DNA from: Dysgonomonas hofstadii
GTDB lineage: Bacteria; Bacteroidota; Bacteroidia; Bacteroidales; Dysgonomonadaceae
Assembly (NCBI RefSeq): GCF_014196915.1
Contig: NZ_JACIEP010000012.1
Coordinates: forward strand, 1 to 64,000
Length of the DNA: 64,000 bases
Reading direction: 5' to 3'
The notes beneath the pieces are model-generated. The model was given only the letters and a program-made list of their open reading frames with translations, was not told the origin of the DNA and did no database searches. Both the position numbers and the translations under genes were made by a program. Positions 1 through 64,000 of this stretch are shown piece by piece (positions within the stretch are counted from its first letter, which is position 1; every line of letters starts with the position of its first letter).

Positions 1-122
1 TTCCAATAGTAAAACGTATTTCGGCTGATCTTCATAGCCGTGCATATCTCGGAGATTGTGTACAGGTCGGCTTCGATGAGCCTTTCGATGCGTGAAACTA
101 ATTTTTCGTTGTATTTTGCCAT
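1..122 (-). CDS. Partial HTH protein, phage terminase small subunit-like
   Basis: A reading frame starts with ATG at 122 on the minus strand and runs off the left edge, giving 40 codons. The peptide begins MAKYNEKLVSRIERLIEADL and continues with a helix-turn-helix-like stretch ending in SRNTFYYW. This layout, a short basic helix followed by an 'ISxxTFYxW' recognition helix, is familiar from small terminase subunits and related HTH proteins of Bacteroidota prophages. If so, the protein would bind phage DNA and the window would start at the edge of a prophage or its remnant. The rest of the gene is outside the window, so the family is an inference from a short N-terminus; a transposase-type HTH is the main alternative. 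Confidence 0.45.
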   Translation of the reverse strand, partial: MAKYNEKLVSRIERLIEADLYTISEICTAMKISRNTFYYW

Positions 123-140
123 AATGATTAAGAATTAAGA

Positions 141-201
141 GCCCCTCCCACCTCCCCAAGGGGAGGCTAATTTCCCCTTCGGGGGTTAGGGGGCCGTTTT
201 T
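141..201. repeat. GC-rich palindromic intergenic element
   Basis: This stretch stands out from its AT-rich surroundings. It contains the perfect palindrome CCTCCCC-AA-GGGGAGG (151-166), then a CCCC-TTC-GGGGG hairpin (174-185), enclosed by GCCCCT and AGGGGGC arms, and ends in a T run. It resembles the dispersed extragenic palindromes common in Bacteroidales. It could fold as a terminator for a plus-strand transcript. No second copy was found in this window. Confidence 0.5.
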
Positions 202-295
202 CCCTATAGATAATTAATCCCAAATCTGATGAATGGGATAAATTCCTCATAGTACTTCCAGGGCAGCACAAATAAATTTCGTTTGTCCTGTATAG

Positions 296-327
296 ATATT
301 GACTAGTCAATATTTTTTATATCTTTG
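296..327 (+). promoter_or_regulatory. marR promoter with overlapping palindromic operator
   Basis: A perfect 18-bp palindrome, ATATTGACTAGTCAATAT, lies at 296-313. It covers a TTG (299-301) in the -33 position, 18 bp before a -7 box TATCTTTG (320-327). The predicted transcription start falls at or next to the ATG of the regulator at 332. A repressor sitting on the palindrome would block RNA polymerase, as expected for MarR autoregulation. A near-identical palindrome stands downstream of the gene at 771-784. Confidence 0.6.
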
Positions 328-331
328 CTGT

Positions 332-754
332 ATGGGAACGAAACAGCATACTCTGGGTTTTCTATTGGCACGCGCGTCGAATTCGATGGCTACGCATCTC
401 AATAGCCTTTTGAAGAAAGAAGGTATAGACCTTCCTCATTCGCAGTATATAGTTCTGAAATGTCTTTATGATGAAGACGGTATAAGCCAGCAAGATTTGG
501 CAGATAAAATTTATAAAGACACAGCGGCAATAAAACGTACTTTAGATATACTTGAAAAAAAAGGCTTGATTCAAAGGATTCCTGTTACTATGAGGAAAAA
601 CAGTGTTGTAATAACAAAACAAGGAAAAGCGTTGATGCCTAAAGTAATGGATTGCCTCGAAAGGTCAAAGCAAATCATTTTGGCAGGGATAGACGACAAA
701 GAATATGAATTGGTTGTTGATGTCCTTGACAGGATACATCAAAATATCAGATGA
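332..754 (+). CDS. MarR family transcriptional regulator
   Basis: The 140-residue protein has the MarR layout: an N-terminal dimerisation helix (about residues 5-30), a winged helix (about 45-105, with SQQDLADKIYKDTAAIKRTL as the recognition region) and a C-terminal helix. Such proteins are homodimeric repressors that release DNA when they bind a small ligand or are oxidised. The ATG at 332 is preferred over an upstream TTG at 299, because that TTG lies inside the promoter and operator. Only 4 bases separate the -7 box from the ATG, so the mRNA may be leaderless. The flanking palindromes suggest it controls itself and the membrane protein gene that follows. The ligand cannot be inferred. Confidence 0.85.
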   Translation: MGTKQHTLGFLLARASNSMATHLNSLLKKEGIDLPHSQYIVLKCLYDEDGISQQDLADKIYKDTAAIKRTLDILEKKGLIQRIPVTMRKNSVVITKQGKALMPKVMDCLERSKQIILAGIDDKEYELVVDVLDRIHQNIR

Positions 755-770
755 TTTTTTTATTCAAATA

Positions 771-784
771 ATTGACCAGTCAAT
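771..784. promoter_or_regulatory. Second MarR-type operator (ATTGACCAGTCAAT)
   Basis: This 14-bp site differs from the core of the palindrome in front of marR by one base at the centre (ATTGACTAGTCAAT there). It lies between the marR stop codon and the start of the membrane protein gene at 801. No good -7 box follows it, so it may regulate a weak internal promoter or act as an extra repressor site. Confidence 0.5.
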
Positions 785-800
785 ATAAACTCATAAGAAT

Positions 801-1310
801 ATGGAAATAAAGAAGCTTAAACCGCAAGCGGCTAAAATTCTAAAGATGTTTCACATTTTTTTTGCCTTCTGCTGGATAATTGGCGGTGTTACACTTTGCC
901 TATTGATTTTTATTACTTATCCCGAATCGGGTGATGAATTGTATATGCGTTCGAGAATATTACAAATAGTAGATGACTATTTCATTATTTATGGTGCGTC
1001 CGGAGCATTCTTAACAGGATTGATATACAGTATATGGACTAACTGGGGATTCTTCAAACATCCCTGGATTATTGTGAAATGGATAATGACTATCCTGCAA
1101 ATTATATTTGGAACATTTGTGTTGGGGCCCTGCATCAACAATAATGTAGTTATAGCCGGCCAGCTTCGTGATGCGGCCTTTACTGATCCTGTCTTTCTTG
1201 AAAATATACAAACAACGCAGATATGGGGCACAGTTCAGACCATATTACTATTGGCTGTTATTGCCATTTCGGTACAAAAACCATGGAAAAAGAAAAAATC
1301 CGAGGCTTAA
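801..1310 (+). CDS. Four-helix membrane protein, DUF2269-like
   Basis: The 169-residue protein has four clear hydrophobic segments, at about residues 14-38, 62-82, 90-112 and 138-157, and a basic C-terminal tail (KPWKKKKSEA). The pattern and the tryptophan/glycine-rich second loop resemble the DUF2269 group of small integral membrane proteins, but that match is weak and no function is known. It lies 46 bp after marR, with a MarR-type palindrome in between, so it is a likely target of that regulator and may be involved in stress or efflux. No catalytic or ligand-binding motif is visible. Confidence 0.6.
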   Translation: MEIKKLKPQAAKILKMFHIFFAFCWIIGGVTLCLLIFITYPESGDELYMRSRILQIVDDYFIIYGASGAFLTGLIYSIWTNWGFFKHPWIIVKWIMTILQIIFGTFVLGPCINNNVVIAGQLRDAAFTDPVFLENIQTTQIWGTVQTILLLAVIAISVQKPWKKKKSEA

Positions 1311-1340
1311 GATACCAGCAATTACTGATTCGCATAAATA

Positions 1341-1380
1341 ATAATTATTATCTTTAAAATATAATTATTATCTTTAAAAC
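1341..1380. repeat. Two tandem copies of a 20-bp AT-rich unit
   Basis: The unit ATAATTATTATCTTTAAAA plus one variable base occurs at 1341-1360 and 1361-1380. It lies directly downstream of the membrane protein gene. No coding or regulatory role is evident. Confidence 0.7.
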
Positions 1381-1515
1381 GGAAACAGGCTCTAAATATA
1401 ATGAATAAAGTACAGTGAGTTGTTTTTGGTGGATTAACAGATATTGACTCAGTGCCGGACAACCATTGGTATAATTACAACAACATAAGGTCTCACTAAC
1501 ATAAAACTAATATAT

Positions 1516-1761
1516 ATGAAATTTCTTAAAAGATTTATGTTCTTTTTCATGATTTTATCCACAGGGTCTTTACTGACCGGATTTACCAATTTATTAATCT
1601 TTGAAAAAGAGCCCTATCAGGTAACATTGGAATCATATGGCTGGACACTCCTTTTGATAATAGGCGTATCTGTATTAGGCGCTTTCGCCGTTGATGTGGA
1701 AAAATATATAGTGCTTCCGCATCGTCGTTCTAAGAGAACAGGTGAACACGACGATAAATAA
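1516..1761 (+). CDS. Small two-helix membrane protein, unknown function
   Basis: The 81-residue protein has two hydrophobic segments, at about residues 7-28 and 44-61. Its charged C-terminal tail (HRRSKRTGEHDDK) is probably cytoplasmic. It is not recognised as a member of a named family. Plausible alternatives are a small membrane regulator or simply a conserved hypothetical of Bacteroidales. It stands alone between a 205-bp spacer and a terminator at 1799, so it is probably a single-gene transcript. The ATG at 1516 is the only start that keeps the first membrane segment. Confidence 0.55.
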   Translation: MKFLKRFMFFFMILSTGSLLTGFTNLLIFEKEPYQVTLESYGWTLLLIIGVSVLGAFAVDVEKYIVLPHRRSKRTGEHDDK

Positions 1762-1798
1762 CAAATATCATTCAAAAAAAACAATAAAATTTAATTTA

Positions 1799-1824
1799 GG
1801 GGACTTAGACAGTTCCCTTTTTTT
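1799..1824 (+). terminator. Rho-independent terminator
   Basis: A 7-bp stem (GGGGACT with AGTTCCC, one G-U pair) around a 5-base loop is followed by seven T residues. It lies 37 bp after the stop codon of the small membrane protein gene. Confidence 0.75.
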
Positions 1825-1942
1825 ATGTCCCGTTGCGAATTTTCTTATATTATTTTTCATGTTTTACAACATTTTATCCACTTGTTAAATTTTTATAACT
1901 AAATAACCTGTGTTTTCTTGCTAATACCAAAAAACATTTTAC

Positions 1943-1974
1943 TAATTTTGGAAATGTCGCCTCCGGAGGGAGGC
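1943..1974 (+). promoter_or_regulatory. Promoter and leader hairpin of the EF-G2 gene
   Basis: TAATTTTG at 1943-1950 matches the Bacteroidota -7 box TAnnTTTG. A TTG at 1918-1920 is slightly far for the -33 element. Right after the box the transcript could form a hairpin, GCCTCC-GGAG-GGAGGC (1959-1974). It sits at the predicted 5' end, where it could protect the mRNA. It is GC-rich and contains purine-rich GGAGG motifs, although it is about 45 bp from the ATG and so is not a ribosome-binding site. Confidence 0.45.
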
Positions 1975-2016
1975 TATTTTGGTAAAAAAGTATTAACCAT
2001 GTAAAACATTTAGGCC

Positions 2017-4176
2017 ATGAAAACTTACCAAACACAAGAAATCAAGAATATAGCTATTCTTGGTAGTTCGGGAGCGGGCAAAACCACTCTCGCCGAGGCC
2101 ATGCTCTATGAAGCTGGCGTCATAAAACGCAGAGGAAGTGTGAAAGACGGAAATACAGTCTCGGACTATTTCCCTGTGGAAAAAGAATACGGATATTCGG
2201 TTTTTTCCAGCATTTTCTCTGTGGAATGGATGAATCGCAAACTAAACTTTATTGACTGTCCGGGATCAGACGACTTTGGCGGAAACGTGGTTACATCGCT
2301 GAATGTAACCGATACAGCACTGATGGTACTCAATGCCCAGTATGGGATAGAAGTAGGCACTATCAACCAGTTAAGATATACTCAAAAGCTACAAAAACCT
2401 GTAATCTTCATTGTCAATCAGCTCGACCATCCGAAAGCCGATTTCGATAATGTAGTTTCACAACTTAAAGCCGACTATGGCGACAAAGCTGTTTTGATTC
2501 AGTACCCGGTTAATGTAGGGGAAGGCTTCAATGCAGTTATCGATGTTTTAAAATTCAAAATGTTCAAGTGGAAACCCGAAGGCGGAGTTCCCGAAGTACT
2601 TGACATTCCGGCCGAAGAAATGGATAAGGCCACAGATTTACAACAGAAATTAATAGAAGCAGCCGCAGAAAACGAGGAATCGCTCATGGAAAAATTCTTC
2701 GAGCAGGGAACCCTCTCGGAAGAAGAAATGCGTATGGGTATCCGCTGGGGACTTGTTAACAGAGACCTTTACCCTGTCTTCTGCGTATCTGCCGAAAAAG
2801 ATATGTGCGTGCGCCGTACGATGGAATTCCTTGGAAACGTTGTACCTTACGTACGCGACCTTGCAGCTCCTAAAAATACCGAAGGAGTGGAGATTAAACC
2901 CGAAGCAGACGTGCCTACCAGCCTGTTCTTCTTTAAAACAATGGTTGAACCGCATGTAGGTGAGGTATCTTATTTTAAAGTAATGAGCGGAAAAGTGCAC
3001 GAAGGCGATGACCTGCTAAATGCAAACAGGGGATCGAAAGAACGTATGGGACAGATTTTCGTTCCTGCCGGACAGCAACGGTCTAAAATAGAAGAACTTG
3101 TGGCAGGCGATATCGGTGCGGCCGTTAAACTGAAAGACGTGCGTACAGGTAACACCCTGAATGCTAAAGGAGCAGATAATAAATTTGACTTCATCAAATA
3201 TCCGGACCCTAAATACCGTCGCGCGATAAAAGCTGAAAATGAAAAAGACACCGAGAAGATGAACGAGGTGTTGCAGCGTATGCACGAAGAAGATCCTACA
3301 TGGGTTATCGAAAACTCGAAGGAGTTGAAGCAACTGATCGTATCGGGACAGGGTGAATTCCATTTGAAAACACTGAAATGGAGAATGGAAAACAATGATA
3401 AAATATCCATCGTTTATTCAGAACCTAAGATACCGTATCGCGAGACAATAACCAAAGCTGCCCGCGCGGATTACCGCCACAAAAAACAATCGGGAGGTGC
3501 CGGGCAATTCGGTGAAGTACATCTGGTTGTCGAACCGTATACAGATGGTATGCCTATGCCCGAAACATACAAATTCAACGGACAGGAATTTAAAGTACAG
3601 GCTCGTGATGTGCAGACATACGACCTTGACTGGGGTGGAAAACTGGTATTCGTGAACAGTATCGTCGGAGGTGCTATCGATGCACGCTTCCTGCCCGCAA
3701 TCCTCAAAGGTATCATGTCCCGCCTGGAACAAGGCCCGCTAACAGGTTCGTATGCGCGTGACGTGCGTGTAGTTGTATATGATGGAAAAATGCACCCGGT
3801 AGACTCGAATGAAATTTCGTTCATGCTAGCCGGACGTAATGCGTTCAGCGAAGCATTTAAGAATGCAGGGCCGAAAATCCTTGAACCTATCTATGATGTG
3901 GTGGTATCGGTACCGTCAGACAAAATGGGAGACGTGATGAGCGACCTGCAGGGACGCCGTGCCATGATAATGGGTATGGAAAGCGACCGTGGTATTGAAA
4001 TACTGAAAGCTAAAGTTCCGTTGAAAGAGATGTCTAACTATTCTATTTCATTAAGTTCGCTGACAGGAGGACGAGCTTCCTTCACCATGAAGTTTGCAAG
4101 CTATGAACTTGTACCATCCGATGTTCAGGACAAGCTGTTGAAAGAATACGAAGCAAGCCAGAAAGACGAAGATTAA
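2017..4176 (+). CDS. fusA2: Elongation factor G paralogue with degenerate GTPase motifs (EF-G2)
   Basis: The 719-residue protein aligns along its whole length with EF-G (domains I to V), the translocase that moves tRNA and mRNA through the ribosome. The P-loop is present (GSSGAGKT, residues 16-23). Other GTPase motifs differ from canonical EF-G: switch I RGIT is YGYS (58-61), DTPGHVD is DCPGSDD (80-86) so the catalytic His is Ser84, and NKMD is NQLD (134-137). Domain IV is conserved (GGAGQFGEV, KMHPVDSNE). This matches the EF-G2 paralogue reported in Bacteroides thetaiotaomicron to lack GTPase activity and to be needed for gut colonisation. Loss of GTP hydrolysis here is inferred from the motifs. 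The gene has its own promoter and a strong terminator, so it is monocistronic. Confidence 0.88.
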   Translation: MKTYQTQEIKNIAILGSSGAGKTTLAEAMLYEAGVIKRRGSVKDGNTVSDYFPVEKEYGYSVFSSIFSVEWMNRKLNFIDCPGSDDFGGNVVTSLNVTDTALMVLNAQYGIEVGTINQLRYTQKLQKPVIFIVNQLDHPKADFDNVVSQLKADYGDKAVLIQYPVNVGEGFNAVIDVLKFKMFKWKPEGGVPEVLDIPAEEMDKATDLQQKLIEAAAENEESLMEKFFEQGTLSEEEMRMGIRWGLVNRDLYPVFCVSAEKDMCVRRTMEFLGNVVPYVRDLAAPKNTEGVEIKPEADVPTSLFFFKTMVEPHVGEVSYFKVMSGKVHEGDDLLNANRGSKERMGQIFVPAGQQRSKIEELVAGDIGAAVKLKDVRTGNTLNAKGADNKFDFIKYPDPKYRRAIKAENEKDTEKMNEVLQRMHEEDPTWVIENSKELKQLIVSGQGEFHLKTLKWRMENNDKISIVYSEPKIPYRETITKAARADYRHKKQSGGAGQFGEVHLVVEPYTDGMPMPETYKFNGQEFKVQARDVQTYDLDWGGKLVFVNSIVGGAIDARFLPAILKGIMSRLEQGPLTGSYARDVRVVVYDGKMHPVDSNEISFMLAGRNAFSEAFKNAGPKILEPIYDVVVSVPSDKMGDVMSDLQGRRAMIMGMESDRGIEILKAKVPLKEMSNYSISLSSLTGGRASFTMKFASYELVPSDVQDKLLKEYEASQKDED

Positions 4177-4195
4177 ACAAAATCTTATTTATAGC

Positions 4196-4230
4196 AAAAG
4201 CCCCCGGGGATATATCCTCCGGGGGCTTTT
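4196..4230. terminator. Strong bidirectional terminator
   Basis: AAAAGCCCCCGGGG pairs with CCTCCGGGGGCTTTT across a short loop, giving a GC-rich stem flanked by A and T tracts. It lies between the EF-G2 gene and the convergent efflux operon and can serve both. Confidence 0.9.
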
Positions 4231-4270
4231 GTTTGAAAAATAGTTGGATACTAAAATTTTATAACGCTCA

Positions 4271-5911
4271 TTACCGCCCACTATAGGCTTTACCCCACAT
4301 ATGCCTCCATATATTCTTTAACTTAGGAAATTGATGGTAGGTCGGCTTTAAATACCGCATAGACAGAATGCCCAAGAGTACGATTATCCCTAACAGGGTA
4401 ATGCCTCCGAAAATTTCTTTCCAGCTAAGCAGCATTGCCTGCATATTGGTGATCCCGTGCAGTGCCTTTGTCGCTGCAATTTCGGCTTGTTCTACAGTCT
4501 GCCCTGCGGCCAAAGAGTTGCTCATCGTATCACGAAAGACATGACCGGAGACGGGATTTTGTAAATCCATATTCTGTGACAGGATTATCAGGTTTTTCTT
4601 TTGAAGGTACTGCATCAGATTGGAACAGAGACTGGTTGCCATAGTCCCCCCGATTGCACTCCTTACAAAACTCATTACCGTAATGCTCGGGAAAAAATGA
4701 GGAAAAGATACCCCCTCGGCAGCATATAATGCTATACTGATGTAAAGAGTGATATAACCAACACCTTTCAATGCATAAGGCAGATACAGGTCTTCTTTGG
4801 CGATTCCCGGCTGGAAGATAAAATACAGGATGAGATGATGAAGTACAAAACACAGGAAGCCGATAAAAAATATAGTCTTGTAGTTTCCCCTGTATACAGC
4901 CATCCAATAGAATGCATATCCCGCACCCAGAACGACACCGATAAAAACCGCCCAGTTCAGCGAAGTGCTATGAAGGATGTCATAGTGCAGGATTCCTCCT
5001 GTAAATACACTTAAAACAACGGTGGAGGTACTTAGGAAAATCTGTAAAAAAGCCAGGAGTACCAGAGCCTTCATCAGATTTTTATACTTAAAAACCTCGG
5101 GCATGATAAACGGGCGGCGGATTCCGAACATACGCTGTATGGCGCAGATAAGAATAACGATAGTGGCAATGGTGGCAATCCGGATGTATTCGGAATCGAA
5201 CCAGTCGAGGCGTTTTCCGTATTCGAAAATAAAATTGACAAGCACCAGTACTAAAGTCCACAGCCCCATTCCCAGCCAGTCTATCTGGTACAGAGGAAAT
5301 TTCTTCATCAGCCGGATCGGGCGCATCAAAAAGTAGAAAATTACCATAGCGCATAAGAACAAACCTACAATGAGTATATGCATATACTTCCATGTGTAAA
5401 GATAAGATATCTGGGCGGTCAATAATCCCGATAGCTGGATGGAACCCAGAACAATCAGGTAAACCACCGAAAAGAATACCGTGAAATCCCTTGTCGGTGT
5501 AATAACCAGCTGTATGGACGACATACACTCGAACATCCCGATCATCTTGACAGCTCCCAGTATGAAAGACGTTGTATACAATATCAGGACATTGTCCGAA
5601 TACAGGCAGATAACATTTCCGGTAATGATGATCGCTATAGCCGACAATAAGATAGTCCGGGACATAAAACGGAACTTGATGCGGAATAGCAAAGGGAAGA
5701 TCATTGTCATGCCGATAAATCCGGCCGTATGTATAAACTTTATATCCTCCGCCGTCAAAGCTTTGTCTCCGACAACTTCATTCAGGTTGGTCAGGTAGAT
5801 GCTATTGGATAATTGAAAAAGTATAGCCGTGAATAATAATATTAAAAACCGCAGTTTGTCAGGAACAAATTCCTTGAATGCCATAATGCGGTATTTTCCT
5901 TGTGGTATCAT
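4271..5911 (-). CDS. MFS transporter, EmrB/DHA2-like inner-membrane efflux pump
   Basis: The 546-residue polytopic protein has about 14 hydrophobic segments, the count typical of the DHA2 (EmrB/QacA) branch of the major facilitator superfamily. It would export a drug, bile compound or other toxic organic using the proton gradient. It is the third gene of an operon in which a TolC-type outer-membrane channel and an EmrA-type adaptor precede it, so the three are expected to form one tripartite pump across both membranes. Its start lies 5 bp after the adaptor stop codon. A second ATG (at 5884) removes nine residues and is also possible. The substrate is not evident. Confidence 0.85.
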   Translation of the reverse strand: MIPQGKYRIMAFKEFVPDKLRFLILLFTAILFQLSNSIYLTNLNEVVGDKALTAEDIKFIHTAGFIGMTMIFPLLFRIKFRFMSRTILLSAIAIIITGNVICLYSDNVLILYTTSFILGAVKMIGMFECMSSIQLVITPTRDFTVFFSVVYLIVLGSIQLSGLLTAQISYLYTWKYMHILIVGLFLCAMVIFYFLMRPIRLMKKFPLYQIDWLGMGLWTLVLVLVNFIFEYGKRLDWFDSEYIRIATIATIVILICAIQRMFGIRRPFIMPEVFKYKNLMKALVLLAFLQIFLSTSTVVLSVFTGGILHYDILHSTSLNWAVFIGVVLGAGYAFYWMAVYRGNYKTIFFIGFLCFVLHHLILYFIFQPGIAKEDLYLPYALKGVGYITLYISIALYAAEGVSFPHFFPSITVMSFVRSAIGGTMATSLCSNLMQYLQKKNLIILSQNMDLQNPVSGHVFRDTMSNSLAAGQTVEQAEIAATKALHGITNMQAMLLSWKEIFGGITLLGIIVLLGILSMRYLKPTYHQFPKLKNIWRHMWGKAYSGR

Positions 5912-5916
5912 CTGTC

Positions 5917-6978
5917 TTAATTAGATTTTACATAAACTTCAGCACTCATTCCGGCCTTCAATTTTGCTATATTCTCCGGGGTATTATCATCCGTGAACTC
6001 CAACCTGACAGGTATACGTTGTTCGACCTTCACGAAATTTCCCGTAGAATTATCGGTCGGTACAAGGGAAAATGCCGAACCTGTCGCCTGCGATATGGCC
6101 GATACTTTTCCTTTGAATTTCGCATCGGGGATGGCATCGATGTCGATCTCAACCTCATCGCCCGGAACAATATTTTTCGTTTGTTTCTCTTTGAAATTGG
6201 CGATTACCCAGACCTGCGAGTCATCGACAATGCTTACAACCGACTGGCCGGGCTGTATCAGTTGTCCTATCTGCAAGTCCTTGCGTCCTGCGATGCCGTC
6301 ACATGGAGCTATTATCACTGTATACGACAGGTTCAGTGCTGCCATATCCAATGCCGCTTTAGCCTGCTTGATAGTCGCATCGTTCTGCGAAAGGCGCTTT
6401 GTCTGCTCTTCGCCCATCAATGCTGTCGATTTTTTCTGTCGGACAAGCATGTCGTATTTAGCCCTTGTGGCATCATATTCTGTTTTTATATTATCATACT
6501 GGTCTTGTGTCACAGCTTCCTGTGCCAGCAGGTTTTGATATCGTCTCAGATTAGTGGCAGCGTGTCCCAGCCTCACCTTTACTTCTTCGATTCCGGCATC
6601 CGAAACCGTGAGGTTATTGTAAGTCGTACTGATCGTAGAGCCCATCACGCTTTTCCCCACCAGTGCATTTGCATAATTAGCTTCGGCCTGAGCCAGCAGG
6701 AAAACATATTCAGCATCGTCTATAATAAGCAAAGTATCCCCTTTGCTGACGTGCTGATACTCTTCGAACCGGATATCTTTTATATATCCCCGTACCCGTG
6801 AGTTAACCGGAACAATGTGGCGCTTAACCTGCGCGTTATTTGTATACCGGGAACTGCCGACTATTACAAACTGGGCTATTACCCAGCCTATGCCGGCAAC
6901 GATGAAGATGAGTAATACATAATTAAATATCCTGAACCGTAAACTTTTTCCTTTTTGTCTGTTTTCTTTCGTTTCCAT
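5917..6978 (-). CDS. HlyD/EmrA-family periplasmic adaptor
   Basis: The 353-residue protein has one N-terminal membrane segment (about 17-38), a first half-lipoyl strand region (SRVRGYIKDIRF), a long coiled-coil hairpin (about 95-215), the second lipoyl half (APCDGIAGRKDLQIGQLI) and a beta-barrel domain. This is the membrane fusion protein layout that bridges an inner-membrane pump to TolC. It lies 8 bp after the TolC-like gene and 5 bp before the MFS gene, and the order fits an EmrAB-TolC type exporter. The Gly-Arg-rich 'GRKDLQIGQ' motif is typical of EmrA and VceA. Confidence 0.88.
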   Translation of the reverse strand: METKENRQKGKSLRFRIFNYVLLIFIVAGIGWVIAQFVIVGSSRYTNNAQVKRHIVPVNSRVRGYIKDIRFEEYQHVSKGDTLLIIDDAEYVFLLAQAEANYANALVGKSVMGSTISTTYNNLTVSDAGIEEVKVRLGHAATNLRRYQNLLAQEAVTQDQYDNIKTEYDATRAKYDMLVRQKKSTALMGEEQTKRLSQNDATIKQAKAALDMAALNLSYTVIIAPCDGIAGRKDLQIGQLIQPGQSVVSIVDDSQVWVIANFKEKQTKNIVPGDEVEIDIDAIPDAKFKGKVSAISQATGSAFSLVPTDNSTGNFVKVEQRIPVRLEFTDDNTPENIAKLKAGMSAEVYVKSN

Positions 6979-6986
6979 ATTGTCGA

Positions 6987-8306
6987 TTATAATTTTCCTA
7001 TTGTCCGTTGTAATTTATAGTAATTGTAAATGATATTGATTTTGGCATTTACCACCTGTAATTCAGCGTTTAACTTCGTGTTGCTGGCATCGAGCATCTC
7101 TGTTATCAACACCAGGTCGTTCATATATCTGTTGTTGACAATGCGGTAGTTTTCATTTGCCAGTTCGAGGCTTTTTTCGAAAGTGTTCAGTTTTTCGAAA
7201 GATTCTTTATAGCGTGTCATATCCGTATGGATGGCCTTTTCGGTATTTTCTGTTATCACGTCTCTTGTCTCTGTCGCAATGTTTAGTTGTGTCTTTGCTA
7301 ACCGGACGTTTTTCTTTGATTTGAATAGTGAAGATAAATTGTACTTCACACCTACTCCTACATACCAATAGTTGAAATTCTTATTTATTGGCGGAACTTC
7401 AATTGTGATCGGCCCGTCGAAATGGTTGGCAGCTACGATGGCTACCGATGGCAGATAATCAGCCTTGGCTAGTTTTATACCTTTCTCTGCGATCTCTATA
7501 TTCACCCCTGCTGATCTTAATTCGGGAAGATTACTGTTTGCTTCCTGCATCAGGTGATTCGAGGCAATATTCCCTAAATTGGTATCAAGAATGGCCGTAT
7601 CGGGCTTGATCGCTATATTATCGGGTAAGCCCAACGTTATTATCAAATGATGATTGAGAATATCACAATTGTTATCTATCTCGATAAGGGCAAGTTTATA
7701 ATTCTGTAAGGTCAGTTCATGACGGGTTATATCGTTATTCAGCGCCATTCCCTCGTTATGCTTGGCCTTTATCTGCCTGATCAGTACATCTGTCTGCTCA
7801 ATATTTTTGAGATATACTTCCCTTTGATTCATCAGCTTATACAAATCCAGATAATAACCTGTCAGCAGGAACCGGATATCCATCAGGTCTTTCTCGTAAT
7901 TCAACCGGGCAACCTGTTCTTCCAGTTCTGCCTTGGCTATCGAATTGGATATGGCACCTCCCGCAAAAACCACCTGAGAAGCTTCCAGCGCAAAATTGTT
8001 TCCGAAATGGGGCATCGCGGCACGGGCTACGTTTGTAAACTCCCTGTCCATAATAGTACCGTCGCCCAGATAAGAGAATGACAAAGAGGCATCAATAACA
8101 GGTAGACGTGCGTTCTTTGCTACATCTGTCGCTCTTTTTGCCGTTTCTATACCTGTTTTCGATAATTTTAGCTGTTTGCTGTTTTCTGCTGCCAGATGAA
8201 ACATTTCATCCAGTGTCAGCACTTTGGTTACTTTTCCCTGTGCAGATACTTCAGGGGCACACAGAAGTATGCATAAAACTCCTGTGAGCAAATAAAATTT
8301 ACTCAT
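6987..8306 (-). CDS. TolC-family outer-membrane efflux channel
   Basis: The 439-residue protein begins with a signal peptide that ends around AQG (residues 21-24). It then shows the two repeats of long amphipathic helices and short beta strands typical of outer membrane factors (OEP domains, about 30-225 and 235-435). It would form the trimeric exit duct for the HlyD/MFS pump encoded downstream. It is the first gene of the three-gene operon. The upstream region is unusual: it carries a 9-bp tandem repeat and only an imperfect -7 box (TTACTTTG, complement of 8515-8522), so regulation is uncertain. Confidence 0.88.
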   Translation of the reverse strand: MSKFYLLTGVLCILLCAPEVSAQGKVTKVLTLDEMFHLAAENSKQLKLSKTGIETAKRATDVAKNARLPVIDASLSFSYLGDGTIMDREFTNVARAAMPHFGNNFALEASQVVFAGGAISNSIAKAELEEQVARLNYEKDLMDIRFLLTGYYLDLYKLMNQREVYLKNIEQTDVLIRQIKAKHNEGMALNNDITRHELTLQNYKLALIEIDNNCDILNHHLIITLGLPDNIAIKPDTAILDTNLGNIASNHLMQEANSNLPELRSAGVNIEIAEKGIKLAKADYLPSVAIVAANHFDGPITIEVPPINKNFNYWYVGVGVKYNLSSLFKSKKNVRLAKTQLNIATETRDVITENTEKAIHTDMTRYKESFEKLNTFEKSLELANENYRIVNNRYMNDLVLITEMLDASNTKLNAELQVVNAKINIIYNYYKLQRTIGKL

Positions 8307-8714
8307 ATGTATATAAATATTGATTTTTTAGGGTGTTATTTCCTGTTTAGGAAAACCAGGAAAATGTAAGGTTTGAGGAATACCAGCCGATAAGCAACGG
8401 CAGTTTGCAATAATCTTTAATAACTATATATGATATATATGATATATATGATTTGTTCCTTAATTTCTCTCTTTGCATTATGAAAAGTAAATCTCTGGAT
8501 AAGATTTCGGAGTGCAAAGTAAAAGAATATTTCAATAAGTTGTAACCCTATATAAATGTTAAATAAATGAAATTTGTATCCTTTTTTTGCTTAGGAAAAA
8601 AGGATGGCAAGCAATCTTCATTGTACGCAGTAAATAATTGAGCAATTTATTTAACTACTGATTGGCGTTAATAACTTACTATCGCCATCCGATACTACTG
8701 TCATCCAAAATACA
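8307..8714. other. Intergenic region with a 9-bp tandem repeat
   Basis: This 408-bp spacer separates the divergent TolC operon and a small membrane protein gene. It contains three tandem copies of TATATATGA (8425-8451), which lie in the 5' region of the efflux transcript. A 62-codon minus-strand frame across the repeats is low-complexity and is not believed to be a gene. No other structured element was seen. Confidence 0.6.
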
Positions 8715-8722
8715 TACCTTTG
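8715..8722 (+). promoter_or_regulatory. -7 box TACCTTTG
   Basis: A perfect TAnnTTTG match stands 27 bp before the ATG at 8750. It supports that ATG over an in-frame TTG at 8720, which lies inside the box. Confidence 0.55.
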
Positions 8723-8749
8723 CATCTGGATCTATCAAACATAACAGGT

Positions 8750-9112
8750 ATGAAAATCTGGAGATATAGTGGTATTTTATTTATTGCAACAGGACTTTTG
8801 CATACTATAGTCGCCATTTTGCTTGGCGCAGGTACTTATATGCAAATGATAAAGCAAGGGTTGTTCGATTCAGTAAATGATGATTTTGAAAAAGGCTTTG
8901 CTTTTTGGTTCCTCATTTGCGGCCTGCTCATCATGATGCTGGGTTTTTTGGCGCATGCATTCATAAAGCAAACAGGAAAACCATTACCTGTACTTTTAGG
9001 CTATATACTGCTCGCTGTAACAATCCTGGGTTGTATTGTCGAACCTGTATCGGGATTTTGGCTTTTTCTTCCGCAAGCATTAATTATAATTCTGGCTAAG
9101 GATAAAGGGTAG
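8750..9112 (+). CDS. DUF6463-like small membrane protein
   Basis: The 120-residue protein has four hydrophobic segments, at about residues 6-28, 50-70, 78-95 and 98-114. The N-terminal pattern of a tryptophan, then GxLxxxxGLLHT and a short soluble loop, fits the DUF6463 family of small membrane proteins, for which no function is established. It is a single gene with its own promoter. The start at 8750 is chosen because the -7 box lies just upstream. The family assignment is from memory of the pattern. Confidence 0.6.
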   Translation: MKIWRYSGILFIATGLLHTIVAILLGAGTYMQMIKQGLFDSVNDDFEKGFAFWFLICGLLIMMLGFLAHAFIKQTGKPLPVLLGYILLAVTILGCIVEPVSGFWLFLPQALIIILAKDKG

Positions 9113-9146
9113 GGATATATTGCATTCCTGGAATTATATAAAAAAC

Positions 9147-9210
9147 AGACTGTCCCAAAAGTAATTTTTGGTATCTTTTTGATCGTATTACTTTACTTTT
9201 GGGGCAGCTT
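9147..9210. repeat. Inverted repeat related to a MITE end
   Basis: ACTGTCCCAAAAGTAA (9149-9164) faces TTACTTTTGGGGCAGC (9193-9208), giving a 16-bp near-perfect stem with a 28-base loop. The arms match the ends of the larger element at 36922-37085, so this may be an internally deleted copy. It may also act as a terminator between the convergent genes on either side. Confidence 0.6.
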
Positions 9211-9290
9211 CAGCAAACATTATTATTTGATAGTGTGGGTTGAATTTTGACACGTCCTCAATAATCAAATATTTTATAAGACCTGAAATA

Positions 9291-10115
9291 TTACAGGCCT
9301 ATTGTCGATTTCAATGACCGGTATCCGGCCTGGCTGACTTTTACCTGTACTCCGTTTTTCAATTTCAATAACTGGTTCTGTTTATCGTATAGCTCTATTT
9401 GTGCAATAAAGTCAACATTTACAATACTGGAACGATGAACCCTTACAAATTTATCAGACGGCAACCCCGCCTCCAACGATTTCATTGTCTGCTCCTTCAG
9501 ATACCTGCCTTTTTGTGAATGGATCATTACATAGTCTCCTTCGGCTAGTATACAGGCTATCTCGTGAACAGGTATCACCTCTATTTTCTGACCATTCTTG
9601 ACAGCAATACGTTCTAGTATCTCAATTGTTTCGGGCTCATTTTTCTGCATTTCTTCCGGTATAGTTTGGCGGACAATATTTTCATTCCCGGATTCATTTT
9701 CTTTTTCCTCAGGTTCCCGTTCCTGCTGTACGCTATGTATCAGTATCGTTATGATATAAATAAATATGGCGATCAATATACGTACAGGCAATAAGGGATA
9801 CAGCAATTGCCATTTTTCAGGCGGAAATGATATGTAAAGGACAAAATATTCCAACACGATCCAGCATGTTACGAACAGAATAGCCAAGGCGCTGTAATTA
9901 ATAAGCTTTTGCCTGAGCGACAGATTCGAAAAAGGATTGTATGCCACAATGTTACTGAGCAATAATAGCAGACCGGATAATACAATCCCCGAAGCAACCA
10001 CATCAGTAATCAGTACAGAATCGGGAACCGTAACTAATGGTCTCGAGCATATATAGAGGATGCAGGCCGCCAATACAGCTATAATTATGTGTATGATGAT
10101 TTGCCGTTTATCCAT
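9291..10115 (-). CDS. Membrane-anchored LytTR DNA-binding regulator
   Basis: The 274-residue protein has four membrane segments (about residues 5-24, 34-58, 70-96 and 107-128), a Glu-rich linker, and a C-terminal LytTR domain (about 170-274) with the EGDYVMIHSQKG and KFVRVHRSSIVNVDFI signatures. LytTR domains bind direct repeats in DNA. A membrane-bound version would have to act on chromosomal DNA near the membrane. No receiver domain is present, so this is not a classical response regulator. It follows the LiaF-like gene by 11 bp on the same strand, so the LiaF-like protein may be its membrane sensor partner. Confidence 0.85.
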   Translation of the reverse strand: MDKRQIIIHIIIAVLAACILYICSRPLVTVPDSVLITDVVASGIVLSGLLLLLSNIVAYNPFSNLSLRQKLINYSALAILFVTCWIVLEYFVLYISFPPEKWQLLYPLLPVRILIAIFIYIITILIHSVQQEREPEEKENESGNENIVRQTIPEEMQKNEPETIEILERIAVKNGQKIEVIPVHEIACILAEGDYVMIHSQKGRYLKEQTMKSLEAGLPSDKFVRVHRSSIVNVDFIAQIELYDKQNQLLKLKNGVQVKVSQAGYRSLKSTIGL

Positions 10116-10126
10116 TATTGTTTCTA

Positions 10127-10924
10127 TCAGTTTCGGATCTCAATATTGCCAAACATGGCGCTGCTTTTCACAATTAACGTCGAGGTGCTGTTTGCTACCG
10201 GAGTAGCCTGATAACGTTTGTCCTCTACTGATGCTAAAAAGCTACTCGAGCGCATTTCCAGATTCCAGTCGGGAGTTACATATAAGATAGCACTGCCAAA
10301 CATAGCGTTCAACTCGAGTTTATGAGTGCCTTCAGCCAGTTTTGCCCTGCGCAGGTCAATAATTAGTTCGCCGAACATCACATTTCCTTCACCTCCCCTG
10401 AAGTTGTTTGAAAGCACAATCTGCTCCGAGCCGCCAAAAAGCAAGTTTTTATCGATATAATCGGTACTGTTATAGTTTACACCTCCACAAGCTTCTGTTT
10501 GTCGTTCTTCTTCTCTAAAATGTTTTTCCCAATGGCGCTTTCTTTTATTAGGAAATCTCCATCCGAGGATAAGAATAAGACCTGCTATTATCAGTATTAC
10601 AGGCCAGTAAGTCCGGATGTCAATATTAAACCCGGCCAGATATCCAGGGAATAGCAGACTCAATTTCGGGTATATGAAGACTAATCCGACCAGCGTTAAT
10701 ATAATTCCGCCTCCATAATGTTGCTTTACTATAGCAGTCCATAACCCGATAACAATAAGCAGCATTTGCCACGATATAAGTACTGGCCTGTATATTTCCG
10801 GAATCACGCCTGTATTCAGGCATAAGAATACTCCCCCGAAAAGGATAAGAAAAAGCGCAAAGCCTACTCCGTCCCCTCCTCTTCCTCTTTTACAAAAATG
10901 TTTGTTTTTTATTTCATTTTCCAT
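10127..10924 (-). CDS. LiaF-like cell-envelope stress membrane protein (DUF5668)
   Basis: The 265-residue protein has four N-terminal membrane segments of the DUF5668/LiaF type, followed by a basic linker. A C-terminal beta-rich LiaF-like domain (about 165-265) has repeated 'MFG' turns (NVMFGELII, NAMFGSAIL, SAMFGNIEI). In Firmicutes, LiaF restrains the LiaRS envelope-stress system; here the neighbour is a membrane LytTR regulator instead. The ATG at 10924 is chosen because the frame upstream to 10981 adds an unlikely charged leader and the DUF5668 helices start soon after. A role as the inhibitory or sensing partner of the LytTR protein is inferred from linkage. Confidence 0.75.
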   Translation of the reverse strand: MENEIKNKHFCKRGRGGDGVGFALFLILFGGVFLCLNTGVIPEIYRPVLISWQMLLIVIGLWTAIVKQHYGGGIILTLVGLVFIYPKLSLLFPGYLAGFNIDIRTYWPVILIIAGLILILGWRFPNKRKRHWEKHFREEERQTEACGGVNYNSTDYIDKNLLFGGSEQIVLSNNFRGGEGNVMFGELIIDLRRAKLAEGTHKLELNAMFGSAILYVTPDWNLEMRSSSFLASVEDKRYQATPVANSTSTLIVKSSAMFGNIEIRN

Positions 10925-11307
10925 GACGATATATTTTTTGATTTTCGATGTAAAATTATCTTTATCCGCCTCCATACACAATAATCAATCGGTGAAGCAC
11001 CTGTATTTCCCGACGAATTATTCTAAAAAATCTTTAAAGATATACTTATTTCTGTGGAATGTGCAAAGTTATTTATCTATGTAAATAAAGGAATTGTAAA
11101 TTATGAGTTATAAATTATGAATAAGGCATGTGAAATTTGTCAGGTTTTAGTTAAACTGCAGAGTAAACGAACTACTGACTCGCATTATTAATTAAAAATC
11201 AGAAGTGTGAAAAAAATCCTTTGTTAACTTTTAACAATAAGTGATTCGGATTGATTAAACCATCTTCAGATAAAGCTGTTCTAATAAAATAGATTATTAA
11301 TTAAAAA
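10925..11307. other. Intergenic spacer with two small symmetric elements
   Basis: This 383-bp AT-rich region separates divergent genes. It holds one copy of the 19-mer TTGTCAGGTTTTAGTTAAA (11137-11155), which recurs at two other places in the window, and a 17-bp palindrome TTGTTAA-CTT-TTAACAA (11221-11237) that could be an operator for the ecotin gene. No clear TAnnTTTG box precedes ecotin, and no gene was found. Confidence 0.5.
11137..11155 (-). repeat. Dispersed 19-mer, copy 1
   Basis: TTGTCAGGTTTTAGTTAAA, the complement of TTTAACTAAAACCTGACAA, is found here and, in the opposite orientation, at 19205-19223 and 56483-56501. All three copies are intergenic. Confidence 0.65.
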
Positions 11308-11799
11308 ATGATGAATATGAAAAATATTTTAAAAACAATGCTGTTTCTGTTTACTGTAAGTGCTATGAGTATTACAGTTAACGCGCAGGATAAGAACGAT
11401 ATGGATAAGATATTGGAACCGTTTCCGGCAGCGACAGACAGTGTGAACCGATTTGTTATCTATCTGGATGAAAAGAGCGATGAAGGAGCATATCTGGTAG
11501 AACTGATACCAGGTAAAGTGATGAACGTAGATTGCAATCGTCACAGATTAGGCGGATTCATAGCCGAAATCAATCTTGAAGGATGGGGTTATACATACTA
11601 CGAATTCTCTACCGATGGACAAGTAGCCTCAACAATGATGGCCTGCAACCAACCTAAAGAGGATAAATTCATATCAGGTCAGACATTGACGGTACGATAT
11701 AACAGCAGGATGCCTATTGTCATATATGCACCTAAAGGATACGAGATAAGATACCGCATCTGGCAGGCGGGCGAAGAACAGGTTCCGACTGAAAAATAA
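11308..11799 (+). CDS. eco: Ecotin, periplasmic serine protease inhibitor
   Basis: The 163-residue protein has a signal peptide ending near VNAQ (residues 24-27) and then an ecotin domain. The conserved features are visible: VDCNRHRLGG (74-83), LEGWGY (90-95), the reactive loop STMMAC (108-113) and RYNSRMPIVIY. Cys76 and Cys113 correspond to the disulfide that holds the loop, and Met110 is the P1 residue as in E. coli ecotin. Ecotin dimers inhibit trypsin-fold proteases such as trypsin, chymotrypsin and elastase, so the likely role is defence against host digestive or neutrophil proteases. It is a single gene ended by a hairpin at 11805. Confidence 0.93.
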   Translation: MMNMKNILKTMLFLFTVSAMSITVNAQDKNDMDKILEPFPAATDSVNRFVIYLDEKSDEGAYLVELIPGKVMNVDCNRHRLGGFIAEINLEGWGYTYYEFSTDGQVASTMMACNQPKEDKFISGQTLTVRYNSRMPIVIYAPKGYEIRYRIWQAGEEQVPTEK

Positions 11800-11804
11800 G
11801 AATA

Positions 11805-11854
11805 AAGAAACAGTTTGAAGATATATTATAACGATATTCTTCAAACTGTTTCTT
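11805..11854 (+). terminator. Long hairpin after ecotin
   Basis: AAGAAACAGTTTGAAGATAT pairs with ATATTCTTCAAACTGTTTCTT with one bulged base, giving a 20-bp stem around a 9-base loop. It ends in TTAAAATT rather than a long T run. It lies directly before the serS -7 box. Confidence 0.65.
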
Positions 11855-11862
11855 AAAATTTA

Positions 11863-11870
11863 TACCTTTG
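11863..11870 (+). promoter_or_regulatory. serS -7 box TACCTTTG
   Basis: A perfect TAnnTTTG match stands 23 bp before the serS ATG. The hairpin that ends the ecotin transcript occupies the -33 region. Confidence 0.55.
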
Positions 11871-11893
11871 CGTCTTAAATAAAAATCAGAGAT

Positions 11894-13165
11894 ATGTTGA
11901 CGCTGAAAACGATTAGTGAAAACCCTGAGCTGGTAATCAAGAAACTGGCTAAGAAACATTTTGACGGGAAAGAGATCATAGAGAAGGTTCTGGAAATAGA
12001 CCAGACAAGAAAGAAAACCCAAACTACCCTGGACAGCAGTCTGGCCGAATCCAACTCATTATCGAAACACATCGGACAATTGATGAAAGACGGCAAAAAG
12101 GCTGAGGCTGAAGCCGCCAAAAGCCGGGTGGCTGAGATGAAAGGGGAAAACAAAATACTGGAAGATGCACTGCGTCAGGCAGAGCAGGATTTACAGGACT
12201 TACTGGTACTGATCCCTAATCTTCCGGCCGATGAGGTGCCTGAAGGACGTACACCTGAAGATAATGTAGTGGAACGTAGCGGAGGGGTTATGCCGGAGTT
12301 AGACGAAAGTGCCTTGCCTCACTGGGATTTGGCGAAAAAATATGATCTGATCGATTTTGAACTGGGCGTGAAAATCTCGGGAGCAGGATTTCCTGTTTAC
12401 AAAGGAAAGGGCGCAAGGCTGCAACGGTCTCTTATCAACTATTTTCTGGATAAGGCCCGTGACGCCGGATACCTTGAAGTGCAGCCTCCTTATGTGGTAA
12501 ATGCGACATCGGGTTACGGGACAGGAAATTTACCTGATAAAGAGGGGCAGATGTATCATGCGACAATAGACGACCTGTACCTTATTCCTACGGCTGAAAT
12601 ACCTGTGACAAATATTTATCGTGATGTTATACTTGAGGAAAAAGACCTCCCTGTAAAGAATACGGCCTATTCAGCCTGTTTTCGTCGCGAGGCTGGTTCA
12701 TACGGTAAAGATGTAAGAGGTTTGAACCGTTTGCATCAGTTTGACAAGGTAGAAATTGTTCGCATCGATAAACCCGAGCATTCTTACGATTCACTGAAAG
12801 AGATGGTTAACTATGTTCAAACACTGGTTGAAGAATTGGAATTACCTTGGCGTATACTTCGTCTTTGCGGAGGAGACATGAGCTTTACTTCCGCCTTGAC
12901 TTTTGATTTTGAAGTGTTTTCGGCTGCACAAAAACGATGGCTGGAGGTAAGTTCAGTTTCCAACTTCGAAAGCTATCAGGCAAACCGTTTGAAATGCCGC
13001 TATCGTGACGCTGATAAAAAGATCCAGCTGGCTCATACATTGAATGGCAGTGCATTAGCTCTGCCCCGTATTGTGGCCGCTTTGCTCGAAAATAATCAGA
13101 CTCCGGAAGGCATCCGCATACCAAAAGCATTAGTTCCTTACACCGGATTTGAATATATTAATTAA
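11894..13165 (+). CDS. serS: Seryl-tRNA synthetase
   Basis: This 423-residue class II synthetase charges tRNA-Ser with serine. The N-terminal coiled-coil arm (about 28-105) that grips the long variable arm of the tRNA is clear. The catalytic core shows the serine-binding TAEIP (233-237), the motif 2 loop ACFRREAGSYG (261-271) and the C-terminal motif 3 region with NGSALALPRIVAALLENNQ. The length is normal for the family (about 420-430). The start is set by the ATG 23 bp after a good -7 box. It is transcribed alone from its own promoter. Confidence 0.97.
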   Translation: MLTLKTISENPELVIKKLAKKHFDGKEIIEKVLEIDQTRKKTQTTLDSSLAESNSLSKHIGQLMKDGKKAEAEAAKSRVAEMKGENKILEDALRQAEQDLQDLLVLIPNLPADEVPEGRTPEDNVVERSGGVMPELDESALPHWDLAKKYDLIDFELGVKISGAGFPVYKGKGARLQRSLINYFLDKARDAGYLEVQPPYVVNATSGYGTGNLPDKEGQMYHATIDDLYLIPTAEIPVTNIYRDVILEEKDLPVKNTAYSACFRREAGSYGKDVRGLNRLHQFDKVEIVRIDKPEHSYDSLKEMVNYVQTLVEELELPWRILRLCGGDMSFTSALTFDFEVFSAAQKRWLEVSSVSNFESYQANRLKCRYRDADKKIQLAHTLNGSALALPRIVAALLENNQTPEGIRIPKALVPYTGFEYIN

Positions 13166-13219
13166 AGTGAAAAAGAAACTATTTCACCCGAAAAACTGTT
13201 ATTTTAAATAGTTTAGTAT

Positions 13220-13227
13220 TACTTTTG
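13220..13227 (+). promoter_or_regulatory. -7 box TACTTTTG of the SPOR lipoprotein gene
   Basis: A perfect TAnnTTTG match stands 34 bp before the ATG at 13262. No clear -33 TTG is visible. Confidence 0.45.
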
Positions 13228-13261
13228 TGTTAAATGTTAAAATTAAGATAAAAGAAAAGGT

Positions 13262-13792
13262 ATGAATAAGAAATTAATGGGTATAGGATTGGCACTGGCT
13301 TTTGTTATAGCTTTCGGTTCTTGTAAGCCTAAACAAAGTGCATATAAATCGGTATACGAATCAGCCAAAGAAAGAGAAATGGAAGATAATACCGCTGCAT
13401 CATCTACGGCTACAGTCTCAAAACCGGCTACAACACCAAGTTATACGCCTCCTGCAACAGAATCGGTGAGGAAAGAAAAAGTGACTCCGGTGTACGAAAG
13501 TGATGCATCAGGCCTGAAAGCATATAGTGTTGTTGTTGCGGCTATGGCAATGAAGCCGGGAGCAGAATCACTGAAAGAAAGATTGGGTAACGAAGGTTAT
13601 AGCATTATTCTTGCACAGAACGAATCAGGTTTGTACAGAGTTATAATCGCAAGTTATGATTCTAAAGAACAGGCTGTTGCCAAGAAAAATGAAATACTGG
13701 AGAAATTCCACAGTATGGGAACCCCAACTCAATTGAAGAGTAAATACGGTATTCCATTTGATGACTGGTGGATACTTCAGAGAGAATATTAA
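13262..13792 (+). CDS. SPOR-domain lipoprotein
   Basis: The 176-residue protein has a lipoprotein signal peptide (Cys21 in AFGSC), a Thr/Pro/Ala-rich linker (about 45-75) and a C-terminal SPOR domain (about 85-160). SPOR domains bind peptidoglycan strands stripped of stem peptides, usually at the division site. The protein is probably anchored in the outer membrane and tethers or senses septal cell wall. Its last residues, SKYGIPFDDWWILQREY, closely resemble the end of the next protein (SRYGISLDDLWILVHE), so the two are paralogues with a shared C-terminal motif. A terminator follows at 13814. Confidence 0.85.
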   Translation: MNKKLMGIGLALAFVIAFGSCKPKQSAYKSVYESAKEREMEDNTAASSTATVSKPATTPSYTPPATESVRKEKVTPVYESDASGLKAYSVVVAAMAMKPGAESLKERLGNEGYSIILAQNESGLYRVIIASYDSKEQAVAKKNEILEKFHSMGTPTQLKSKYGIPFDDWWILQREY

Positions 13793-13813
13793 TGAATTGA
13801 GATATTATTCAGG

Positions 13814-13845
13814 TAGGGAGGAAGATCGTCAGGTTTTCCTCCCTA
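13814..13845 (+). terminator. Hairpin terminator after the SPOR lipoprotein gene
   Basis: TAGGGAGGAA pairs with TTCCTCCCTA around a 12-base loop, 21 bp after the stop codon. The T-rich tail is short. Confidence 0.65.
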
Positions 13846-13924
13846 TTGTATATGAATAAAGACACATGACAGACGCTTATCGTTAAAAGTATATTGTTAA
13901 TGAAAGTTTATTTATCTGAGCATA

Positions 13925-13953
13925 TTGTTTAATCTTGTTTTTTGTTATCTTTG
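13925..13953 (+). promoter_or_regulatory. Promoter of the second SPOR gene
   Basis: TTG (13925-13927), an 18-bp spacer and TATCTTTG (13946-13953) give a complete Bacteroidota promoter, 46 bp before the ATG at 14000. This is one of the best promoter matches in the window. Confidence 0.65.
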
Positions 13954-13999
13954 TGAAACATAACGAAGTACTTTATATTTTCGCAAACACGGAATTCAT

Positions 14000-14926
14000 A
14001 TGAAGATATCTATTTACACAACTTTACTACTCGCGTTCATCTTTATCGTCATGCCATGCCAATCTCAGACAGGGAAAGATAAAGGATATAAAAGCTTTTA
14101 CAAATCGTTGAACAGGCATAATGGAGACATAAAACTTCACGATCAGAAAGGCATTCAGGCTCCCGATGAAATAATTGATGTTATTACCGTTGCAGAACTC
14201 GATTCTGTGATGAAGAATATGACGGCTGTAACAGATATTATGCAGGGGGGGAAATCACTGCTACATCCGGTTATCACACTGGAGCTGGACCGTAATTCAT
14301 CGGCATCCCAAGCTTTGTTTGGCTGTGACGAAACACTGGATCGGGCACCCGACTACGGAAAAGGAACCCCTGAACCTAAAATTCCGGGAATTCCAATGGT
14401 GAAAAAGACATTAGCATCTGCATCGACCCCAGCTAAAACCAATGTGGAAGTACCTGCATTAGCAACTTCTAAACCAGCAAGTAATAGCACTACTCCATCG
14501 CCGACAGCCAAGCCTGCGACAAAACCAGCTGATCCTGCTATAGCATCGGCTGCATCTCCAAAACCTGCTGCAACTTCTCAGTTCAATAACACATGGAACT
14601 TATTGAGGTCTGTACCTGTGACTCTGGCTGACGAGAAGGATAAAGCTCTACTGAAGAAATATTCTGTTGTAGTAGGTACGTTCAAGAGCCAGAATAATGC
14701 AGACTTTGTGAAACGGACTTTCAATGGTTTGGGAGAAAGGGCGCTGGTTGTGAAAAACGGAACAGGCTTATTTTATACTTTATTAGAAGGGCATGATAGT
14801 AATGCAGGTGCAATTCAGCAATTGGAAGATTTTACGAAAAAATATGTAGAAGGGCAGTCCAAAGCCAGAAGAGTCAGCAGGTATGGTATATCTCTGGATG
14901 ACCTCTGGATACTGGTACATGAATAA
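14000..14926 (+). CDS. Secreted SPOR-domain protein
   Basis: The 308-residue protein has an N-terminal signal sequence (about 1-22; the Cys in VMPCQS is a poor lipobox). Then come a region of unknown fold (25-120), a long Ala/Pro/Thr/Ser-rich low-complexity linker (about 135-195) that looks like a wall-spanning tether, and a C-terminal SPOR domain (about 218-295). The final SRYGISLDDLWILVHE motif is shared with the SPOR lipoprotein just upstream. It probably binds septal peptidoglycan. The metallo-hydrolase gene starts 11 bp downstream, so the two are likely co-transcribed, although a functional link is unclear. Confidence 0.8.
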   Translation: MKISIYTTLLLAFIFIVMPCQSQTGKDKGYKSFYKSLNRHNGDIKLHDQKGIQAPDEIIDVITVAELDSVMKNMTAVTDIMQGGKSLLHPVITLELDRNSSASQALFGCDETLDRAPDYGKGTPEPKIPGIPMVKKTLASASTPAKTNVEVPALATSKPASNSTTPSPTAKPATKPADPAIASAASPKPAATSQFNNTWNLLRSVPVTLADEKDKALLKKYSVVVGTFKSQNNADFVKRTFNGLGERALVVKNGTGLFYTLLEGHDSNAGAIQQLEDFTKKYVEGQSKARRVSRYGISLDDLWILVHE

Positions 14927-14937
14927 AAAGAAAAATA

Positions 14938-15696
14938 ATGAGAATTAAGTTCTTAGGAACAGGAACATCGACCGGAATACCCGAGATAGGTTGCCGGTGT
15001 GATGTTTGCACTTCAAACGATACACGGAACAGGCGCTTACGGGCGTCTGTTTTAGTGACTATAAGTGATGTGAGGCTGCTTATCGATTGCGGTCCCGATT
15101 TCAGGCAGCAAATTATGGATGAGCCTTTCCGGCCTATAGACGGAGTCTTGCTTACCCATGAGCACTACGACCATGTGGGAGGACTGGATGACCTAAGGCC
15201 ATTCAGTAAGTTTGGTGATGTGGATATTTACTCGAGCCCAATAACGCTAGACGCATTAAAGGTGCGGATGCCTTATTCTTTTTCGGAACACAAATATCCG
15301 GGTGTACCATCCCTGACCTTGCATGAAGTAAATGAAAATAATCTGTTCCAAATAAAAGGCATTGAGATACAGCCGATAAAACTGATGCATTACCGCCTTC
15401 CTATTTTGGGCTACCGGATACAGAATTTCGCATACCTTACTGATGTGAAGACTATACCGGAGGATGAATATTCAAAACTGGAAAATCTGGATGTTTTGGT
15501 AATAGATGCCTTACGAACCAGTGAACATATCGCTCATTTCAGCCTGAATGAAGCTCTGGAAGCTGTAAGCAGGATAATGCCTGGAAAAACATACCTTATT
15601 CATCTTTCTCACCAGATGGGGTTACACGAGGAAGTAGAAAAGAGATTGCCGGAGAATGTATTTTTGTCTTATGACGGATTGGAAATAGAGGTGTGA
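14938..15696 (+). CDS. PhnP-like metallo-beta-lactamase-fold hydrolase
   Basis: The 252-residue protein has the metal-binding motif THEHYDHVGG (His74, His76, Asp78, His79) and begins with FLGTGTSTGIP. The cysteines of GCRCDVC (Cys19, Cys21, Cys24) match the structural zinc site of PhnP-type enzymes. PhnP itself is a cyclic phosphodiesterase, and Bacteroidota members of this group are usually annotated only as MBL-fold hydrolases. No phosphonate genes are nearby, so a C-P lyase role is not supported. It follows the SPOR gene by 11 bp. Its stop lies 3 bp from the stop of the convergent flavin reductase gene, with no terminator between them. Confidence 0.85.
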   Translation: MRIKFLGTGTSTGIPEIGCRCDVCTSNDTRNRRLRASVLVTISDVRLLIDCGPDFRQQIMDEPFRPIDGVLLTHEHYDHVGGLDDLRPFSKFGDVDIYSSPITLDALKVRMPYSFSEHKYPGVPSLTLHEVNENNLFQIKGIEIQPIKLMHYRLPILGYRIQNFAYLTDVKTIPEDEYSKLENLDVLVIDALRTSEHIAHFSLNEALEAVSRIMPGKTYLIHLSHQMGLHEEVEKRLPENVFLSYDGLEIEV

Positions 15697-15699
15697 GGT

Positions 15700-16272
15700 T
15701 TAGTCCTTATCTTTCTTCTTCACAGACCACCCGAATCCACCTATTCTATTTCCCAGATCATAGTATTGACCATGAGAGTAAGCAATAGGATGAGCGTCTT
15801 CAAGACTAAACTTCCCTGTTTCTTCATCTATATGTTTTTCGTCAGCTTTTACATTTACCACATCGGCAATAAACATATCGTGAGACCCGAGGCTGAGTAT
15901 TTCTTTAACCCTGCATTCTATGTTGAGAGGCGACTCCTCTATAATGGGAGCCTGCACTATGGATGCTCTGCCTGCCGTAAGTCCCATCTCTTCGAATTTA
16001 TTGAAGTCCCGGCCTGATCTTACACCGCACCAGTCTGTAGCATAAGCCAGTTCCTGGGTGGTAATATTGATTACAAATTCCATATTCTTCTTAATGATTT
16101 CATAGGAATGGCGTTCGGGACGCACAGAGATATAGCACATCGGCGGATTGGTACAGATCGTACCCAGCCAGCTGAGTGTAATAATATTGTATTCTTCGGG
16201 TGACGATCCGCAACTGATCATAGCTGCAGGTAAAGGGTAAATAAGTGTGCCCGGTTTCCAGTCCTGCTTCAT
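15700..16272 (-). CDS. Flavin reductase-family (FMN-binding) protein
   Basis: The 190-residue protein fits the flavin reductase-like domain: an N-terminal WKPGTLIYPLPAAMIS strand region, NIITLSWLGTIC and SVRPERHSYEIIKKNMEFVIN, the FMN-binding split barrel. Such enzymes reduce or bind flavin and may supply reduced flavin to a partner. Its start overlaps the pyrI stop by four bases (ATGA), so it is translationally coupled to the pyrimidine genes. Dihydroorotate and pyrimidine metabolism use flavins, but a direct role in that pathway is only a guess from the operon. Confidence 0.85.
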   Translation of the reverse strand: MKQDWKPGTLIYPLPAAMISCGSSPEEYNIITLSWLGTICTNPPMCYISVRPERHSYEIIKKNMEFVINITTQELAYATDWCGVRSGRDFNKFEEMGLTAGRASIVQAPIIEESPLNIECRVKEILSLGSHDMFIADVVNVKADEKHIDEETGKFSLEDAHPIAYSHGQYYDLGNRIGGFGWSVKKKDKD

Positions 16273-16730
16273 TTGAGGATGATCTCGTCTTTATTTATCT
16301 TGATATCACAATAGTGACAGCGTAATTCTATCTTCCCCGCATCTATAACCTCAAAATGAGTGAGCATAGGTTCGTTATTGGTAATACATTTAGGGTTATT
16401 ACATTTTACTATGCCTTTTATTGTTTGAGGCAGTACTACGCGCTTTTTCTCCACTACTTCATAATCATGAATAATATTCAGCACGACATTAGGGGCGATC
16501 AGGGCTATCTTATTAATAACTTCCTCTTCGAAGAATTTATCTGAAACCTTGATAATCCCTTTAGAACTCATCTTCTTGCTTTCAAGATTATTCCCTATGG
16601 TAATCGGGTTCTTTATCTTTTCCAGCTCAAGCAACGAAACTACTTTAAATACGACATTAGATGGTATATGGTCTATTGCTGTTCCGTTGCAAAGAGCAGC
16701 AACCTGTAATTCTGTTCTGCGTTCTTTCAT
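16269..16730 (-). CDS. pyrI: Aspartate carbamoyltransferase regulatory chain
   Basis: The 153-residue protein is the regulatory chain of ATCase. It has the N-terminal allosteric nucleotide-binding domain (about 8-98) and a C-terminal zinc domain with four cysteines in the arrangement CxxxxC...CxxC (KCNNPKC and RCHYC). It binds CTP and ATP and joins catalytic trimers into the dodecameric holoenzyme that controls pyrimidine synthesis. It starts 4 bp after pyrB and overlaps the flavin reductase gene by 4 bp. Presence of pyrI means the enzyme here is the feedback-regulated type. Confidence 0.96.
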   Translation of the reverse strand: MKERRTELQVAALCNGTAIDHIPSNVVFKVVSLLELEKIKNPITIGNNLESKKMSSKGIIKVSDKFFEEEVINKIALIAPNVVLNIIHDYEVVEKKRVVLPQTIKGIVKCNNPKCITNNEPMLTHFEVIDAGKIELRCHYCDIKINKDEIILK

Positions 16731-16734
16731 AAGT

Positions 16735-17652
16735 TTACTCTATTACGATGTTTAGTGAATCACAAATTACAGCCTGACGGGTGAAAACCCCGTTTTTAGC
16801 CTGTTCAAAATAGTACGCTTTGGAGCTGTCGTCTACATCCTGATCGATTTCATTAACTCTCGGCAGAGGATGTAATATCCTCAGGTTATCTTTTGTGTTA
16901 GCTATCATCTCTCTTTTCAGGATATATACATTCTTCACCTTTTCATATTCCATAAGGTCGGTAAAACGTTCACGCTGCACACGGGTCATATAGAGTATGT
17001 CGGCATTATCTATCACTTCCGGAGCAAATTCTGTAAACTCCTTATACCTTATTCCACGCTGGTCACAGAAAGCCTTGTATGATTCAGGCAGGCGTAACTC
17101 TTCGGGTGCAACAAAGTAGAATGTAGGATTAAAATGTGACATTCCTATTATCAATGAATGTACAGTGCGTCCATATTTCAGATCACCCACAATAGTGATT
17201 GTCAGATTCTCCAAAGATCCTTGTGTCTTATAGATGGAATACATATCCAGCATCGTTTGTGTAGGATGCTGATTAGCCCCGTCTCCGGCATTGATGATGG
17301 GTACAGACGAGACTTCCGAAGCGTAGCGCGCTGCTCCTTCAAGGTGATGGCGCATAATGATAACATCGGCATAATTGCTAACCATAGCAATGGTATCTTT
17401 CAGCGTTTCCCCTTTTGTGGAACTGGTAGTAGATGCATCGGAAAATCCGATAATCCGTCCGCCCAGCCTGTTTACTGCAGTTTCGAAGCTAAGGCGGGTG
17501 CGGGTAGACGGCTCAAAGAAGAGAGTAGCGCATACCTTACCTTCCAGTAGTCTGCGGTTGGGGTTTTCATCAAATTTCTGTGTCAGATTCAATATTCTCA
17601 GAATGTCTTCCCTCGAATAGTCTGTAATTGAAACTAAGCTTTTTTTACTCAT
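16735..17652 (-). CDS. pyrB: Aspartate carbamoyltransferase catalytic chain
   Basis: The 305-residue enzyme joins carbamoyl phosphate and aspartate, the first committed step of pyrimidine synthesis. The carbamoyl-phosphate site FFEPSTRTR (45-53) and HPTQT (129-133) are intact, and the C-terminal aspartate domain has the [10 protein letters not shown] loop. The length is standard. It heads a pyrB-pyrI-flavin reductase operon. Upstream, a leader of about 150 nt contains a candidate attenuator and a 41-codon reading frame ending 2 bp before this ATG, so expression may respond to pyrimidine supply as in enteric pyrBI. Confidence 0.97.
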
Positions 17653-17654
17653 GT

Positions 17655-17780
17655 TTATCTGTTTTGATGAATTTGTATATCAAAAAAAATCCCCGAAAAA
17701 GAAAATCTTTCCGAGGATAATATATTAAAATTATCTGATAACTGCGAACGATATAGGGGTTGCATTTTACTATTAAACAT
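17655..17780 (-). CDS. Candidate 41-residue pyrB leader peptide
   Basis: A reading frame begins with ATG at 17780, about 20 nt after the predicted transcription start. It runs uninterrupted through the terminator-like hairpin and stops with TAA two bases before the pyrB ATG. The peptide starts [13 protein letters not shown] and contains the Phe/Ser-rich FSFSGIFFD encoded by the U-rich part of the hairpin. E. coli pyrBI has a 44-codon leader peptide that likewise spans its attenuator, and coupled translation there prevents termination when UTP is low. The parallel here is structural and the frame could be chance in AT-rich DNA; there is no homology evidence. Confidence 0.45.
17682..17717 (-). 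terminator. Candidate pyrB attenuator
   Basis: On the minus strand ATCCTCGGAAAG pairs with CTTTTTCGGGGAT, giving about 12 pairs including G-U, and is followed by a run of eight T residues. It lies in the leader of pyrB, 30 bp before the start codon, after a predicted promoter and inside the leader reading frame. A terminator in this place has no upstream gene to end, which points to attenuation. Confidence 0.65.
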
Positions 17781-17806
17781 ACAGTTTATTATCTGATCTT
17801 ACCATA

Positions 17807-17814
17807 CAAAGTTA
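17807..17814 (-). promoter_or_regulatory. pyrB operon -7 box TAACTTTG
   Basis: A perfect TAnnTTTG match on the minus strand predicts a transcript start near 17801. That gives a leader of about 150 nt before pyrB and places the leader-peptide ATG about 20 nt into the RNA. Confidence 0.55.
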
Positions 17815-17863
17815 GGTACTTTTTTTGAGATAAAGGCTTATAATTTATAAATAGTTTTGGATC

Positions 17864-17891
17864 AAAAGCCTCTTTTGTAAAAGAGGCTTTT
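17864..17891. terminator. Perfect 13-bp stem terminator
   Basis: AAAAGCCTCTTTT pairs perfectly with AAAAGAGGCTTTT over a 2-base spacer. It lies 11 bp after the stop codon of the minus-strand carboxynorspermidine synthase gene and separates it from the pyrB promoter. Confidence 0.85.
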
Positions 17892-17902
17892 GATTTTTAT
17901 GC

Positions 17903-19096
17903 TTACATTTCCAGATCTATGTCAAACAATTCGTGCCAAGGCAGTCCTTGTTTGTTCAGTTGTTCCATAAACGGATCGGGATTGAATTCTTCCACATTGA
18001 ATACACCCGGTTTACGCCACAGGCCTTTCATAAACATAATGCCTCCGATAGTGGCAGGGACTCCGGTGGTGTAGCTGACAGCCTGCATTCCTGTTTCTTT
18101 GTAAGCAGCTTCGTGCGAACAGTTATTATAAATATAATAAGTGCGTTCCTTCCCGTCTTTTATTCCTTTTATGCGGCAACCGATAGAAGTTTCTCCCTTG
18201 TAATTTTCTCCCAGTTCTCCCGGATCGGGAAGCACAGCTTTCAAAAACTGGATAGGGATGATTTCCACCCCGTTATAAATAACAGGATCGATACGGGACA
18301 TACCTATATTCTGTATCACACGGAGGTGAGTCAGATATTCCTGGCCGAAGGTCATCCAAAAACGGGCACGCTTCAACGTTGGGTAATTCTTTACCAGAGA
18401 TTCCAATTCTTCATGATATATCACATACGATTCTTTAGGTCCGATATTCGGATATATCAGCGGTTTGTGTATCGCATGAGGTTCGGTTTCCACCCATTCT
18501 CCGTTTTCCCAGTACTTTCCTTTCTGGGTAACTTCACGGATATTTATTTCCGGGTTGAAGTTCGTAGCGAAAGCCTTGCCGTGGTCTCCCGCATTACAAT
18601 CTACGATGTCCAGATAATGAATTTCATCAAAGTGGTGCTTAGCTGCATAAGCAGTAAAAATACTGGTAACGCCCGGATCAAATCCACAGCCCAGTATAGC
18701 AGTTAATCCGGCTTCCTTAAATTTGTCCTGATATGCCCATTGCCATTTATATTCAAATTTAGCTTCGTCTTTTGGCTCGTAATTAGCTGTATCGAGATAG
18801 TTAACGCCGCATGCCAGACAAGCGTCCATTATTGTCAGATCCTGATACGGTAAAGCTACATTGATCACAAGGTCGGGCTTAAATGAATTGAATAGCTTTT
18901 TCAGGTCTTCTACATCATCGGCATCCACCCGTGCGGTTTTTATTTTGTTGCCTCCGATAGCTTCAGCTATGGCATCACATTTCGATTTGGTACGGCTGGC
19001 CAGCATGATTTCGTCAAAAACGTCCATGTTCTGAGCCACTTTATGTGCTACAACAGTGCCAACACCTCCGGCACCTATGATTAAAACTTTTCCCAT
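17903..19096 (-). CDS. Carboxynorspermidine synthase (saccharopine dehydrogenase family)
   Basis: The 397-residue protein starts with an NAD(P)-binding Rossmann motif (GKVLIIGAGGVGTVVAHKVA). It then has the saccharopine dehydrogenase-like body with GCGFDPGVTSIF and the C-terminal AVSYTTGVPATIGGIMFMKG. In gut Bacteroidota this subgroup is the carboxynorspermidine/carboxyspermidine dehydrogenase, which reductively condenses a diamine with aspartate semialdehyde in an alternative spermidine pathway. The decarboxylase partner (nspC) is not in this window. The ATG at 19096 is chosen over an upstream frame to 19177, because the Rossmann strand starts there and a -7 box lies at 19124-19131. Lysine-pathway saccharopine reductase is the main alternative. 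Confidence 0.85.
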   Translation of the reverse strand: MGKVLIIGAGGVGTVVAHKVAQNMDVFDEIMLASRTKSKCDAIAEAIGGNKIKTARVDADDVEDLKKLFNSFKPDLVINVALPYQDLTIMDACLACGVNYLDTANYEPKDEAKFEYKWQWAYQDKFKEAGLTAILGCGFDPGVTSIFTAYAAKHHFDEIHYLDIVDCNAGDHGKAFATNFNPEINIREVTQKGKYWENGEWVETEPHAIHKPLIYPNIGPKESYVIYHEELESLVKNYPTLKRARFWMTFGQEYLTHLRVIQNIGMSRIDPVIYNGVEIIPIQFLKAVLPDPGELGENYKGETSIGCRIKGIKDGKERTYYIYNNCSHEAAYKETGMQAVSYTTGVPATIGGIMFMKGLWRKPGVFNVEEFNPDPFMEQLNKQGLPWHELFDIDLEM

Positions 19097-19123
19097 TATT
19101 TTGATTTTTATATTCTCGTTATG

Positions 19124-19131
19124 CAAAAATA
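19124..19131 (-). promoter_or_regulatory. -7 box TATTTTTG of the carboxynorspermidine synthase gene
   Basis: A TAnnTTTG match on the minus strand stands 27 bp before the ATG at 19096 and supports that start. Confidence 0.5.
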
Positions 19132-19156
19132 GTATTTTATACCGATAGGCTGATAA

Positions 19157-19235
19157 ATGTTGACAAAGTTTACACACTTTTCAGTTTTTAATCAGCCTCT
19201 ACTTTTTAACTAAAACCTGACAAAGGTGACAAGTT
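19157..19235. repeat. Dispersed intergenic repeat, copy 2
   Basis: This stretch contains GTTGACAAAGTTTACAC near its left side and the 19-mer TTTAACTAAAACCTGACAA (19205-19223) followed by AGGTGACAAG. The same two blocks in the same order occur at 56417-56513. Both copies lie in spacers of minus-strand genes. Confidence 0.6.
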
Positions 19236-19345
19236 TTTTATTATTTCTCAAAGAGCCTGTTATTGGCCTATTAGCACGTTGATATTCTATAGATAAAATA
19301 TCTGAAATAAAATACAACGGCCTGTTTGCCTTAATAACGAAAAGC

Positions 19346-21169
19346 CTACCAGAAAGGTTTCCGGTCCTTGTACATCTTTTTATAAAAAAGCATCTTGTAT
19401 TCGGCCTTATAAATTCCGGCATTTTCATTTAATGATCCAATGTATTCTTTCTTCGTTCTGAAACCTTCCGAAAGTGCTGAGCCTCTGAGTTCGACGGTTT
19501 CTATATGCTGTATTTTGTTGCCTTCGAAAGGACTATATGGTATTCCGGTAGGGTTAGTAGCCGGCAACATCTCGAACGTCCGGTCATCGCCATTCCTTGT
19601 AATGTATATAACCGTTCCATTGAGATTATACTCGTCAAATTCGCTTTTATCATGATTGCTAAGCGGATGAGGCATAGGTTTATATAACATTTCTGTAAGC
19701 CTGCCTTTTGATATGTTAAAGATAATCCTGTCTTTATTTTTGAACGAGACTATCATAAACAATAAAGTAAACATGATAATCATGGCATTGCTTGTCCGCC
19801 GGAATAATATTTCCTCCTTTTTAAACAGCTTTATGCTCATGCAGATCATAAGAAGAGCTATTCCGAATAAAAATCCATTTATAAATCTCAGATCGGGAGC
19901 AAACAATAAACCTGTGATAACAGAAAGTAGCGATACAACATACACTGCCAATGTATTCTTATCGATACTTCTGTTTTTGATACGGATAAAAGTTAATATA
20001 AACGGTGATAAAACAACTGTCAGATAGATAAAACTGCTCAATATCCTGTAGATGACCTGTAGTTTCGCAGAATTCAGGTCATAGATAATGACATCGCGGC
20101 TGAAATACCATAAAAATATATATTCCGCATAATCTTTTATATATGCTTCCTGCAACATCGCTACACCTAAAGGCACTTTCCAATCGAAAGAAAATATGTC
20201 TATAAAACGGAATGGATATGCCAGGTATCCGCTGATTATGATATTTCGTATACACCAAAACAGCATAACAGACACTGATGCAACTATGATAAAATTCAGA
20301 TTCCTGTATTTCTTTTCCCGTATCAGATAAAAAACTATATAGAAGACAATAAGACAAAAAACGACTGTGAATAACTTATAGGTGACCAAAGTAACAGGTA
20401 ATAAACAGGCCAAGAGGGGCTGACGGTTGATCCAGTGGGAATCGAGGGCTGTTTTGGATATATAATAGAAACAGCCGAGTAAAGGAATGATATCTGTACT
20501 GGTATTATCCAGATTCTTATGGTTCCATATTAGGATAATCAGCAAAAATAACACTAACAGTACATATTTGATATTTCCTTTCGACCTGTAAAGCTCTGCA
20601 CAAGCCGATAAGATCATCAGGGTGAATAACAATCCCTGCATTGTGTAGATGGCGTCTCCGAACAAAAAACGGAAAGAGAAAATCGCAGATATAAGCAGAT
20701 AAGCAGAATTAAATCCGAAGCGGTCTTCCAGGTTTGCCAGTCCGGGGATAATTTTATATTCCTCGTTCCACCTTATATTTTGCTGATGATAGAACTCCGA
20801 ATCGAAAGATTCGGACATAAAAGAAATATAGAAAGCTATGGACAACACTATCAATGCGAGTGACACGTTCAACAAAAGCCCTGTACTTTTCTTGTATCCG
20901 GTAAATCTTTCATGCAGTGTTTTCCTGTTAATTGTGCAGTGTGCCAAGCTAAGGATAAATAACGTCAGCAACATATAATGATTGGAGGGCAGGCACAAAG
21001 ATGTGATGGAAAGAAGAAGTGAGACAAAGCATATTCCGGCAAATACTGTGTCCAGTGTATTATAACGTTCCCGGCCTTTACAGGCTTTATTGTAAATATC
21101 AATAAAGAGATCCCCTATAGAGAACAGAACGAAAAAGATTACGATCCACGAGAATAAAATTGCAAACAT
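19346..21169 (-). CDS. Large polytopic membrane protein, possible GT-C/polymerase-like
   Basis: The 607-residue protein has some 12 hydrophobic segments over residues 1-480, then a soluble C-terminal tail (about 490-607). After the third segment it carries the loop HQQNIRWNEEYKIIPGLANL. Its architecture resembles the LIC_10190-type membrane proteins and the GT-C glycosyltransferase or O-antigen polymerase folds, in which a large loop between early helices is catalytic. No catalytic residue can be named, so the function is unknown. No glycan-assembly genes are adjacent. A -7 box ends only 4 bp before the ATG, suggesting a leaderless mRNA. Confidence 0.6.
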   Translation of the reverse strand: MFAILFSWIVIFFVLFSIGDLFIDIYNKACKGRERYNTLDTVFAGICFVSLLLSITSLCLPSNHYMLLTLFILSLAHCTINRKTLHERFTGYKKSTGLLLNVSLALIVLSIAFYISFMSESFDSEFYHQQNIRWNEEYKIIPGLANLEDRFGFNSAYLLISAIFSFRFLFGDAIYTMQGLLFTLMILSACAELYRSKGNIKYVLLVLFLLIILIWNHKNLDNTSTDIIPLLGCFYYISKTALDSHWINRQPLLACLLPVTLVTYKLFTVVFCLIVFYIVFYLIREKKYRNLNFIIVASVSVMLFWCIRNIIISGYLAYPFRFIDIFSFDWKVPLGVAMLQEAYIKDYAEYIFLWYFSRDVIIYDLNSAKLQVIYRILSSFIYLTVVLSPFILTFIRIKNRSIDKNTLAVYVVSLLSVITGLLFAPDLRFINGFLFGIALLMICMSIKLFKKEEILFRRTSNAMIIMFTLLFMIVSFKNKDRIIFNISKGRLTEMLYKPMPHPLSNHDKSEFDEYNLNGTVIYITRNGDDRTFEMLPATNPTGIPYSPFEGNKIQHIETVELRGSALSEGFRTKKEYIGSLNENAGIYKAEYKMLFYKKMYKDRKPFW

Positions 21170-21173
21170 GCAG

Positions 21174-21181
21174 CAAATATA
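21174..21181 (-). promoter_or_regulatory. -7 box TATATTTG directly at the start codon
   Basis: A perfect TAnnTTTG match on the minus strand is followed by CTGC and then ATG. The predicted transcription start coincides with the start codon, the same arrangement as marR at 332 (TTTG-CTGT-ATG). Confidence 0.5.
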
Positions 21182-21446
21182 AGTAAAGAATATAAATACT
21201 AAACAGACCGTACCTTATCATATTTATTCGGGAGGCTGGAAATTTTATTTAAAGTACCTTCTATTTCGGGTTTTATATGTTTCCTCATTTTTATTTAACA
21301 AGTCGGAAAGATTCAGCATATAAAGACGATAGACCCAAGAGGTACCCGGATAGAAGATGGATATTGATAATTTAAAAATCTTAAAAGTCTATTCGTTTAT
21401 TCAAAATTAAAGCAGCATATTGCCTGCCATGATATGTCCTATTTAT

Positions 21447-22580
21447 TTAAAACAGAGCTATCGATGCATTTAAAGTAAAGCTGTGGCTTTTTATATTATT
21501 GGCATTTGTATATAGATAATTCAAACCAAAATATACAGGATGCTCTTTTATAAAAGAAGTTTCGATGCCTCCACCTAGTGTAAGCCCCAAAAAAACTTTT
21601 GATACATCATCCGGATTAAATACGGGGGGCTCTATATTATGCTTTTCGTAATAATCTAGTAAGGCCTGAGGATATTCTGTGTATGAAGTGATTTTTGATA
21701 TGTCATATCCCATAGCTACGCCTGCTTCTATATAAGGTAGAATATTCCCTTTTGCATTAAGGTGGGTATATCTTACTTTAAGAGGGAGGATCAAGGCATG
21801 TTCTCTGCTATACAAAAACGCATCCGAAGCATCCTTCCTATAAAAAAGTTCGGGCCGAAAACTGAATGATTTATAAGAGAACGGAATATCGGCGAATACT
21901 CCTATTGCCGGACCTACCGAGGTCTCATTTTTATTGTTGGTATATATATCGCTGGAACTTAATTGGGTCACATTTAGGCCTGCCATTATACCGAAGTGCG
22001 CTTTTCGGTTAAGGAATCTGCCATTGCAGTTGGTTAAGGCTTTGTAGCTGTTAAGTATATCCGATTCTTTAGGCTGGATGTTCCGGAAATCTTTCGGGCT
22101 TAGGTTTTCGCATGATGAAGCCTTGTCTATTATATAGCTTTTGAAAGGTTCTGCATCTGCATCCAACTGAACCATCCTCTTCTCTTTCATAAAAAGTATC
22201 GGCTTTTTATAATCCTTATACAGATATGAATATATGGAGACCCCGTCGTTGGTCATTATTTTCTCAAGAAAAACTTTCTTATATTCATATTCTGACGGAA
22301 GAATTTCGCTTTCAAAAATTCTACCATCCTCCAGAACGTATCCTTTTAAATCTTTCGGATAATATGTCTTTTTTATTGCATCCTTTCCAAATCCAGTTCC
22401 TCCTTTTAGTACTGTTATTTCATCGCTTAGTAAGGAAACATCGGCCGGTATCAGTAGTGTGACCTGCTCTTGGATATTATTTATATTTATTATTATAACA
22501 GGTTCCTTTTTTACTTCCTGCCCGTATAAAGAATTTAGAATAAAGCCACAACAGATAGAAATAATTAATGTCAGTCTCAT
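21447..22580 (-). CDS. Outer-membrane beta-barrel protein (PorT/OMP_b-brl-like)
   Basis: The 377-residue protein has a signal peptide (about 1-20) and a soluble N-terminal part (about 25-190) containing a CxxL and GRIFESEILP region. A C-terminal barrel (about 195-377) shows alternating aromatic strands and ends in NASIALF, an outer-membrane C-terminal signal. The barrel part fits the outer membrane beta-barrel family PF13568, common in Bacteroidota and mostly of unknown role. The N-terminal part is unrecognised and could be a periplasmic domain. The gene stands alone, divergent from the ATP synthase operon. Confidence 0.75.
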   Translation of the reverse strand: MRLTLIISICCGFILNSLYGQEVKKEPVIIININNIQEQVTLLIPADVSLLSDEITVLKGGTGFGKDAIKKTYYPKDLKGYVLEDGRIFESEILPSEYEYKKVFLEKIMTNDGVSIYSYLYKDYKKPILFMKEKRMVQLDADAEPFKSYIIDKASSCENLSPKDFRNIQPKESDILNSYKALTNCNGRFLNRKAHFGIMAGLNVTQLSSSDIYTNNKNETSVGPAIGVFADIPFSYKSFSFRPELFYRKDASDAFLYSREHALILPLKVRYTHLNAKGNILPYIEAGVAMGYDISKITSYTEYPQALLDYYEKHNIEPPVFNPDDVSKVFLGLTLGGGIETSFIKEHPVYFGLNYLYTNANNIKSHSFTLNASIALF

Positions 22581-22656
22581 TATCGTATTATTTTAAGGTT
22601 ATATAAGAAAGAAAATCCGATTAGTTAACTAAAGTTTAAAAAAGATAAGTATTCTT

Positions 22657-22679
22657 GTATTTTTGCAATACAAAAATAC
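22657..22679. promoter_or_regulatory. Overlapping divergent -7 boxes forming an inverted repeat
   Basis: GTATTTTTG-CAATA-CAAAAATAC is a perfect 9-bp inverted repeat. Each arm is a TATTTTTG -7 box, one facing the atp operon and one facing the barrel gene. Polymerase binding on one side would exclude the other. Confidence 0.45.
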
Positions 22680-22699
22680 CATTAAAAGTTTATATTGTT

Positions 22700-22707
22700 T
22701 ATATTTG
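22700..22707 (+). promoter_or_regulatory. Second candidate -7 box (TATATTTG) for the atp operon
   Basis: A perfect TAnnTTTG match gives a predicted start near 22713 and a leader of about 200 nt before atpD. No convincing -33 TTG is visible. Confidence 0.4.
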
Positions 22708-22800
22708 TCAAGCGTTTTTTACAGAAGAGTCTGATATCACACAAATTACTCGGCAGTCTTCTCCTATACTTGATTATACCAGAAAACTTTAGTAATTTAG

Positions 22801-24429
<1,629 letters not shown>

Positions 24430-24430
24430 T

Positions 24431-24521
24431 AATTAGCAAATATGGAAATTCGAAAATTAGCAAATGTGAATTTTTAAAATACTAGAATTTGCTGATTTGC
24501 AAATCTGCTAATTTTCAAATT
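24431..24521. repeat. Intercistronic hairpin atpD-atpC
   Basis: AATTCGAAAATTAGCAAAT (24447-24465) faces ATCTGCTAATTTTCAAATT (24503-24521), a 19-bp stem with two mismatches. The words ATTAGCAAAT and GCTAATTTTCAAATT recur in the atpB-atpE gap. It may set mRNA stability or translation between the two genes. Confidence 0.6.
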
Positions 24522-24528
24522 AAAGAAT

Positions 24529-24777
24529 ATGAAAAAATCAGAACTCCAATTAAATATTATTTCAGCAGAGAGAACATTGTATTCCGGTGCAGTTGCATCT
24601 GTTGTTATTCCGGGTATATCGGGTAGCTTTGGCGTTTTACCTGACCATGCTCCGTTAATTTCACCTTTGCAAAAAGGGGTGATTACTTATATGGAAAATG
24701 GAGCAGAGAAATCGCTGGATGTGAATGGCGGTATAGCAGAAGTAAACGATGGGGTTGTAACGATTTGCGTCGCTTAA
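24529..24777 (+). CDS. atpC: ATP synthase F1 subunit epsilon
   Basis: At 82 residues the protein holds only the N-terminal beta-sandwich of epsilon (GSFGVLPDHAPLISPL is the family motif). The C-terminal helical hairpin, which inhibits the enzyme in E. coli, is missing. The short form is usual in Bacteroidales, so it is not a truncation. Epsilon joins gamma to the c-ring in the central stalk. It lies second in the operon, after a hairpin-containing gap. Confidence 0.93.
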   Translation: MKKSELQLNIISAERTLYSGAVASVVIPGISGSFGVLPDHAPLISPLQKGVITYMENGAEKSLDVNGGIAEVNDGVVTICVA

Positions 24778-24786
24778 CAAAGAAGG

Positions 24787-25188
24787 ATGGACTTTTTTAA
24801 AGCTAAACTGATTACTTCGCTACTGGCATTCGGGTTGATAATAGGGGCTCTTGTAGGAGCATTGCTGTACTACGTTTTCCCTGACTTTTATCCGGATTGG
24901 TACGAAGGCATTTTGCTCTTTTTCTTACTGCTCGAATCTCTTATTCTCATCTATGTGGAGTCTGCCAGCCGGAGGGTCACCCAAAGGCAAATGCTCAATA
25001 CATACATGTTGACTAAGGTGGTCAAGATTTTTGCCGCGCTGATCTTTATTCTGGTGTATGCAAAAGTAGTAGGAGAAGGTATAAAAAGCTTTATTCTTGT
25101 ATTTATGATTTTCTATCTGTTGTTTTTAGGATTCGAAGCATTCCTTTTCCTGAGGATAGAAAAACGGTTAAAGAAAAAACAACAATAG
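24787..25188 (+). CDS. AtpI-like small membrane protein of the atp operon
   Basis: The 133-residue protein has four hydrophobic segments (about 8-30, 40-58, 75-95 and 100-120) and a basic C-terminus (KRLKKKQQ). It sits between atpC and atpB, separated from atpB by a single base. A membrane protein of this size in this place is typical of Bacteroidota atp operons. Position and topology suggest an AtpI-like helper in c-ring assembly or magnesium handling, but sequence similarity to AtpI is not obvious. Confidence 0.7.
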   Translation: MDFFKAKLITSLLAFGLIIGALVGALLYYVFPDFYPDWYEGILLFFLLLESLILIYVESASRRVTQRQMLNTYMLTKVVKIFAALIFILVYAKVVGEGIKSFILVFMIFYLLFLGFEAFLFLRIEKRLKKKQQ

Positions 25189-25189
25189 T

Positions 25190-26287
25190 ATGAAACACTA
25201 TTTGAGATATATTTTGGCTTTGGTTTTCCTGCTTGCGGTGATAGGTGTTCGGCCTATGTCGGCGGCAGGTGGGCACGAAGAAGAAGGTGAAGAGCTGAAT
25301 GTAAAGGAACTGATCCTCGAGCACCTCGCCGATTCTTATGAGTGGCACCTTACCACATGGGGCGACACGCACATATCTATTCCCCTGCCTGTTATAGTAA
25401 AGGGAGAAACAAGCGGCTGGCATGTGTTTATGTCCACTCAATTTCATCATGGACATGATGCATACAACGGTTTTTATATTGCCCGGGATGGAGATTATAA
25501 GGGTAAGATTGTTGAAAAAAACGCTGCCGGCGAAGAAGTTCGTCCTCTGGATATTTCCCTTACCAAAAATGCTACAGCACTGATTATAAGCTCTGTTTTA
25601 TTGCTTATTATCGTAATGAGTGTAGCAAAATGGTATAAAAAACAGGCTAAATCGGGTGAGCATAAAGCCCCTAAAGGTTTTGTAGGGTTTATGGAAATGT
25701 TCATAATGAGCGTTCAGGATGATATTATCAAACCATGTGTTGGAAAGAATTACAGGAAGTTTTCACCTTATTTGTTAACGGTGTTCTTCTTTATATTTTT
25801 CAACAATATCATGGGATTGATCCCGATTTTTCCGGGAGGAGCCAATGTAACCGGTAATATTGCCGTAACACTGGTCTTGGCATTGTTCACGTTCTTTATT
25901 GTGAACGTATTCGGATCGCGGGAATACTGGAAAGAAATATTCTGGCCCGATGTACCCACATGGCTGAAAGTGCCTGTGCCTATTATGCCGGCGATCGAAC
26001 TGGTAGGTGTGTTTACAAAACCGTTTGCCCTGATGATCCGTCTTTTCGCCAATATACTGGCAGGACACTCCATCGTACTCGGACTGACTTGTCTTATATT
26101 CGTGACAGTGAATCTGGGAACAGTGATTAATACATCGATGACTCTGGTGTCTGTCTTGCTGACGGTATTCATCAGTATGGTCGAAATACTGGTCGCTTAC
26201 ATCCAGGCTTATGTGTTCACCATGCTTTCGGCCGTATTTATCGGCCTGGCGCAGGTAGAGCCGCACCATCATGCAGAGAAACATTAA
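25190..26287 (+). CDS. atpB: ATP synthase Fo subunit a
   Basis: The 365-residue protein is longer than E. coli subunit a (271). It begins with a signal-like segment (1-25) and a His/Glu-rich extracytoplasmic region (about 26-125), a Bacteroidota feature, followed by the conserved membrane domain. The essential arginine lies in FALMIRLFANILAGH (Arg284) and forms the proton half-channel with the c-ring. It starts 1 bp after the AtpI-like gene. The C-terminus ends in a His-rich HHHAEKH tail. Confidence 0.95.
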   Translation: MKHYLRYILALVFLLAVIGVRPMSAAGGHEEEGEELNVKELILEHLADSYEWHLTTWGDTHISIPLPVIVKGETSGWHVFMSTQFHHGHDAYNGFYIARDGDYKGKIVEKNAAGEEVRPLDISLTKNATALIISSVLLLIIVMSVAKWYKKQAKSGEHKAPKGFVGFMEMFIMSVQDDIIKPCVGKNYRKFSPYLLTVFFFIFFNNIMGLIPIFPGGANVTGNIAVTLVLALFTFFIVNVFGSREYWKEIFWPDVPTWLKVPVPIMPAIELVGVFTKPFALMIRLFANILAGHSIVLGLTCLIFVTVNLGTVINTSMTLVSVLLTVFISMVEILVAYIQAYVFTMLSAVFIGLAQVEPHHHAEKH

Positions 26288-26290
26288 ATA

Positions 26291-26361
26291 ATTAGCAAAT
26301 TCGGAAATTAGCGAATTCGAAAATGGAACATCTGATTTGCTAATATGCTAATTTTCAAATT
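26291..26361. repeat. Intercistronic hairpin atpB-atpE
   Basis: AATTCGGAAATTAGC (26298-26312) faces GCTAATTTTCAAATT (26347-26361), 13 of 15 pairs. It belongs to the same repeat family as the atpD-atpC hairpin, sharing GCTAATTTTCAAATT exactly. Confidence 0.6.
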
Positions 26362-26389
26362 GATAAATTAACAATAATAAATAACTTAA

Positions 26390-26653
<264 letters not shown>

Positions 26654-26697
26654 TAAGTTTATCAGTTCAGAGTTTAATAGTATACTAGATTTTAAAA

Positions 26698-26733
26698 AAC
26701 TAGTAAACTAGAACACTAACAACTAGTAAACTA
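26698..26733. repeat. Direct word repeat in the atpE-atpF gap
   Basis: AACTAGTAAACTA occurs at 26698-26710 and again at 26721-26733, with TATACTAGAT just before. The gap is otherwise A-rich. It differs in sequence from the other atp gap repeats. Confidence 0.6.
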
Positions 26734-26746
26734 AAAAATAAAAAAT

Positions 26747-27247
26747 ATGGGTTTGTTATTACCTGAATCTGGTCTTCTCTTTTGGATGTTGCTGTCCTTC
26801 GGTATAGTCTTCTTCATCCTTGCCAAATTTGGTTTTCCTGTGATTACCAAAATGGTGGACGAACGTAAGAACTACATACAGGATTCATTAGACGCAGCGC
26901 AAAAAGCGAATGAGCAACTGGCTTCCATTAAGGAACAAAGCGATGCCATACTGGCATCGGCCAAAACAGAACAGGTGAAAATCTTGAAGGAAGCTGCCGA
27001 TACGCGCGACCGCATTGTAGCAGAAGCGCGTGAGCAAGCTAAAGTTGCAGGAGCTAAAGAGATGGAGGAAATAAGGAAACAAATACAGGCCGAAAAAGAA
27101 CAGGCAATACGCGACATTCGTCGCCAGGTTGCCGAACTGTCTGTAGATGTTGCCGAAAAAGTCCTCCGCGAATCTCTGAAAGATCCTAAAGAACAAATGT
27201 CAATGATTGATCGCCTGGTTGATGAGGCTATGGTTTCTAAATCTTAA
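26747..27247 (+). CDS. atpF: ATP synthase Fo subunit b
   Basis: The 166-residue protein has one N-terminal membrane helix (about 9-28) and then a long, highly charged helix that forms the peripheral stalk dimer ([20 protein letters not shown] onward), with a conserved SVDVAEKVL region near the end. It links the a subunit to delta and alpha. The next gene starts 5 bp later. Confidence 0.95.
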
Positions 27248-27252
27248 CTGTT

Positions 27253-27810
27253 ATGAATGAAGGGATGATCTCTAAGCGATATGCCAAAGCTCTGTTGCGG
27301 TTTTCAACAGATCAGAAAGCCGAAGACACTGTGTTTTCGGAAATGAAGAAGCTGGCTTCGGCATTTGCCGCCGAACCCGGATTGCGTATGGCAATGGATA
27401 ATCCTACATTAAATGCAGGAGACAAACTGGAACTGATCAAGGCTGCCATTGGTGGAAAAATGAGTGATGCACTGAGCCGTTTTACAGACCTGGTATTGAA
27501 AAACAGAAGGGAAGCATTTCTTCGTAACATAGCGTTGTCCTATACCGATTTATATCGTGAATCGAAAGATATGAATATGGGACGGCTGGTTACGGCGACC
27601 CCTGTGGACAATACAGTAACCGAAAAAATGAAAGGTCTGTTACAAAAGGTAAAATCGGGCACACTTGATTTTGAAACAGTGGTAGATCCAAGTATCGAAG
27701 GAGGATTTATCCTCTATGTCGATACTTACAGATTGGATGCCAGTGTGAAAACTCAGCTTAAACGGATTAAACAGAAGTTTATCGCAGAAAACAGTAAAGT
27801 TTCGAAATAG
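27253..27810 (+). CDS. atpH: ATP synthase F1 subunit delta
   Basis: The 185-residue protein matches delta/OSCP: it begins MISKRYAKALLRFS, has an N-terminal helical bundle, and ends with the conserved GGFILYVDTYRLDASVKTQL motif. It fixes the peripheral stalk to the top of the alpha-beta ring. It lies 5 bp after atpF. The first ATG (27253) gives two extra residues ahead of the family start, which is acceptable. Confidence 0.94.
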   Translation: MNEGMISKRYAKALLRFSTDQKAEDTVFSEMKKLASAFAAEPGLRMAMDNPTLNAGDKLELIKAAIGGKMSDALSRFTDLVLKNRREAFLRNIALSYTDLYRESKDMNMGRLVTATPVDNTVTEKMKGLLQKVKSGTLDFETVVDPSIEGGFILYVDTYRLDASVKTQLKRIKQKFIAENSKVSK

Positions 27811-27828
27811 CCTGTGCGCTATATGAAA

Positions 27829-27843
27829 ATGAGTATTACTCAT
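27829..27843. repeat. Palindrome in the atpH-atpA gap
   Basis: ATGAGTA-T-TACTCAT is a perfect 15-bp palindrome, followed by repeated ATAACTTAT words. It is one of four different symmetric or repeated elements that occupy the atp operon gaps. Confidence 0.5.
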
Positions 27844-27877
27844 AATTCATAACTTATAACTTATAATTAAAAAAAAT

Positions 27878-29464
27878 ATGTCTGAAAATATAAAAGCAAG
27901 TGAAGTCTCCGATGTGTTGAAGATGCAGCTTGAGAATATCAGTAGCCGGGTTCAGTTTGACGAAGTGGGTACGGTTCTCGAAGTAGGAGACGGCGTTGTT
28001 CGCATATATGGACTGAAAAATGCGGAAGCCAACGAGCTTCTTGAGTTTGACAATGGTCTGATGGCCGTTGTAATGAATCTCGAGGAAGATAACGTCGGTG
28101 CCGTATTGCTTGGTCCGTCCGATCAGATCAAAGAAGGATTTACGGTAAAACGTACTAAGAGAATCGCTTCCATCAATGTGGGAGAGGGAATGCTTGGCCG
28201 TGTTATCACTCCTCTTGGTCAGCCTATAGATGGTATGGGACCGATCACAGGCGAACTTCTCGAGATGCCATTGGAACGTAAAGCTCCGGGCGTAGTTTAC
28301 CGCCAGCCGGTAACACAACCTTTGCAAACAGGACTGAAAGCAGTAGACGCCATGATCCCGATTGGCAGGGGACAACGTGAGTTGATCATCGGTGACCGCC
28401 AGACAGGAAAAACGGCTATCGCAATAGATACGATCATCAATCAGAAAGGAAACTACGATGCAGGAGATCCTGTATATTGTATCTATGTAGCCATTGGGCA
28501 AAAAGCATCTACGGTAGCCAACATTGTAGAAACACTGAAAGAAAAAGGCGCTATGGACTATACTGTTGTGGTTTCGGCCACAGCGGCCGAACCTGCGGCA
28601 CTTCAATATTTCGCGGCATTTGCCGGGGCTTCTATCGGTGAGTACTTCCGTGATACAGGCCGCCATGCGCTGGTTGTTTATGATGACCTGTCAAAACAGG
28701 CGGTTGCCTATCGTGAAGTTTCCCTGATTCTTCGTCGTCCTCCGGGCCGTGAAGCTTATCCTGGTGATATCTTCTACCTGCACTCCCGTTTATTGGAGCG
28801 TGCAGCTAAGATCATTAGCCAGCAGGAGGTTGCCGAGCAGATGAATGACCTTCCTGAGAGCCTGAAAGGAAAAGTGAAGGCCGGTGGTTCTTTGACTGCC
28901 CTGCCTATCATTGAAACGCAGGCCGGAGACGTATCGGCATATATCCCGACTAACGTGATCTCTATTACCGACGGCCAGATATTCCTCGATGGTAACTTGT
29001 TCAATGCTGGTAAACGTCCGGCTATTGACGTGGGTATATCAGTATCCCGTGTAGGAGGTTCGGCACAGGTGAAAGCCATGAAGAAAGTGGCTGGGACACT
29101 GAAGATTGATCAGGCTCAATACCGTGAACTCGAAGCCTTTACCCAGTTTGGTGGAGATCTCGATCCGGTGACAGCTATGACTATTGACAAGGGTAAGAAA
29201 AATACCGAACTGCTTGTTCAGCCACAATACGATCCGATGTCGGTAGAAAGACAGATCGCTATCTTATATTGTGGAACAAACGGTTTGCTTCGCCAGATCC
29301 CTGTGGAAAAAGTACATGACTTTGAAACAGAGTTTTTAAGAACATTGGAAATGCAACATCAGGCAGAGGTTCTCGATCAATTGAAAAAAGGTGTCATCAA
29401 CGAAGACATCGAAAAGATTATCAGATCTGTCGCAGCTGATATTGCATCCCAATATAAAAAATGA
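27878..29464 (+). CDS. atpA: ATP synthase F1 subunit alpha
   Basis: The 528-residue subunit carries the non-catalytic nucleotide site. The P-loop GDRQTGKT (172-179) has the Gln typical of alpha, and [12 protein letters not shown]-like sequence ([17 protein letters not shown]) follows. The length is slightly above E. coli (513). It lies after a 67-bp gap full of repeats, and atpG follows by 7 bp. Confidence 0.97.
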
Positions 29465-29471
29465 TTGAATT

Positions 29472-30368
29472 ATGGCATCTCTTAAGGAAATAAAAAACAG
29501 GATAGGTTCGGTAAAGAGCACCAAGAAGATTACATCGGCAATGAAGATGATCGCATCATCCAAATTGCACAGAGCACAGGCTGCGATCAGTAACTTCCTG
29601 CCTTATCAGCAGAAGTTAGACTCCATCCTTACCAATCTTCTATCCTCAGATACGAGCTACGAGTCCCCTTTTATCCAGAAAAGAGAGACAAAGAGGATTG
29701 CAATAGTTACTTTTGCTTCCAATTCTTCATTGGCAGGTGCATATAATTCCAATGTTATAAAGGAATTTAACGCAACCTATGCTAAAAGAACAGAGCTTGG
29801 AAAAGAAAATATCCTTTTATACCCTGTTGGGAAGAAAATTGCCGATGCCCTGAAAAAGCAAGCGTTGACAGCACAGGGAGATTACAGGGAAATGGCCGAC
29901 AAGCCATCTTATCAGGCAGTGCAGGATCTGGCAAAAGAACTTATTGCAAAATATATTGCCAGAGAAATAGATGAAGTTATATTGATCTATCATCACTTTG
30001 TGTCTACCGGGGTGCAAAAGCTACTGACTGTTCCGTTTCTGCCTTTCGATCTCGATCAAAAGCATGGCAGTGCGAATACAGCAGAAACTGATTCAAAAAC
30101 AGTTCAGACCGATTATATTCTGGAACCTTCGAAAGAAGAGATTCTGGAAAGCCTGATTCCTACTGTGTTGTATTCACGCCTGTATGCTGCTTTACTGGAT
30201 GCGAACGCATCGGAACACGCCGCCCGTACAATGGCTATGCAGATAGCATCAGATAATGCGGACGAGCTTGTACAGGATCTGACGATACAGTACAATAAAT
30301 CACGTCAACAGGCCGTTACTAACGAATTGCTCGATATTATCGGAGGTGCTTCGGCATTACAAGGATAA
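29472..30368 (+). CDS. atpG: ATP synthase F1 subunit gamma
   Basis: The 298-residue rotor shaft has the conserved start (LKEIKNRIGSVKSTKKITSA) and C-terminal helix (ASEHAARTMAMQIASDNADE). Its central Rossmann-like part is more divergent and has an insertion near residues 195-220 (KHGSANTAETDSKTVQTDY), as in other Bacteroidales. It is the last gene of the operon and is followed by a long perfect inverted repeat. Confidence 0.96.
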   Translation: MASLKEIKNRIGSVKSTKKITSAMKMIASSKLHRAQAAISNFLPYQQKLDSILTNLLSSDTSYESPFIQKRETKRIAIVTFASNSSLAGAYNSNVIKEFNATYAKRTELGKENILLYPVGKKIADALKKQALTAQGDYREMADKPSYQAVQDLAKELIAKYIAREIDEVILIYHHFVSTGVQKLLTVPFLPFDLDQKHGSANTAETDSKTVQTDYILEPSKEEILESLIPTVLYSRLYAALLDANASEHAARTMAMQIASDNADELVQDLTIQYNKSRQQAVTNELLDIIGGASALQG

Positions 30369-30384
30369 GAATTGGCTCACGCCG

Positions 30385-30475
30385 GATTTCAAAATTTCAG
30401 GTTGCAAAATTTCAAGATTATAAAGCTATAGGCGAATGCTAATCTTGAAATTTTGCAACCTGAAATTTTGAAATC
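30385..30475. terminator. Perfect 36-bp inverted repeat ending the atp operon
   Basis: The arms at 30385-30420 and 30440-30475 are exact complements over 36 bp, with a 19-base loop. Each arm itself contains two related words, TTCAAAATTTCAGG and TTGCAAAATTTCAAG. It lies 16 bp after atpG and 9 bp before the end of the convergent membrane protein gene, so it can end both transcripts. There is no GC-rich core, which is unusual for a terminator. Confidence 0.75.
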
Positions 30476-30484
30476 TTATATTAT

Positions 30485-32086
30485 TTATTCATCGGCAATA
30501 CTTTTCCATCGGCGAACCAGCATGGATATAAACCACATGGAAACGGCCGTGAATAATATATTAAACCAAAGCATACAAACGATATCTTCTTCTTTTGGAT
30601 TGAAATAACTTTCGTCAACATATTCCGAATGAATTACCACCATCAGGAATATTAATGGTATAAGACAGGGAACAAGCCATATAAGAATATTCATATAGAC
30701 ATTCGATCTGCCTTTATTGCTTTTTTCGAGAATCTTATTGATTATACGGGCTATTAATCCCACAAACAAGGCTACCCAGAAAAGGAGCAAGATCACAACG
30801 ATAATCTCCTCACTTTTGTATCCGGCGGATTGCATCATGGCCACCCCGATCAATATAACAACAAAAATAAGAATACCTGTAGAGACAAATGCTATCAGCC
30901 ATTGCTTTCCTCCGGTAACCCTGAACGAATAGATGAAGACAGAGAGCGCCAACGCAACGCAGAAGCAGATTAGCAGTATATATGACATATCCTTGTTGTA
31001 CTGATAATATCTTTGTACCTGGTCATAGCCTGAATACAACTCGTTGTATTGCAGAAATGGAATCGTATAGGGTGATATATAATCATCAGAGGTATTTACC
31101 GCCGCAACATCTTCTTCTGCCGGAGCTTCAATTATATCGTCATAAACAGGAGAGGTGCGGGGTGTGTTATAATCACTAATTTCATACCTACTAATAGCTG
31201 TCGTTTTGTTTACAGGGAAAAACGGAGGGTTATAAATACGTTTTAGCCATTGTTCCGGTGCAATATTTACTTTAAATCCATGCTTTTTCTGTAACTTTTC
31301 AAATTCTTTCATTACAGCTAGTATGCTGTCTTTCTGCCCCGTTTGCAACCAATCTCTTATCTGTTCCTGACATTTGATTTTCTGCAATTCCTTCTTATCC
31401 AGATAATCCAGTTGTTGGGATTTGTAATATTTGTAATAGTAATTATCTTTTCCAAAAAAGAGCAATGATGGCCCGATATATCCTTTCAGTGTAACCCCAT
31501 CCCTGTAATTATATTCCGTATCGTAGAGATTCAGGTCGAGCGTATCGGCACTCAGGTGCATATTGTAAGGTATAGGAATAGGTTTGTTATACTCCGAATT
31601 ATTGTATCTGTATTCACTCTTATCGGCGGCTATCAGCATTTCAGATTTGTAAAGTATATCCATTGCCTTACCGGCATCCTGATAAGAGGCTACCGACTTC
31701 CACCGGGTGGTATACCCTTCTGTAAGTGTGTATGGTAATAAACATATACCAATAGTTATAACAAATATCATAATCCACTCCAGGTACAACTGGTAAGTTT
31801 TACGCGGATAGAATGTCTTGAACGCATTATTCCGGCTGTAATAAACCATCCAGCCGACAAGTATCAGTATTCCGATAAGCACACTGACAAAGTAAAGCAA
31901 GCCCAGATCGTTACCGATGGAATAATAATAGTAAGAATTATTTTTGAAAACAGTATCGGTGGATAAATAACCTATCCCGAAAAATATCGCATTTACAGCT
32001 ACCAGGATGAGGAGCATTGGCACGATCCTTATATTCCATAAAGTAGGGAGATGCAATAGTAAATATTTTTGAATCTTTTTTATCAT
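30485..32086 (-). CDS. Eight-helix membrane protein, partner of an ABC ATPase
   Basis: The 533-residue protein has three N-terminal membrane segments (within 15-120) and a Tyr-rich extracytoplasmic region of about 230 residues (125-355). Five further membrane segments follow (within 365-525). It is not recognised as a named family. The gene follows an ABC transporter ATPase gene by 14 bp on the same strand, so it is probably the permease of that transporter. The large loop between helices 3 and 4 could bind substrate or act on the envelope. The cargo is unknown. Confidence 0.6.
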   Translation of the reverse strand: MIKKIQKYLLLHLPTLWNIRIVPMLLILVAVNAIFFGIGYLSTDTVFKNNSYYYYSIGNDLGLLYFVSVLIGILILVGWMVYYSRNNAFKTFYPRKTYQLYLEWIMIFVITIGICLLPYTLTEGYTTRWKSVASYQDAGKAMDILYKSEMLIAADKSEYRYNNSEYNKPIPIPYNMHLSADTLDLNLYDTEYNYRDGVTLKGYIGPSLLFFGKDNYYYKYYKSQQLDYLDKKELQKIKCQEQIRDWLQTGQKDSILAVMKEFEKLQKKHGFKVNIAPEQWLKRIYNPPFFPVNKTTAISRYEISDYNTPRTSPVYDDIIEAPAEEDVAAVNTSDDYISPYTIPFLQYNELYSGYDQVQRYYQYNKDMSYILLICFCVALALSVFIYSFRVTGGKQWLIAFVSTGILIFVVILIGVAMMQSAGYKSEEIIVVILLLFWVALFVGLIARIINKILEKSNKGRSNVYMNILIWLVPCLIPLIFLMVVIHSEYVDESYFNPKEEDIVCMLWFNILFTAVSMWFISMLVRRWKSIADE

Positions 32087-32100
32087 AGCATTAATCGTTT

Positions 32101-33264
32101 TTAGGACAAGAAAAATCTGCGTGTTGAATTGGAAATATTGCGGAAGTAATTAATCGGAATCCCTGCTTCCAGAACTTTATGTAAAAAGTCATTCTGGCTT
32201 ATATTATCAGGGAAGCTGGCAACATAAGTACCTCCGTTTATCTGAAGTTTTTCCAGTCCGAATGCATTTAACGATTCCCTGAGCTGATCCTGGCTCCATT
32301 CCGATTCGAATTCTATTATCAGTTTTGGTATTTCCTGATAAGTTACACCGGTATCGGCAGTAAGATTCCGTGGCGCGCCGTTTTTCAGGAAAATAACATT
32401 ATCAGATGCTTTTTCCACTTCATACAGCTGTTGTGAACTGAGCACTATACCCAACGGACGGAACGGCGAACGGGCAATGTCACGGAAATCGTCCAATACG
32501 ACCTGTTGTGCCAGAATATCGAGATTTGCCAATGGTTCGTCTATTAACAGCAATTTTGGCTTACGAAGCAGTGCGCGCGCCAGTTCAAACCTCATCTTGT
32601 ATCCTGACGACAGGCTTTTCCAGGCATATGCACGGAATTTACGCAAGCCCATCCGGGCGATGATAAGTTCCACGATCAAAATATTCTCATCTCCGGTAAT
32701 ACCGTATGTTGCGGCTGTAAAACGCAGGTTCGAAAGGAGTGAACCCTGCCACGATGAAGTCCGCTGAGGTATATATATAAGCTTAGACCGCAGGTCATAA
32801 CCATTTTTGTAAGGAAACAGGTATTTTATTTCTCCACTGGTGGGCTGTAATTCTCCACACAAAGAGCGCAATAAGGTCGTTTTCCCGTTGCCGTTTTCTC
32901 CTACCAGCCCGACAATTTCCCCTTCTCTGATATCAAAACTGATCGGTCCCAGCGCAAAGGATGATTTTTTATACGACTTTATTAAATTGAAAACTGACAG
33001 AACCGGAGACGCAGAGTCATAAACTTCGCTTTTGGTAGATAACTCTTTATACAATCCATCCAGTATGGCGATATATCGCTCTTTCGCTTCTTCGGTATTT
33101 TTTTGCCCTGCGTCCAGCCAATCGAGGAAATCTACTGTCCTTTTGTAGAATTCCAGGTTTCCAGTATCCAGGGTAAAATCAATAATTCTTTTGGTGAGTA
33201 ACGTGAAATCTTCATAGTCAATGAGTTTTCTGACTTCATCGAATTGTGTTTGGAATGATGCCAT
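32101..33264 (-). CDS. ABC transporter ATP-binding protein with helical N-terminal extension
   Basis: The 387-residue protein has an extra helical region (1-85), then a standard nucleotide-binding domain: Walker A GENGNGKT (122-129), signature SLSSGYKMRFELARALL in place of LSGGQ, and Walker B LLLIDEPLANLD. The H-loop position is Gln (SSQQLYEVE), not His, as in some DrrA-like ATPases. A C-terminal tail of about 90 residues follows. The ATG at 33264 is used; an in-frame TTG one codon upstream is less likely. It is co-transcribed with the 8-helix membrane protein and should power it. The DNA gives no hint of substrate. Confidence 0.85.
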   Translation of the reverse strand: MASFQTQFDEVRKLIDYEDFTLLTKRIIDFTLDTGNLEFYKRTVDFLDWLDAGQKNTEEAKERYIAILDGLYKELSTKSEVYDSASPVLSVFNLIKSYKKSSFALGPISFDIREGEIVGLVGENGNGKTTLLRSLCGELQPTSGEIKYLFPYKNGYDLRSKLIYIPQRTSSWQGSLLSNLRFTAATYGITGDENILIVELIIARMGLRKFRAYAWKSLSSGYKMRFELARALLRKPKLLLIDEPLANLDILAQQVVLDDFRDIARSPFRPLGIVLSSQQLYEVEKASDNVIFLKNGAPRNLTADTGVTYQEIPKLIIEFESEWSQDQLRESLNAFGLEKLQINGGTYVASFPDNISQNDFLHKVLEAGIPINYFRNISNSTRRFFLS

Positions 33265-33301
33265 CAATATTGTGTTATTGGTTTTATTTTGTAACTAGAG
33301 A

Positions 33302-33309
33302 CAAATATA
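33302..33309 (-). promoter_or_regulatory. -7 box TATATTTG of the ABC ATPase operon
   Basis: A perfect TAnnTTTG match on the minus strand stands 37 bp before the ATG at 33264. Confidence 0.5.
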
Positions 33310-33441
33310 TCCTTTTTTCCATAAGGTTATTATAATAAGGATCGAAATTTAGGAAGTTTATTTATATTCTAAAAAATAATCAGAGATAGTAGCCGGTAGG
33401 GTAGTAGAAGCAATCTTTGTTTTTAAGTTGGGCTGAGAATC

Positions 33442-33458
33442 TGTTGTGAAACACAACA
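33442..33458. promoter_or_regulatory. Palindrome upstream of the CydD-like gene
   Basis: TGTTGTG-AAA-CACAACA is a perfect 7-bp inverted repeat with a 3-base centre, 38 bp upstream of the -7 box of the CydD-like gene. Its size and position fit an operator for a dimeric regulator, activating or repressing. The regulator is unknown. Confidence 0.45.
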
Positions 33459-33496
33459 TCCATGCTTTAGATCAATAATTATTTTATATAAATAAC

Positions 33497-33504
33497 TATC
33501 TTTG
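33497..33504 (+). promoter_or_regulatory. -7 box TATCTTTG of the CydDC-like operon
   Basis: A perfect TAnnTTTG match stands 80 bp before the ATG at 33585. No clear -33 TTG precedes it, so activation through the upstream palindrome is possible. Confidence 0.5.
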
Positions 33505-33584
33505 TTAGCAGTAAAAAAAAACCACTCAATTCATTTATTATCCACTCGTTTTCACATAATGGAAATTAAAATCATAGACAATCA

Positions 33585-35231
33585 ATGAGTTCAAGTCAGG
33601 AAAGTGCTTCCCGATGGTTGAATAAAATGGTAGCTGAAGTAAAAGGTGCGTATATTTCAGCTTCGGTATTAACTATCTTAAGTGCAGGATGTTTTGTCGT
33701 ATTTTGCTGGTACTTGTCAGCATTTGCCGCCTCATGGCTCGGCGACGGGCTGATCTTGCCCGATGCATTGTTATATGCATCAATATTTCTTACAGGCAGA
33801 TATGTTTTTGCTCATTTTGCATCATTGTTCAATTATAGTGCGGGAAATATCATTGCTTCCAGAATCAAAAAAAAGCTTTATCCGAGATTGCTAAGCAATA
33901 GTCAATTCGACTCTATATCGGGTAGTTTGCTCGTTACCCGCATAAGTGACGATTTGAAACCATATTTCGCATTTTTTATTCCATATTCCATGGCATCGGT
34001 TATAGTCAGCTCATTGTTGTTGGTGATTAGCTTCTGGATTGAAAAATGGGTTGGTACCGTATTGCTGGTTTCATTGTTGGTCATCCCTATGCAGATGATC
34101 ATTATCGGGATAGGAGCAGAAGCACTTCATAAAAAACATATCAATCTTTTCCTGAAATATTCGGCGGTATTTTACAATCGTCTTCATACTATTGCCGAAA
34201 TCGTTAATTTAGACAATTTCAAACCGCAGTACCGCTTTCTGTCGGAAAAAAGTAAAGCACTGAACAAAGCAACGACTAATGTGATGCGGGTTGCCATTCT
34301 GTCATCAGCAGTGCTGGAGCTCTTTGTTACCATTTGTATTGCCGCTATTGCTATTTATCTGGGGATGAGTCTTCTCGGTATTATGACAGGACCTAACTAT
34401 GGAAAAGGTTACGATTTTCGTACTGCATTGTTCTTACTCACCCTTTCGCCTTATTTTTTCTTTTATTTACGGAAGTTTGTGAGCGCTTATCATGACAGGA
34501 ACAGGGCTTTAGCCTCGGCAAAATTGTTAATGCCAATACTAAGTGACGATGTAGATGCCCCTTTGGCCGATACAGACGAAGTCCTTGATACTTTTGAAAT
34601 TACTGGTCTTAACTTTACTTATCCCGGGTCGCCGATAAAAGTATTAAACGATATCAATCTGAAACTGCCTGTTAAAGGGCTGGTGCTGGTGAAAGGTATA
34701 TCAGGGTCGGGGAAATCTACCTTACTGAAAATCTGTACAGGAAGTTTGCTTGTGCAAGATGGTATGGTTTCGGTAAACGGAAAAGACAATGGCTGGTCGT
34801 ATCAATGGCTGAAAGCAAACTCATCATATATGAACCAGTTTCCTTTCATCTTCGACGGAACGCTACGATACAATGTTTTTCTCGAAAAAGATATGGATAC
34901 ATACGATCAGTATCCCGTGTTCCTGGATAAAATTCTCGCTAAGAAGGAAAATGGTTGGCAAACCGTATTGAGTCATAGCGGCAAACAGCTCTCAGGAGGC
35001 GAAAAACAATTGGTTACACTTGCACGAATGATGTTACATCCGAAGCCGGTAGCGATTTTAGATGAGCCCACGGCGAATCTGGATTCCGGTACAGTCGGAA
35101 TTATTCTTCCGCAAATTATGAGATTGGCCGAAGATCGTTTGGTGATCGTAGCCTCACATGAGAAAATGTTTGATACTGTTGCTGATACAATTGTGAACTT
35201 AAATTGGGGGGAACAGATGAATCATGAATAA
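33585..35231 (+). CDS. CydD-like thiol-reductant ABC exporter subunit
   Basis: The 548-residue protein fuses a six-helix export domain (about 1-320) to an ATPase domain: Walker A GISGSGKST (about 371-379), signature QLSGGEKQLVTLARMM, Walker B VAILDEPTANLD and H-loop IVASHEK. The neighbour downstream has the CydC hallmark, so this is best read as the CydD partner. In other bacteria CydDC exports cysteine or glutathione or loads haem, and is needed for cytochrome bd. No cydAB genes lie in this window, so that link is unproven. It overlaps the next gene by 8 bp and the pair is surely co-translated. Confidence 0.68.
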   Translation: MSSSQESASRWLNKMVAEVKGAYISASVLTILSAGCFVVFCWYLSAFAASWLGDGLILPDALLYASIFLTGRYVFAHFASLFNYSAGNIIASRIKKKLYPRLLSNSQFDSISGSLLVTRISDDLKPYFAFFIPYSMASVIVSSLLLVISFWIEKWVGTVLLVSLLVIPMQMIIIGIGAEALHKKHINLFLKYSAVFYNRLHTIAEIVNLDNFKPQYRFLSEKSKALNKATTNVMRVAILSSAVLELFVTICIAAIAIYLGMSLLGIMTGPNYGKGYDFRTALFLLTLSPYFFFYLRKFVSAYHDRNRALASAKLLMPILSDDVDAPLADTDEVLDTFEITGLNFTYPGSPIKVLNDINLKLPVKGLVLVKGISGSGKSTLLKICTGSLLVQDGMVSVNGKDNGWSYQWLKANSSYMNQFPFIFDGTLRYNVFLEKDMDTYDQYPVFLDKILAKKENGWQTVLSHSGKQLSGGEKQLVTLARMMLHPKPVAILDEPTANLDSGTVGIILPQIMRLAEDRLVIVASHEKMFDTVADTIVNLNWGEQMNHE

Positions 35232-36822
35232 ATTTATTGTAAAACATATATTACAGCCTTTACGGGGCAGGTGGTTACTGGGCCTTTTTTTGTTGCTACT
35301 ATGGACGGTAGCATTTATTGCCCTCCCCGCTATTTCGGGATGGTTTTTGGCAATGTGTAGTGTGGTATTTGTTGCGGCTAACACTTTATTTTCGTATTTA
35401 ATTCCGTCTGCTATTATCCGGTTATTGGCACTGGCACGTACGGCAACCCGGTATTTCGAGCGGTTGGAAAACCATAAAACCACACTCGATGCCCAGCGAA
35501 GTCTACAGTTGAAAATATTTCAATCGGTCGCTAAATTTCCTTATTTCAAAAAGCAGGCTAATAATAATTCGGCATTGCTTGAAAACAGTACGTATGGGAT
35601 CGACCAGATATTGAACCATATTCTTTTGTGGCTTTTGCCGTTTACTGCCCTGATTCTTTCACTCGGCATTTATTTCCTCTTTCTTCTTGTGTTTTCACAG
35701 GCTATAGCTGTAGAATTTTTGATTTCATCTGCCATTCTTCTATTTATTATTCCCCAATTGTTTTTTAGAAAAAACAGAAAACTATATGAAGAACTGAAGA
35801 TGCATCGCGAAGAGAACAATCAGGAACTTATTCAAAGTTTCAGAGGCCGGATAGAAATATCGAAATACAATCTGGAAGAGAAAGCCATCGGGCAATATGA
35901 ACAAAGATTGGTGCGGCTCGAACAATTGGAGAATAAATTGCAAACCAATTCATTCTGGCTACAACTGATTGCCGGGCTGGGATTTAGTTATATCGCTACA
36001 TTTTTACTTTGGAATTCAGGAAATTATGATATTGATACACCTACGGCAATCGGGATTTTCTTCGGGATCATGGCGCAGGCTGAGTTATCAGAGATGCTTT
36101 TTTCGGGAAAATCGGAAAAAAGTTCTGTAGCGCATCAGATCAGGGATATTGATTCGATAATCGAAAACGGAGAGCAACCGGATGAATTGGTACAGGTGCA
36201 TTCCAGTCTGGAGAATTTAAACCTAAAGAATATAAGTGCAAAAATTCCTGATACACCTGTGTATACCGGCGAAGTGTCATTAGATGTAAAAAGAGGAGAA
36301 TGGGTCGCACTCTTTGGCGAAACCGGAAAAGGGAAGACTACTCTATTGAATAGCCTTTTCTATCCTGAATACCGGCGTAACGGTTCTTTGATATGGAATG
36401 GAAATTCAGAATTGTCACATTTGCCTGTGCCGGAATGTATTTATGTCACCCAAAAGGCTTACCTGCTTACCGGAACACTGCGTGAAAATTTTGAAGGTTA
36501 TTCGGATGAAGCGATTGAACAGGTGCTGGAAACAGTTGATTTATCAAGCTGGCGTTCATCACTCCCCGATGGTCTGGCAAGCTGGCTAGGCGAAAACGGT
36601 GAAACACTGAGCGGTGGACAACGGAAAAAGTTATTACTGGCACAAGCACTACTCAAAATACCTCAATTGTTAGTCGTGGATGAACCTACGGCGGGTATAA
36701 GTTCTGAAAATGCAATTGCCATTTTTCGAAATATCAAACGCCAGTACCCTGATATTACTCTTCTGATGGCTACTCACCTGAACGAATTTGAAGATGTGGT
36801 AGATAAAGTCGTAAGGATTTAA
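35224..36822 (+). CDS. CydC-like thiol-reductant ABC exporter subunit
   Basis: The 532-residue half-transporter has a membrane domain (about 1-300) containing the CydC-type motif ARTATRYFERLENH. The ATPase domain has Walker A GETGKGKTT (about 365), signature LSGGQRKKLLLAQALL, Walker B LLVVDEPTAGIS and H-loop LMATHLNEFE. It starts inside the last codons of the CydD-like gene and would form a heterodimer with it. The likely role is export of reduced thiols or haem handling for periplasmic redox balance, inferred from the family. Confidence 0.72.
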   Translation: MNKFIVKHILQPLRGRWLLGLFLLLLWTVAFIALPAISGWFLAMCSVVFVAANTLFSYLIPSAIIRLLALARTATRYFERLENHKTTLDAQRSLQLKIFQSVAKFPYFKKQANNNSALLENSTYGIDQILNHILLWLLPFTALILSLGIYFLFLLVFSQAIAVEFLISSAILLFIIPQLFFRKNRKLYEELKMHREENNQELIQSFRGRIEISKYNLEEKAIGQYEQRLVRLEQLENKLQTNSFWLQLIAGLGFSYIATFLLWNSGNYDIDTPTAIGIFFGIMAQAELSEMLFSGKSEKSSVAHQIRDIDSIIENGEQPDELVQVHSSLENLNLKNISAKIPDTPVYTGEVSLDVKRGEWVALFGETGKGKTTLLNSLFYPEYRRNGSLIWNGNSELSHLPVPECIYVTQKAYLLTGTLRENFEGYSDEAIEQVLETVDLSSWRSSLPDGLASWLGENGETLSGGQRKKLLLAQALLKIPQLLVVDEPTAGISSENAIAIFRNIKRQYPDITLLMATHLNEFEDVVDKVVRI

Positions 36823-36921
36823 TTTTGATCCCTATCGGAAGAAAAATAAATAGACCACTGTAATTGAAAATAACTTTTGCGTCTCTAATAATTCAATTTC
36901 TACAGTTAAAAATAAATTCAG

Positions 36922-37085
36922 AAAAAGAAGCTGTCCCAAAAGTGATTTTGCACTGTTAAAGTGTTACTCTCTCTGTTATCCTGAGTGCAACGAAGGATCT
37001 AAACTCTCCCGAAAAGAGATATTTCACTGCGTTCAATATGACAAAAAGAAACCAGAAATTACTTTTGAGACAGCCCCTTTTTTAT
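36922..37085. mobile_element. MITE-like element between convergent genes
   Basis: Terminal inverted repeats of about 29 bp frame a 164-bp segment: the left arm contains AAGCTGTCCCAAAAGTGATTTT and the right arm, read as complement, GGGCTGTCTCAAAAGTAATTTC, with about 24 matches. The interior includes CCTGAGTGCAACGAAGGATCT, a word known from dispersed Bacteroidota repeats. It encodes nothing. The shorter hairpin at 9147-9210 has related arms. It may also act as a terminator for the convergent genes. No target-site duplication was established. Confidence 0.6.
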
Positions 37086-37094
37086 AGTAAAGAA

Positions 37095-38600
37095 TCAAAA
37101 CTGCATTATAGGCCGTAACCTTCCCCATGCATCATCTTTTCGCTTAGTTGCGTGTATCTTTCCTGTTTCGAGATGTACCGACCAGGCAAAAGTTGCATCG
37201 GCTTCTGTACTGGCCCAATACTGGCCGTTTGTTATATTCATTTCAGTACCTCCTGCATTTTTTATCTTGGTATTGAAGGCTGTACGTGCGTCTACACATG
37301 CTTGAGCCGTGAAGTCGGGCATCGAATTGCCATCTGTCCAGGTATTTACTATCTGTGAATATGTCAATCCGCTCATTCCTGCGACAAGAGACCGTAACTC
37401 GTTTTTAGCCGGCATATACCACTCTCCGTACACATTGCTTTCATTCATCGTGTTCAATAACCAACTAAAGACGGCATAATCAGTAGCAAAATTGCTTCCA
37501 CTTCTGCGTTTTTCCACCAAATTCTGGCTGGCTGTTTTTCCATCGTTCACATCTCTTATAGTAGGTACTCCGTCTGCCGATTCGTCTTTATTGGCACCCC
37601 AGCGTTGCTGATTCTCCTTCAATGAAACTATTTTTCCATTCTTTCCTTCGTTTGAAATTTCAAATACAATACCTATCGGCGTCCCTGTGAATGGATAAAC
37701 ATCGCCTACCTGATAGTTGTGCTCGGGTAGTTCTTCTCCATTCAGGGTTATTTTCCATTTGGTGACCTTTCCTGCCACCAACTCTGTTTCGGCAGCAGTG
37801 GTATATATATTGTCGATTTCGCTACCATTGGTTGTTTGAACGAAAGAGAATAATTTAGTTCCGGAAACGATTGTTTGTGCGGGTACTAATGCCCTGTATA
37901 TATGAGCATTCAACGAGTTTTCTACACGAAGCATTTTTATATCATTCACTGTTCCGGTTTTAACTGTTGCCTTCAGGGTGCTCCAATCAGATATAAATGA
38001 GGTCATACAGCTATGTAAGTTCATTTCCAGTGCAGAAGTTATGCTGGCTAGATTTTTTCCCCTTACCACTTCTACATGTATCAAAGCCATCGTGTGCGAG
38101 AATGGCAAGTTAATATTGGCTTCTGTCTGGTTTTCTGCTTTAGCCAACAGAAAATCACTTGCACTGTATCCGGCGGCATTATTTTGATCTGTTCCTGCCT
38201 CAAAGGCAAGATCAGTAGGATTCGTTCCATCCTGGTAAGGGTAATAGGCATAGACGCTAAGATTAGTACCATCGGTAGGATAAAAAATATCATCCCCTTC
38301 CAATTGCCAGTTTGTGCCATTATAGACTAATTTCCGGTTATCCTCATAATTTCCTGTGGCTTGAAGTATTTCCCCTTCTTTCACTACAAAAAGACCTACT
38401 TCATCTCCATTTTCAAATATGCTTTGAAATGCTTCATCAGTTGCCACTTTAGTCGATGCTTGGAAACCTAAGTTGAACTTAACAGCCGAAGCCGGAGTTT
38501 CAGACTTTCCTTCGTTCCCGTTATCTAAATACCCTTCATCATTGCTACATGAGAGAAGCAAAATGAGTAGGACTGTGTATATATATTTGATTGATTTCAT
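37095..38600 (-). CDS. Fimbrillin-like lipoprotein with DUF1566-like C-terminus (copy 2)
   Basis: The 501-residue lipoprotein (Cys18) has an N-terminal fimbrillin (Mfa-like) region, about 35-285, with the family pattern of GDEVGLF and DIFYPTDG. A C-terminal domain of about 210 residues includes the DUF1566-like motifs GEWYMPAKNELRSL and GQYWASTEAD and ends in LRPIMQF. It is the last gene of the PUL and a paralogue of the preceding gene. Likely anchored on the cell surface, it may bind glycan or form a short surface fibre. Neither role is shown by sequence. Confidence 0.72.
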   Translation of the reverse strand: MKSIKYIYTVLLILLLSCSNDEGYLDNGNEGKSETPASAVKFNLGFQASTKVATDEAFQSIFENGDEVGLFVVKEGEILQATGNYEDNRKLVYNGTNWQLEGDDIFYPTDGTNLSVYAYYPYQDGTNPTDLAFEAGTDQNNAAGYSASDFLLAKAENQTEANINLPFSHTMALIHVEVVRGKNLASITSALEMNLHSCMTSFISDWSTLKATVKTGTVNDIKMLRVENSLNAHIYRALVPAQTIVSGTKLFSFVQTTNGSEIDNIYTTAAETELVAGKVTKWKITLNGEELPEHNYQVGDVYPFTGTPIGIVFEISNEGKNGKIVSLKENQQRWGANKDESADGVPTIRDVNDGKTASQNLVEKRRSGSNFATDYAVFSWLLNTMNESNVYGEWYMPAKNELRSLVAGMSGLTYSQIVNTWTDGNSMPDFTAQACVDARTAFNTKIKNAGGTEMNITNGQYWASTEADATFAWSVHLETGKIHATKRKDDAWGRLRPIMQF

Positions 38601-38612
38601 AATAGTATAGGA

Positions 38613-40163
38613 TTAGAATTTCATAATCGGGCGGGCTCTACCCCAGTCCCATTTAATTTTAATACTTTGCATTACGCCTGTATCAAATTGTACTGACCAT
38701 GCTGTTTTATTTGAAACGTCACTGCCGGTAACTACTTCTGTAGAAGTCCAGTACCAGGCCCACTGGTGCAATCCTAATCCTCCAGCGTCAGTTAATGTCG
38801 TATTGAATGCATCCCGTGCATTTATGCATGGTTGCGTACTAAAGTCGGGCATTGCCTGATCGTCGAGCCAGGTATCTTTTATATCGGCATAGGTAAGTCC
38901 ACTCGTCGCAGCATACAGCGATTTTAATTCATTTTTGGCAGGCAGATACCATTTGCCATCGATGTCGCCTCCATTTACCGTGTTGTACAGCCATTCGAAA
39001 ATGACATAATCGCTCTGGAAATTACCCCAGTTTTTTCTGCCGTTTATAATATCCCGGGTAGCAATGTCTCCGTTATCAGGATCAGCGGCGGATGGCAAGC
39101 CATTTTCAGACTCGTTTTGTATACCGCCCCATCGCTGTTGGAATTCACTTGTTAATGAAACTATTTTTCCACTCTTACCACCATTTGATACTTCAAAAAC
39201 AACGCCGATAGGATTAATATCGTCAGGGTAATAATCCCCAACTTTATATTTTGCTGTATTGTCGGGAGTCCCTTCACCTTCTATCGGAGCTTCGTCTATG
39301 CCTGTCCAGCTGGTTATCGAACCTTCACTAACTTCGATCATATTTGTCCCAACAGTTACATTGTATGTATATTTCGTAGCTTCTTCGAGTGTAAGTAATG
39401 TGCTTGTCCACTCGAAAGTGACGTTATTGGTTAAAGAGAGTTTCAATTTAATTCTGGTATCCTTGTTGGGAATAACAATTGCTTCTGCTTTTTTTCCGTT
39501 ATTTGAAACCAAGGCCGGTACAGTCTGATTTTCCCGTTGGCGTCCGATCTGGCCTGTAGCCAGATTAAAATCGGCAAGGCTGTTGATGTCGATCAATTCG
39601 GCTTTTATTCCTGCAAGGTCTGCTTCAGTGAAACCGACTCCCGGAGCAATATTGAAAACTAATTTTGTCAATTTCTGATTGAATTCTATGTTTACCGAAG
39701 ATGCAGTATTGAATATTTCCAATATATTTCCATACATAAGCACCAGCTTCGACTGATCTGCCTGATCACGGATATCTATGTTGTAAATAAAATTCTCGAG
39801 GCTTTCCTGATATGGATAATAAGCAACAAAATCGTGCTTGTAGTCTGCGTCTTCCGAGAATAAGATCGTTGTGTTGTCAGGAGTTAAAGCTCCCGAAGGA
39901 TCTGCGCTGTATTGAATATTCCTGAAGTTATTGAGTATAAGATTGGTCGCGCTTCTCATCATAGAGATGCCCACTTTATCGCCATTTTTCCACTGTGTAG
40001 CCTCTCCCGTTGCATTAGGATCGGAAATAGTGGAGCTAAACTTTACCTCATTGCCTTCAATGAAGATGTATTCATCACCGTCATAAGTACTACCGCTACA
40101 TGAACTGAGGCTCACAAGCAGGTAAGCAATCACTGGTATTAGTATTAATTTAATGTTTCTCAT
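38613..40163 (-). CDS. Fimbrillin-like lipoprotein with DUF1566-like C-terminus (copy 1)
   Basis: The 516-residue lipoprotein (Cys22) has the same layout as the next gene: a fimbrillin-like N-terminal region (GDKVGISM, FVAYYPYQ), then a C-terminal domain with GKWYLPAKNELKSLYA, WYWTSTEV and a final ARPIMKF. The two copies are 12 bp apart and clearly arose by tandem duplication; the C-terminal halves are much more alike than the N-terminal halves. Their place after GH3, GH10 and GH2 genes suggests a role as surface glycan-binding proteins of the PUL, which is an inference. Confidence 0.72.
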   Translation of the reverse strand: MRNIKLILIPVIAYLLVSLSSCSGSTYDGDEYIFIEGNEVKFSSTISDPNATGEATQWKNGDKVGISMMRSATNLILNNFRNIQYSADPSGALTPDNTTILFSEDADYKHDFVAYYPYQESLENFIYNIDIRDQADQSKLVLMYGNILEIFNTASSVNIEFNQKLTKLVFNIAPGVGFTEADLAGIKAELIDINSLADFNLATGQIGRQRENQTVPALVSNNGKKAEAIVIPNKDTRIKLKLSLTNNVTFEWTSTLLTLEEATKYTYNVTVGTNMIEVSEGSITSWTGIDEAPIEGEGTPDNTAKYKVGDYYPDDINPIGVVFEVSNGGKSGKIVSLTSEFQQRWGGIQNESENGLPSAADPDNGDIATRDIINGRKNWGNFQSDYVIFEWLYNTVNGGDIDGKWYLPAKNELKSLYAATSGLTYADIKDTWLDDQAMPDFSTQPCINARDAFNTTLTDAGGLGLHQWAWYWTSTEVVTGSDVSNKTAWSVQFDTGVMQSIKIKWDWGRARPIMKF

Positions 40164-40175
40164 TTTTTGTAGTTT

Positions 40176-41975
40176 TTATTGAAACTGCATTTTCTTTTTT
40201 TGATAATAATCCTGCATCACTTTATATGCTTTTTTCTTTTCACCCCAACTGGAAACCAAACCTTTACGGTTGTACCAGTCCTGTATACGGGGCAACTGGC
40301 GTCGTGGGGAAAGGAAATCGACCAGAATCCATGGAGACAATCCCGAAAGGCCGTCTATCTGGTCGAGCATTTCCAAATTTCTTATATAAAGTTCTTCCTG
40401 ATATTCCTCTGTCCAGCGCTCTGTTTTGTCACCATGAAGCCCCTTCAGCGCATCTCCTCCAAATTCGCTTATGATAACCGGCTTGTTGTAGGGAACTTCC
40501 CATTTCATCTTGCGTGCATCTTCGTTGGTGGCTCTGTACCATCCTACATACTGGTTGAAGCTGATAATATCCACATATTCGTTCATATTATCATCGAGCC
40601 TGTTCAGGTTATTCGGTGCTTCCGTTACTTCCATCGCCATACTGATCAGACGTGTATTGTCCTGAGTGCGGGCATAGGTAGCAAGACGGCTGAGGAATTT
40701 ATCGCGGGCGTCACTGTGCGGCGTTTCGTTGGCTATCGACCAAATAATGACATTGGCACGGTTCTTATCTCTGTATATCATATCATGCAACTGGCGTTGC
40801 GCGTTCTGATAAGTAGCCTCATTCTCGAAGGATATAGTCCAGTATACCGGGATTTCCGACCATACCATCAAACCCATTTTTTCAGCTTCGCGCACCATGT
40901 TTTCGTTGTGCGGATAATGAGCCAGACGCACATAGTTGCATCCCATTTCCTTTGCCCATGTGAGCAGAGTCCTTGCATGTTCCTTAGACCATGCTCGGCC
41001 TTGTGAATATGGAGCTTCCTCGTGAATGCTTACTCCCCGCAGGAAGATATGTTTGCCATTTAACAGAATTTCCTTTCCTTGTGTTTCTATCGTTCTGAAT
41101 GCGATCTGGTCGCTTACTTCATCCTCAGGTGCTGCGATGTTGATGTCATAAAGCTTAGGATTTTCAGGAGTCCATAGTTGTGGCTTTACTTTCAATGATA
41201 TTTCAGCCAAACCGTTTTCATTGGTTTTCAGAGTTGTTCTTATCTTTAATTCAGGTATTGAAAATGTGATTTCCTGGTTGACTTTATTATCGTTTAGTCT
41301 TACCCATACTTTCAAATTGTCAGCCGAACCTTTTTCGAGCTGGACAAAATAATCCTGAATATAGGCGCCGGACACCTCTGCAAGCATTACTTCACGGGTA
41401 ATTCCTCCATAGTTCCACCAATCTTTGTTGAGGGTAGGGACATTATCTTTGTGTCTCTTATTATCTACCTTGACAACAACAAAATTGCTTCCGCTTTTCA
41501 CATACCCGGTAACATCGAAGTTGAAAGGAGTGAAACTACCTACATGTTCGCCCACTTTTTCTCCATTGACATATACTTTCGCATCGTAGCTGACTGCTCC
41601 GAAGTAAAGGATATACTTTTTATCCGGTTTTTTATTCAGTTCGAAATCCTTCTTGAACCATACCGTTCCCTCATAGAAAAACAACTGTTTGTCTTTCATA
41701 TTCCAATCCGATGGAATATCCATTATAGGAGATGTATCCAGATTATATTCGACCAGTTCGCCGGGATGTTGTGCTTTCCTGTTTTTAAAGAAACCATTTT
41801 TCAACACTTCCAGTCTGTATCCATAATAGCCGTTTTCCAAAGGGTCTACCACGTAATTCCACTTACCGTTCAGGCTTTGATAATCCCGTCCGTATATATT
41901 GGACAATAGGGGGATTTCCTGCGCCAGTCCGTCAAGGGATAAGAGAATTAAAAGAAGTAATAATATTTTCTTCAT
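40176..41975 (-). CDS. Glycoside hydrolase family 2 enzyme (beta-glucuronidase/galactosidase-like)
   Basis: The 599-residue protein has a signal peptide (1-18) and the GH2 layout: an N-terminal jelly-roll sugar-binding domain (about 35-200), an immunoglobulin-like domain (about 200-300) and a TIM barrel (about 300-590). The acid/base is Glu417 in SIANE and the nucleophile is Glu504 in IISEFGGDA. It removes a terminal beta-linked sugar. Beta-glucuronidase is favoured by size and the NYVRLAHYPH motif, but beta-galactosidase or beta-xylosidase-type activity cannot be excluded. In the PUL it probably trims side groups or ends of xylan-type oligosaccharides in the periplasm. Confidence 0.88.
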   Translation of the reverse strand: MKKILLLLLILLSLDGLAQEIPLLSNIYGRDYQSLNGKWNYVVDPLENGYYGYRLEVLKNGFFKNRKAQHPGELVEYNLDTSPIMDIPSDWNMKDKQLFFYEGTVWFKKDFELNKKPDKKYILYFGAVSYDAKVYVNGEKVGEHVGSFTPFNFDVTGYVKSGSNFVVVKVDNKRHKDNVPTLNKDWWNYGGITREVMLAEVSGAYIQDYFVQLEKGSADNLKVWVRLNDNKVNQEITFSIPELKIRTTLKTNENGLAEISLKVKPQLWTPENPKLYDINIAAPEDEVSDQIAFRTIETQGKEILLNGKHIFLRGVSIHEEAPYSQGRAWSKEHARTLLTWAKEMGCNYVRLAHYPHNENMVREAEKMGLMVWSEIPVYWTISFENEATYQNAQRQLHDMIYRDKNRANVIIWSIANETPHSDARDKFLSRLATYARTQDNTRLISMAMEVTEAPNNLNRLDDNMNEYVDIISFNQYVGWYRATNEDARKMKWEVPYNKPVIISEFGGDALKGLHGDKTERWTEEYQEELYIRNLEMLDQIDGLSGLSPWILVDFLSPRRQLPRIQDWYNRKGLVSSWGEKKKAYKVMQDYYQKKKMQFQ

Positions 41976-41987
41976 TCTATGCCTATC

Positions 41988-43055
41988 TTATTTATACAAC
42001 CCTTGTAATATTCCAGTATAAGCTGGTTTACTTTTGAAATTTTCATCGAAAGGAAGCCCCCAGTCGTGCTTTTCCGTTAACCATGAATACTTATCCGTTA
42101 TTCCCCAGAAAGTGATTCCAAACTGATTTTCAGCCGGAACTTCCATCATGGCTTGTGTGGCATAACGGTATATTGTTTGCTGTTGCTTTGCCAGTTCGTC
42201 AGTAAATTTCAGGGTTTCGTCTTCCTCCGGATTTACTGCAACGTCCAATTCAGAAATATGCACTTTCAGATTGCGTGCGGCCGCTGTTCTTACTGCGTAT
42301 TTCAGTCTTGTTTCATCGGCAAAGATATTAGTGTGCATCTGCAGACCTATACCATGCACCGGCACCCCTTTTTCCAGAAGTTCGTCTACAAGTTTATTAA
42401 TCGCAACCTGTTTGGTATGGCTATATTCCTGCCCATATTCGTTGTAGAACAATATTGCGGAAGGATCGGCTTCATGTGCATATTCGAATGCCAGTTGTAT
42501 ATAATCTGCGCCGATTTTCTCCAGCCAGATAGTCGGGCGCATTGTCCCATCGTCAAGTATGGCTTCGTTTACTACATCCCATGACGTCACCTTACCTTTG
42601 AAATGGGACATTACATCTTGTATATATTGTTTCATCATCGCTTTCCATCCATCTGTATCGCCTGTGAAAGTAACAACCCATGACGGTAGCGACTGGTGCC
42701 ATATAAGTACGTGCCCGTGTACCCGCATATTGTTTTCCATGGCAAAATCTACAATATAGTCCGCATTTGTGAAATCATAAACTCCTTTGCTTACACTCAT
42801 GGCGTCCATTTTCATAACATTTTCTGCCGTTATGCTACTCACTTCTTTTATAAGCAGATTTTTGTAATCGGCATCGTTTTTCAATGCATTTATATTTACT
42901 GCTGCTCCCATTTTTACGGGAGACTGGCGAAGGTTATCTATATTCAATGTTGGAAGCTCTTTATCAACTTCACCAGTATTGTCGTCATTGTCGCTGCATG
43001 AATAGACGGCCAGTATAGTAAATAGAAAAAGTGCTGTTATCAATAATTTCTTCAT
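41988..43055 (-). CDS. GH10 endo-1,4-beta-xylanase lipoprotein
   Basis: The 355-residue lipoprotein (Cys20 in VYSC) is a single GH10 barrel with the acid/base Glu164 in WDVVNEA and nucleophile Glu269 in VHISELDV, plus HGHVLIWHQ. It cuts the beta-1,4-xylose backbone in the middle. The lipid anchor could hold it on the cell surface, where it would make oligosaccharides for SusCD import. It starts 7 bp before the GH3 stop, in the middle of the PUL. This gene is the main reason to name xylan as the substrate. No carbohydrate-binding module is present. Confidence 0.94.
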   Translation of the reverse strand: MKKLLITALFLFTILAVYSCSDNDDNTGEVDKELPTLNIDNLRQSPVKMGAAVNINALKNDADYKNLLIKEVSSITAENVMKMDAMSVSKGVYDFTNADYIVDFAMENNMRVHGHVLIWHQSLPSWVVTFTGDTDGWKAMMKQYIQDVMSHFKGKVTSWDVVNEAILDDGTMRPTIWLEKIGADYIQLAFEYAHEADPSAILFYNEYGQEYSHTKQVAINKLVDELLEKGVPVHGIGLQMHTNIFADETRLKYAVRTAAARNLKVHISELDVAVNPEEDETLKFTDELAKQQQTIYRYATQAMMEVPAENQFGITFWGITDKYSWLTEKHDWGLPFDENFKSKPAYTGILQGLYK

Positions 43056-43062
43056 GGTTATA

Positions 43063-45366
43063 TTATTTTACGGTTAGCTGTGTATTAATCAGATCGTTAT
43101 TGCGAGAAGACGAACCTACCCGGATTGTAAATTCACCGGTTTCTATGCCATATTTCATTTGAGCATCGTAATATGACAGTTTTTCTGGGGTAATGGTAAA
43201 TTTTACTTCTTTTATTTCACCGGGTTGTAATGAAATACGCTGGAAATCTTTCAGTTCTTTCACCGGACGTGTTGCAGAACTGAATTCATCGGTTATATAC
43301 AATTGTACGACCTCATCTCCTGCCATTTCCCCTGCATTGGTAACTTTTACCGTAAGTTCGACCGGTTCCGTTTTGTTTATTTCATTTTTACTTAGTTTCA
43401 CATCTTCAAATTTGAAGTCAGAGTAACTTAGACCATAACCGAATTCGTAAAGAGGAGCCGAATTGCCGGTAGCATATCTAAACCATTTGGAAGTAAACTT
43501 ATGATTGTAATAAGTTTGTATTTGTCCTGAGTGGCGGGGGATAGTTACAGCTAATTTGCCGGATGGATTAACATCACCGAATATAATTTCGGCAACGGCT
43601 TGTCCTCCGAGCGATCCAGGTTCCCATGCTTCTATCAGCGCCGGAATATTATCTGCTATCCATTCGGTAGTTAATGGTCTGCCATTAACAAGTACAACTA
43701 CGGTAGGCATCCCGGTTTTATGAATTCTTTCTACCAATTCCTGTTGTAGTCCAAACAAGTTAAGGTCGTATCTGTCGCTATTTTCACCACAGGTTTTTTC
43801 ATTCCAGTGGTATCGCATAGAGTTTTCTCCTACTACAATAATAGCCAGGTCATTGCTTTTGGCCATTGCCACAGCTTTATCCACCTGTTTTGGATCCATT
43901 TTACGAATGTTCCAGTCAAATTCGCAAAGGCTAAAATTTACATCTGGGCGTATTTTTTGAAGCCCTTCGTATATAGTAGTCACGTTTTCTTCAGGTTGTT
44001 CAAAAGTCCAGTCTCCTAGTATAGTCTGGTTATTGGCATTAGGGCCTGTAACCAAAATATTTTTATATTTCTTGCTATCCAATGGAAGAATTTTGTTCTC
44101 ATTTTTGAGTAATACAACAGATTGGCGGGCAACTTCCAGAGCCGTCTGTTGATGAGCGGTACTGAATACAACTTGTTCTGCTGCCTTTTCATCTGCATAA
44201 GGGCGTTCGAACAACCCTAATTGGAATTTTACTTTCAATATCTTCCTTACGGCCTCATCAATTCTTTCTTTCGAAATTTTTCCATCTTTTACAAGTTGAA
44301 GTACACCAAAATAGAAATCGGGACCATGCATATTCATATCCATACCGGCATCTACCGAGAGAAAAAAGGCATCGTTCAAAGTTTCTGCTACTTTGTGATA
44401 ATCGTGCATACGCTTCACATCCAACCAATCGCTAACGATAAAACCCTGAAATTTCATTTCTTTTCTCAACAAGTCTTCCATCAAATATTTGCTTCCGTGG
44501 GCGGGTATGCCGTCGACTTCGTTGTGAGCAGTCATTACTGTAGCTACTCCGGCATCTATTGCGGCCTTGAAAGGAGGTAGGAAAATTTCGCGAAGTGTGC
44601 GTTCTGATGCATCGAATGGTGCTCCATTTATACCGTTAACAGGCTGGCTGCCTCCAACAAAGTGCTTAGCACAGGCTATTACGTTATCAATTCCGCTAAA
44701 ATCACCTCCTTGTAATCCTTTGATGGTGGCTACTCCCATTGCTGAGACCAAATAAGTATCTTCACCAAAAGTTTCTCCTACTCGTCCCCAACGGGCATCA
44801 CGTGCTATCTCCAGATTGGGAGTGAATGTCCAGTGGCTACCGGTAGCACGCATTTCCAATGCTGTTTCTTTCGACATTTGTTCTACGAGTGCAGGATTGA
44901 AAGTTGATGCCTGTCCGATACAGGTAGGATAAATAGTAGATCCTCTTACCAGGCCGTTGCCATGCACAGCGTCTATTCCTATGATCACCGGAATTTGTAA
45001 TCTTCCCTGTAATGCCAGGGATTGAAGATAGTTTGCTTCTTCTGCTGTTACAACATGCAGAAATGATCCGATCAGTCCCTGCTTTGTCATTTCCTCTATC
45101 TTAGCAGGTGAATAATCGGGATAGAAGGCCTGTGCATGCCCGCTTTTCAATTCTTCCGGCGAAGCTTTGCTCATTGCATCCTTCATGTGTTGCAAACCAA
45201 CATATTGGCTCATTTGTCCTACTTTTTCTTCAAGTGTCATTTGTGCCAGAAGATTTTCTACCCGTTTATCTACAGGCTGGCCGGCATCTTTATACAGGTT
45301 TTTATCTTCGTTACAACTAAGCATAAGAGGAAAGAGCAGGGTAAATAGTATGTATATATATTTCAT
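43063..45366 (-). CDS. GH3 beta-glucosidase/beta-xylosidase (BglX-like) lipoprotein
   Basis: The 767-residue lipoprotein (Cys18) has the three GH3 parts: an N-terminal barrel with the nucleophile Asp313 in VSDWLDVK, a sandwich domain (about 400-620) that carries the acid/base, and a C-terminal fibronectin-like domain (about 660-767). It removes glucose or xylose units from the non-reducing ends of beta-linked oligosaccharides. With the GH10 and GH2 enzymes it completes breakdown of a xylan- or mixed-linkage-type chain. BglX-like enzymes often accept several sugars, so the exact specificity is open. Confidence 0.92.
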   Translation of the reverse strand: MKYIYILFTLLFPLMLSCNEDKNLYKDAGQPVDKRVENLLAQMTLEEKVGQMSQYVGLQHMKDAMSKASPEELKSGHAQAFYPDYSPAKIEEMTKQGLIGSFLHVVTAEEANYLQSLALQGRLQIPVIIGIDAVHGNGLVRGSTIYPTCIGQASTFNPALVEQMSKETALEMRATGSHWTFTPNLEIARDARWGRVGETFGEDTYLVSAMGVATIKGLQGGDFSGIDNVIACAKHFVGGSQPVNGINGAPFDASERTLREIFLPPFKAAIDAGVATVMTAHNEVDGIPAHGSKYLMEDLLRKEMKFQGFIVSDWLDVKRMHDYHKVAETLNDAFFLSVDAGMDMNMHGPDFYFGVLQLVKDGKISKERIDEAVRKILKVKFQLGLFERPYADEKAAEQVVFSTAHQQTALEVARQSVVLLKNENKILPLDSKKYKNILVTGPNANNQTILGDWTFEQPEENVTTIYEGLQKIRPDVNFSLCEFDWNIRKMDPKQVDKAVAMAKSNDLAIIVVGENSMRYHWNEKTCGENSDRYDLNLFGLQQELVERIHKTGMPTVVVLVNGRPLTTEWIADNIPALIEAWEPGSLGGQAVAEIIFGDVNPSGKLAVTIPRHSGQIQTYYNHKFTSKWFRYATGNSAPLYEFGYGLSYSDFKFEDVKLSKNEINKTEPVELTVKVTNAGEMAGDEVVQLYITDEFSSATRPVKELKDFQRISLQPGEIKEVKFTITPEKLSYYDAQMKYGIETGEFTIRVGSSSRNNDLINTQLTVK

Positions 45367-45390
45367 TTTACTATAAATAGGTTTAATTTG

Positions 45391-45759
45391 CTACTTAACT
45401 ACCAGTAATGCTTCTCTGGATGTGCTATATTTAGGAGTAGTGACTACCAGCTTGAGATGATGGGAAACTGCTGTGGAAGAATAATACCTGAATATTGTTC
45501 CCCGTGTATATTCTACTCCGTCGAGGTACCATATTCCCTCACATAAGTTGCTCGGGGTAAACATCAGTTCCAGTTCAAATTCTTGCCCAGCTTGTGCGTC
45601 AAATTGTCCCAATTCTCCTCCATCCGTTAATTCAGGCCATCTGCCTAGTATGCGGGGATATTCTTCTTCTGTCATTTCGGGAAGATCCACATCCGAATCG
45701 CATGCCGTGAAACTCAATATCATGAAGATGAGAGTTATACTAAATATTATTTTTTTCAT
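45391..45759 (-). CDS. Small PUL lipoprotein, unknown function
   Basis: The 122-residue lipoprotein (Cys20 in FTAC) begins with an acidic spacer and then forms a predicted beta-rich domain with tryptophans (RWPELTDG, GIWYLDGVEY), an immunoglobulin-like pattern. It sits between susD and the GH3 gene, where surface glycan-binding lipoproteins (SusE/F-like or SGBP) are normally coded. It is much shorter than those, so it may hold a single binding domain. No named family was recognised. Confidence 0.6.
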   Translation of the reverse strand: MKKIIFSITLIFMILSFTACDSDVDLPEMTEEEYPRILGRWPELTDGGELGQFDAQAGQEFELELMFTPSNLCEGIWYLDGVEYTRGTIFRYYSSTAVSHHLKLVVTTPKYSTSREALLVVK

Positions 45760-45790
45760 ATATTATGTGTGTTTATTTTTTCCTTCTATC

Positions 45791-47407
45791 TTATTCCTTA
45801 TCCCACCATACTCTGGCATTCCAATTATCCCTACCTCCCATAGCTTCGATAGCAGCTTCATAGGCTTTTCTGTTATACGAACGTTCGGAAAGCGGGTAAT
45901 TCAATCGGCGAGGGATACTTTGCGACTCTATGGTTATAGCTCCGTAATCGTTTGACGGTTTTAGTTTAGGATAGTCTGTTCTGCGCCAGTTAGCATAGGC
46001 TTCGGGTGCATTGTGAAGATGAAGTATCCACATTTCTTCGTTTATAGCCTTAATACGCCCTTCTGTATCGGCAGGAAATGGTTTATCTATAAAATACTGA
46101 TCGATTTCGGCATCTGTAATTGCCTCTATCTTAAACTCGCTCAATAGTTTCATGGCAGCAGATACTCCGTTCTTGTAATTTTCTTCGGCAGACACGGCAT
46201 CTGTGATCTCTGACCCCCAGCGCACTTTTGCCTCACTTATCAGGAATTGTATTTCGGCATAGGTCATCAATATTCCGGGAATATCACCTTTTAGAAATGC
46301 TTTGTTGAGCTGAGGACGACAAGATTTATCCTGCCATTTTTGAGTCAGGGAACTCCAATATCCGCTTGGCCATTTATCGTACCAGAAATATCCCGGCATA
46401 GGAGGCTGAAATTTGCTCATTCCTTGTGCAGTAACAATCTCATCTGTTAAATCTATCCTGCTGAATGGCTCACCGGATACTGTTTCGTCGTAGGTGCGTG
46501 CTATGCGTAATATCCGGGGGTCGTTATTCTCCATCATTTTATCCCAGAATACCGAGCAGATAAATGGTTCGGGGTATGAGTCGCGCCCTCTCCATCGCTG
46601 AGCCATTGCATTACGTCTGATTTCAGTAATATCCCAGTCATATATATCCATATACTCAATAAGAGCGTCGTCTGATTTTGTCAATAACCCTGAAGAGGTG
46701 TCAAAAACTTCTTTTACCTCTGTCAATGATCTGGCCGGATTCACTTTGACCAGACGCATAGCTATACGCAGCCGCATAGAATTGGCAAAGCGTTTCCATT
46801 TGTTTATGTCACCTGAATAGACAATGTCGCCTGAGACAGCATCAGCATTAACATCCAGAGCTTGTTCCACAAGCTTTAGTTCACTAAGAAAGTCGTCATA
46901 AATAGCTTCTTGTTTATTATAAACCGGAGAAGATATTTCTTCCAGCAGCCCTTTCCCCGCATCGAAGTAAGGTATATCTCCATATATATCGGTGAGAATG
47001 AGAAAATAATAAACTTTCATGATACGGGCAACGGCGTTCAGGTTTTTCTGATCTTCGTCGTCTTTCGTTTTATCTATCACATCCACCAGGTTCTTTATGC
47101 CTACGCCGTACATGCGTGACCATAATTGTCCCATTGTGGCATCGTCGCGTCTGTATTGTCCTCCCCAATTGGTCACATTCCATTCCCCTTGCATCAGCTG
47201 TGTGAAACTAAGGAGATAGAAATGGTAGGTTTCTGTTATTTGCCAGTCACCCCATGTCGAGAGTTGTGCATATGACAACTGGCTGTTTGCATCCAGAACA
47301 GGAGACTTGGTGGGGTTTGTATTCATTTCATCGAAATCGTTACAAGCTGTAAAGCTCAGCAGACCTGTAAGAAGCGATGCTATTATAATATGATATATAT
47401 ATTTCAT
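45791..47407 (-). CDS. SusD/RagB-family glycan-binding outer-membrane lipoprotein
   Basis: The 538-residue lipoprotein (Cys22 in FTAC) has the SusD features: it starts NDFDEMNTNPTKSP and has the tetratricopeptide-like helices and LTDIYGDIPYFDAG, which match the SusD-like_2 group. It is the lid that captures glycan for the SusC channel. Its ATG lies 10 bp before the susC stop. The SusD type is the broader 'nutrient-binding' group, consistent with a xylan-type PUL but not specific to it. Confidence 0.93.
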   Translation of the reverse strand: MKYIYHIIIASLLTGLLSFTACNDFDEMNTNPTKSPVLDANSQLSYAQLSTWGDWQITETYHFYLLSFTQLMQGEWNVTNWGGQYRRDDATMGQLWSRMYGVGIKNLVDVIDKTKDDEDQKNLNAVARIMKVYYFLILTDIYGDIPYFDAGKGLLEEISSPVYNKQEAIYDDFLSELKLVEQALDVNADAVSGDIVYSGDINKWKRFANSMRLRIAMRLVKVNPARSLTEVKEVFDTSSGLLTKSDDALIEYMDIYDWDITEIRRNAMAQRWRGRDSYPEPFICSVFWDKMMENNDPRILRIARTYDETVSGEPFSRIDLTDEIVTAQGMSKFQPPMPGYFWYDKWPSGYWSSLTQKWQDKSCRPQLNKAFLKGDIPGILMTYAEIQFLISEAKVRWGSEITDAVSAEENYKNGVSAAMKLLSEFKIEAITDAEIDQYFIDKPFPADTEGRIKAINEEMWILHLHNAPEAYANWRRTDYPKLKPSNDYGAITIESQSIPRRLNYPLSERSYNRKAYEAAIEAMGGRDNWNARVWWDKE

Positions 47408-47417
47408 GTTTTTCTAT

Positions 47418-50400
47418 TTAAAATTTCAGATTGATATTCACTCCGTAGCTTCGGCGGGAAGGTAAAGAACCGAACTCAAGCCCCATACCTGAACTGTTAT
47501 TGTAGTTAGAGTCAGGATCAATATTGTCTATGTTTTTATAGATAATAAACGGATTACGAGCAACGAAAGATACTGACATCGATTCCGCGAATTTATTAAC
47601 GAAGCTTTTTGGTAAACGATATGAGAATGTAAGCTCTCTTACCTTTATATAACTGTTGTCGTGTACAAATACACTTGGCACAGATGTAGCCACATGTGAC
47701 CAATATTTCTCGGGATCGATAAATTTGGTATTCGCTGTATAGGATTTATTACCCGAACCATCGACATGCTCTACTACTCCGTCTACCAGATAGCCCCCCG
47801 TAGCGTTCCATGCCGCTTCTGTTACATTGGCTTCCAGTCTTTTTTCCTCTGACGTATACCATTCGTCACGTCCGGTCAAAGTTGCTTTTGCTTTTCCCGA
47901 AGCGTGATACGATCTGTCGGTCATAGAAAACATATCAGCTCCCCATTTAATATCGAAAATCGCACCCAGCGAGAAATTTTTATATGATACGTTGGTTGAT
48001 ATGCCCCCTGTCCAGTCCCAGGTCGCATTTCCCAGAACGGAGACATCGTCTGCCACCTCAGGTAATCCCGTATTCCCATTTACTATGATCTGTCCTGCAT
48101 CGTTTCTTTTAAAATCTTTTCCCATAATGGCTCCGTAGTTTTCTCCCACTACTGCATCTACTGTGACATTGAGCCAGGCTGCTTCTGCCAGTGTAAATCT
48201 TTCAATGCCCGAAGCCAGACTTTTTACCTTGTTATTATTTTTTGAGAAATTAAAATTTAAATCCCATGTCCAGTCCTTAGTTTCTATAGGACGGGTATTT
48301 AAAACTATCTCTATCCCTGAATTTTCTATTTCTCCTGCGTTTACCACTTTGGCATTATATCCGGAGGTTATAGATGTATTCAATCGCATGATCTGGTCTG
48401 TGCTTCGTTGGTTGTAATAAGTGAAATCCAATCCGATTCTGTTTTGTAAGAAGCGAAGTTCGAGGCCGGTTTCTATCGAATTGGTCCTCGTTGGCTTCAA
48501 TTCGCTGTTTGGCACTTCCGAATTATAAATTGTACCCAAAGCATAAGAAAGGTATGATTTATCTATCATGGCATACATCAGATCCAGACGATAGGGGTCA
48601 GTATCACTACCTACTTGTGCCGCCGATGCTCTTATCTTTCCATAAGAAAGAAAACTTTTATTCATTTTAAAAGCTTCAGTGAAGAGGAATGAAGTCGAAA
48701 CCGATGGATACACGTAAGTATTTTTTCCTGATGGTAAAGTTGACGACTTATCGGCACGTAAAGTAGCATCCAGATACAGGAAGTCTTTATATCCCACGTT
48801 GGCTGTGGCAAATAGTGAGTTTATCTGTTTCTGATAAATATCCTCAGTTACTTCTTTTATCAAGAAACTTTGTAATGCAACGACCTCACGCATACGCATA
48901 TCTTTTGCAGTAGTCGTATTTGTATTGTTCTTTACATAAAAGATATTTCCTCCTAAATTACCACCCAGCGAAAAATCTTCGACACGGTCATTGTATGAAA
49001 CCAAAAGTTCTGTATTATAGGTATAGTTGCGAAACAAACGTTCCTGCAGATATCCTGTTTCTTTTCCCGGAGTTGTAGGCGGAGCAAAATCTTTGAATTT
49101 CATTAGATTGACTTCACCACCTGCAGTCAGTCTTGCACTTAATTTGTCTGTAATTCTATAATTAAGAACCCCTGTTCCCGAAAACCGGTCTTTATCCGAT
49201 TCGTTCTTCATCTCATTAGTTATCCAATACGGGTTCAGGTTGTATGGATCCAGATTGTTCCAGTCATAATATTTTCCGTCTTCAGTCACATAACTGTTTT
49301 TTAACCATTTTTGATCGAATGTGGTAGCCAGAGTTATCAGGTTTTTCCCCACATTGGTTCTGTCATCTGATAGTGCAGGCCTGTTTTTTACATCTTCGCG
49401 CACATAGTTCATTTTTACATCCAGATCCAACTTTTTCAAAAATGTAGTATTGGCTCTCAGGTTGATACTGTTTCTGCCCATTCCGGAATTGGGTACTATG
49501 TCGCTATTAGTCATATTAGTATATGAAAGCCTGACCCCTGTATCTTCCCTGTTTGCATTCAATACAACAGTATTGGTGGTTGTCACACCTGTGCGGAAAA
49601 AACCATCGATATTATTTTCGATGAATTTGTAGGGACGTCTGACCCCGTCAAAGTAATTGATATGAAGCCCTTCATCTATTTTAGGCCCCCAGCTTTTGCT
49701 GGAACTGTGATTATCGTCTGTTCCCGAAATGCGTCCCGCTGTTCCCTGACCATAAGTAGTTTGTAGATTATCGTACTTGGTCAACTGTTGTTCGATGGTC
49801 GTTGTTGAATTGAATTCGATGCCGATAGCCTTTCCTTTGGCCGCCTTTTTAGTAGTGATAAGGATTACCCCGTGTGATGCCCTACTTCCATAAAGAGCAG
49901 ATGCAGCAGGACCTTTCAGAACTGAAATGTTTTCAATATCGTCAGGGTTGATGCTCGAAATTCCGTCGCCAAGGTCAAATCCTCCGTTTTTATCGGCCGA
50001 ACCAAAGTTCGTATTGTCTAGCGGCACACCGTCTACTACATATAGGGGTTGGTTGTTGCCGGTAAGTTCTGTGCTACCTCTGATAATAACCCTGCTACTA
50101 CCCGAAGGTCCTCCGGCAGTTTGGCTAATAACCAATCCTGGTACTTTACCTGCCAGTGCATTGATAACATTGGTTTCTTTTGCTTTATCCAGTTCATCAC
50201 CTTTAACCTCTCCGACCGAATATCCCAAAGCTTTTTTCTCCCTCTTGATTCCCAGTGCGGTTACGGCAACTTCTTTCAATACATTTTCTTTTTCTTCCAG
50301 TACGATTGAAAGTTGTTTGGGCTCAGTGATTAGAATTTCCTGGTCTACAAAGCCTAAAAACTTGATTACCAATACAGAATTTTTAGATACCTTGATGGAA

Positions 50401-50618
50401 AATTTTCCGTCCACATCTGTAATTGTTCCGGTATTGGTTCCTTTTATTACAACAGATGCCCCTATAAGAGGTTCATTTTGGTTGTCTGTTATAGTACCTT
50501 TAATTTCCCACGGAGTTTGTTGCTCTGTTTTTATACCATAGGAGTATGCATGAATTTTATGTCCATACCATCCGGATAACAAGAAGCATAGAAGTAGAAT
50601 GTGCGTTCTTCTTTTCAT
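47418..50618 (-). CDS. SusC/RagA-family TonB-dependent outer-membrane transporter
   Basis: The 1066-residue protein has a signal peptide (about 1-24), a carboxypeptidase-regulatory-like domain (about 38-115), a TonB plug (about 120-235) with the SusC box DGVPLDNTNF and SVLKGPAASALYGSRA, and a 22-strand barrel ending in NINLKF. It imports oligosaccharides with energy from TonB. It is the first gene of the structural PUL operon. The HTCS gene lies upstream on the same strand after a 164-bp gap. No good -7 box was found in that gap, which fits activation by the HTCS. Confidence 0.95.
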   Translation of the reverse strand: MKRRTHILLLCFLLSGWYGHKIHAYSYGIKTEQQTPWEIKGTITDNQNEPLIGASVVIKGTNTGTITDVDGKFSIKVSKNSVLVIKFLGFVDQEILITEPKQLSIVLEEKENVLKEVAVTALGIKREKKALGYSVGEVKGDELDKAKETNVINALAGKVPGLVISQTAGGPSGSSRVIIRGSTELTGNNQPLYVVDGVPLDNTNFGSADKNGGFDLGDGISSINPDDIENISVLKGPAASALYGSRASHGVILITTKKAAKGKAIGIEFNSTTTIEQQLTKYDNLQTTYGQGTAGRISGTDDNHSSSKSWGPKIDEGLHINYFDGVRRPYKFIENNIDGFFRTGVTTTNTVVLNANREDTGVRLSYTNMTNSDIVPNSGMGRNSINLRANTTFLKKLDLDVKMNYVREDVKNRPALSDDRTNVGKNLITLATTFDQKWLKNSYVTEDGKYYDWNNLDPYNLNPYWITNEMKNESDKDRFSGTGVLNYRITDKLSARLTAGGEVNLMKFKDFAPPTTPGKETGYLQERLFRNYTYNTELLVSYNDRVEDFSLGGNLGGNIFYVKNNTNTTTAKDMRMREVVALQSFLIKEVTEDIYQKQINSLFATANVGYKDFLYLDATLRADKSSTLPSGKNTYVYPSVSTSFLFTEAFKMNKSFLSYGKIRASAAQVGSDTDPYRLDLMYAMIDKSYLSYALGTIYNSEVPNSELKPTRTNSIETGLELRFLQNRIGLDFTYYNQRSTDQIMRLNTSITSGYNAKVVNAGEIENSGIEIVLNTRPIETKDWTWDLNFNFSKNNNKVKSLASGIERFTLAEAAWLNVTVDAVVGENYGAIMGKDFKRNDAGQIIVNGNTGLPEVADDVSVLGNATWDWTGGISTNVSYKNFSLGAIFDIKWGADMFSMTDRSYHASGKAKATLTGRDEWYTSEEKRLEANVTEAAWNATGGYLVDGVVEHVDGSGNKSYTANTKFIDPEKYWSHVATSVPSVFVHDNSYIKVRELTFSYRLPKSFVNKFAESMSVSFVARNPFIIYKNIDNIDPDSNYNNSSGMGLEFGSLPSRRSYGVNINLKF

Positions 50619-50782
50619 TAATATTGAATTTATGGTTGTGACTAAATAATAATAGCTGGTGCAATAGTAGTTATAATGTTGAAAAAGGGGGTTTGAATTC
50701 TATCACTTATAGGTTCGATTGCTAACATTTAACATTCAAGCCTTGGAATAGAACCAAATAGAATGGATATATCCGGAAATAA

Positions 50783-53700
50783 TCAGGAGGATAAAATATC
50801 AGACGGACTTTGTCCATAGTATTTCTTAAAAACTGTACTGAAATACTTTACATTGTCAAATCCGGAAAGCAGGGCTACATCTTTTACATTGTGTTTTCTG
50901 TTTTCGAGCAGTTCTTTTGCATATTTCAGTCTTATTACCCTGATAAATTCATTGGGTGATTGTCCTGCCAATACTTTTAGTTTCTCATACACCAAAGTTC
51001 TGCTCATACCAATCTGAGAACAGAGGTTGTCAATGGAGAAACTACTATCGGGAATATTGCGGGTTACAATTTCAATACATTTCTCCAAAAACAAGTCGTC
51101 AATATTATTAATCCGGGGTTTTTCTTCTACCTCTTTATTGATATGATCTATTGCACTCTCTAATTTGTTTTTGGTAATATAATGCTGCTGGATGCGTTTT
51201 CTTATGTTCAGAAAATTATTGACTTTTACTTTCAGCAAGTCTATATCGAACGGTTTCACAATATAATCGTCTGCTCCGTATTCGAGACTGGCCCTAAGTC
51301 TCGATTCGTCATCAATAGCAGTGAGTAAAATGACATGAATATGAGAAGTGTGAATATCCGATTTTAATTTTTTACACAATTCATCACCTTGCATACCATC
51401 CATCATAATATCGGAAATAACCAGATCGACAGTATTGTTTTCGAGGAAATCCAGAGCCTCTTCTGCTGAAGGCACCCCATAAATTTTATAGTTAGGGGAA
51501 AGTGTGGATAACAAGTAATTACGCATATCGTTGTTGTCCTCAACCAATAAAATCCTATACGATTCGTGGCGATAGGTAGATGTGGAGGTTAACAAGTTTT
51601 CTTTTTGACCATTTTCTTTTTCAGAACGGCTGGATATAAAGGCTTTTCCTTTTAGCGGAACTGACAGATAGAAGATGGTACCTTTATTCTCTTCACTATT
51701 GAAGTGTAGATTGCCTCCTAGCTGTTCGGCCAGTTTTTTTGTAAACATCAAACCGACGCCAGATCCCAATTCCTGTGAATTGATGGTGTTCTCTCCTCTG
51801 AACTGGTGTTTGAATATATATTTCCTGTTCTCTTTGGATATCCCTATTCCAAAGTCTTCTATTTCTATAATGATAGATTTATCATCATATTTTAGTCTTA
51901 AATATACATCATTGTAGGCATAGGAATATTTGATAGCATTTGACAAGAGATTATCCACTATTCTTTCTATTTTCTTAAGGTCTGTTTCCACAATAATTCC
52001 TTCGCCGGGTAATTCCAGATACAGATTGATATTCCTTTGTTCGGCAAAAGGAGTAAACTGTTTCAATTTTCCGGTCAGTAGGTCATTCAGATTAAAAATA
52101 GAAAGGTTTATTTTAGAAGGGCTTATCGCTTCTTTCTGGAAATCGAGCAGTTGAGTAGTCATCTGCAACAGTTTTTCTCCATTCTGCATTGCCGTCTGGA
52201 GATAAGTTTTTCCTTTTTCTGTTAACTGGGGCTCATCTCCCAGGTTATTCAATGGAGCCAGCACCAAAGATAAAGGCGTGCGTATATCGTGAGCTACATT
52301 AACAAAGAATTTTATTTTATCTTCCGATTGTTTTTTTAGTAAACGCTCTCTGTAATATCTCCAAATCCAATAAAGTATGCCGCTGAATATAGTAATATAC
52401 AATAGCCAGGCCCATATGGTATTCCAAAAAGGTTGTTTAACCACTACTTGTATCGACCTTTCTCCTAAAATCTCGCCATCATTTTTATTAAAGCATTGAA
52501 CTCTGAACAGGTAATTACCCGGAGGAATATTGGTGTAATTAGCAGACAATGAAGCATCCTTTCCAACCCAATCGTCATCAAAATTCTCCAGTTTATACTT
52601 ATATTCGTAGCTCTGCGAATTATATAAATCGATAGCTGTATATCCGAAAGAGAAAGAGTTCTGATCATGCTTCAACTCTATTTTGGATAGTTCGTCAATT
52701 GGTTTGGATAATAGTTGAGGGTTACTTATCGGCGTGATTATCTGGTACGATAGGCGGAAGTCGGTAAAAAACAATCTTGGATTTAACTTCTGGTTCCTTA
52801 TATTGTCCGGATCGAAAATAACAGCTCCTTCTGTACCTCCGAAGGCCATACGTCCGTCATGCAATTGAGCAAAAGACATAAACAGGAATTGGTTTGTCGG
52901 TAAGTTTGCTACATTGAACATGAATTTCCGCTCGTGAGGATCGAAACAAAACAGCCCCTTATCAGTACTTATCCACAAAATGCCTCTTTTATCTCTTAGC
53001 ATTCCAAAAATGAAATTAGAGGGAAGTTCATTATAAGTAGAAAAATTTTCCACTTCATTTGTTTCTAAATTCATCACATTCAGTCCTCCTCCGTCTGTTC
53101 CAAACCATATTTCGTTACCTATGAAGATAGACGAGTAAACAAAAGAATTACTTTTGATATTATATTTGCCTATATTATTGAAAAAGTGTTCTTTTTTCCC
53201 TGTTTGTGTGTTGAGAATGTAAAAACCATTCGATGTGGCTATAAATAGTTTATTATGACTTATTTCTTTTAATGACTTTACTTGTTTTATATCATAATAA
53301 GTAAATGTTTCTATTCCGTTTTTCACACTTCTTCTGCCTAAAGGAGAATACAAGCATCCAAACCATAAATCACCGTTCGAATCATTCAGCGAGGCATACA
53401 AGCATTCTAGCTGTGGGTTTCCTTGCATAGAAGGAATGTGCCTTAGTACTCCTCTGTTTTTGTCGATACAATAGATCCCTGTGCTATACCCCCCTGTCCA
53501 TATTTTCCCTTCATTGTCTTCGGTCAGGGTAAGGAAATTATTCTGTCCATCAAGAAAGTGCCGCCATTGTTTCGTCTGGATGTTATAATAGCTTACACCC
53601 GCGTTGGTTGCAAACCAAAGGTCTTTATCTTTATCTTCTAAAATAGCATAAATATGACTCCCTTTCACCGATTGTTGTTTATATGGAATATGGCGTATCC

Positions 53701-54697
53701 ATTCAAAATCTTCATTCTCCTCGGCTATGGTAACTCCTCCCGAGTAGGTTGCTATCCAAATATTATTTTTATCAATCAGGAGGTCATAGACGCCATTTGC
53801 CTTAAGCGTCCCTTTTTTTTCTTCATCGGCAGAAAAGTATAATTCAGCTTTTTTGTCCTTTGGGCTGAGTTTATAGACTCCTCCTCCATCCAGTCCAATC
53901 AATAAGTCATCTCCCCACTTTCTTATCGCTTTTATTGGAACACAAGGTATCTCCGTTAAATAAGGAAAATACAAATGCTTGGCATGAGCTATATCCCAAA
54001 CAAACATGCCTGAACTGAAACTGCCTGCCCACAAGTAATTTAGATTTTTATCGTGATAAGTACTCATGACATTATGGCCTGCCCATAGATGCTCACCTTC
54101 TAACTTTTGAGTATGGATATTAAAAAATAATACACCCTGAGTTGTTCCCAATATCAGTAAAGAATCGGGATAGTAGGTAAGTGAATTGATAGATAGATCA
54201 GCATTCACGCATTTTATGGAGCTTTTATCAGATAGAGGTATTGTGTAAAGTCCTTCTGTTGTTCCCAACCACATCTGGTTCAGGGAATCTATATACAAAT
54301 CCAGCATTATAATGGATTGAGAGACTAAGCCTATATCTTTGAAAAATACGAAAGAGTCGGATAAAGAGTCGTAATAATATATCCTTCCTGTATCAGTAAA
54401 TGCCCAGAGTGTATTGTTTGCGGTTTTTTTTAGACGGACTTCACGCCCGTCTTTATTTTCCATGACTTCCGATTGAGAAAGGTAGTAATGTTTAATGTTG
54501 CGCCCGTCATATCTGCTTACCCCTGTCCTGGAGGCAATCCATATAAAGCCATATTCATCTTTCACAATATTGTAAACCGATTCACTCATCTGATTGCTGG
54601 CATCAATGAGCTGGTGACATTTAAATGAATTTTGACCAACCAATATAGTTCCTGTCAAACAAATTGAAATAATGATAATCAGACCCTTTTTTAGCAT
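50783..54697 (-). CDS. Hybrid two-component system sensor-regulator (HTCS)
   Basis: The 1304-residue protein has a signal/anchor segment and a large periplasmic region (to about 750) with 'two-component regulator propeller' repeats and a Y_Y_Y domain. One membrane helix (about 757-774) leads to a histidine kinase (AHDIRTPLS, with the phospho-His near 802, and an ATPase region), a receiver domain (DLVISDIMMDGM, Asp near 1094) and a C-terminal AraC-type HTH. In Bacteroidota, HTCS proteins sense oligosaccharides and switch on the adjacent PUL. The ATG at 54697 is used, because the longer frame to 54748 overlaps the -7 box at 54728-54735. The ligand is probably a xylo-oligosaccharide, inferred from the locus. 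Confidence 0.94.
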   Translation of the reverse strand: MLKKGLIIIISICLTGTILVGQNSFKCHQLIDASNQMSESVYNIVKDEYGFIWIASRTGVSRYDGRNIKHYYLSQSEVMENKDGREVRLKKTANNTLWAFTDTGRIYYYDSLSDSFVFFKDIGLVSQSIIMLDLYIDSLNQMWLGTTEGLYTIPLSDKSSIKCVNADLSINSLTYYPDSLLILGTTQGVLFFNIHTQKLEGEHLWAGHNVMSTYHDKNLNYLWAGSFSSGMFVWDIAHAKHLYFPYLTEIPCVPIKAIRKWGDDLLIGLDGGGVYKLSPKDKKAELYFSADEEKKGTLKANGVYDLLIDKNNIWIATYSGGVTIAEENEDFEWIRHIPYKQQSVKGSHIYAILEDKDKDLWFATNAGVSYYNIQTKQWRHFLDGQNNFLTLTEDNEGKIWTGGYSTGIYCIDKNRGVLRHIPSMQGNPQLECLYASLNDSNGDLWFGCLYSPLGRRSVKNGIETFTYYDIKQVKSLKEISHNKLFIATSNGFYILNTQTGKKEHFFNNIGKYNIKSNSFVYSSIFIGNEIWFGTDGGGLNVMNLETNEVENFSTYNELPSNFIFGMLRDKRGILWISTDKGLFCFDPHERKFMFNVANLPTNQFLFMSFAQLHDGRMAFGGTEGAVIFDPDNIRNQKLNPRLFFTDFRLSYQIITPISNPQLLSKPIDELSKIELKHDQNSFSFGYTAIDLYNSQSYEYKYKLENFDDDWVGKDASLSANYTNIPPGNYLFRVQCFNKNDGEILGERSIQVVVKQPFWNTIWAWLLYITIFSGILYWIWRYYRERLLKKQSEDKIKFFVNVAHDIRTPLSLVLAPLNNLGDEPQLTEKGKTYLQTAMQNGEKLLQMTTQLLDFQKEAISPSKINLSIFNLNDLLTGKLKQFTPFAEQRNINLYLELPGEGIIVETDLKKIERIVDNLLSNAIKYSYAYNDVYLRLKYDDKSIIIEIEDFGIGISKENRKYIFKHQFRGENTINSQELGSGVGLMFTKKLAEQLGGNLHFNSEENKGTIFYLSVPLKGKAFISSRSEKENGQKENLLTSTSTYRHESYRILLVEDNNDMRNYLLSTLSPNYKIYGVPSAEEALDFLENNTVDLVISDIMMDGMQGDELCKKLKSDIHTSHIHVILLTAIDDESRLRASLEYGADDYIVKPFDIDLLKVKVNNFLNIRKRIQQHYITKNKLESAIDHINKEVEEKPRINNIDDLFLEKCIEIVTRNIPDSSFSIDNLCSQIGMSRTLVYEKLKVLAGQSPNEFIRVIRLKYAKELLENRKHNVKDVALLSGFDNVKYFSTVFKKYYGQSPSDILSS

Positions 54698-54727
54698 TAT
54701 AGTAAAGTAGATTCTATTTTCTCCCTT

Positions 54728-54735
54728 CAAAAATA
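54728..54735 (-). promoter_or_regulatory. -7 box TATTTTTG of the HTCS gene
   Basis: A perfect TAnnTTTG match on the minus strand lies 30 bp before the ATG at 54697 and supports that start. Confidence 0.5.
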
Positions 54736-54892
54736 ATACTATTTTCAAACTATTGTAAATTTGGTGGAAAGAATAGTAAAAAGAGCATTTCGATTTATCA
54801 TCATTTCCGGCATTTATTTCTAGTCGGAGTTAAATGAATAACCTCACACGGTATGTGATGTAAGTAATTGTGAGTAAATGATATATGAATAT

Positions 54893-54933
54893 AAAATGGA
54901 CTTAGGTATACATGAAAGCCTAAGTCCACTTTT
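54893..54933 (-). terminator. Terminator of the first sulfatase gene
   Basis: TGGACTTAGG pairs perfectly with CCTAAGTCCA around a 12-base loop, flanked by AAAA and TTTT. It lies just after the sulfatase stop codon and separates the sulfatase cluster from the HTCS and SusCD locus, so the two are independent transcripts. Confidence 0.8.
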
Positions 54934-54951
54934 GAAGTATAAATTAAATGA

Positions 54952-56346
54952 CTAAAATCTTATATCTACGGCAATACCACTATCTCCCTGTTCATCCATC
55001 CATTTTTTTAGTTCTTGTTTCATCTCTTTAATTCGGGATTGATGCTCAGGTTTATCTATCAGATTTGTCATTTCCCACGGATCGTTCTCTACATCGTAGA
55101 ACTCAAATTCCGGACGGTGTACAAAACGATTGATTAAAAACGCGGCTTTAGGATCGCTTGCTTCCGATGATTTCCATACCGGCCATACTCCTGTCACATT
55201 ATTATCAGCCTTCATCAGATGTTTCTCATGGTATTCTTTCTCCGGTGTAAGATTCCAGATAAGGGCATATTTCTGATCCCTGATGCTGCGTATCGGGTAT
55301 GGAGGGCCTTCAGGATAGTTATTATGTATTCCGTATGCATATTTACGGGCATCGTTAGTTTTACCATAAAGTGCTTTTTTAAAACTTATTCCGTCCAACT
55401 CTTTTCTGGTTTTACCGCCTGCCACATCTATAAATGTAGGCAACAGATCCTCATATTGCACGATAGCGTTTGAAACCGCACCTGCCTTTATTTCTGATGG
55501 ATATCTGGCTATAAGCGCGCTATTCACACCGGGATACCAACAAGTCCATTTGCCTCCGGGGAACTGAGGCCCCTGTTCTCCAAGGAATATGACTATGGTG
55601 TTGTCAAGCTTACCTGCCTCTGTTAAAACTTTTACGACTGCCCCCACTTCATTATCAAGGGCACGTACTTCTGCCAGATATTTTGTGTATATTTCACGCA
55701 TTGCCGGATTGTCCACACAATTTTCAGGCATTACAAGCTTATCTTTATCAAACTCACCGGGGTCGCCCCAAGTCCATGGTGCATGAGGATGTATACTACA
55801 TACATAGAGAAGGAACGGGTCATCATTTCGCGTAATAAATTTACGAATACCGTCTATCGTAAAAGGCGCTTTCTGCGCAGTACATCCAACTGTAAATCCC
55901 GGTATCTTTTCAAATTTGTAGACTGCCGGATTTACCGGATGGTCTTTGCCTGTACGTCCTACACGATAGCCTTCCTCTATCATATACTCGTTTGAAGTTT
56001 TAGTACCCGGATTTGTTTTTTTATGGTTCTGGTACGAGCCATGGTGCATCGGGTACAGCCCTGTGTACATAGATGCCCGTATCGGTACACTCATAGCCAC
56101 CGATGCGTAGTTGTGGGTAAAGCGCACCCCTTCGCTCGCAAGTTTGTCTATATTATGTGTAACTAAATTCTGACCGCCGTAACAACTCAGTTCAGAAGAA
56201 AGCAGGTCGTCAGCAACAATTACTACAATATTTGGGCGGTTGTCTTTGGGATTATTCTTATTCCCTGCCATTCCTACAATCGGTAGTATGGTTGCAGAAA
56301 GCGCTGTGGCTTTTAATAATACCGGATTAATATTTAAGGTGTTCAT
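54952..56346 (-). CDS. S1-family sulfatase (SGSH/S1_8-like), Ser-type
   Basis: The 464-residue protein has a signal sequence (about 1-27) and the S1 sulfatase fold. The metal ligands begin in VIVADDL (Asp46, Asp47), and the active-site motif is SVPIR (86-90), where Ser86 would be converted to formylglycine. The later ligand motif reads GEQGPQFPGGKW (Glu257-Gln258) instead of the usual Asp-Asn/His-Gly. That variant, with FPxxKW after it, is familiar from heparan N-sulfatase-like (S1_8) proteins. A Ser-type motif requires an anaerobic maturase (anSME), not in this window. The substrate is uncertain. Confidence 0.82.
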   Translation of the reverse strand: MNTLNINPVLLKATALSATILPIVGMAGNKNNPKDNRPNIVVIVADDLLSSELSCYGGQNLVTHNIDKLASEGVRFTHNYASVAMSVPIRASMYTGLYPMHHGSYQNHKKTNPGTKTSNEYMIEEGYRVGRTGKDHPVNPAVYKFEKIPGFTVGCTAQKAPFTIDGIRKFITRNDDPFLLYVCSIHPHAPWTWGDPGEFDKDKLVMPENCVDNPAMREIYTKYLAEVRALDNEVGAVVKVLTEAGKLDNTIVIFLGEQGPQFPGGKWTCWYPGVNSALIARYPSEIKAGAVSNAIVQYEDLLPTFIDVAGGKTRKELDGISFKKALYGKTNDARKYAYGIHNNYPEGPPYPIRSIRDQKYALIWNLTPEKEYHEKHLMKADNNVTGVWPVWKSSEASDPKAAFLINRFVHRPEFEFYDVENDPWEMTNLIDKPEHQSRIKEMKQELKKWMDEQGDSGIAVDIRF

Positions 56347-56416
56347 TTAAGATCTTATTTAGATGGTTTAAATATAGTAACATTTATTTTTACAGATTAA
56401 GTCAGAGTTTAAATAG

Positions 56417-56513
56417 TCAAAATAAAAGTTGACAAAGTTGACACATATTTAGCTGTTAGCTATTAGCTAATGGCTATTAGCCTTTAACTAAAACCTGACA
56501 ATCCTTACACATT
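56417..56513. repeat. Dispersed intergenic repeat, copy 3
   Basis: This region holds GTTGACAAAGTTGACAC and, further on, TTTAACTAAAACCTGACAA (56483-56501) followed by CCTTACACATT. Order and orientation match the copy at 19157-19235. Between them lies a small word repeat, TAGCTATTAGCTAATGGCTATTAGC. Confidence 0.55.
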
Positions 56514-56628
56514 TTATTTTCTTTATTTTTCATCTCTTTCATTTTCACATTGGCATATTGCCACATTCGCTCATTGTTTTCTTTATAGATAAAGAACTTA
56601 ATAAATAATGCGAATCCGTTTAACGATT

Positions 56629-58005
56629 CTATTTTGGCTTTTTCATGACATTCATAGCCTCTAGCAATGTAGCTCCGCTTACTTGCCACCCCAATCGTGG
56701 GGTTTGGTAATCAGCCCCTTTTTTTGCTACTTCCTGTTGGTTTAAACTCCAGTCGGGAGTGAAAAAACCTGTAGGTTTATTGTTTGCATCTCTGGTAAGC
56801 CCTTTCGTCCAAAGAGTTTCAGCCTGATGTCTGATGAAATTATAAAACTGGGTACGAGTCTCAAGTTTGATCGCAGGATCATTTACCAATCCCACAGCAT
56901 ACCGGATAAAAATACCTTTGAATAGAGAATTATCACCTCCGGCGCCTTCATCACGGAGCATGCCGTTTTTGGTTATGCCGGGATGAGTAATAGTGTATAA
57001 TGCTGCTTTTACAGCATCATCCAGATAGTGGTTTTCATTTGTATATTTATGCAGCAAATGTGCCGAACCAACAAAAGTCCCCTGATCGTAGGTTAGAGAG
57101 TAGGCTTTGTGAAGCCCTTTTTTCTGGGATATGCTACCATAAACCTGACCTGTTTCACTATTGAAAAGCTCCTTAGCCATCCATTTATACACTGTTTTAG
57201 CATTTTCGAGATAATCAAAATCGACATAATCAGGATGCGAGTCTGTCCGGTAACGCTCTTTGGGTGTGTTTTGCTTTACTTCGTGCAGCCTGATTGCCGT
57301 AAGGCAACCAGGGCCGTTTGAACAGGCATTTTTTGATAACCCACTGGGGGTATCTTCTTTGCCAAAACACCATAAAAATCCGCCATTACCTCCAAGCTCT
57401 CTTACCGAAGGCAGATCCCAGGCCTCCCAGATTTGGGCATAGAGTTTCTGTGCTTCTTTCAAATATACAGCTTCCTCTGTTGCTTCATAGAGCCTTATCA
57501 GGGTCAGGGCATGCCACTCCATATCATCTACAAACTGATTGCCAAAGCAAGCGGATATTTTAGAGTATTTAGGCATTCCGTAGCTTGTCCAAAGTACTCC
57601 TGCCTTATTTTTCACATCTCCGTTGCCAATCGGATCACGATAGCCTTCATCGAAACATTTTTTGTAAAAAGAAATTGCCTCTTTATTTTTTTTACGCTTG
57701 GCACGTAAATAAGCATCAATAGCAACATCCATAGCATGGGCTTGCGGCCAGTAGTTGTTTGAACGGTCTTCTTGTCCTTTAATCCCAATGGTGAAGTGGT
57801 ATGGAGGTTGATCTCCTGTAAATCCGTTATCCGGTACCCTCCAGAAATTGTCCATTAACAGTCCGGTGGAATAGTCTGCCGCTTTATTCCATGAGATATT
57901 GTTCTTATTTTTTTTTCTTTTCGATGGTTTTTCTCCATACAGTGTGGAGCTAAAGACAAAGCATAGTAGTAATGATATTGAAATTATTAGGTATCTGTTA
58001 TTCAT
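56629..58005 (-). CDS. GH76-like alpha-1,6-mannanase
   Basis: The 458-residue protein has a signal peptide (about 1-24) and an alpha/alpha-barrel pattern. The catalytic Asp pair of GH76 is present as FVDDMEWHAL (Asp160-Asp161), with YWPQAHAMDV and LTYDQGTFVGSAHLL as further family landmarks. GH76 enzymes cut the alpha-1,6-mannan backbone of yeast mannan and related glycans. It lies in a cluster of sulfatase genes, 12 bp after a DUF4965 gene, so a sulfated or decorated mannose-containing glycan is one possible target. Other (alpha/alpha)6-barrel hydrolases are the alternative. Confidence 0.78.
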   Translation of the reverse strand: MNNRYLIISISLLLCFVFSSTLYGEKPSKRKKNKNNISWNKAADYSTGLLMDNFWRVPDNGFTGDQPPYHFTIGIKGQEDRSNNYWPQAHAMDVAIDAYLRAKRKKNKEAISFYKKCFDEGYRDPIGNGDVKNKAGVLWTSYGMPKYSKISACFGNQFVDDMEWHALTLIRLYEATEEAVYLKEAQKLYAQIWEAWDLPSVRELGGNGGFLWCFGKEDTPSGLSKNACSNGPGCLTAIRLHEVKQNTPKERYRTDSHPDYVDFDYLENAKTVYKWMAKELFNSETGQVYGSISQKKGLHKAYSLTYDQGTFVGSAHLLHKYTNENHYLDDAVKAALYTITHPGITKNGMLRDEGAGGDNSLFKGIFIRYAVGLVNDPAIKLETRTQFYNFIRHQAETLWTKGLTRDANNKPTGFFTPDWSLNQQEVAKKGADYQTPRLGWQVSGATLLEAMNVMKKPK

Positions 58006-58017
58006 TTTAGAACTATT

Positions 58018-60093
58018 TTATTTGTTAGCATTTAATTTTTCTTCCAGCATTTTGATCCAATATGCACCGACAACAGAACGGCCTTTGAAAATAACATGCG
58101 CAGGTACATCTGTTTTGTACCAGTCAGACATGGGAACACGAAGAACTGTTTCGTTCATAAAGTTCCATACAGGATTGATGAACTCCCCGAAGGTTTCCTT
58201 ATTGTCGGCAAGAGTTGCACTCCACATGATCCAGTCTGATTTTGTCCATAGCCGGCGGCTATCGAGTGGGAGTCCGTATTTATTCTGTTTTGTAAGGTAG
58301 TATGTGATTTCTTTTTGATAAACAGAGGACGGAAATACACCGAAATCCAGTATTTTATTCCATACCAGATTATATTTCTGGCTCCATGTACCCGGTTTAT
58401 CGAAATTCAGCCTGTAATGGTCTCCATCATCAGCCTTTTTTATCCACTCTTGTGCCATTTGTTTTGCAGTAGCCAAAAATTTTCCAGCCTCCTTTTCTTT
58501 CCCTAGCATTTGTGCGCAATAGCTGAATGAGGCTATTCCCATTATGGCTTTTATCGACAGATTGGCGTTGTGTGCCGATTTTCCGGCAAAGTCGTCGGTA
58601 CAAAGCTGGTCGTCAGGATCTAATCCGTTTTCCACAAGATATTCGGCCCAGGTAGTCAATGAATCCCAGTGTTTGCGGGCATACTCTGCATTTCCTTCAA
58701 CGGAAGCAATTGCAGCAGTGAGGATCAGCATATTACCGGACTCTTCCACAGGCATATCATGTTTATAAGTTTGTCCGTTCGCCTTCGGATATGTACCTAC
58801 ATCGTGCGCAGGGAAGTTCTTTTTCCATTTTCCGCTTTCACTGTAATAGAATATGTGATTCATCAGCGCCTTGGCCAGTTCTGGATTGTAATATAAAAAT
58901 AATGGAGATGAAGGATAAGTGATATCTACTGTCCCTATCGAACCATTACTGGCGTTTTCTTTCGAAAAAAACATGAGATCGCCATTAGGTGCTTCTACAA
59001 GCTTGTGCGCACTTACAGCCTGACGATATGCCATAGCACAAAGTTCGGCATATTTAACTCCTCCTACACGGGTAGCCGATTTCATCAGCTCTTCATCGAA
59101 ATTAGCGCATTGTTTGATAAGTGATGTATATTCTTTTGACGCAAGGGCAAATTGCACCTCGATAGAGCTATTCTCTTTCCTGTTCCAATAAGGGCGCAGG
59201 TTTTTATTGAAATACTGTATGGAGTATATATCGTCAAATCCTGCCATTATCATCCCTTGAGTATCAGCAGACAAGCCCAAATCACGAGAGATGGCAATGT
59301 TTGAGTTTTTAGATTCGTTTATATTTCCGTTGAGTTTACCGTTGGTTGCAAAATCCCGGCGCAATGACATTACATTACCCACAGATTGGGATGAACCATT
59401 ATCTTCTGTGCACAGGTAAAAATATCCCCAGTCTATTTTGATTTGGTCTCCGTGGCGTCCCAAGACTTTCTGGTTTTCAGCGCCTGTTCTTACAAACATC
59501 AGTTTATCTTTCCTGAAGCCATTACTGACGGTAAACTGGTCGTCGGTATGGATAGCACAGGCCGGGGAAGCTTCAAAATATATCTGTACATCGTGTTTTT
59601 TCTTATCGAGTGATTTAGTCTGGTAAGAAATATAATTCACAGGCCGGGATATCAACTCCAGATTGTTGAGAAATAGTGGAGCAGCGAAAGTTACTGTGAG
59701 CTCTACCGTTCCACATCTGAATGTATAGATCGTACGTGTAGCCTGTACATCGGCTGATAGTTGTGTTGCGGGAACGGATAAATAGCGTTCGCTGCCGAGT
59801 TCTCCTTCATAGGTGCCTGTAGGACTGTCTATTCCCATAAACCGGTATGTTTGTCCGTCCACGCGTATGGCTCCCACAAGAGGAAAAGAATTGCCTGACC
59901 AATGAGTTGTTTGCTGATCATATAGATAATTACCAGCCGACCAGCAGCTTGTATACGGGTCGATAGTGATAAGCGGGTATGCCGGCGCACGTAAATTATT
60001 TTGTTGGGCAGTGCCAGGTATAATTGCTATGGAGCAAAGAGCAACCATAATAATGGCGATTGTCTTTTTAAGTCTGGATAATGATAGTAACAT
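58018..60093 (-). CDS. Glutaminase A/DUF4965-family protein
   Basis: The 691-residue secreted protein (signal about 1-29) matches the 'glutaminase A' multi-domain family: an N-terminal beta domain (DUF5127-like, about 45-330) and a C-terminal (alpha/alpha)-barrel (DUF4965/DUF1793-like, about 340-690) with FPAHDVGTYPKANG, MPVEESGNMLI and DDQLCTDDFAG. Despite the name, many members occur in PULs and look like glycosidases, so true glutaminase activity is doubtful. The clustering with GH76 and sulfatase genes favours a carbohydrate role. The acidic residues in the barrel motifs are candidates for catalysis. Confidence 0.82.
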   Translation of the reverse strand: MLLSLSRLKKTIAIIMVALCSIAIIPGTAQQNNLRAPAYPLITIDPYTSCWSAGNYLYDQQTTHWSGNSFPLVGAIRVDGQTYRFMGIDSPTGTYEGELGSERYLSVPATQLSADVQATRTIYTFRCGTVELTVTFAAPLFLNNLELISRPVNYISYQTKSLDKKKHDVQIYFEASPACAIHTDDQFTVSNGFRKDKLMFVRTGAENQKVLGRHGDQIKIDWGYFYLCTEDNGSSQSVGNVMSLRRDFATNGKLNGNINESKNSNIAISRDLGLSADTQGMIMAGFDDIYSIQYFNKNLRPYWNRKENSSIEVQFALASKEYTSLIKQCANFDEELMKSATRVGGVKYAELCAMAYRQAVSAHKLVEAPNGDLMFFSKENASNGSIGTVDITYPSSPLFLYYNPELAKALMNHIFYYSESGKWKKNFPAHDVGTYPKANGQTYKHDMPVEESGNMLILTAAIASVEGNAEYARKHWDSLTTWAEYLVENGLDPDDQLCTDDFAGKSAHNANLSIKAIMGIASFSYCAQMLGKEKEAGKFLATAKQMAQEWIKKADDGDHYRLNFDKPGTWSQKYNLVWNKILDFGVFPSSVYQKEITYYLTKQNKYGLPLDSRRLWTKSDWIMWSATLADNKETFGEFINPVWNFMNETVLRVPMSDWYKTDVPAHVIFKGRSVVGAYWIKMLEEKLNANK

Positions 60094-60129
60094 AATTTTT
60101 TCGTATTTTTATTTCATTAAGGTGTTTTA

Positions 60130-61695
60130 TTATTTAGTGTAAAACAAGTAATTATGCAGATTCCGCTTAAAACGATACCGGAGACGGGGCAACGGTAGCG
60201 GATCTTCTGTTGCTATATCCCATTTCAGTAATTCGGATACCAACTCCAACTGTATTTTGATATATTTTTCATCGTTGTAAAGATTTTTTATTTCAGAGGG
60301 GTCATTCTTTACATTATACATCAGTCCGTTGCCTAACATATCGAATTCTAGTTTCCAGTCGCCCATACGCAAGGCCCGGGTAGAACCGCTTTGCGACCAG
60401 GTATTCAACTCATCGAAAAAGCCGGGCTTTTGGCGCATCGCTCCCTCTTTTATATAATCTGTACCGTCTTCTTTTGTATAATATTGTCCGCCATATCCGT
60501 TTTCAATCATGATACTGCGAAACTCGTTTTCGGGAAATTGCCTGCCATTAATAATATCTATCAGACTTCGGCCTTGTACCCCTTTGGGTATTTCCTGCCC
60601 GATCATTTCACAAAAAGTAGGGAACAGGTCGACCAACGAAACGTGTGCATGAGATATTCCCTTTGCAGGTATGCCTCCGCCAAACCAAACGAAAGGCACA
60701 CGTGCAATAGCATCTGACAGCCCGACGCCTTTTTTCATCAATCCGTATTCTCCTGCAAAATCGCCATGATCCGACATAATTACAAATACGGTGTTTTCAT
60801 ACATCCCGTTTTCACGAAGTTGCTCAACAAAACGGGCGATCTGGTCGTCGATCAGGCGTATCATACCCAGATAGTTACTTCTTAATCGTCCAATATTTTC
60901 ATAATAGCCCTTATGCCCCAATGATTGCATTTCATGCAAAGTCTCATATTTTTCACCTTTAGTGGCAAGGTCGGTAAGTCCTGTAAGTAACGGCGGTAAT
61001 TTTTCAGGTGGAAACATCGAATAATAAGGTTCGCTCACCTGATAGGGATTATGTGGCTCAGGAAAAGATAGCCACATCATAAATGGCTTATTATCATCGG
61101 TTTTTATCCATTGCAAGGCATCATCTACCATTCTGTAAGGATGCTGCATCTCAGCTCCGAATGGGGCAGGATTATAATCGGCATACATATCTGTTGTGCC
61201 GAGATATTTATTAAAAGCTTTGGTTTCCTCATCCTTTGCATCCGGCTGTGCGAAGTGCTCATATGGACTCCAGTAGTCAGCATCTTTAGGTTTAAGAAAC
61301 GAATGGTTTTTTCCGACAAGTGCTGTACGATAGCCATTCCGATGAGCTAAAGCAAATAAATGATCCTCATATACTGCATCTTCTATATTATGGTTCGAAT
61401 TTACCCGGGTTGCTTTTGGGAAACGTCCTGTAAGCATTGCTACCCGTGCGGGGCCACTGGCAGGGGTGGCGGTAAATGCCCGGTCGAACCATATTCCCTG
61501 ATCAGCCATCTTGTCCACAAAAGGTGTAACATCCAGTGGATAACCTTCTCTGGCGCAAAGACTGGCTCTTTGCTGATCGGTCATAATGAAAACGAAATTA
61601 AGTTTCGGCGAGATTCCAGCTTCCTGTGCAGCTGCGGACGATATGGCCAAAGATACAATCGCTGTTGTGCTTAATGATAATTTTACTGTATTCAT
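60130..61695 (-). CDS. S1-family sulfatase, Ser-type
   Basis: The 521-residue protein has a signal peptide (about 1-23), an FIMTDQQRAS metal motif at the start of the fold, and the active-site motif SGPAR (80-84), where Ser80 would become formylglycine. The later metal ligands are standard (VIMSDHGDFAGE), and the C-terminal part has MGDWKLEFD. It removes sulfate esters from a glycan. It is the first gene of the minus-strand cluster sulfatase-DUF4965-GH76. The subfamily was not determined. Like the other two sulfatases it needs anSME-type maturation. Confidence 0.9.
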   Translation of the reverse strand: MNTVKLSLSTTAIVSLAISSAAAQEAGISPKLNFVFIMTDQQRASLCAREGYPLDVTPFVDKMADQGIWFDRAFTATPASGPARVAMLTGRFPKATRVNSNHNIEDAVYEDHLFALAHRNGYRTALVGKNHSFLKPKDADYWSPYEHFAQPDAKDEETKAFNKYLGTTDMYADYNPAPFGAEMQHPYRMVDDALQWIKTDDNKPFMMWLSFPEPHNPYQVSEPYYSMFPPEKLPPLLTGLTDLATKGEKYETLHEMQSLGHKGYYENIGRLRSNYLGMIRLIDDQIARFVEQLRENGMYENTVFVIMSDHGDFAGEYGLMKKGVGLSDAIARVPFVWFGGGIPAKGISHAHVSLVDLFPTFCEMIGQEIPKGVQGRSLIDIINGRQFPENEFRSIMIENGYGGQYYTKEDGTDYIKEGAMRQKPGFFDELNTWSQSGSTRALRMGDWKLEFDMLGNGLMYNVKNDPSEIKNLYNDEKYIKIQLELVSELLKWDIATEDPLPLPRLRYRFKRNLHNYLFYTK

Positions 61696-61904
61696 CAGGT
61701 TATAAGTTCAAGTTGTTTTAACAATGAAGATTAAACAAAATTAGAATGATAAATACAGAGTGCCCAATATTATTTGGTCATAGTTGGTTAAAAAATGACC
61801 AAAAGCCGGAATTAACAAAAATCCATTTTTGATATATATATTATTGTTCTAATTTTAGGCACAGCAACTAACCCCAATCTAGAACACCCAATTATCTTGG
61901 AACT

Positions 61905-63422
61905 ATGAAATTGAGTAAAAACACTATTCTTACTTCAGTCACAGTACTGACATCTTCACTTACATGTAATTCTCAGCCAAACATTGTATTTATTCTGGCA
62001 GATGATATGGGGTATGGTGACGTTTCGGCACTTAACGAAAAATCACTTATCCCGACTCCTGCGATAGATAAACTTTCCGCAGAGGGAATAACGTTTACTG
62101 ACGCACATTCGTCTTCGTCGGTCAGTACTCCTTCGCGCTATGGGCTTCTTACAGGACGCTATTCTTTTCGCACATCAATGAAAAGCGGAGTTCTGAACAG
62201 CTTCTCTTCGCCTATTATAACTCCGGATCGCAGGACGATAGCTACCTATCTGTCAGAAAAAGGCTATAACACAGCGTGTATCGGTAAATGGCATCTGGGA
62301 TGGAATTGGGGGCACTGTGACGGGGAGGTAGATTATTCGTTACCTATTGAAGACGGGCCGACGACCCGGGGATTTGATTATTTCTTTGGCATTGCGGCAT
62401 CACTCGACATGCCACCTTATGTATATATAGAAAATGACAGGGTAACAGCACTTCCCAACCGCGTATCGAAGGAGGGTAAAGGAATTTACCTGCAACGCAG
62501 TGGTCCACAGGGAGAGGATTTCGAACATTCGGAATGCCTGCAACGAATTACATCCAAGTCTCTCGAATATATAGAACAGCAAAATGCAGACCAGCCTTTC
62601 TTTTTGTATATGCCAATAACGGCACCTCATACACCTATATTACCTTCGGCTGAATTTCAGGGAAAATCGGGACTTTCTCCTTACGGAGATTTTGTTATGA
62701 TGGTTGATGATGTGGTAGCTCAGGTGATAGCTCAACTAAAAAAGCAGGGGCTTTATGAAAATACGATTATAGTATTTACTGCAGATAACGGATGCTTTCA
62801 TGGAGCCGGAGTTAAACCGATGGAAAAACAGGGGCATTTTCCGAGTTATATTTATCGTGGTTACAAATCCGATCTTTTCGACGGAGGACATCGTATACCC
62901 CTTATAGTTTCGAGAGGGGGACGTAACGGAGGACGAACCGAACATGGACATGTTTCATTAACCGATTTTTATGCGACCTTTGCCGAAATAACGGGATACA
63001 AACTTGCATCGAACGAAGGAGAAGACAGTTATAGTATTTATGGTATTATAACCGGCGAAGGTAAAAATCAGCGTAAGAATATAATACATCATTCAAATAA
63101 CGGGAATTTCTCTCTGCGTGAAGGGGATTGGAAAATTCTTTTTACACCCGATTCAGGAGGCTGGAGCTTTCCTACCCATTCCCGTGATAAAGATTATATA
63201 GCTACATTGCCATTGGTTCAGCTTTATAACATAGAAAAAGATCCGGGTGAAACTCAAAATGTAATAAATGAATACCCGGAAATAGCTGCACGCCTTATAA
63301 CTCAGATGAGAGAATATATCGATCGTGGCCGGTCGACTCCCGGTGAGATTCAAAAAAATGAAACTCAAGGAGAATGGAAACAAATAATTCCGTTTATGAA
63401 ACACACGAATACCGGTTTATAG
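61905..63422 (+). CDS. Arylsulfatase (S1 family), Ser-type
   Basis: The 505-residue protein has a signal-like N-terminus (1-22, possibly lipid-anchored at Cys21), metal ligands in FILADDMGYGDV, active-site motif STPSR (74-78) and later ligands in FTADNG. GKWHLGW and the C-terminal DWKILFTPDSGG complete the arylsulfatase A-like fold. It is divergent from the other sulfatase gene, with 209 bp between. It probably desulfates the same glycan. An imperfect -7 box (TAATTTTA, 61850-61857) lies before it. Confidence 0.92.
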   Translation: MKLSKNTILTSVTVLTSSLTCNSQPNIVFILADDMGYGDVSALNEKSLIPTPAIDKLSAEGITFTDAHSSSSVSTPSRYGLLTGRYSFRTSMKSGVLNSFSSPIITPDRRTIATYLSEKGYNTACIGKWHLGWNWGHCDGEVDYSLPIEDGPTTRGFDYFFGIAASLDMPPYVYIENDRVTALPNRVSKEGKGIYLQRSGPQGEDFEHSECLQRITSKSLEYIEQQNADQPFFLYMPITAPHTPILPSAEFQGKSGLSPYGDFVMMVDDVVAQVIAQLKKQGLYENTIIVFTADNGCFHGAGVKPMEKQGHFPSYIYRGYKSDLFDGGHRIPLIVSRGGRNGGRTEHGHVSLTDFYATFAEITGYKLASNEGEDSYSIYGIITGEGKNQRKNIIHHSNNGNFSLREGDWKILFTPDSGGWSFPTHSRDKDYIATLPLVQLYNIEKDPGETQNVINEYPEIAARLITQMREYIDRGRSTPGEIQKNETQGEWKQIIPFMKHTNTGL

Positions 63423-63561
63423 TCCTTAATGAGGCTGTTTTTGCTATTTTGACCAAAAATTGATGCTTTTCGAACAGCGGATACAAGGTGGTTTCCCTTT
63501 ATTAAATTTCCTTTGTCATAATACTAAGACCTAAAATCATTTTAACCTTAAACTAATTTGT

Positions 63562-64000
63562 ATGAGAGTATTACGATCTTTACTGCTTATACTTTCTGTA
63601 TTGGTACTGTTTTTTGTATCCTGTGAATCATCGGATCAGAAAGATGGAGACCAATATTCTTTAGGAACGACTTGCCGGATTCTAGAAAGTAGAGGTAATT
63701 TTACTTATTTTATTGAAGCACTTAATCGTAGCGGTTACTATCGTCTGGTTAACGGAGGTGGGCTCGTAACGGTTTTTGCTCCAGATGATAATGCTTTTAA
63801 GAGTTATCTTGAAAGTAAGTATGGTACTGTTGACATGAGTCAGGTTTCGGATGAAGATATTTCGTTACTTGTTGGCTGTCATATGATTCAATTCGCCTAT
63901 AATAAGGAGGACTTTCTTTCTTTCTCTACCAGTTCTTCCGAAGATGATTCGGGAACGAAAAAGTCATTTTGTTATAAATATAAGACGTATGGGCGTGAGT
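63562..64000 (+). CDS. Fasciclin-domain lipoprotein, cut by the window edge
   Basis: A reading frame starts at ATG 63562 and is open to the end of the window (146 codons). It has a lipoprotein signal (Cys21 in FVSCESS) and then a fasciclin (FAS1) start: FIEALNRSGYYRL and TVFAPDDNAFKSYL are the H1 box and following strand of that fold. Such proteins are common in Bacteroidota PULs, where they help adhesion or glycan binding. It lies 139 bp after the arylsulfatase gene on the same strand, so another PUL may continue to the right. The C-terminal part is not seen. Confidence 0.85.
   Translation, partial: MRVLRSLLLILSVLVLFFVSCESSDQKDGDQYSLGTTCRILESRGNFTYFIEALNRSGYYRLVNGGGLVTVFAPDDNAFKSYLESKYGTVDMSQVSDEDISLLVGCHMIQFAYNKEDFLSFSTSSSEDDSGTKKSFCYKYKTYGRE

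Follow-up and report, generated by a model that had tools for sequence, protein, structure and literature searches.

A candidate pyrBI-like leader-peptide attenuator ahead of pyrB in Dysgonomonas and other Bacteroidales

The pyrB gene of Dysgonomonas hofstadii is preceded by a short leader that probably works as a ribosome-dependent transcription attenuator in the manner of enteric pyrBI; on the comparison of sequences presented here, we give this reading a probability of about 0.7. A pyrBI-like leader-peptide attenuator is well supported because the hairpin, the ATG and the open frame are conserved among relatives and because substitutions favour the leader frame. In the mechanism we propose, RNA polymerase would start just past a TAnnTTTG promoter box, transcribe a short ORF and then reach a terminator ahead of pyrBI. 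A slow polymerase in the leader, as expected at U-rich stretches when UTP is short, would let the ribosome on the leader ORF catch up and, at or near the end of the ORF, cover the foot of the hairpin, so that pyrBI is transcribed. If polymerase is fast because UTP is plentiful, the hairpin would form first and transcription would stop. We infer that the leader ORF is translated, that transcription terminates at the hairpin and that UTP is the signal.

All parts of the locus lie on the minus strand of the window, by which we mean the whole 64,000-nucleotide stretch that was analysed. The initial annotation had listed a promoter box, a 41-codon ORF, a hairpin with eight T residues and a pyrB ATG two bases past the ORF stop, and each of these was confirmed. 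The −7 box, TAACTTTG, is of the Bacteroidota TAnnTTTG type and was read from the sequence at 17814–17807. The pyrL-like leader ORF (17780–17655), whose start position is matched in relatives and whose coding signature is seen in relatives, reads across the hairpin and stops 2 nt ahead of pyrB. The candidate attenuator itself is an intrinsic terminator hairpin of 12 pairs (17718–17689, dG −12.6) with its T tract, again read from the sequence, at 17682–17689. The gene that follows, pyrB (16735–17652, ATG at 17652), encodes the catalytic chain of aspartate carbamoyltransferase (TIGR00670, 375.1 bits, cut-off 236.95), and after it comes pyrI (16269–16730), encoding the regulatory chain (TIGR00240, 151.2 bits, cut-off 148.55). 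The top-scoring relatives of this pyrB come from Dysgonomonas. Upstream, on the same strand as pyrB, lies a gene at 17903–19177 that resembles carboxynorspermidine synthase, at 429 bits, below the curated cut-off of 800. This gene is followed by its own terminator-like palindrome (17859–17896, minus strand, detected as a plus-strand listing), which precedes the box. The inner hairpin therefore has no upstream gene to terminate, as had been proposed.

Taken singly, such sites are not enriched: there were 17 promoter-like sites, compared to 20.3 in shuffles, and 4 terminator-like sites, compared to 4.7. It is therefore comparison that decides. Our within-genome control covered 464 kb of the same genome and comprised the 146 genes whose upstream gap measured 130 nt or more; the hairpin dG limit was −9. 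Four of the 146 had a strict box together with a terminator, and at pyrB only was there a leader ORF too. The control could not catch carA, because its stretch lay outside those taken in and its ORF is shorter than 20 codons.

Within the genus, the order of parts is kept throughout. We took 900 nt upstream of pyrB (570 nt in one case), left the last two box bases free, and found pyrB in 23 of 25 genomes; one fragment (L025) was left out. Box, leader ORF of at least 20 codons and hairpin were present at all 24 pyrB places. The length of the frame is a different matter: the 41 codons claimed initially hold in the window, but most relatives differ, with 17 of the 24 leaders having 24–31 codons and stopping 3–15 nt before the hairpin, and the other 7 running into or through it. 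At four places (L015–L018, of which L015 also appears as the D. mossii record L040) the hairpin begins 247–562 nt before pyrB, compared to 48–145 nt in the other 20, which indicates extra DNA between leader and pyrB; box, ORF and hairpin are kept there.

Across Bacteroidales, 192 upstream regions (104 + 28 + 60), 60 of them from the better pyrB matches among those listed, were reduced to 167 by dropping those that shared their last 200 nt. With a hairpin limit of dG −7, some terminator-like hairpin occurred in 116 of the 167, and 63 had a terminator within 160 nt of pyrB with a box 80–145 nt ahead of it; boxes looser than TAnnTTTG were admitted in 13 of these 63. We counted as a leader ORF any frame of at least 20 codons that starts no more than 40 nt from the box and ends no earlier than 20 nt before the hairpin, and applied the same rule to the null. 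Leader ORFs were found in 53 of the 63 box-plus-terminator leaders, compared to 7.5 expected from dinucleotide-keeping shuffles. With strict boxes the count was 48 of 50 (6.2 expected), with strict boxes outside the window's family 25 of 27 (4.1 expected), and with one leader per family code and six titled loci kept singly 17 of 19 (2.8 expected). Eight of the ten leaders that gave no such ORF had loose boxes. Hairpin sequences vary between families, and the leader is carried beyond the genus by, among other titled loci, those of Coprobacter (L085, L103) and Candidatus Barnesiella (L099). The comparison with relatives that had been suggested for hairpin, ATG and open frame thus came out in favour of the leader, in the genus and in the order.

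The element is patchy. Leader ORFs occur in 12 of the 44 family codes sampled, and, beyond the genus, none was found in the 12 loci that bear the title Dysgonamonadaceae, two of them having less than 200 nt upstream. No box-plus-terminator pair was found in 104 of the 167 upstream regions, although a few of these do have the leader farther up. By eye, many upstream regions have a promoter close to pyrB instead. Five loci (L090, L122, L128, L154, L158) fall outside our criteria and have, partly by eye, ORFs of 6–12 codons followed by a terminator before pyrB; these mini-leaders are possibly reduced versions. In L135 we saw by eye a loose box, a small hairpin, a U-rich stretch and a terminator before pyrB; it has no qualifying ATG ORF, and a GTG-started frame would end within the hairpin.

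The codon-type substitution pattern that the initial annotation had proposed as a check was also found. In 14 pairs of related leaders, substitutions numbered 73, 72 and 98 at the three codon positions, favouring the third, and pN/pS was 0.50 in the leader frame, compared to 0.79 and 0.87 in the other two frames. The leader ORF shows, in these comparisons, the substitution signature expected of a protein-coding frame. Internal gaps in the leader alignments had no bias to multiples of three (2, 2, 2). The peptide sequence differs widely among leaders, and by eye no codons for a single amino acid are repeated across them. Of the 53 ORFs, 18 stop at or before the start of the hairpin, 18 stop up to 30 nt after it and 17 stop further on.

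What is narrowly kept is the distance from the start codon to the hairpin, with a median of 89 nt over the 53 leaders and 47 of them within 84–96 nt, a range that holds 32% of the 1938 qualifying ORFs from shuffles. Six leaders (L009, L012, L014, L019, L052, L085) have two qualifying starts, of which we took the second by hand; with first starts throughout, 44 of 53 are in this range. For these comparisons the Dysgonomonas group denotes 28 leaders, namely family code f1 plus titled loci up to L052, assigned by title and identity; L050 and L052 are included though titled only Bacteroidales bacterium. Start-to-hairpin distance is 88.5 nt (MAD 1.5) in this group and 90 nt (MAD 3) in the 25 others, whereas the distance from box to hairpin is 111.5 nt in the group and 98 nt in the rest. 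The latter differs because the start codon sits 17–37 nt past the box in the Dysgonomonas group and 6–10 nt past it in 22 of the 25 others. In Flavobacterium, the TAnnTTTG consensus is placed at −12 to −5 (PMC9723704). If transcripts here likewise begin 5 nt past the box, as that position implies, the start codon of most leaders outside the group would be preceded by just a few bases.

With the chosen starts, the leaders outside 84–96 nt are L022, L049, L150, L160, L184 and the window's own copy (L001), in which the distance is 62 nt, the shortest of the 24 genus places. The window copy also has no U block, with CCCTATATCG at −40 to −31. Compared by eye with L005, it appears to have lost about 8 nt containing the usual stop and about 18 nt of the ORF. 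Since this comparison suggests loss of the usual stop, both the 41-codon length and the 2-nt spacing ahead of pyrB are probably derived features, and it is probably by coincidence that they resemble E. coli. The proposal of pyrBI-type attenuation is well supported by the 24 genus places, the 53 of 63 leaders and the pN/pS values, but the 41 codons and the 2-nt gap, which look most enteric in this copy, are not conserved. What is conserved is the position of the ORF's end, which lies at, within or past the hairpin, and the close range of start-to-hairpin distances, a range that the window copy falls outside.

We next consider RNA structure. After two of 20 hairpins that were out of register had been dropped, the terminator hairpin alignment of 18 rows had 96.2% of cells paired and three pairs with change on both sides; its covariation is weak, with 23 of 500 shuffles as high. 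A trp-type antiterminator was rejected, as pairing of the terminator's 5′ arm with the upstream leader was at shuffle level (mean z 0.06 and 0.28; 0 of 53 below −2). Excess structure in the leader is mild, with mean z −0.65 in the 28 group leaders and −1.30 in the 25 others. An upstream hairpin with a U tract after it is no more than suggestive: across the 53 leaders the median p is 0.27, and 11 of them fall below 0.1. The start region pairs with a downstream leader segment at mean z −0.90 in the 28 Dysgonomonas-group leaders, which are not independent, and at −0.30 in the 25 others. In the window, the counterpart of the helix in other Dysgonomonas is a possible long-range helix (17740–17786, minus strand) between 17781–17786, directly before the leader ATG, and 17740–17745; the window copy alone gives it no support (p 0.76, z 0.5), leaving a group trend only. 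By eye, eight Dysgonomonas leaders (L003–L009, L011) have a stem of 7–10 bp; its 5′ arm ends 0–6 nt short of the leader ATG, and one change affecting both sides of the stem was seen (L008, L009). It is tempting to speculate that start-region pairing in the Dysgonomonas group could shut off the start codon after polymerase has moved past, sharpening the race. No known RNA family was matched at the Rfam gathering score in the window, 13 loci or 6 carA loci.

A U-rich block lies 31–40 nt before the hairpin in the Dysgonomonas group, with 61% U in 23 strict-box leaders. As a universal feature, a UTP pause tract is not supported: the 25 strict-box leaders outside the group have no U-rich block, with 25–34% U over the 60 nt before the hairpin. 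UTP-dependent pausing is thus unproven outside the Dysgonomonas group.

Could the signal be something other than UTP? A ribosome-dependent attenuator that senses general translation capacity, or another nucleotide (a purine or CTP), would fit the wide differences in peptide sequence and the U content outside the Dysgonomonas group. The position ahead of pyrBI and, in Dysgonomonas, of carA points instead to pyrimidines, as does the U-rich block of that group, and we regard such a signal as unlikely. Attenuation of the amino-acid type, in which scarcity of an amino acid halts the ribosome at its codons and an antiterminator forms, shares with the present leaders an ORF with a terminator, and PMC9723704 offers clues for leader-peptide attenuation of amino-acid operons in Flavobacterium. 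However, it would lead one to look for repeated codons for one amino acid and for a competing antiterminator, and neither was seen in these leaders, the codons by eye. Moreover, 35 of the 53 ORFs enter or cross the hairpin, so that finishing translation would block termination. We consider this type quite improbable.

Still less probable is a terminator controlled by an RNA-binding protein or metabolite that acts on leader structure, with the ORF incidental. The mild excess of structure and the start-region pairing of the Dysgonomonas group speak for it, but hairpin and leader sequences vary between families while ORF and spacing stay, none of the leaders compared with Rfam matched at the gathering score, and PyrR over the cut-off was not found in 60 Bacteroidales. 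Chance, meaning that AT-rich DNA happens to contain an open frame and a terminator-like hairpin, had been allowed for in the initial annotation, and single promoter-like and terminator-like sites are indeed as common in shuffles. It is hardly credible given conservation in genus and order, the start-to-hairpin spacing, and a composite found at one of 146 control genes, namely pyrB. We return to the ribosome-dependent attenuator as the preferred reading: the ORF ends near, in or past the hairpin and there is no competing antiterminator, so a ribosome near the end of the ORF would prevent termination.

PyrR-controlled attenuators of the Bacillus type have a terminator in the pyr leader, and in this the present leaders resemble them; the difference is that PyrR is not found over the cut-off in 60 Bacteroidales and that a leader ORF is present and conserved. 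A PyrR-type attenuator was rejected on the count of 0 of 60 Bacteroidales genomes, and none in the window's own genome; weak matches below the cut-off occurred in 53 of the 60, the best at 34.5 bits compared to the required 138. In a phylum-wide sample, PyrR was over the cut-off in 72 of 118 genomes, and in other Bacteroidota pyrR lies beside pyrB (e.g., G351, G343, G316, G300). It was unmatched in the other 46, the window's own genome included. Because other sampled genomes lack PyrR too, its absence is not specific to Bacteroidales.

Among other pyrimidine genes of the window's genome, pyrE has no such leader by eye, and carA has a promoter, a short ORF and a terminator, also by eye. Counting ORFs of at least 8 codons that end no earlier than 10 nt before the hairpin, we found an ORF reaching the hairpin in all 23 full-length carA leaders of the genus, compared to 10.1 expected; the shortness of these ORFs makes the test a weak one. 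The Dysgonomonas carA leaders (L257–L279) are strongly conserved, with a first hairpin CTCAGATATTCA/GAGTATTTGA (17 of 23 folded), then a purine-rich short ORF (such as MRKKKIQYLLL) and a terminator GGAAC...GTTCC with T tract; a second TAnnTTTG-like box often lies past the terminator. This leader is analogous to that of pyrB but different. A further hairpin, GGTTTTYACGATAGAAACC, lies just past the promoter upstream of carA in L288, L290, L294, L300 and L303, from several Bacteroidales family codes, and differs in its last stem bases in L294 and L303. These are 5 of the 28 order-level carA loci; in them, judged by eye, the hairpin loop ACGATAG has its complement CTATCGT no more than a few bases from where carA begins, which makes a candidate pseudoknot covering the start site. 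This order-level hairpin had no Rfam match.

The nearest known counterpart is the E. coli pyrBI attenuator with pyrL (b4246), in which there is likewise a leader ORF, a terminator inside it or at its end, and then pyrB and pyrI. The start-to-hairpin distance is 88 nt in E. coli K-12 pyrL, compared to the Bacteroidales median of 89 nt. A U-rich stretch precedes the hairpin in E. coli (7 U of 10 at 21–30 nt) and, among Bacteroidales, in the Dysgonomonas group only, at 31–40 nt. PyrB is homologous to E. coli PyrB, with 51% identity in the window copy (155 of 302 columns); homology is shown for the enzymes only, and by eye the Bacteroidales leader peptides look unrelated to E. coli pyrL. The promoter, unlike that of E. 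coli pyrBI, is a Bacteroidota promoter, and outside the Dysgonomonas group 22 of 25 leaders start so close to the box, 6–10 nt past it, that little 5′ UTR is left, again unlike E. coli. Furthermore, E. coli pyrL ends 47 nt past the start of the hairpin, whereas 17 of the 24 Dysgonomonas leaders stop before it. In enteric pyrBI, preventing termination requires the coupled translation of pyrL, according to PMC5021804.

Within the phylum, Bacteroid-trp (RF01692) and the Flavobacterium amino-acid leaders are likewise candidate cis-regulatory leaders, as described in PMC2864571 and PMC9723704; they belong to amino-acid operons, and no Rfam match was found for the present leaders. In the main texts of the open-licence papers searched, we found no report of a pyrB attenuator in Bacteroidales. 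We take Bacteroid-trp to be a Trp-codon leader.

The comparison suggests that translation-timed control of the kind seen in the E. coli switch is also at work in a distant phylum. At somewhat less than even odds, we would extend this to a broader picture, in which part of the Bacteroidales controls pyrimidine synthesis without PyrR by a translation-timed attenuator whose start-to-hairpin ruler of about 89 nt equals that of E. coli though the leaders look unrelated and Bacteroidota, to our knowledge, do not rely on Shine-Dalgarno sites. In this picture initiation outside the Dysgonomonas group would be nearly leaderless, because the leader ORF begins almost at the predicted 5′ end, only a few bases from it, and a second switch of related design would act on carAB in Dysgonomonas. 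Such an attenuator offers an answer to how pyrimidine synthesis may be controlled in some Bacteroidales where PyrR is not found. That the start-to-hairpin distance keeps to so narrow a range in two phyla suggests that the speeds of ribosome and polymerase set a physical ruler. A conserved switch that can work only if ribosomes in Bacteroidota follow RNA polymerase closely enough to control it makes such close following testable in cultured strains.
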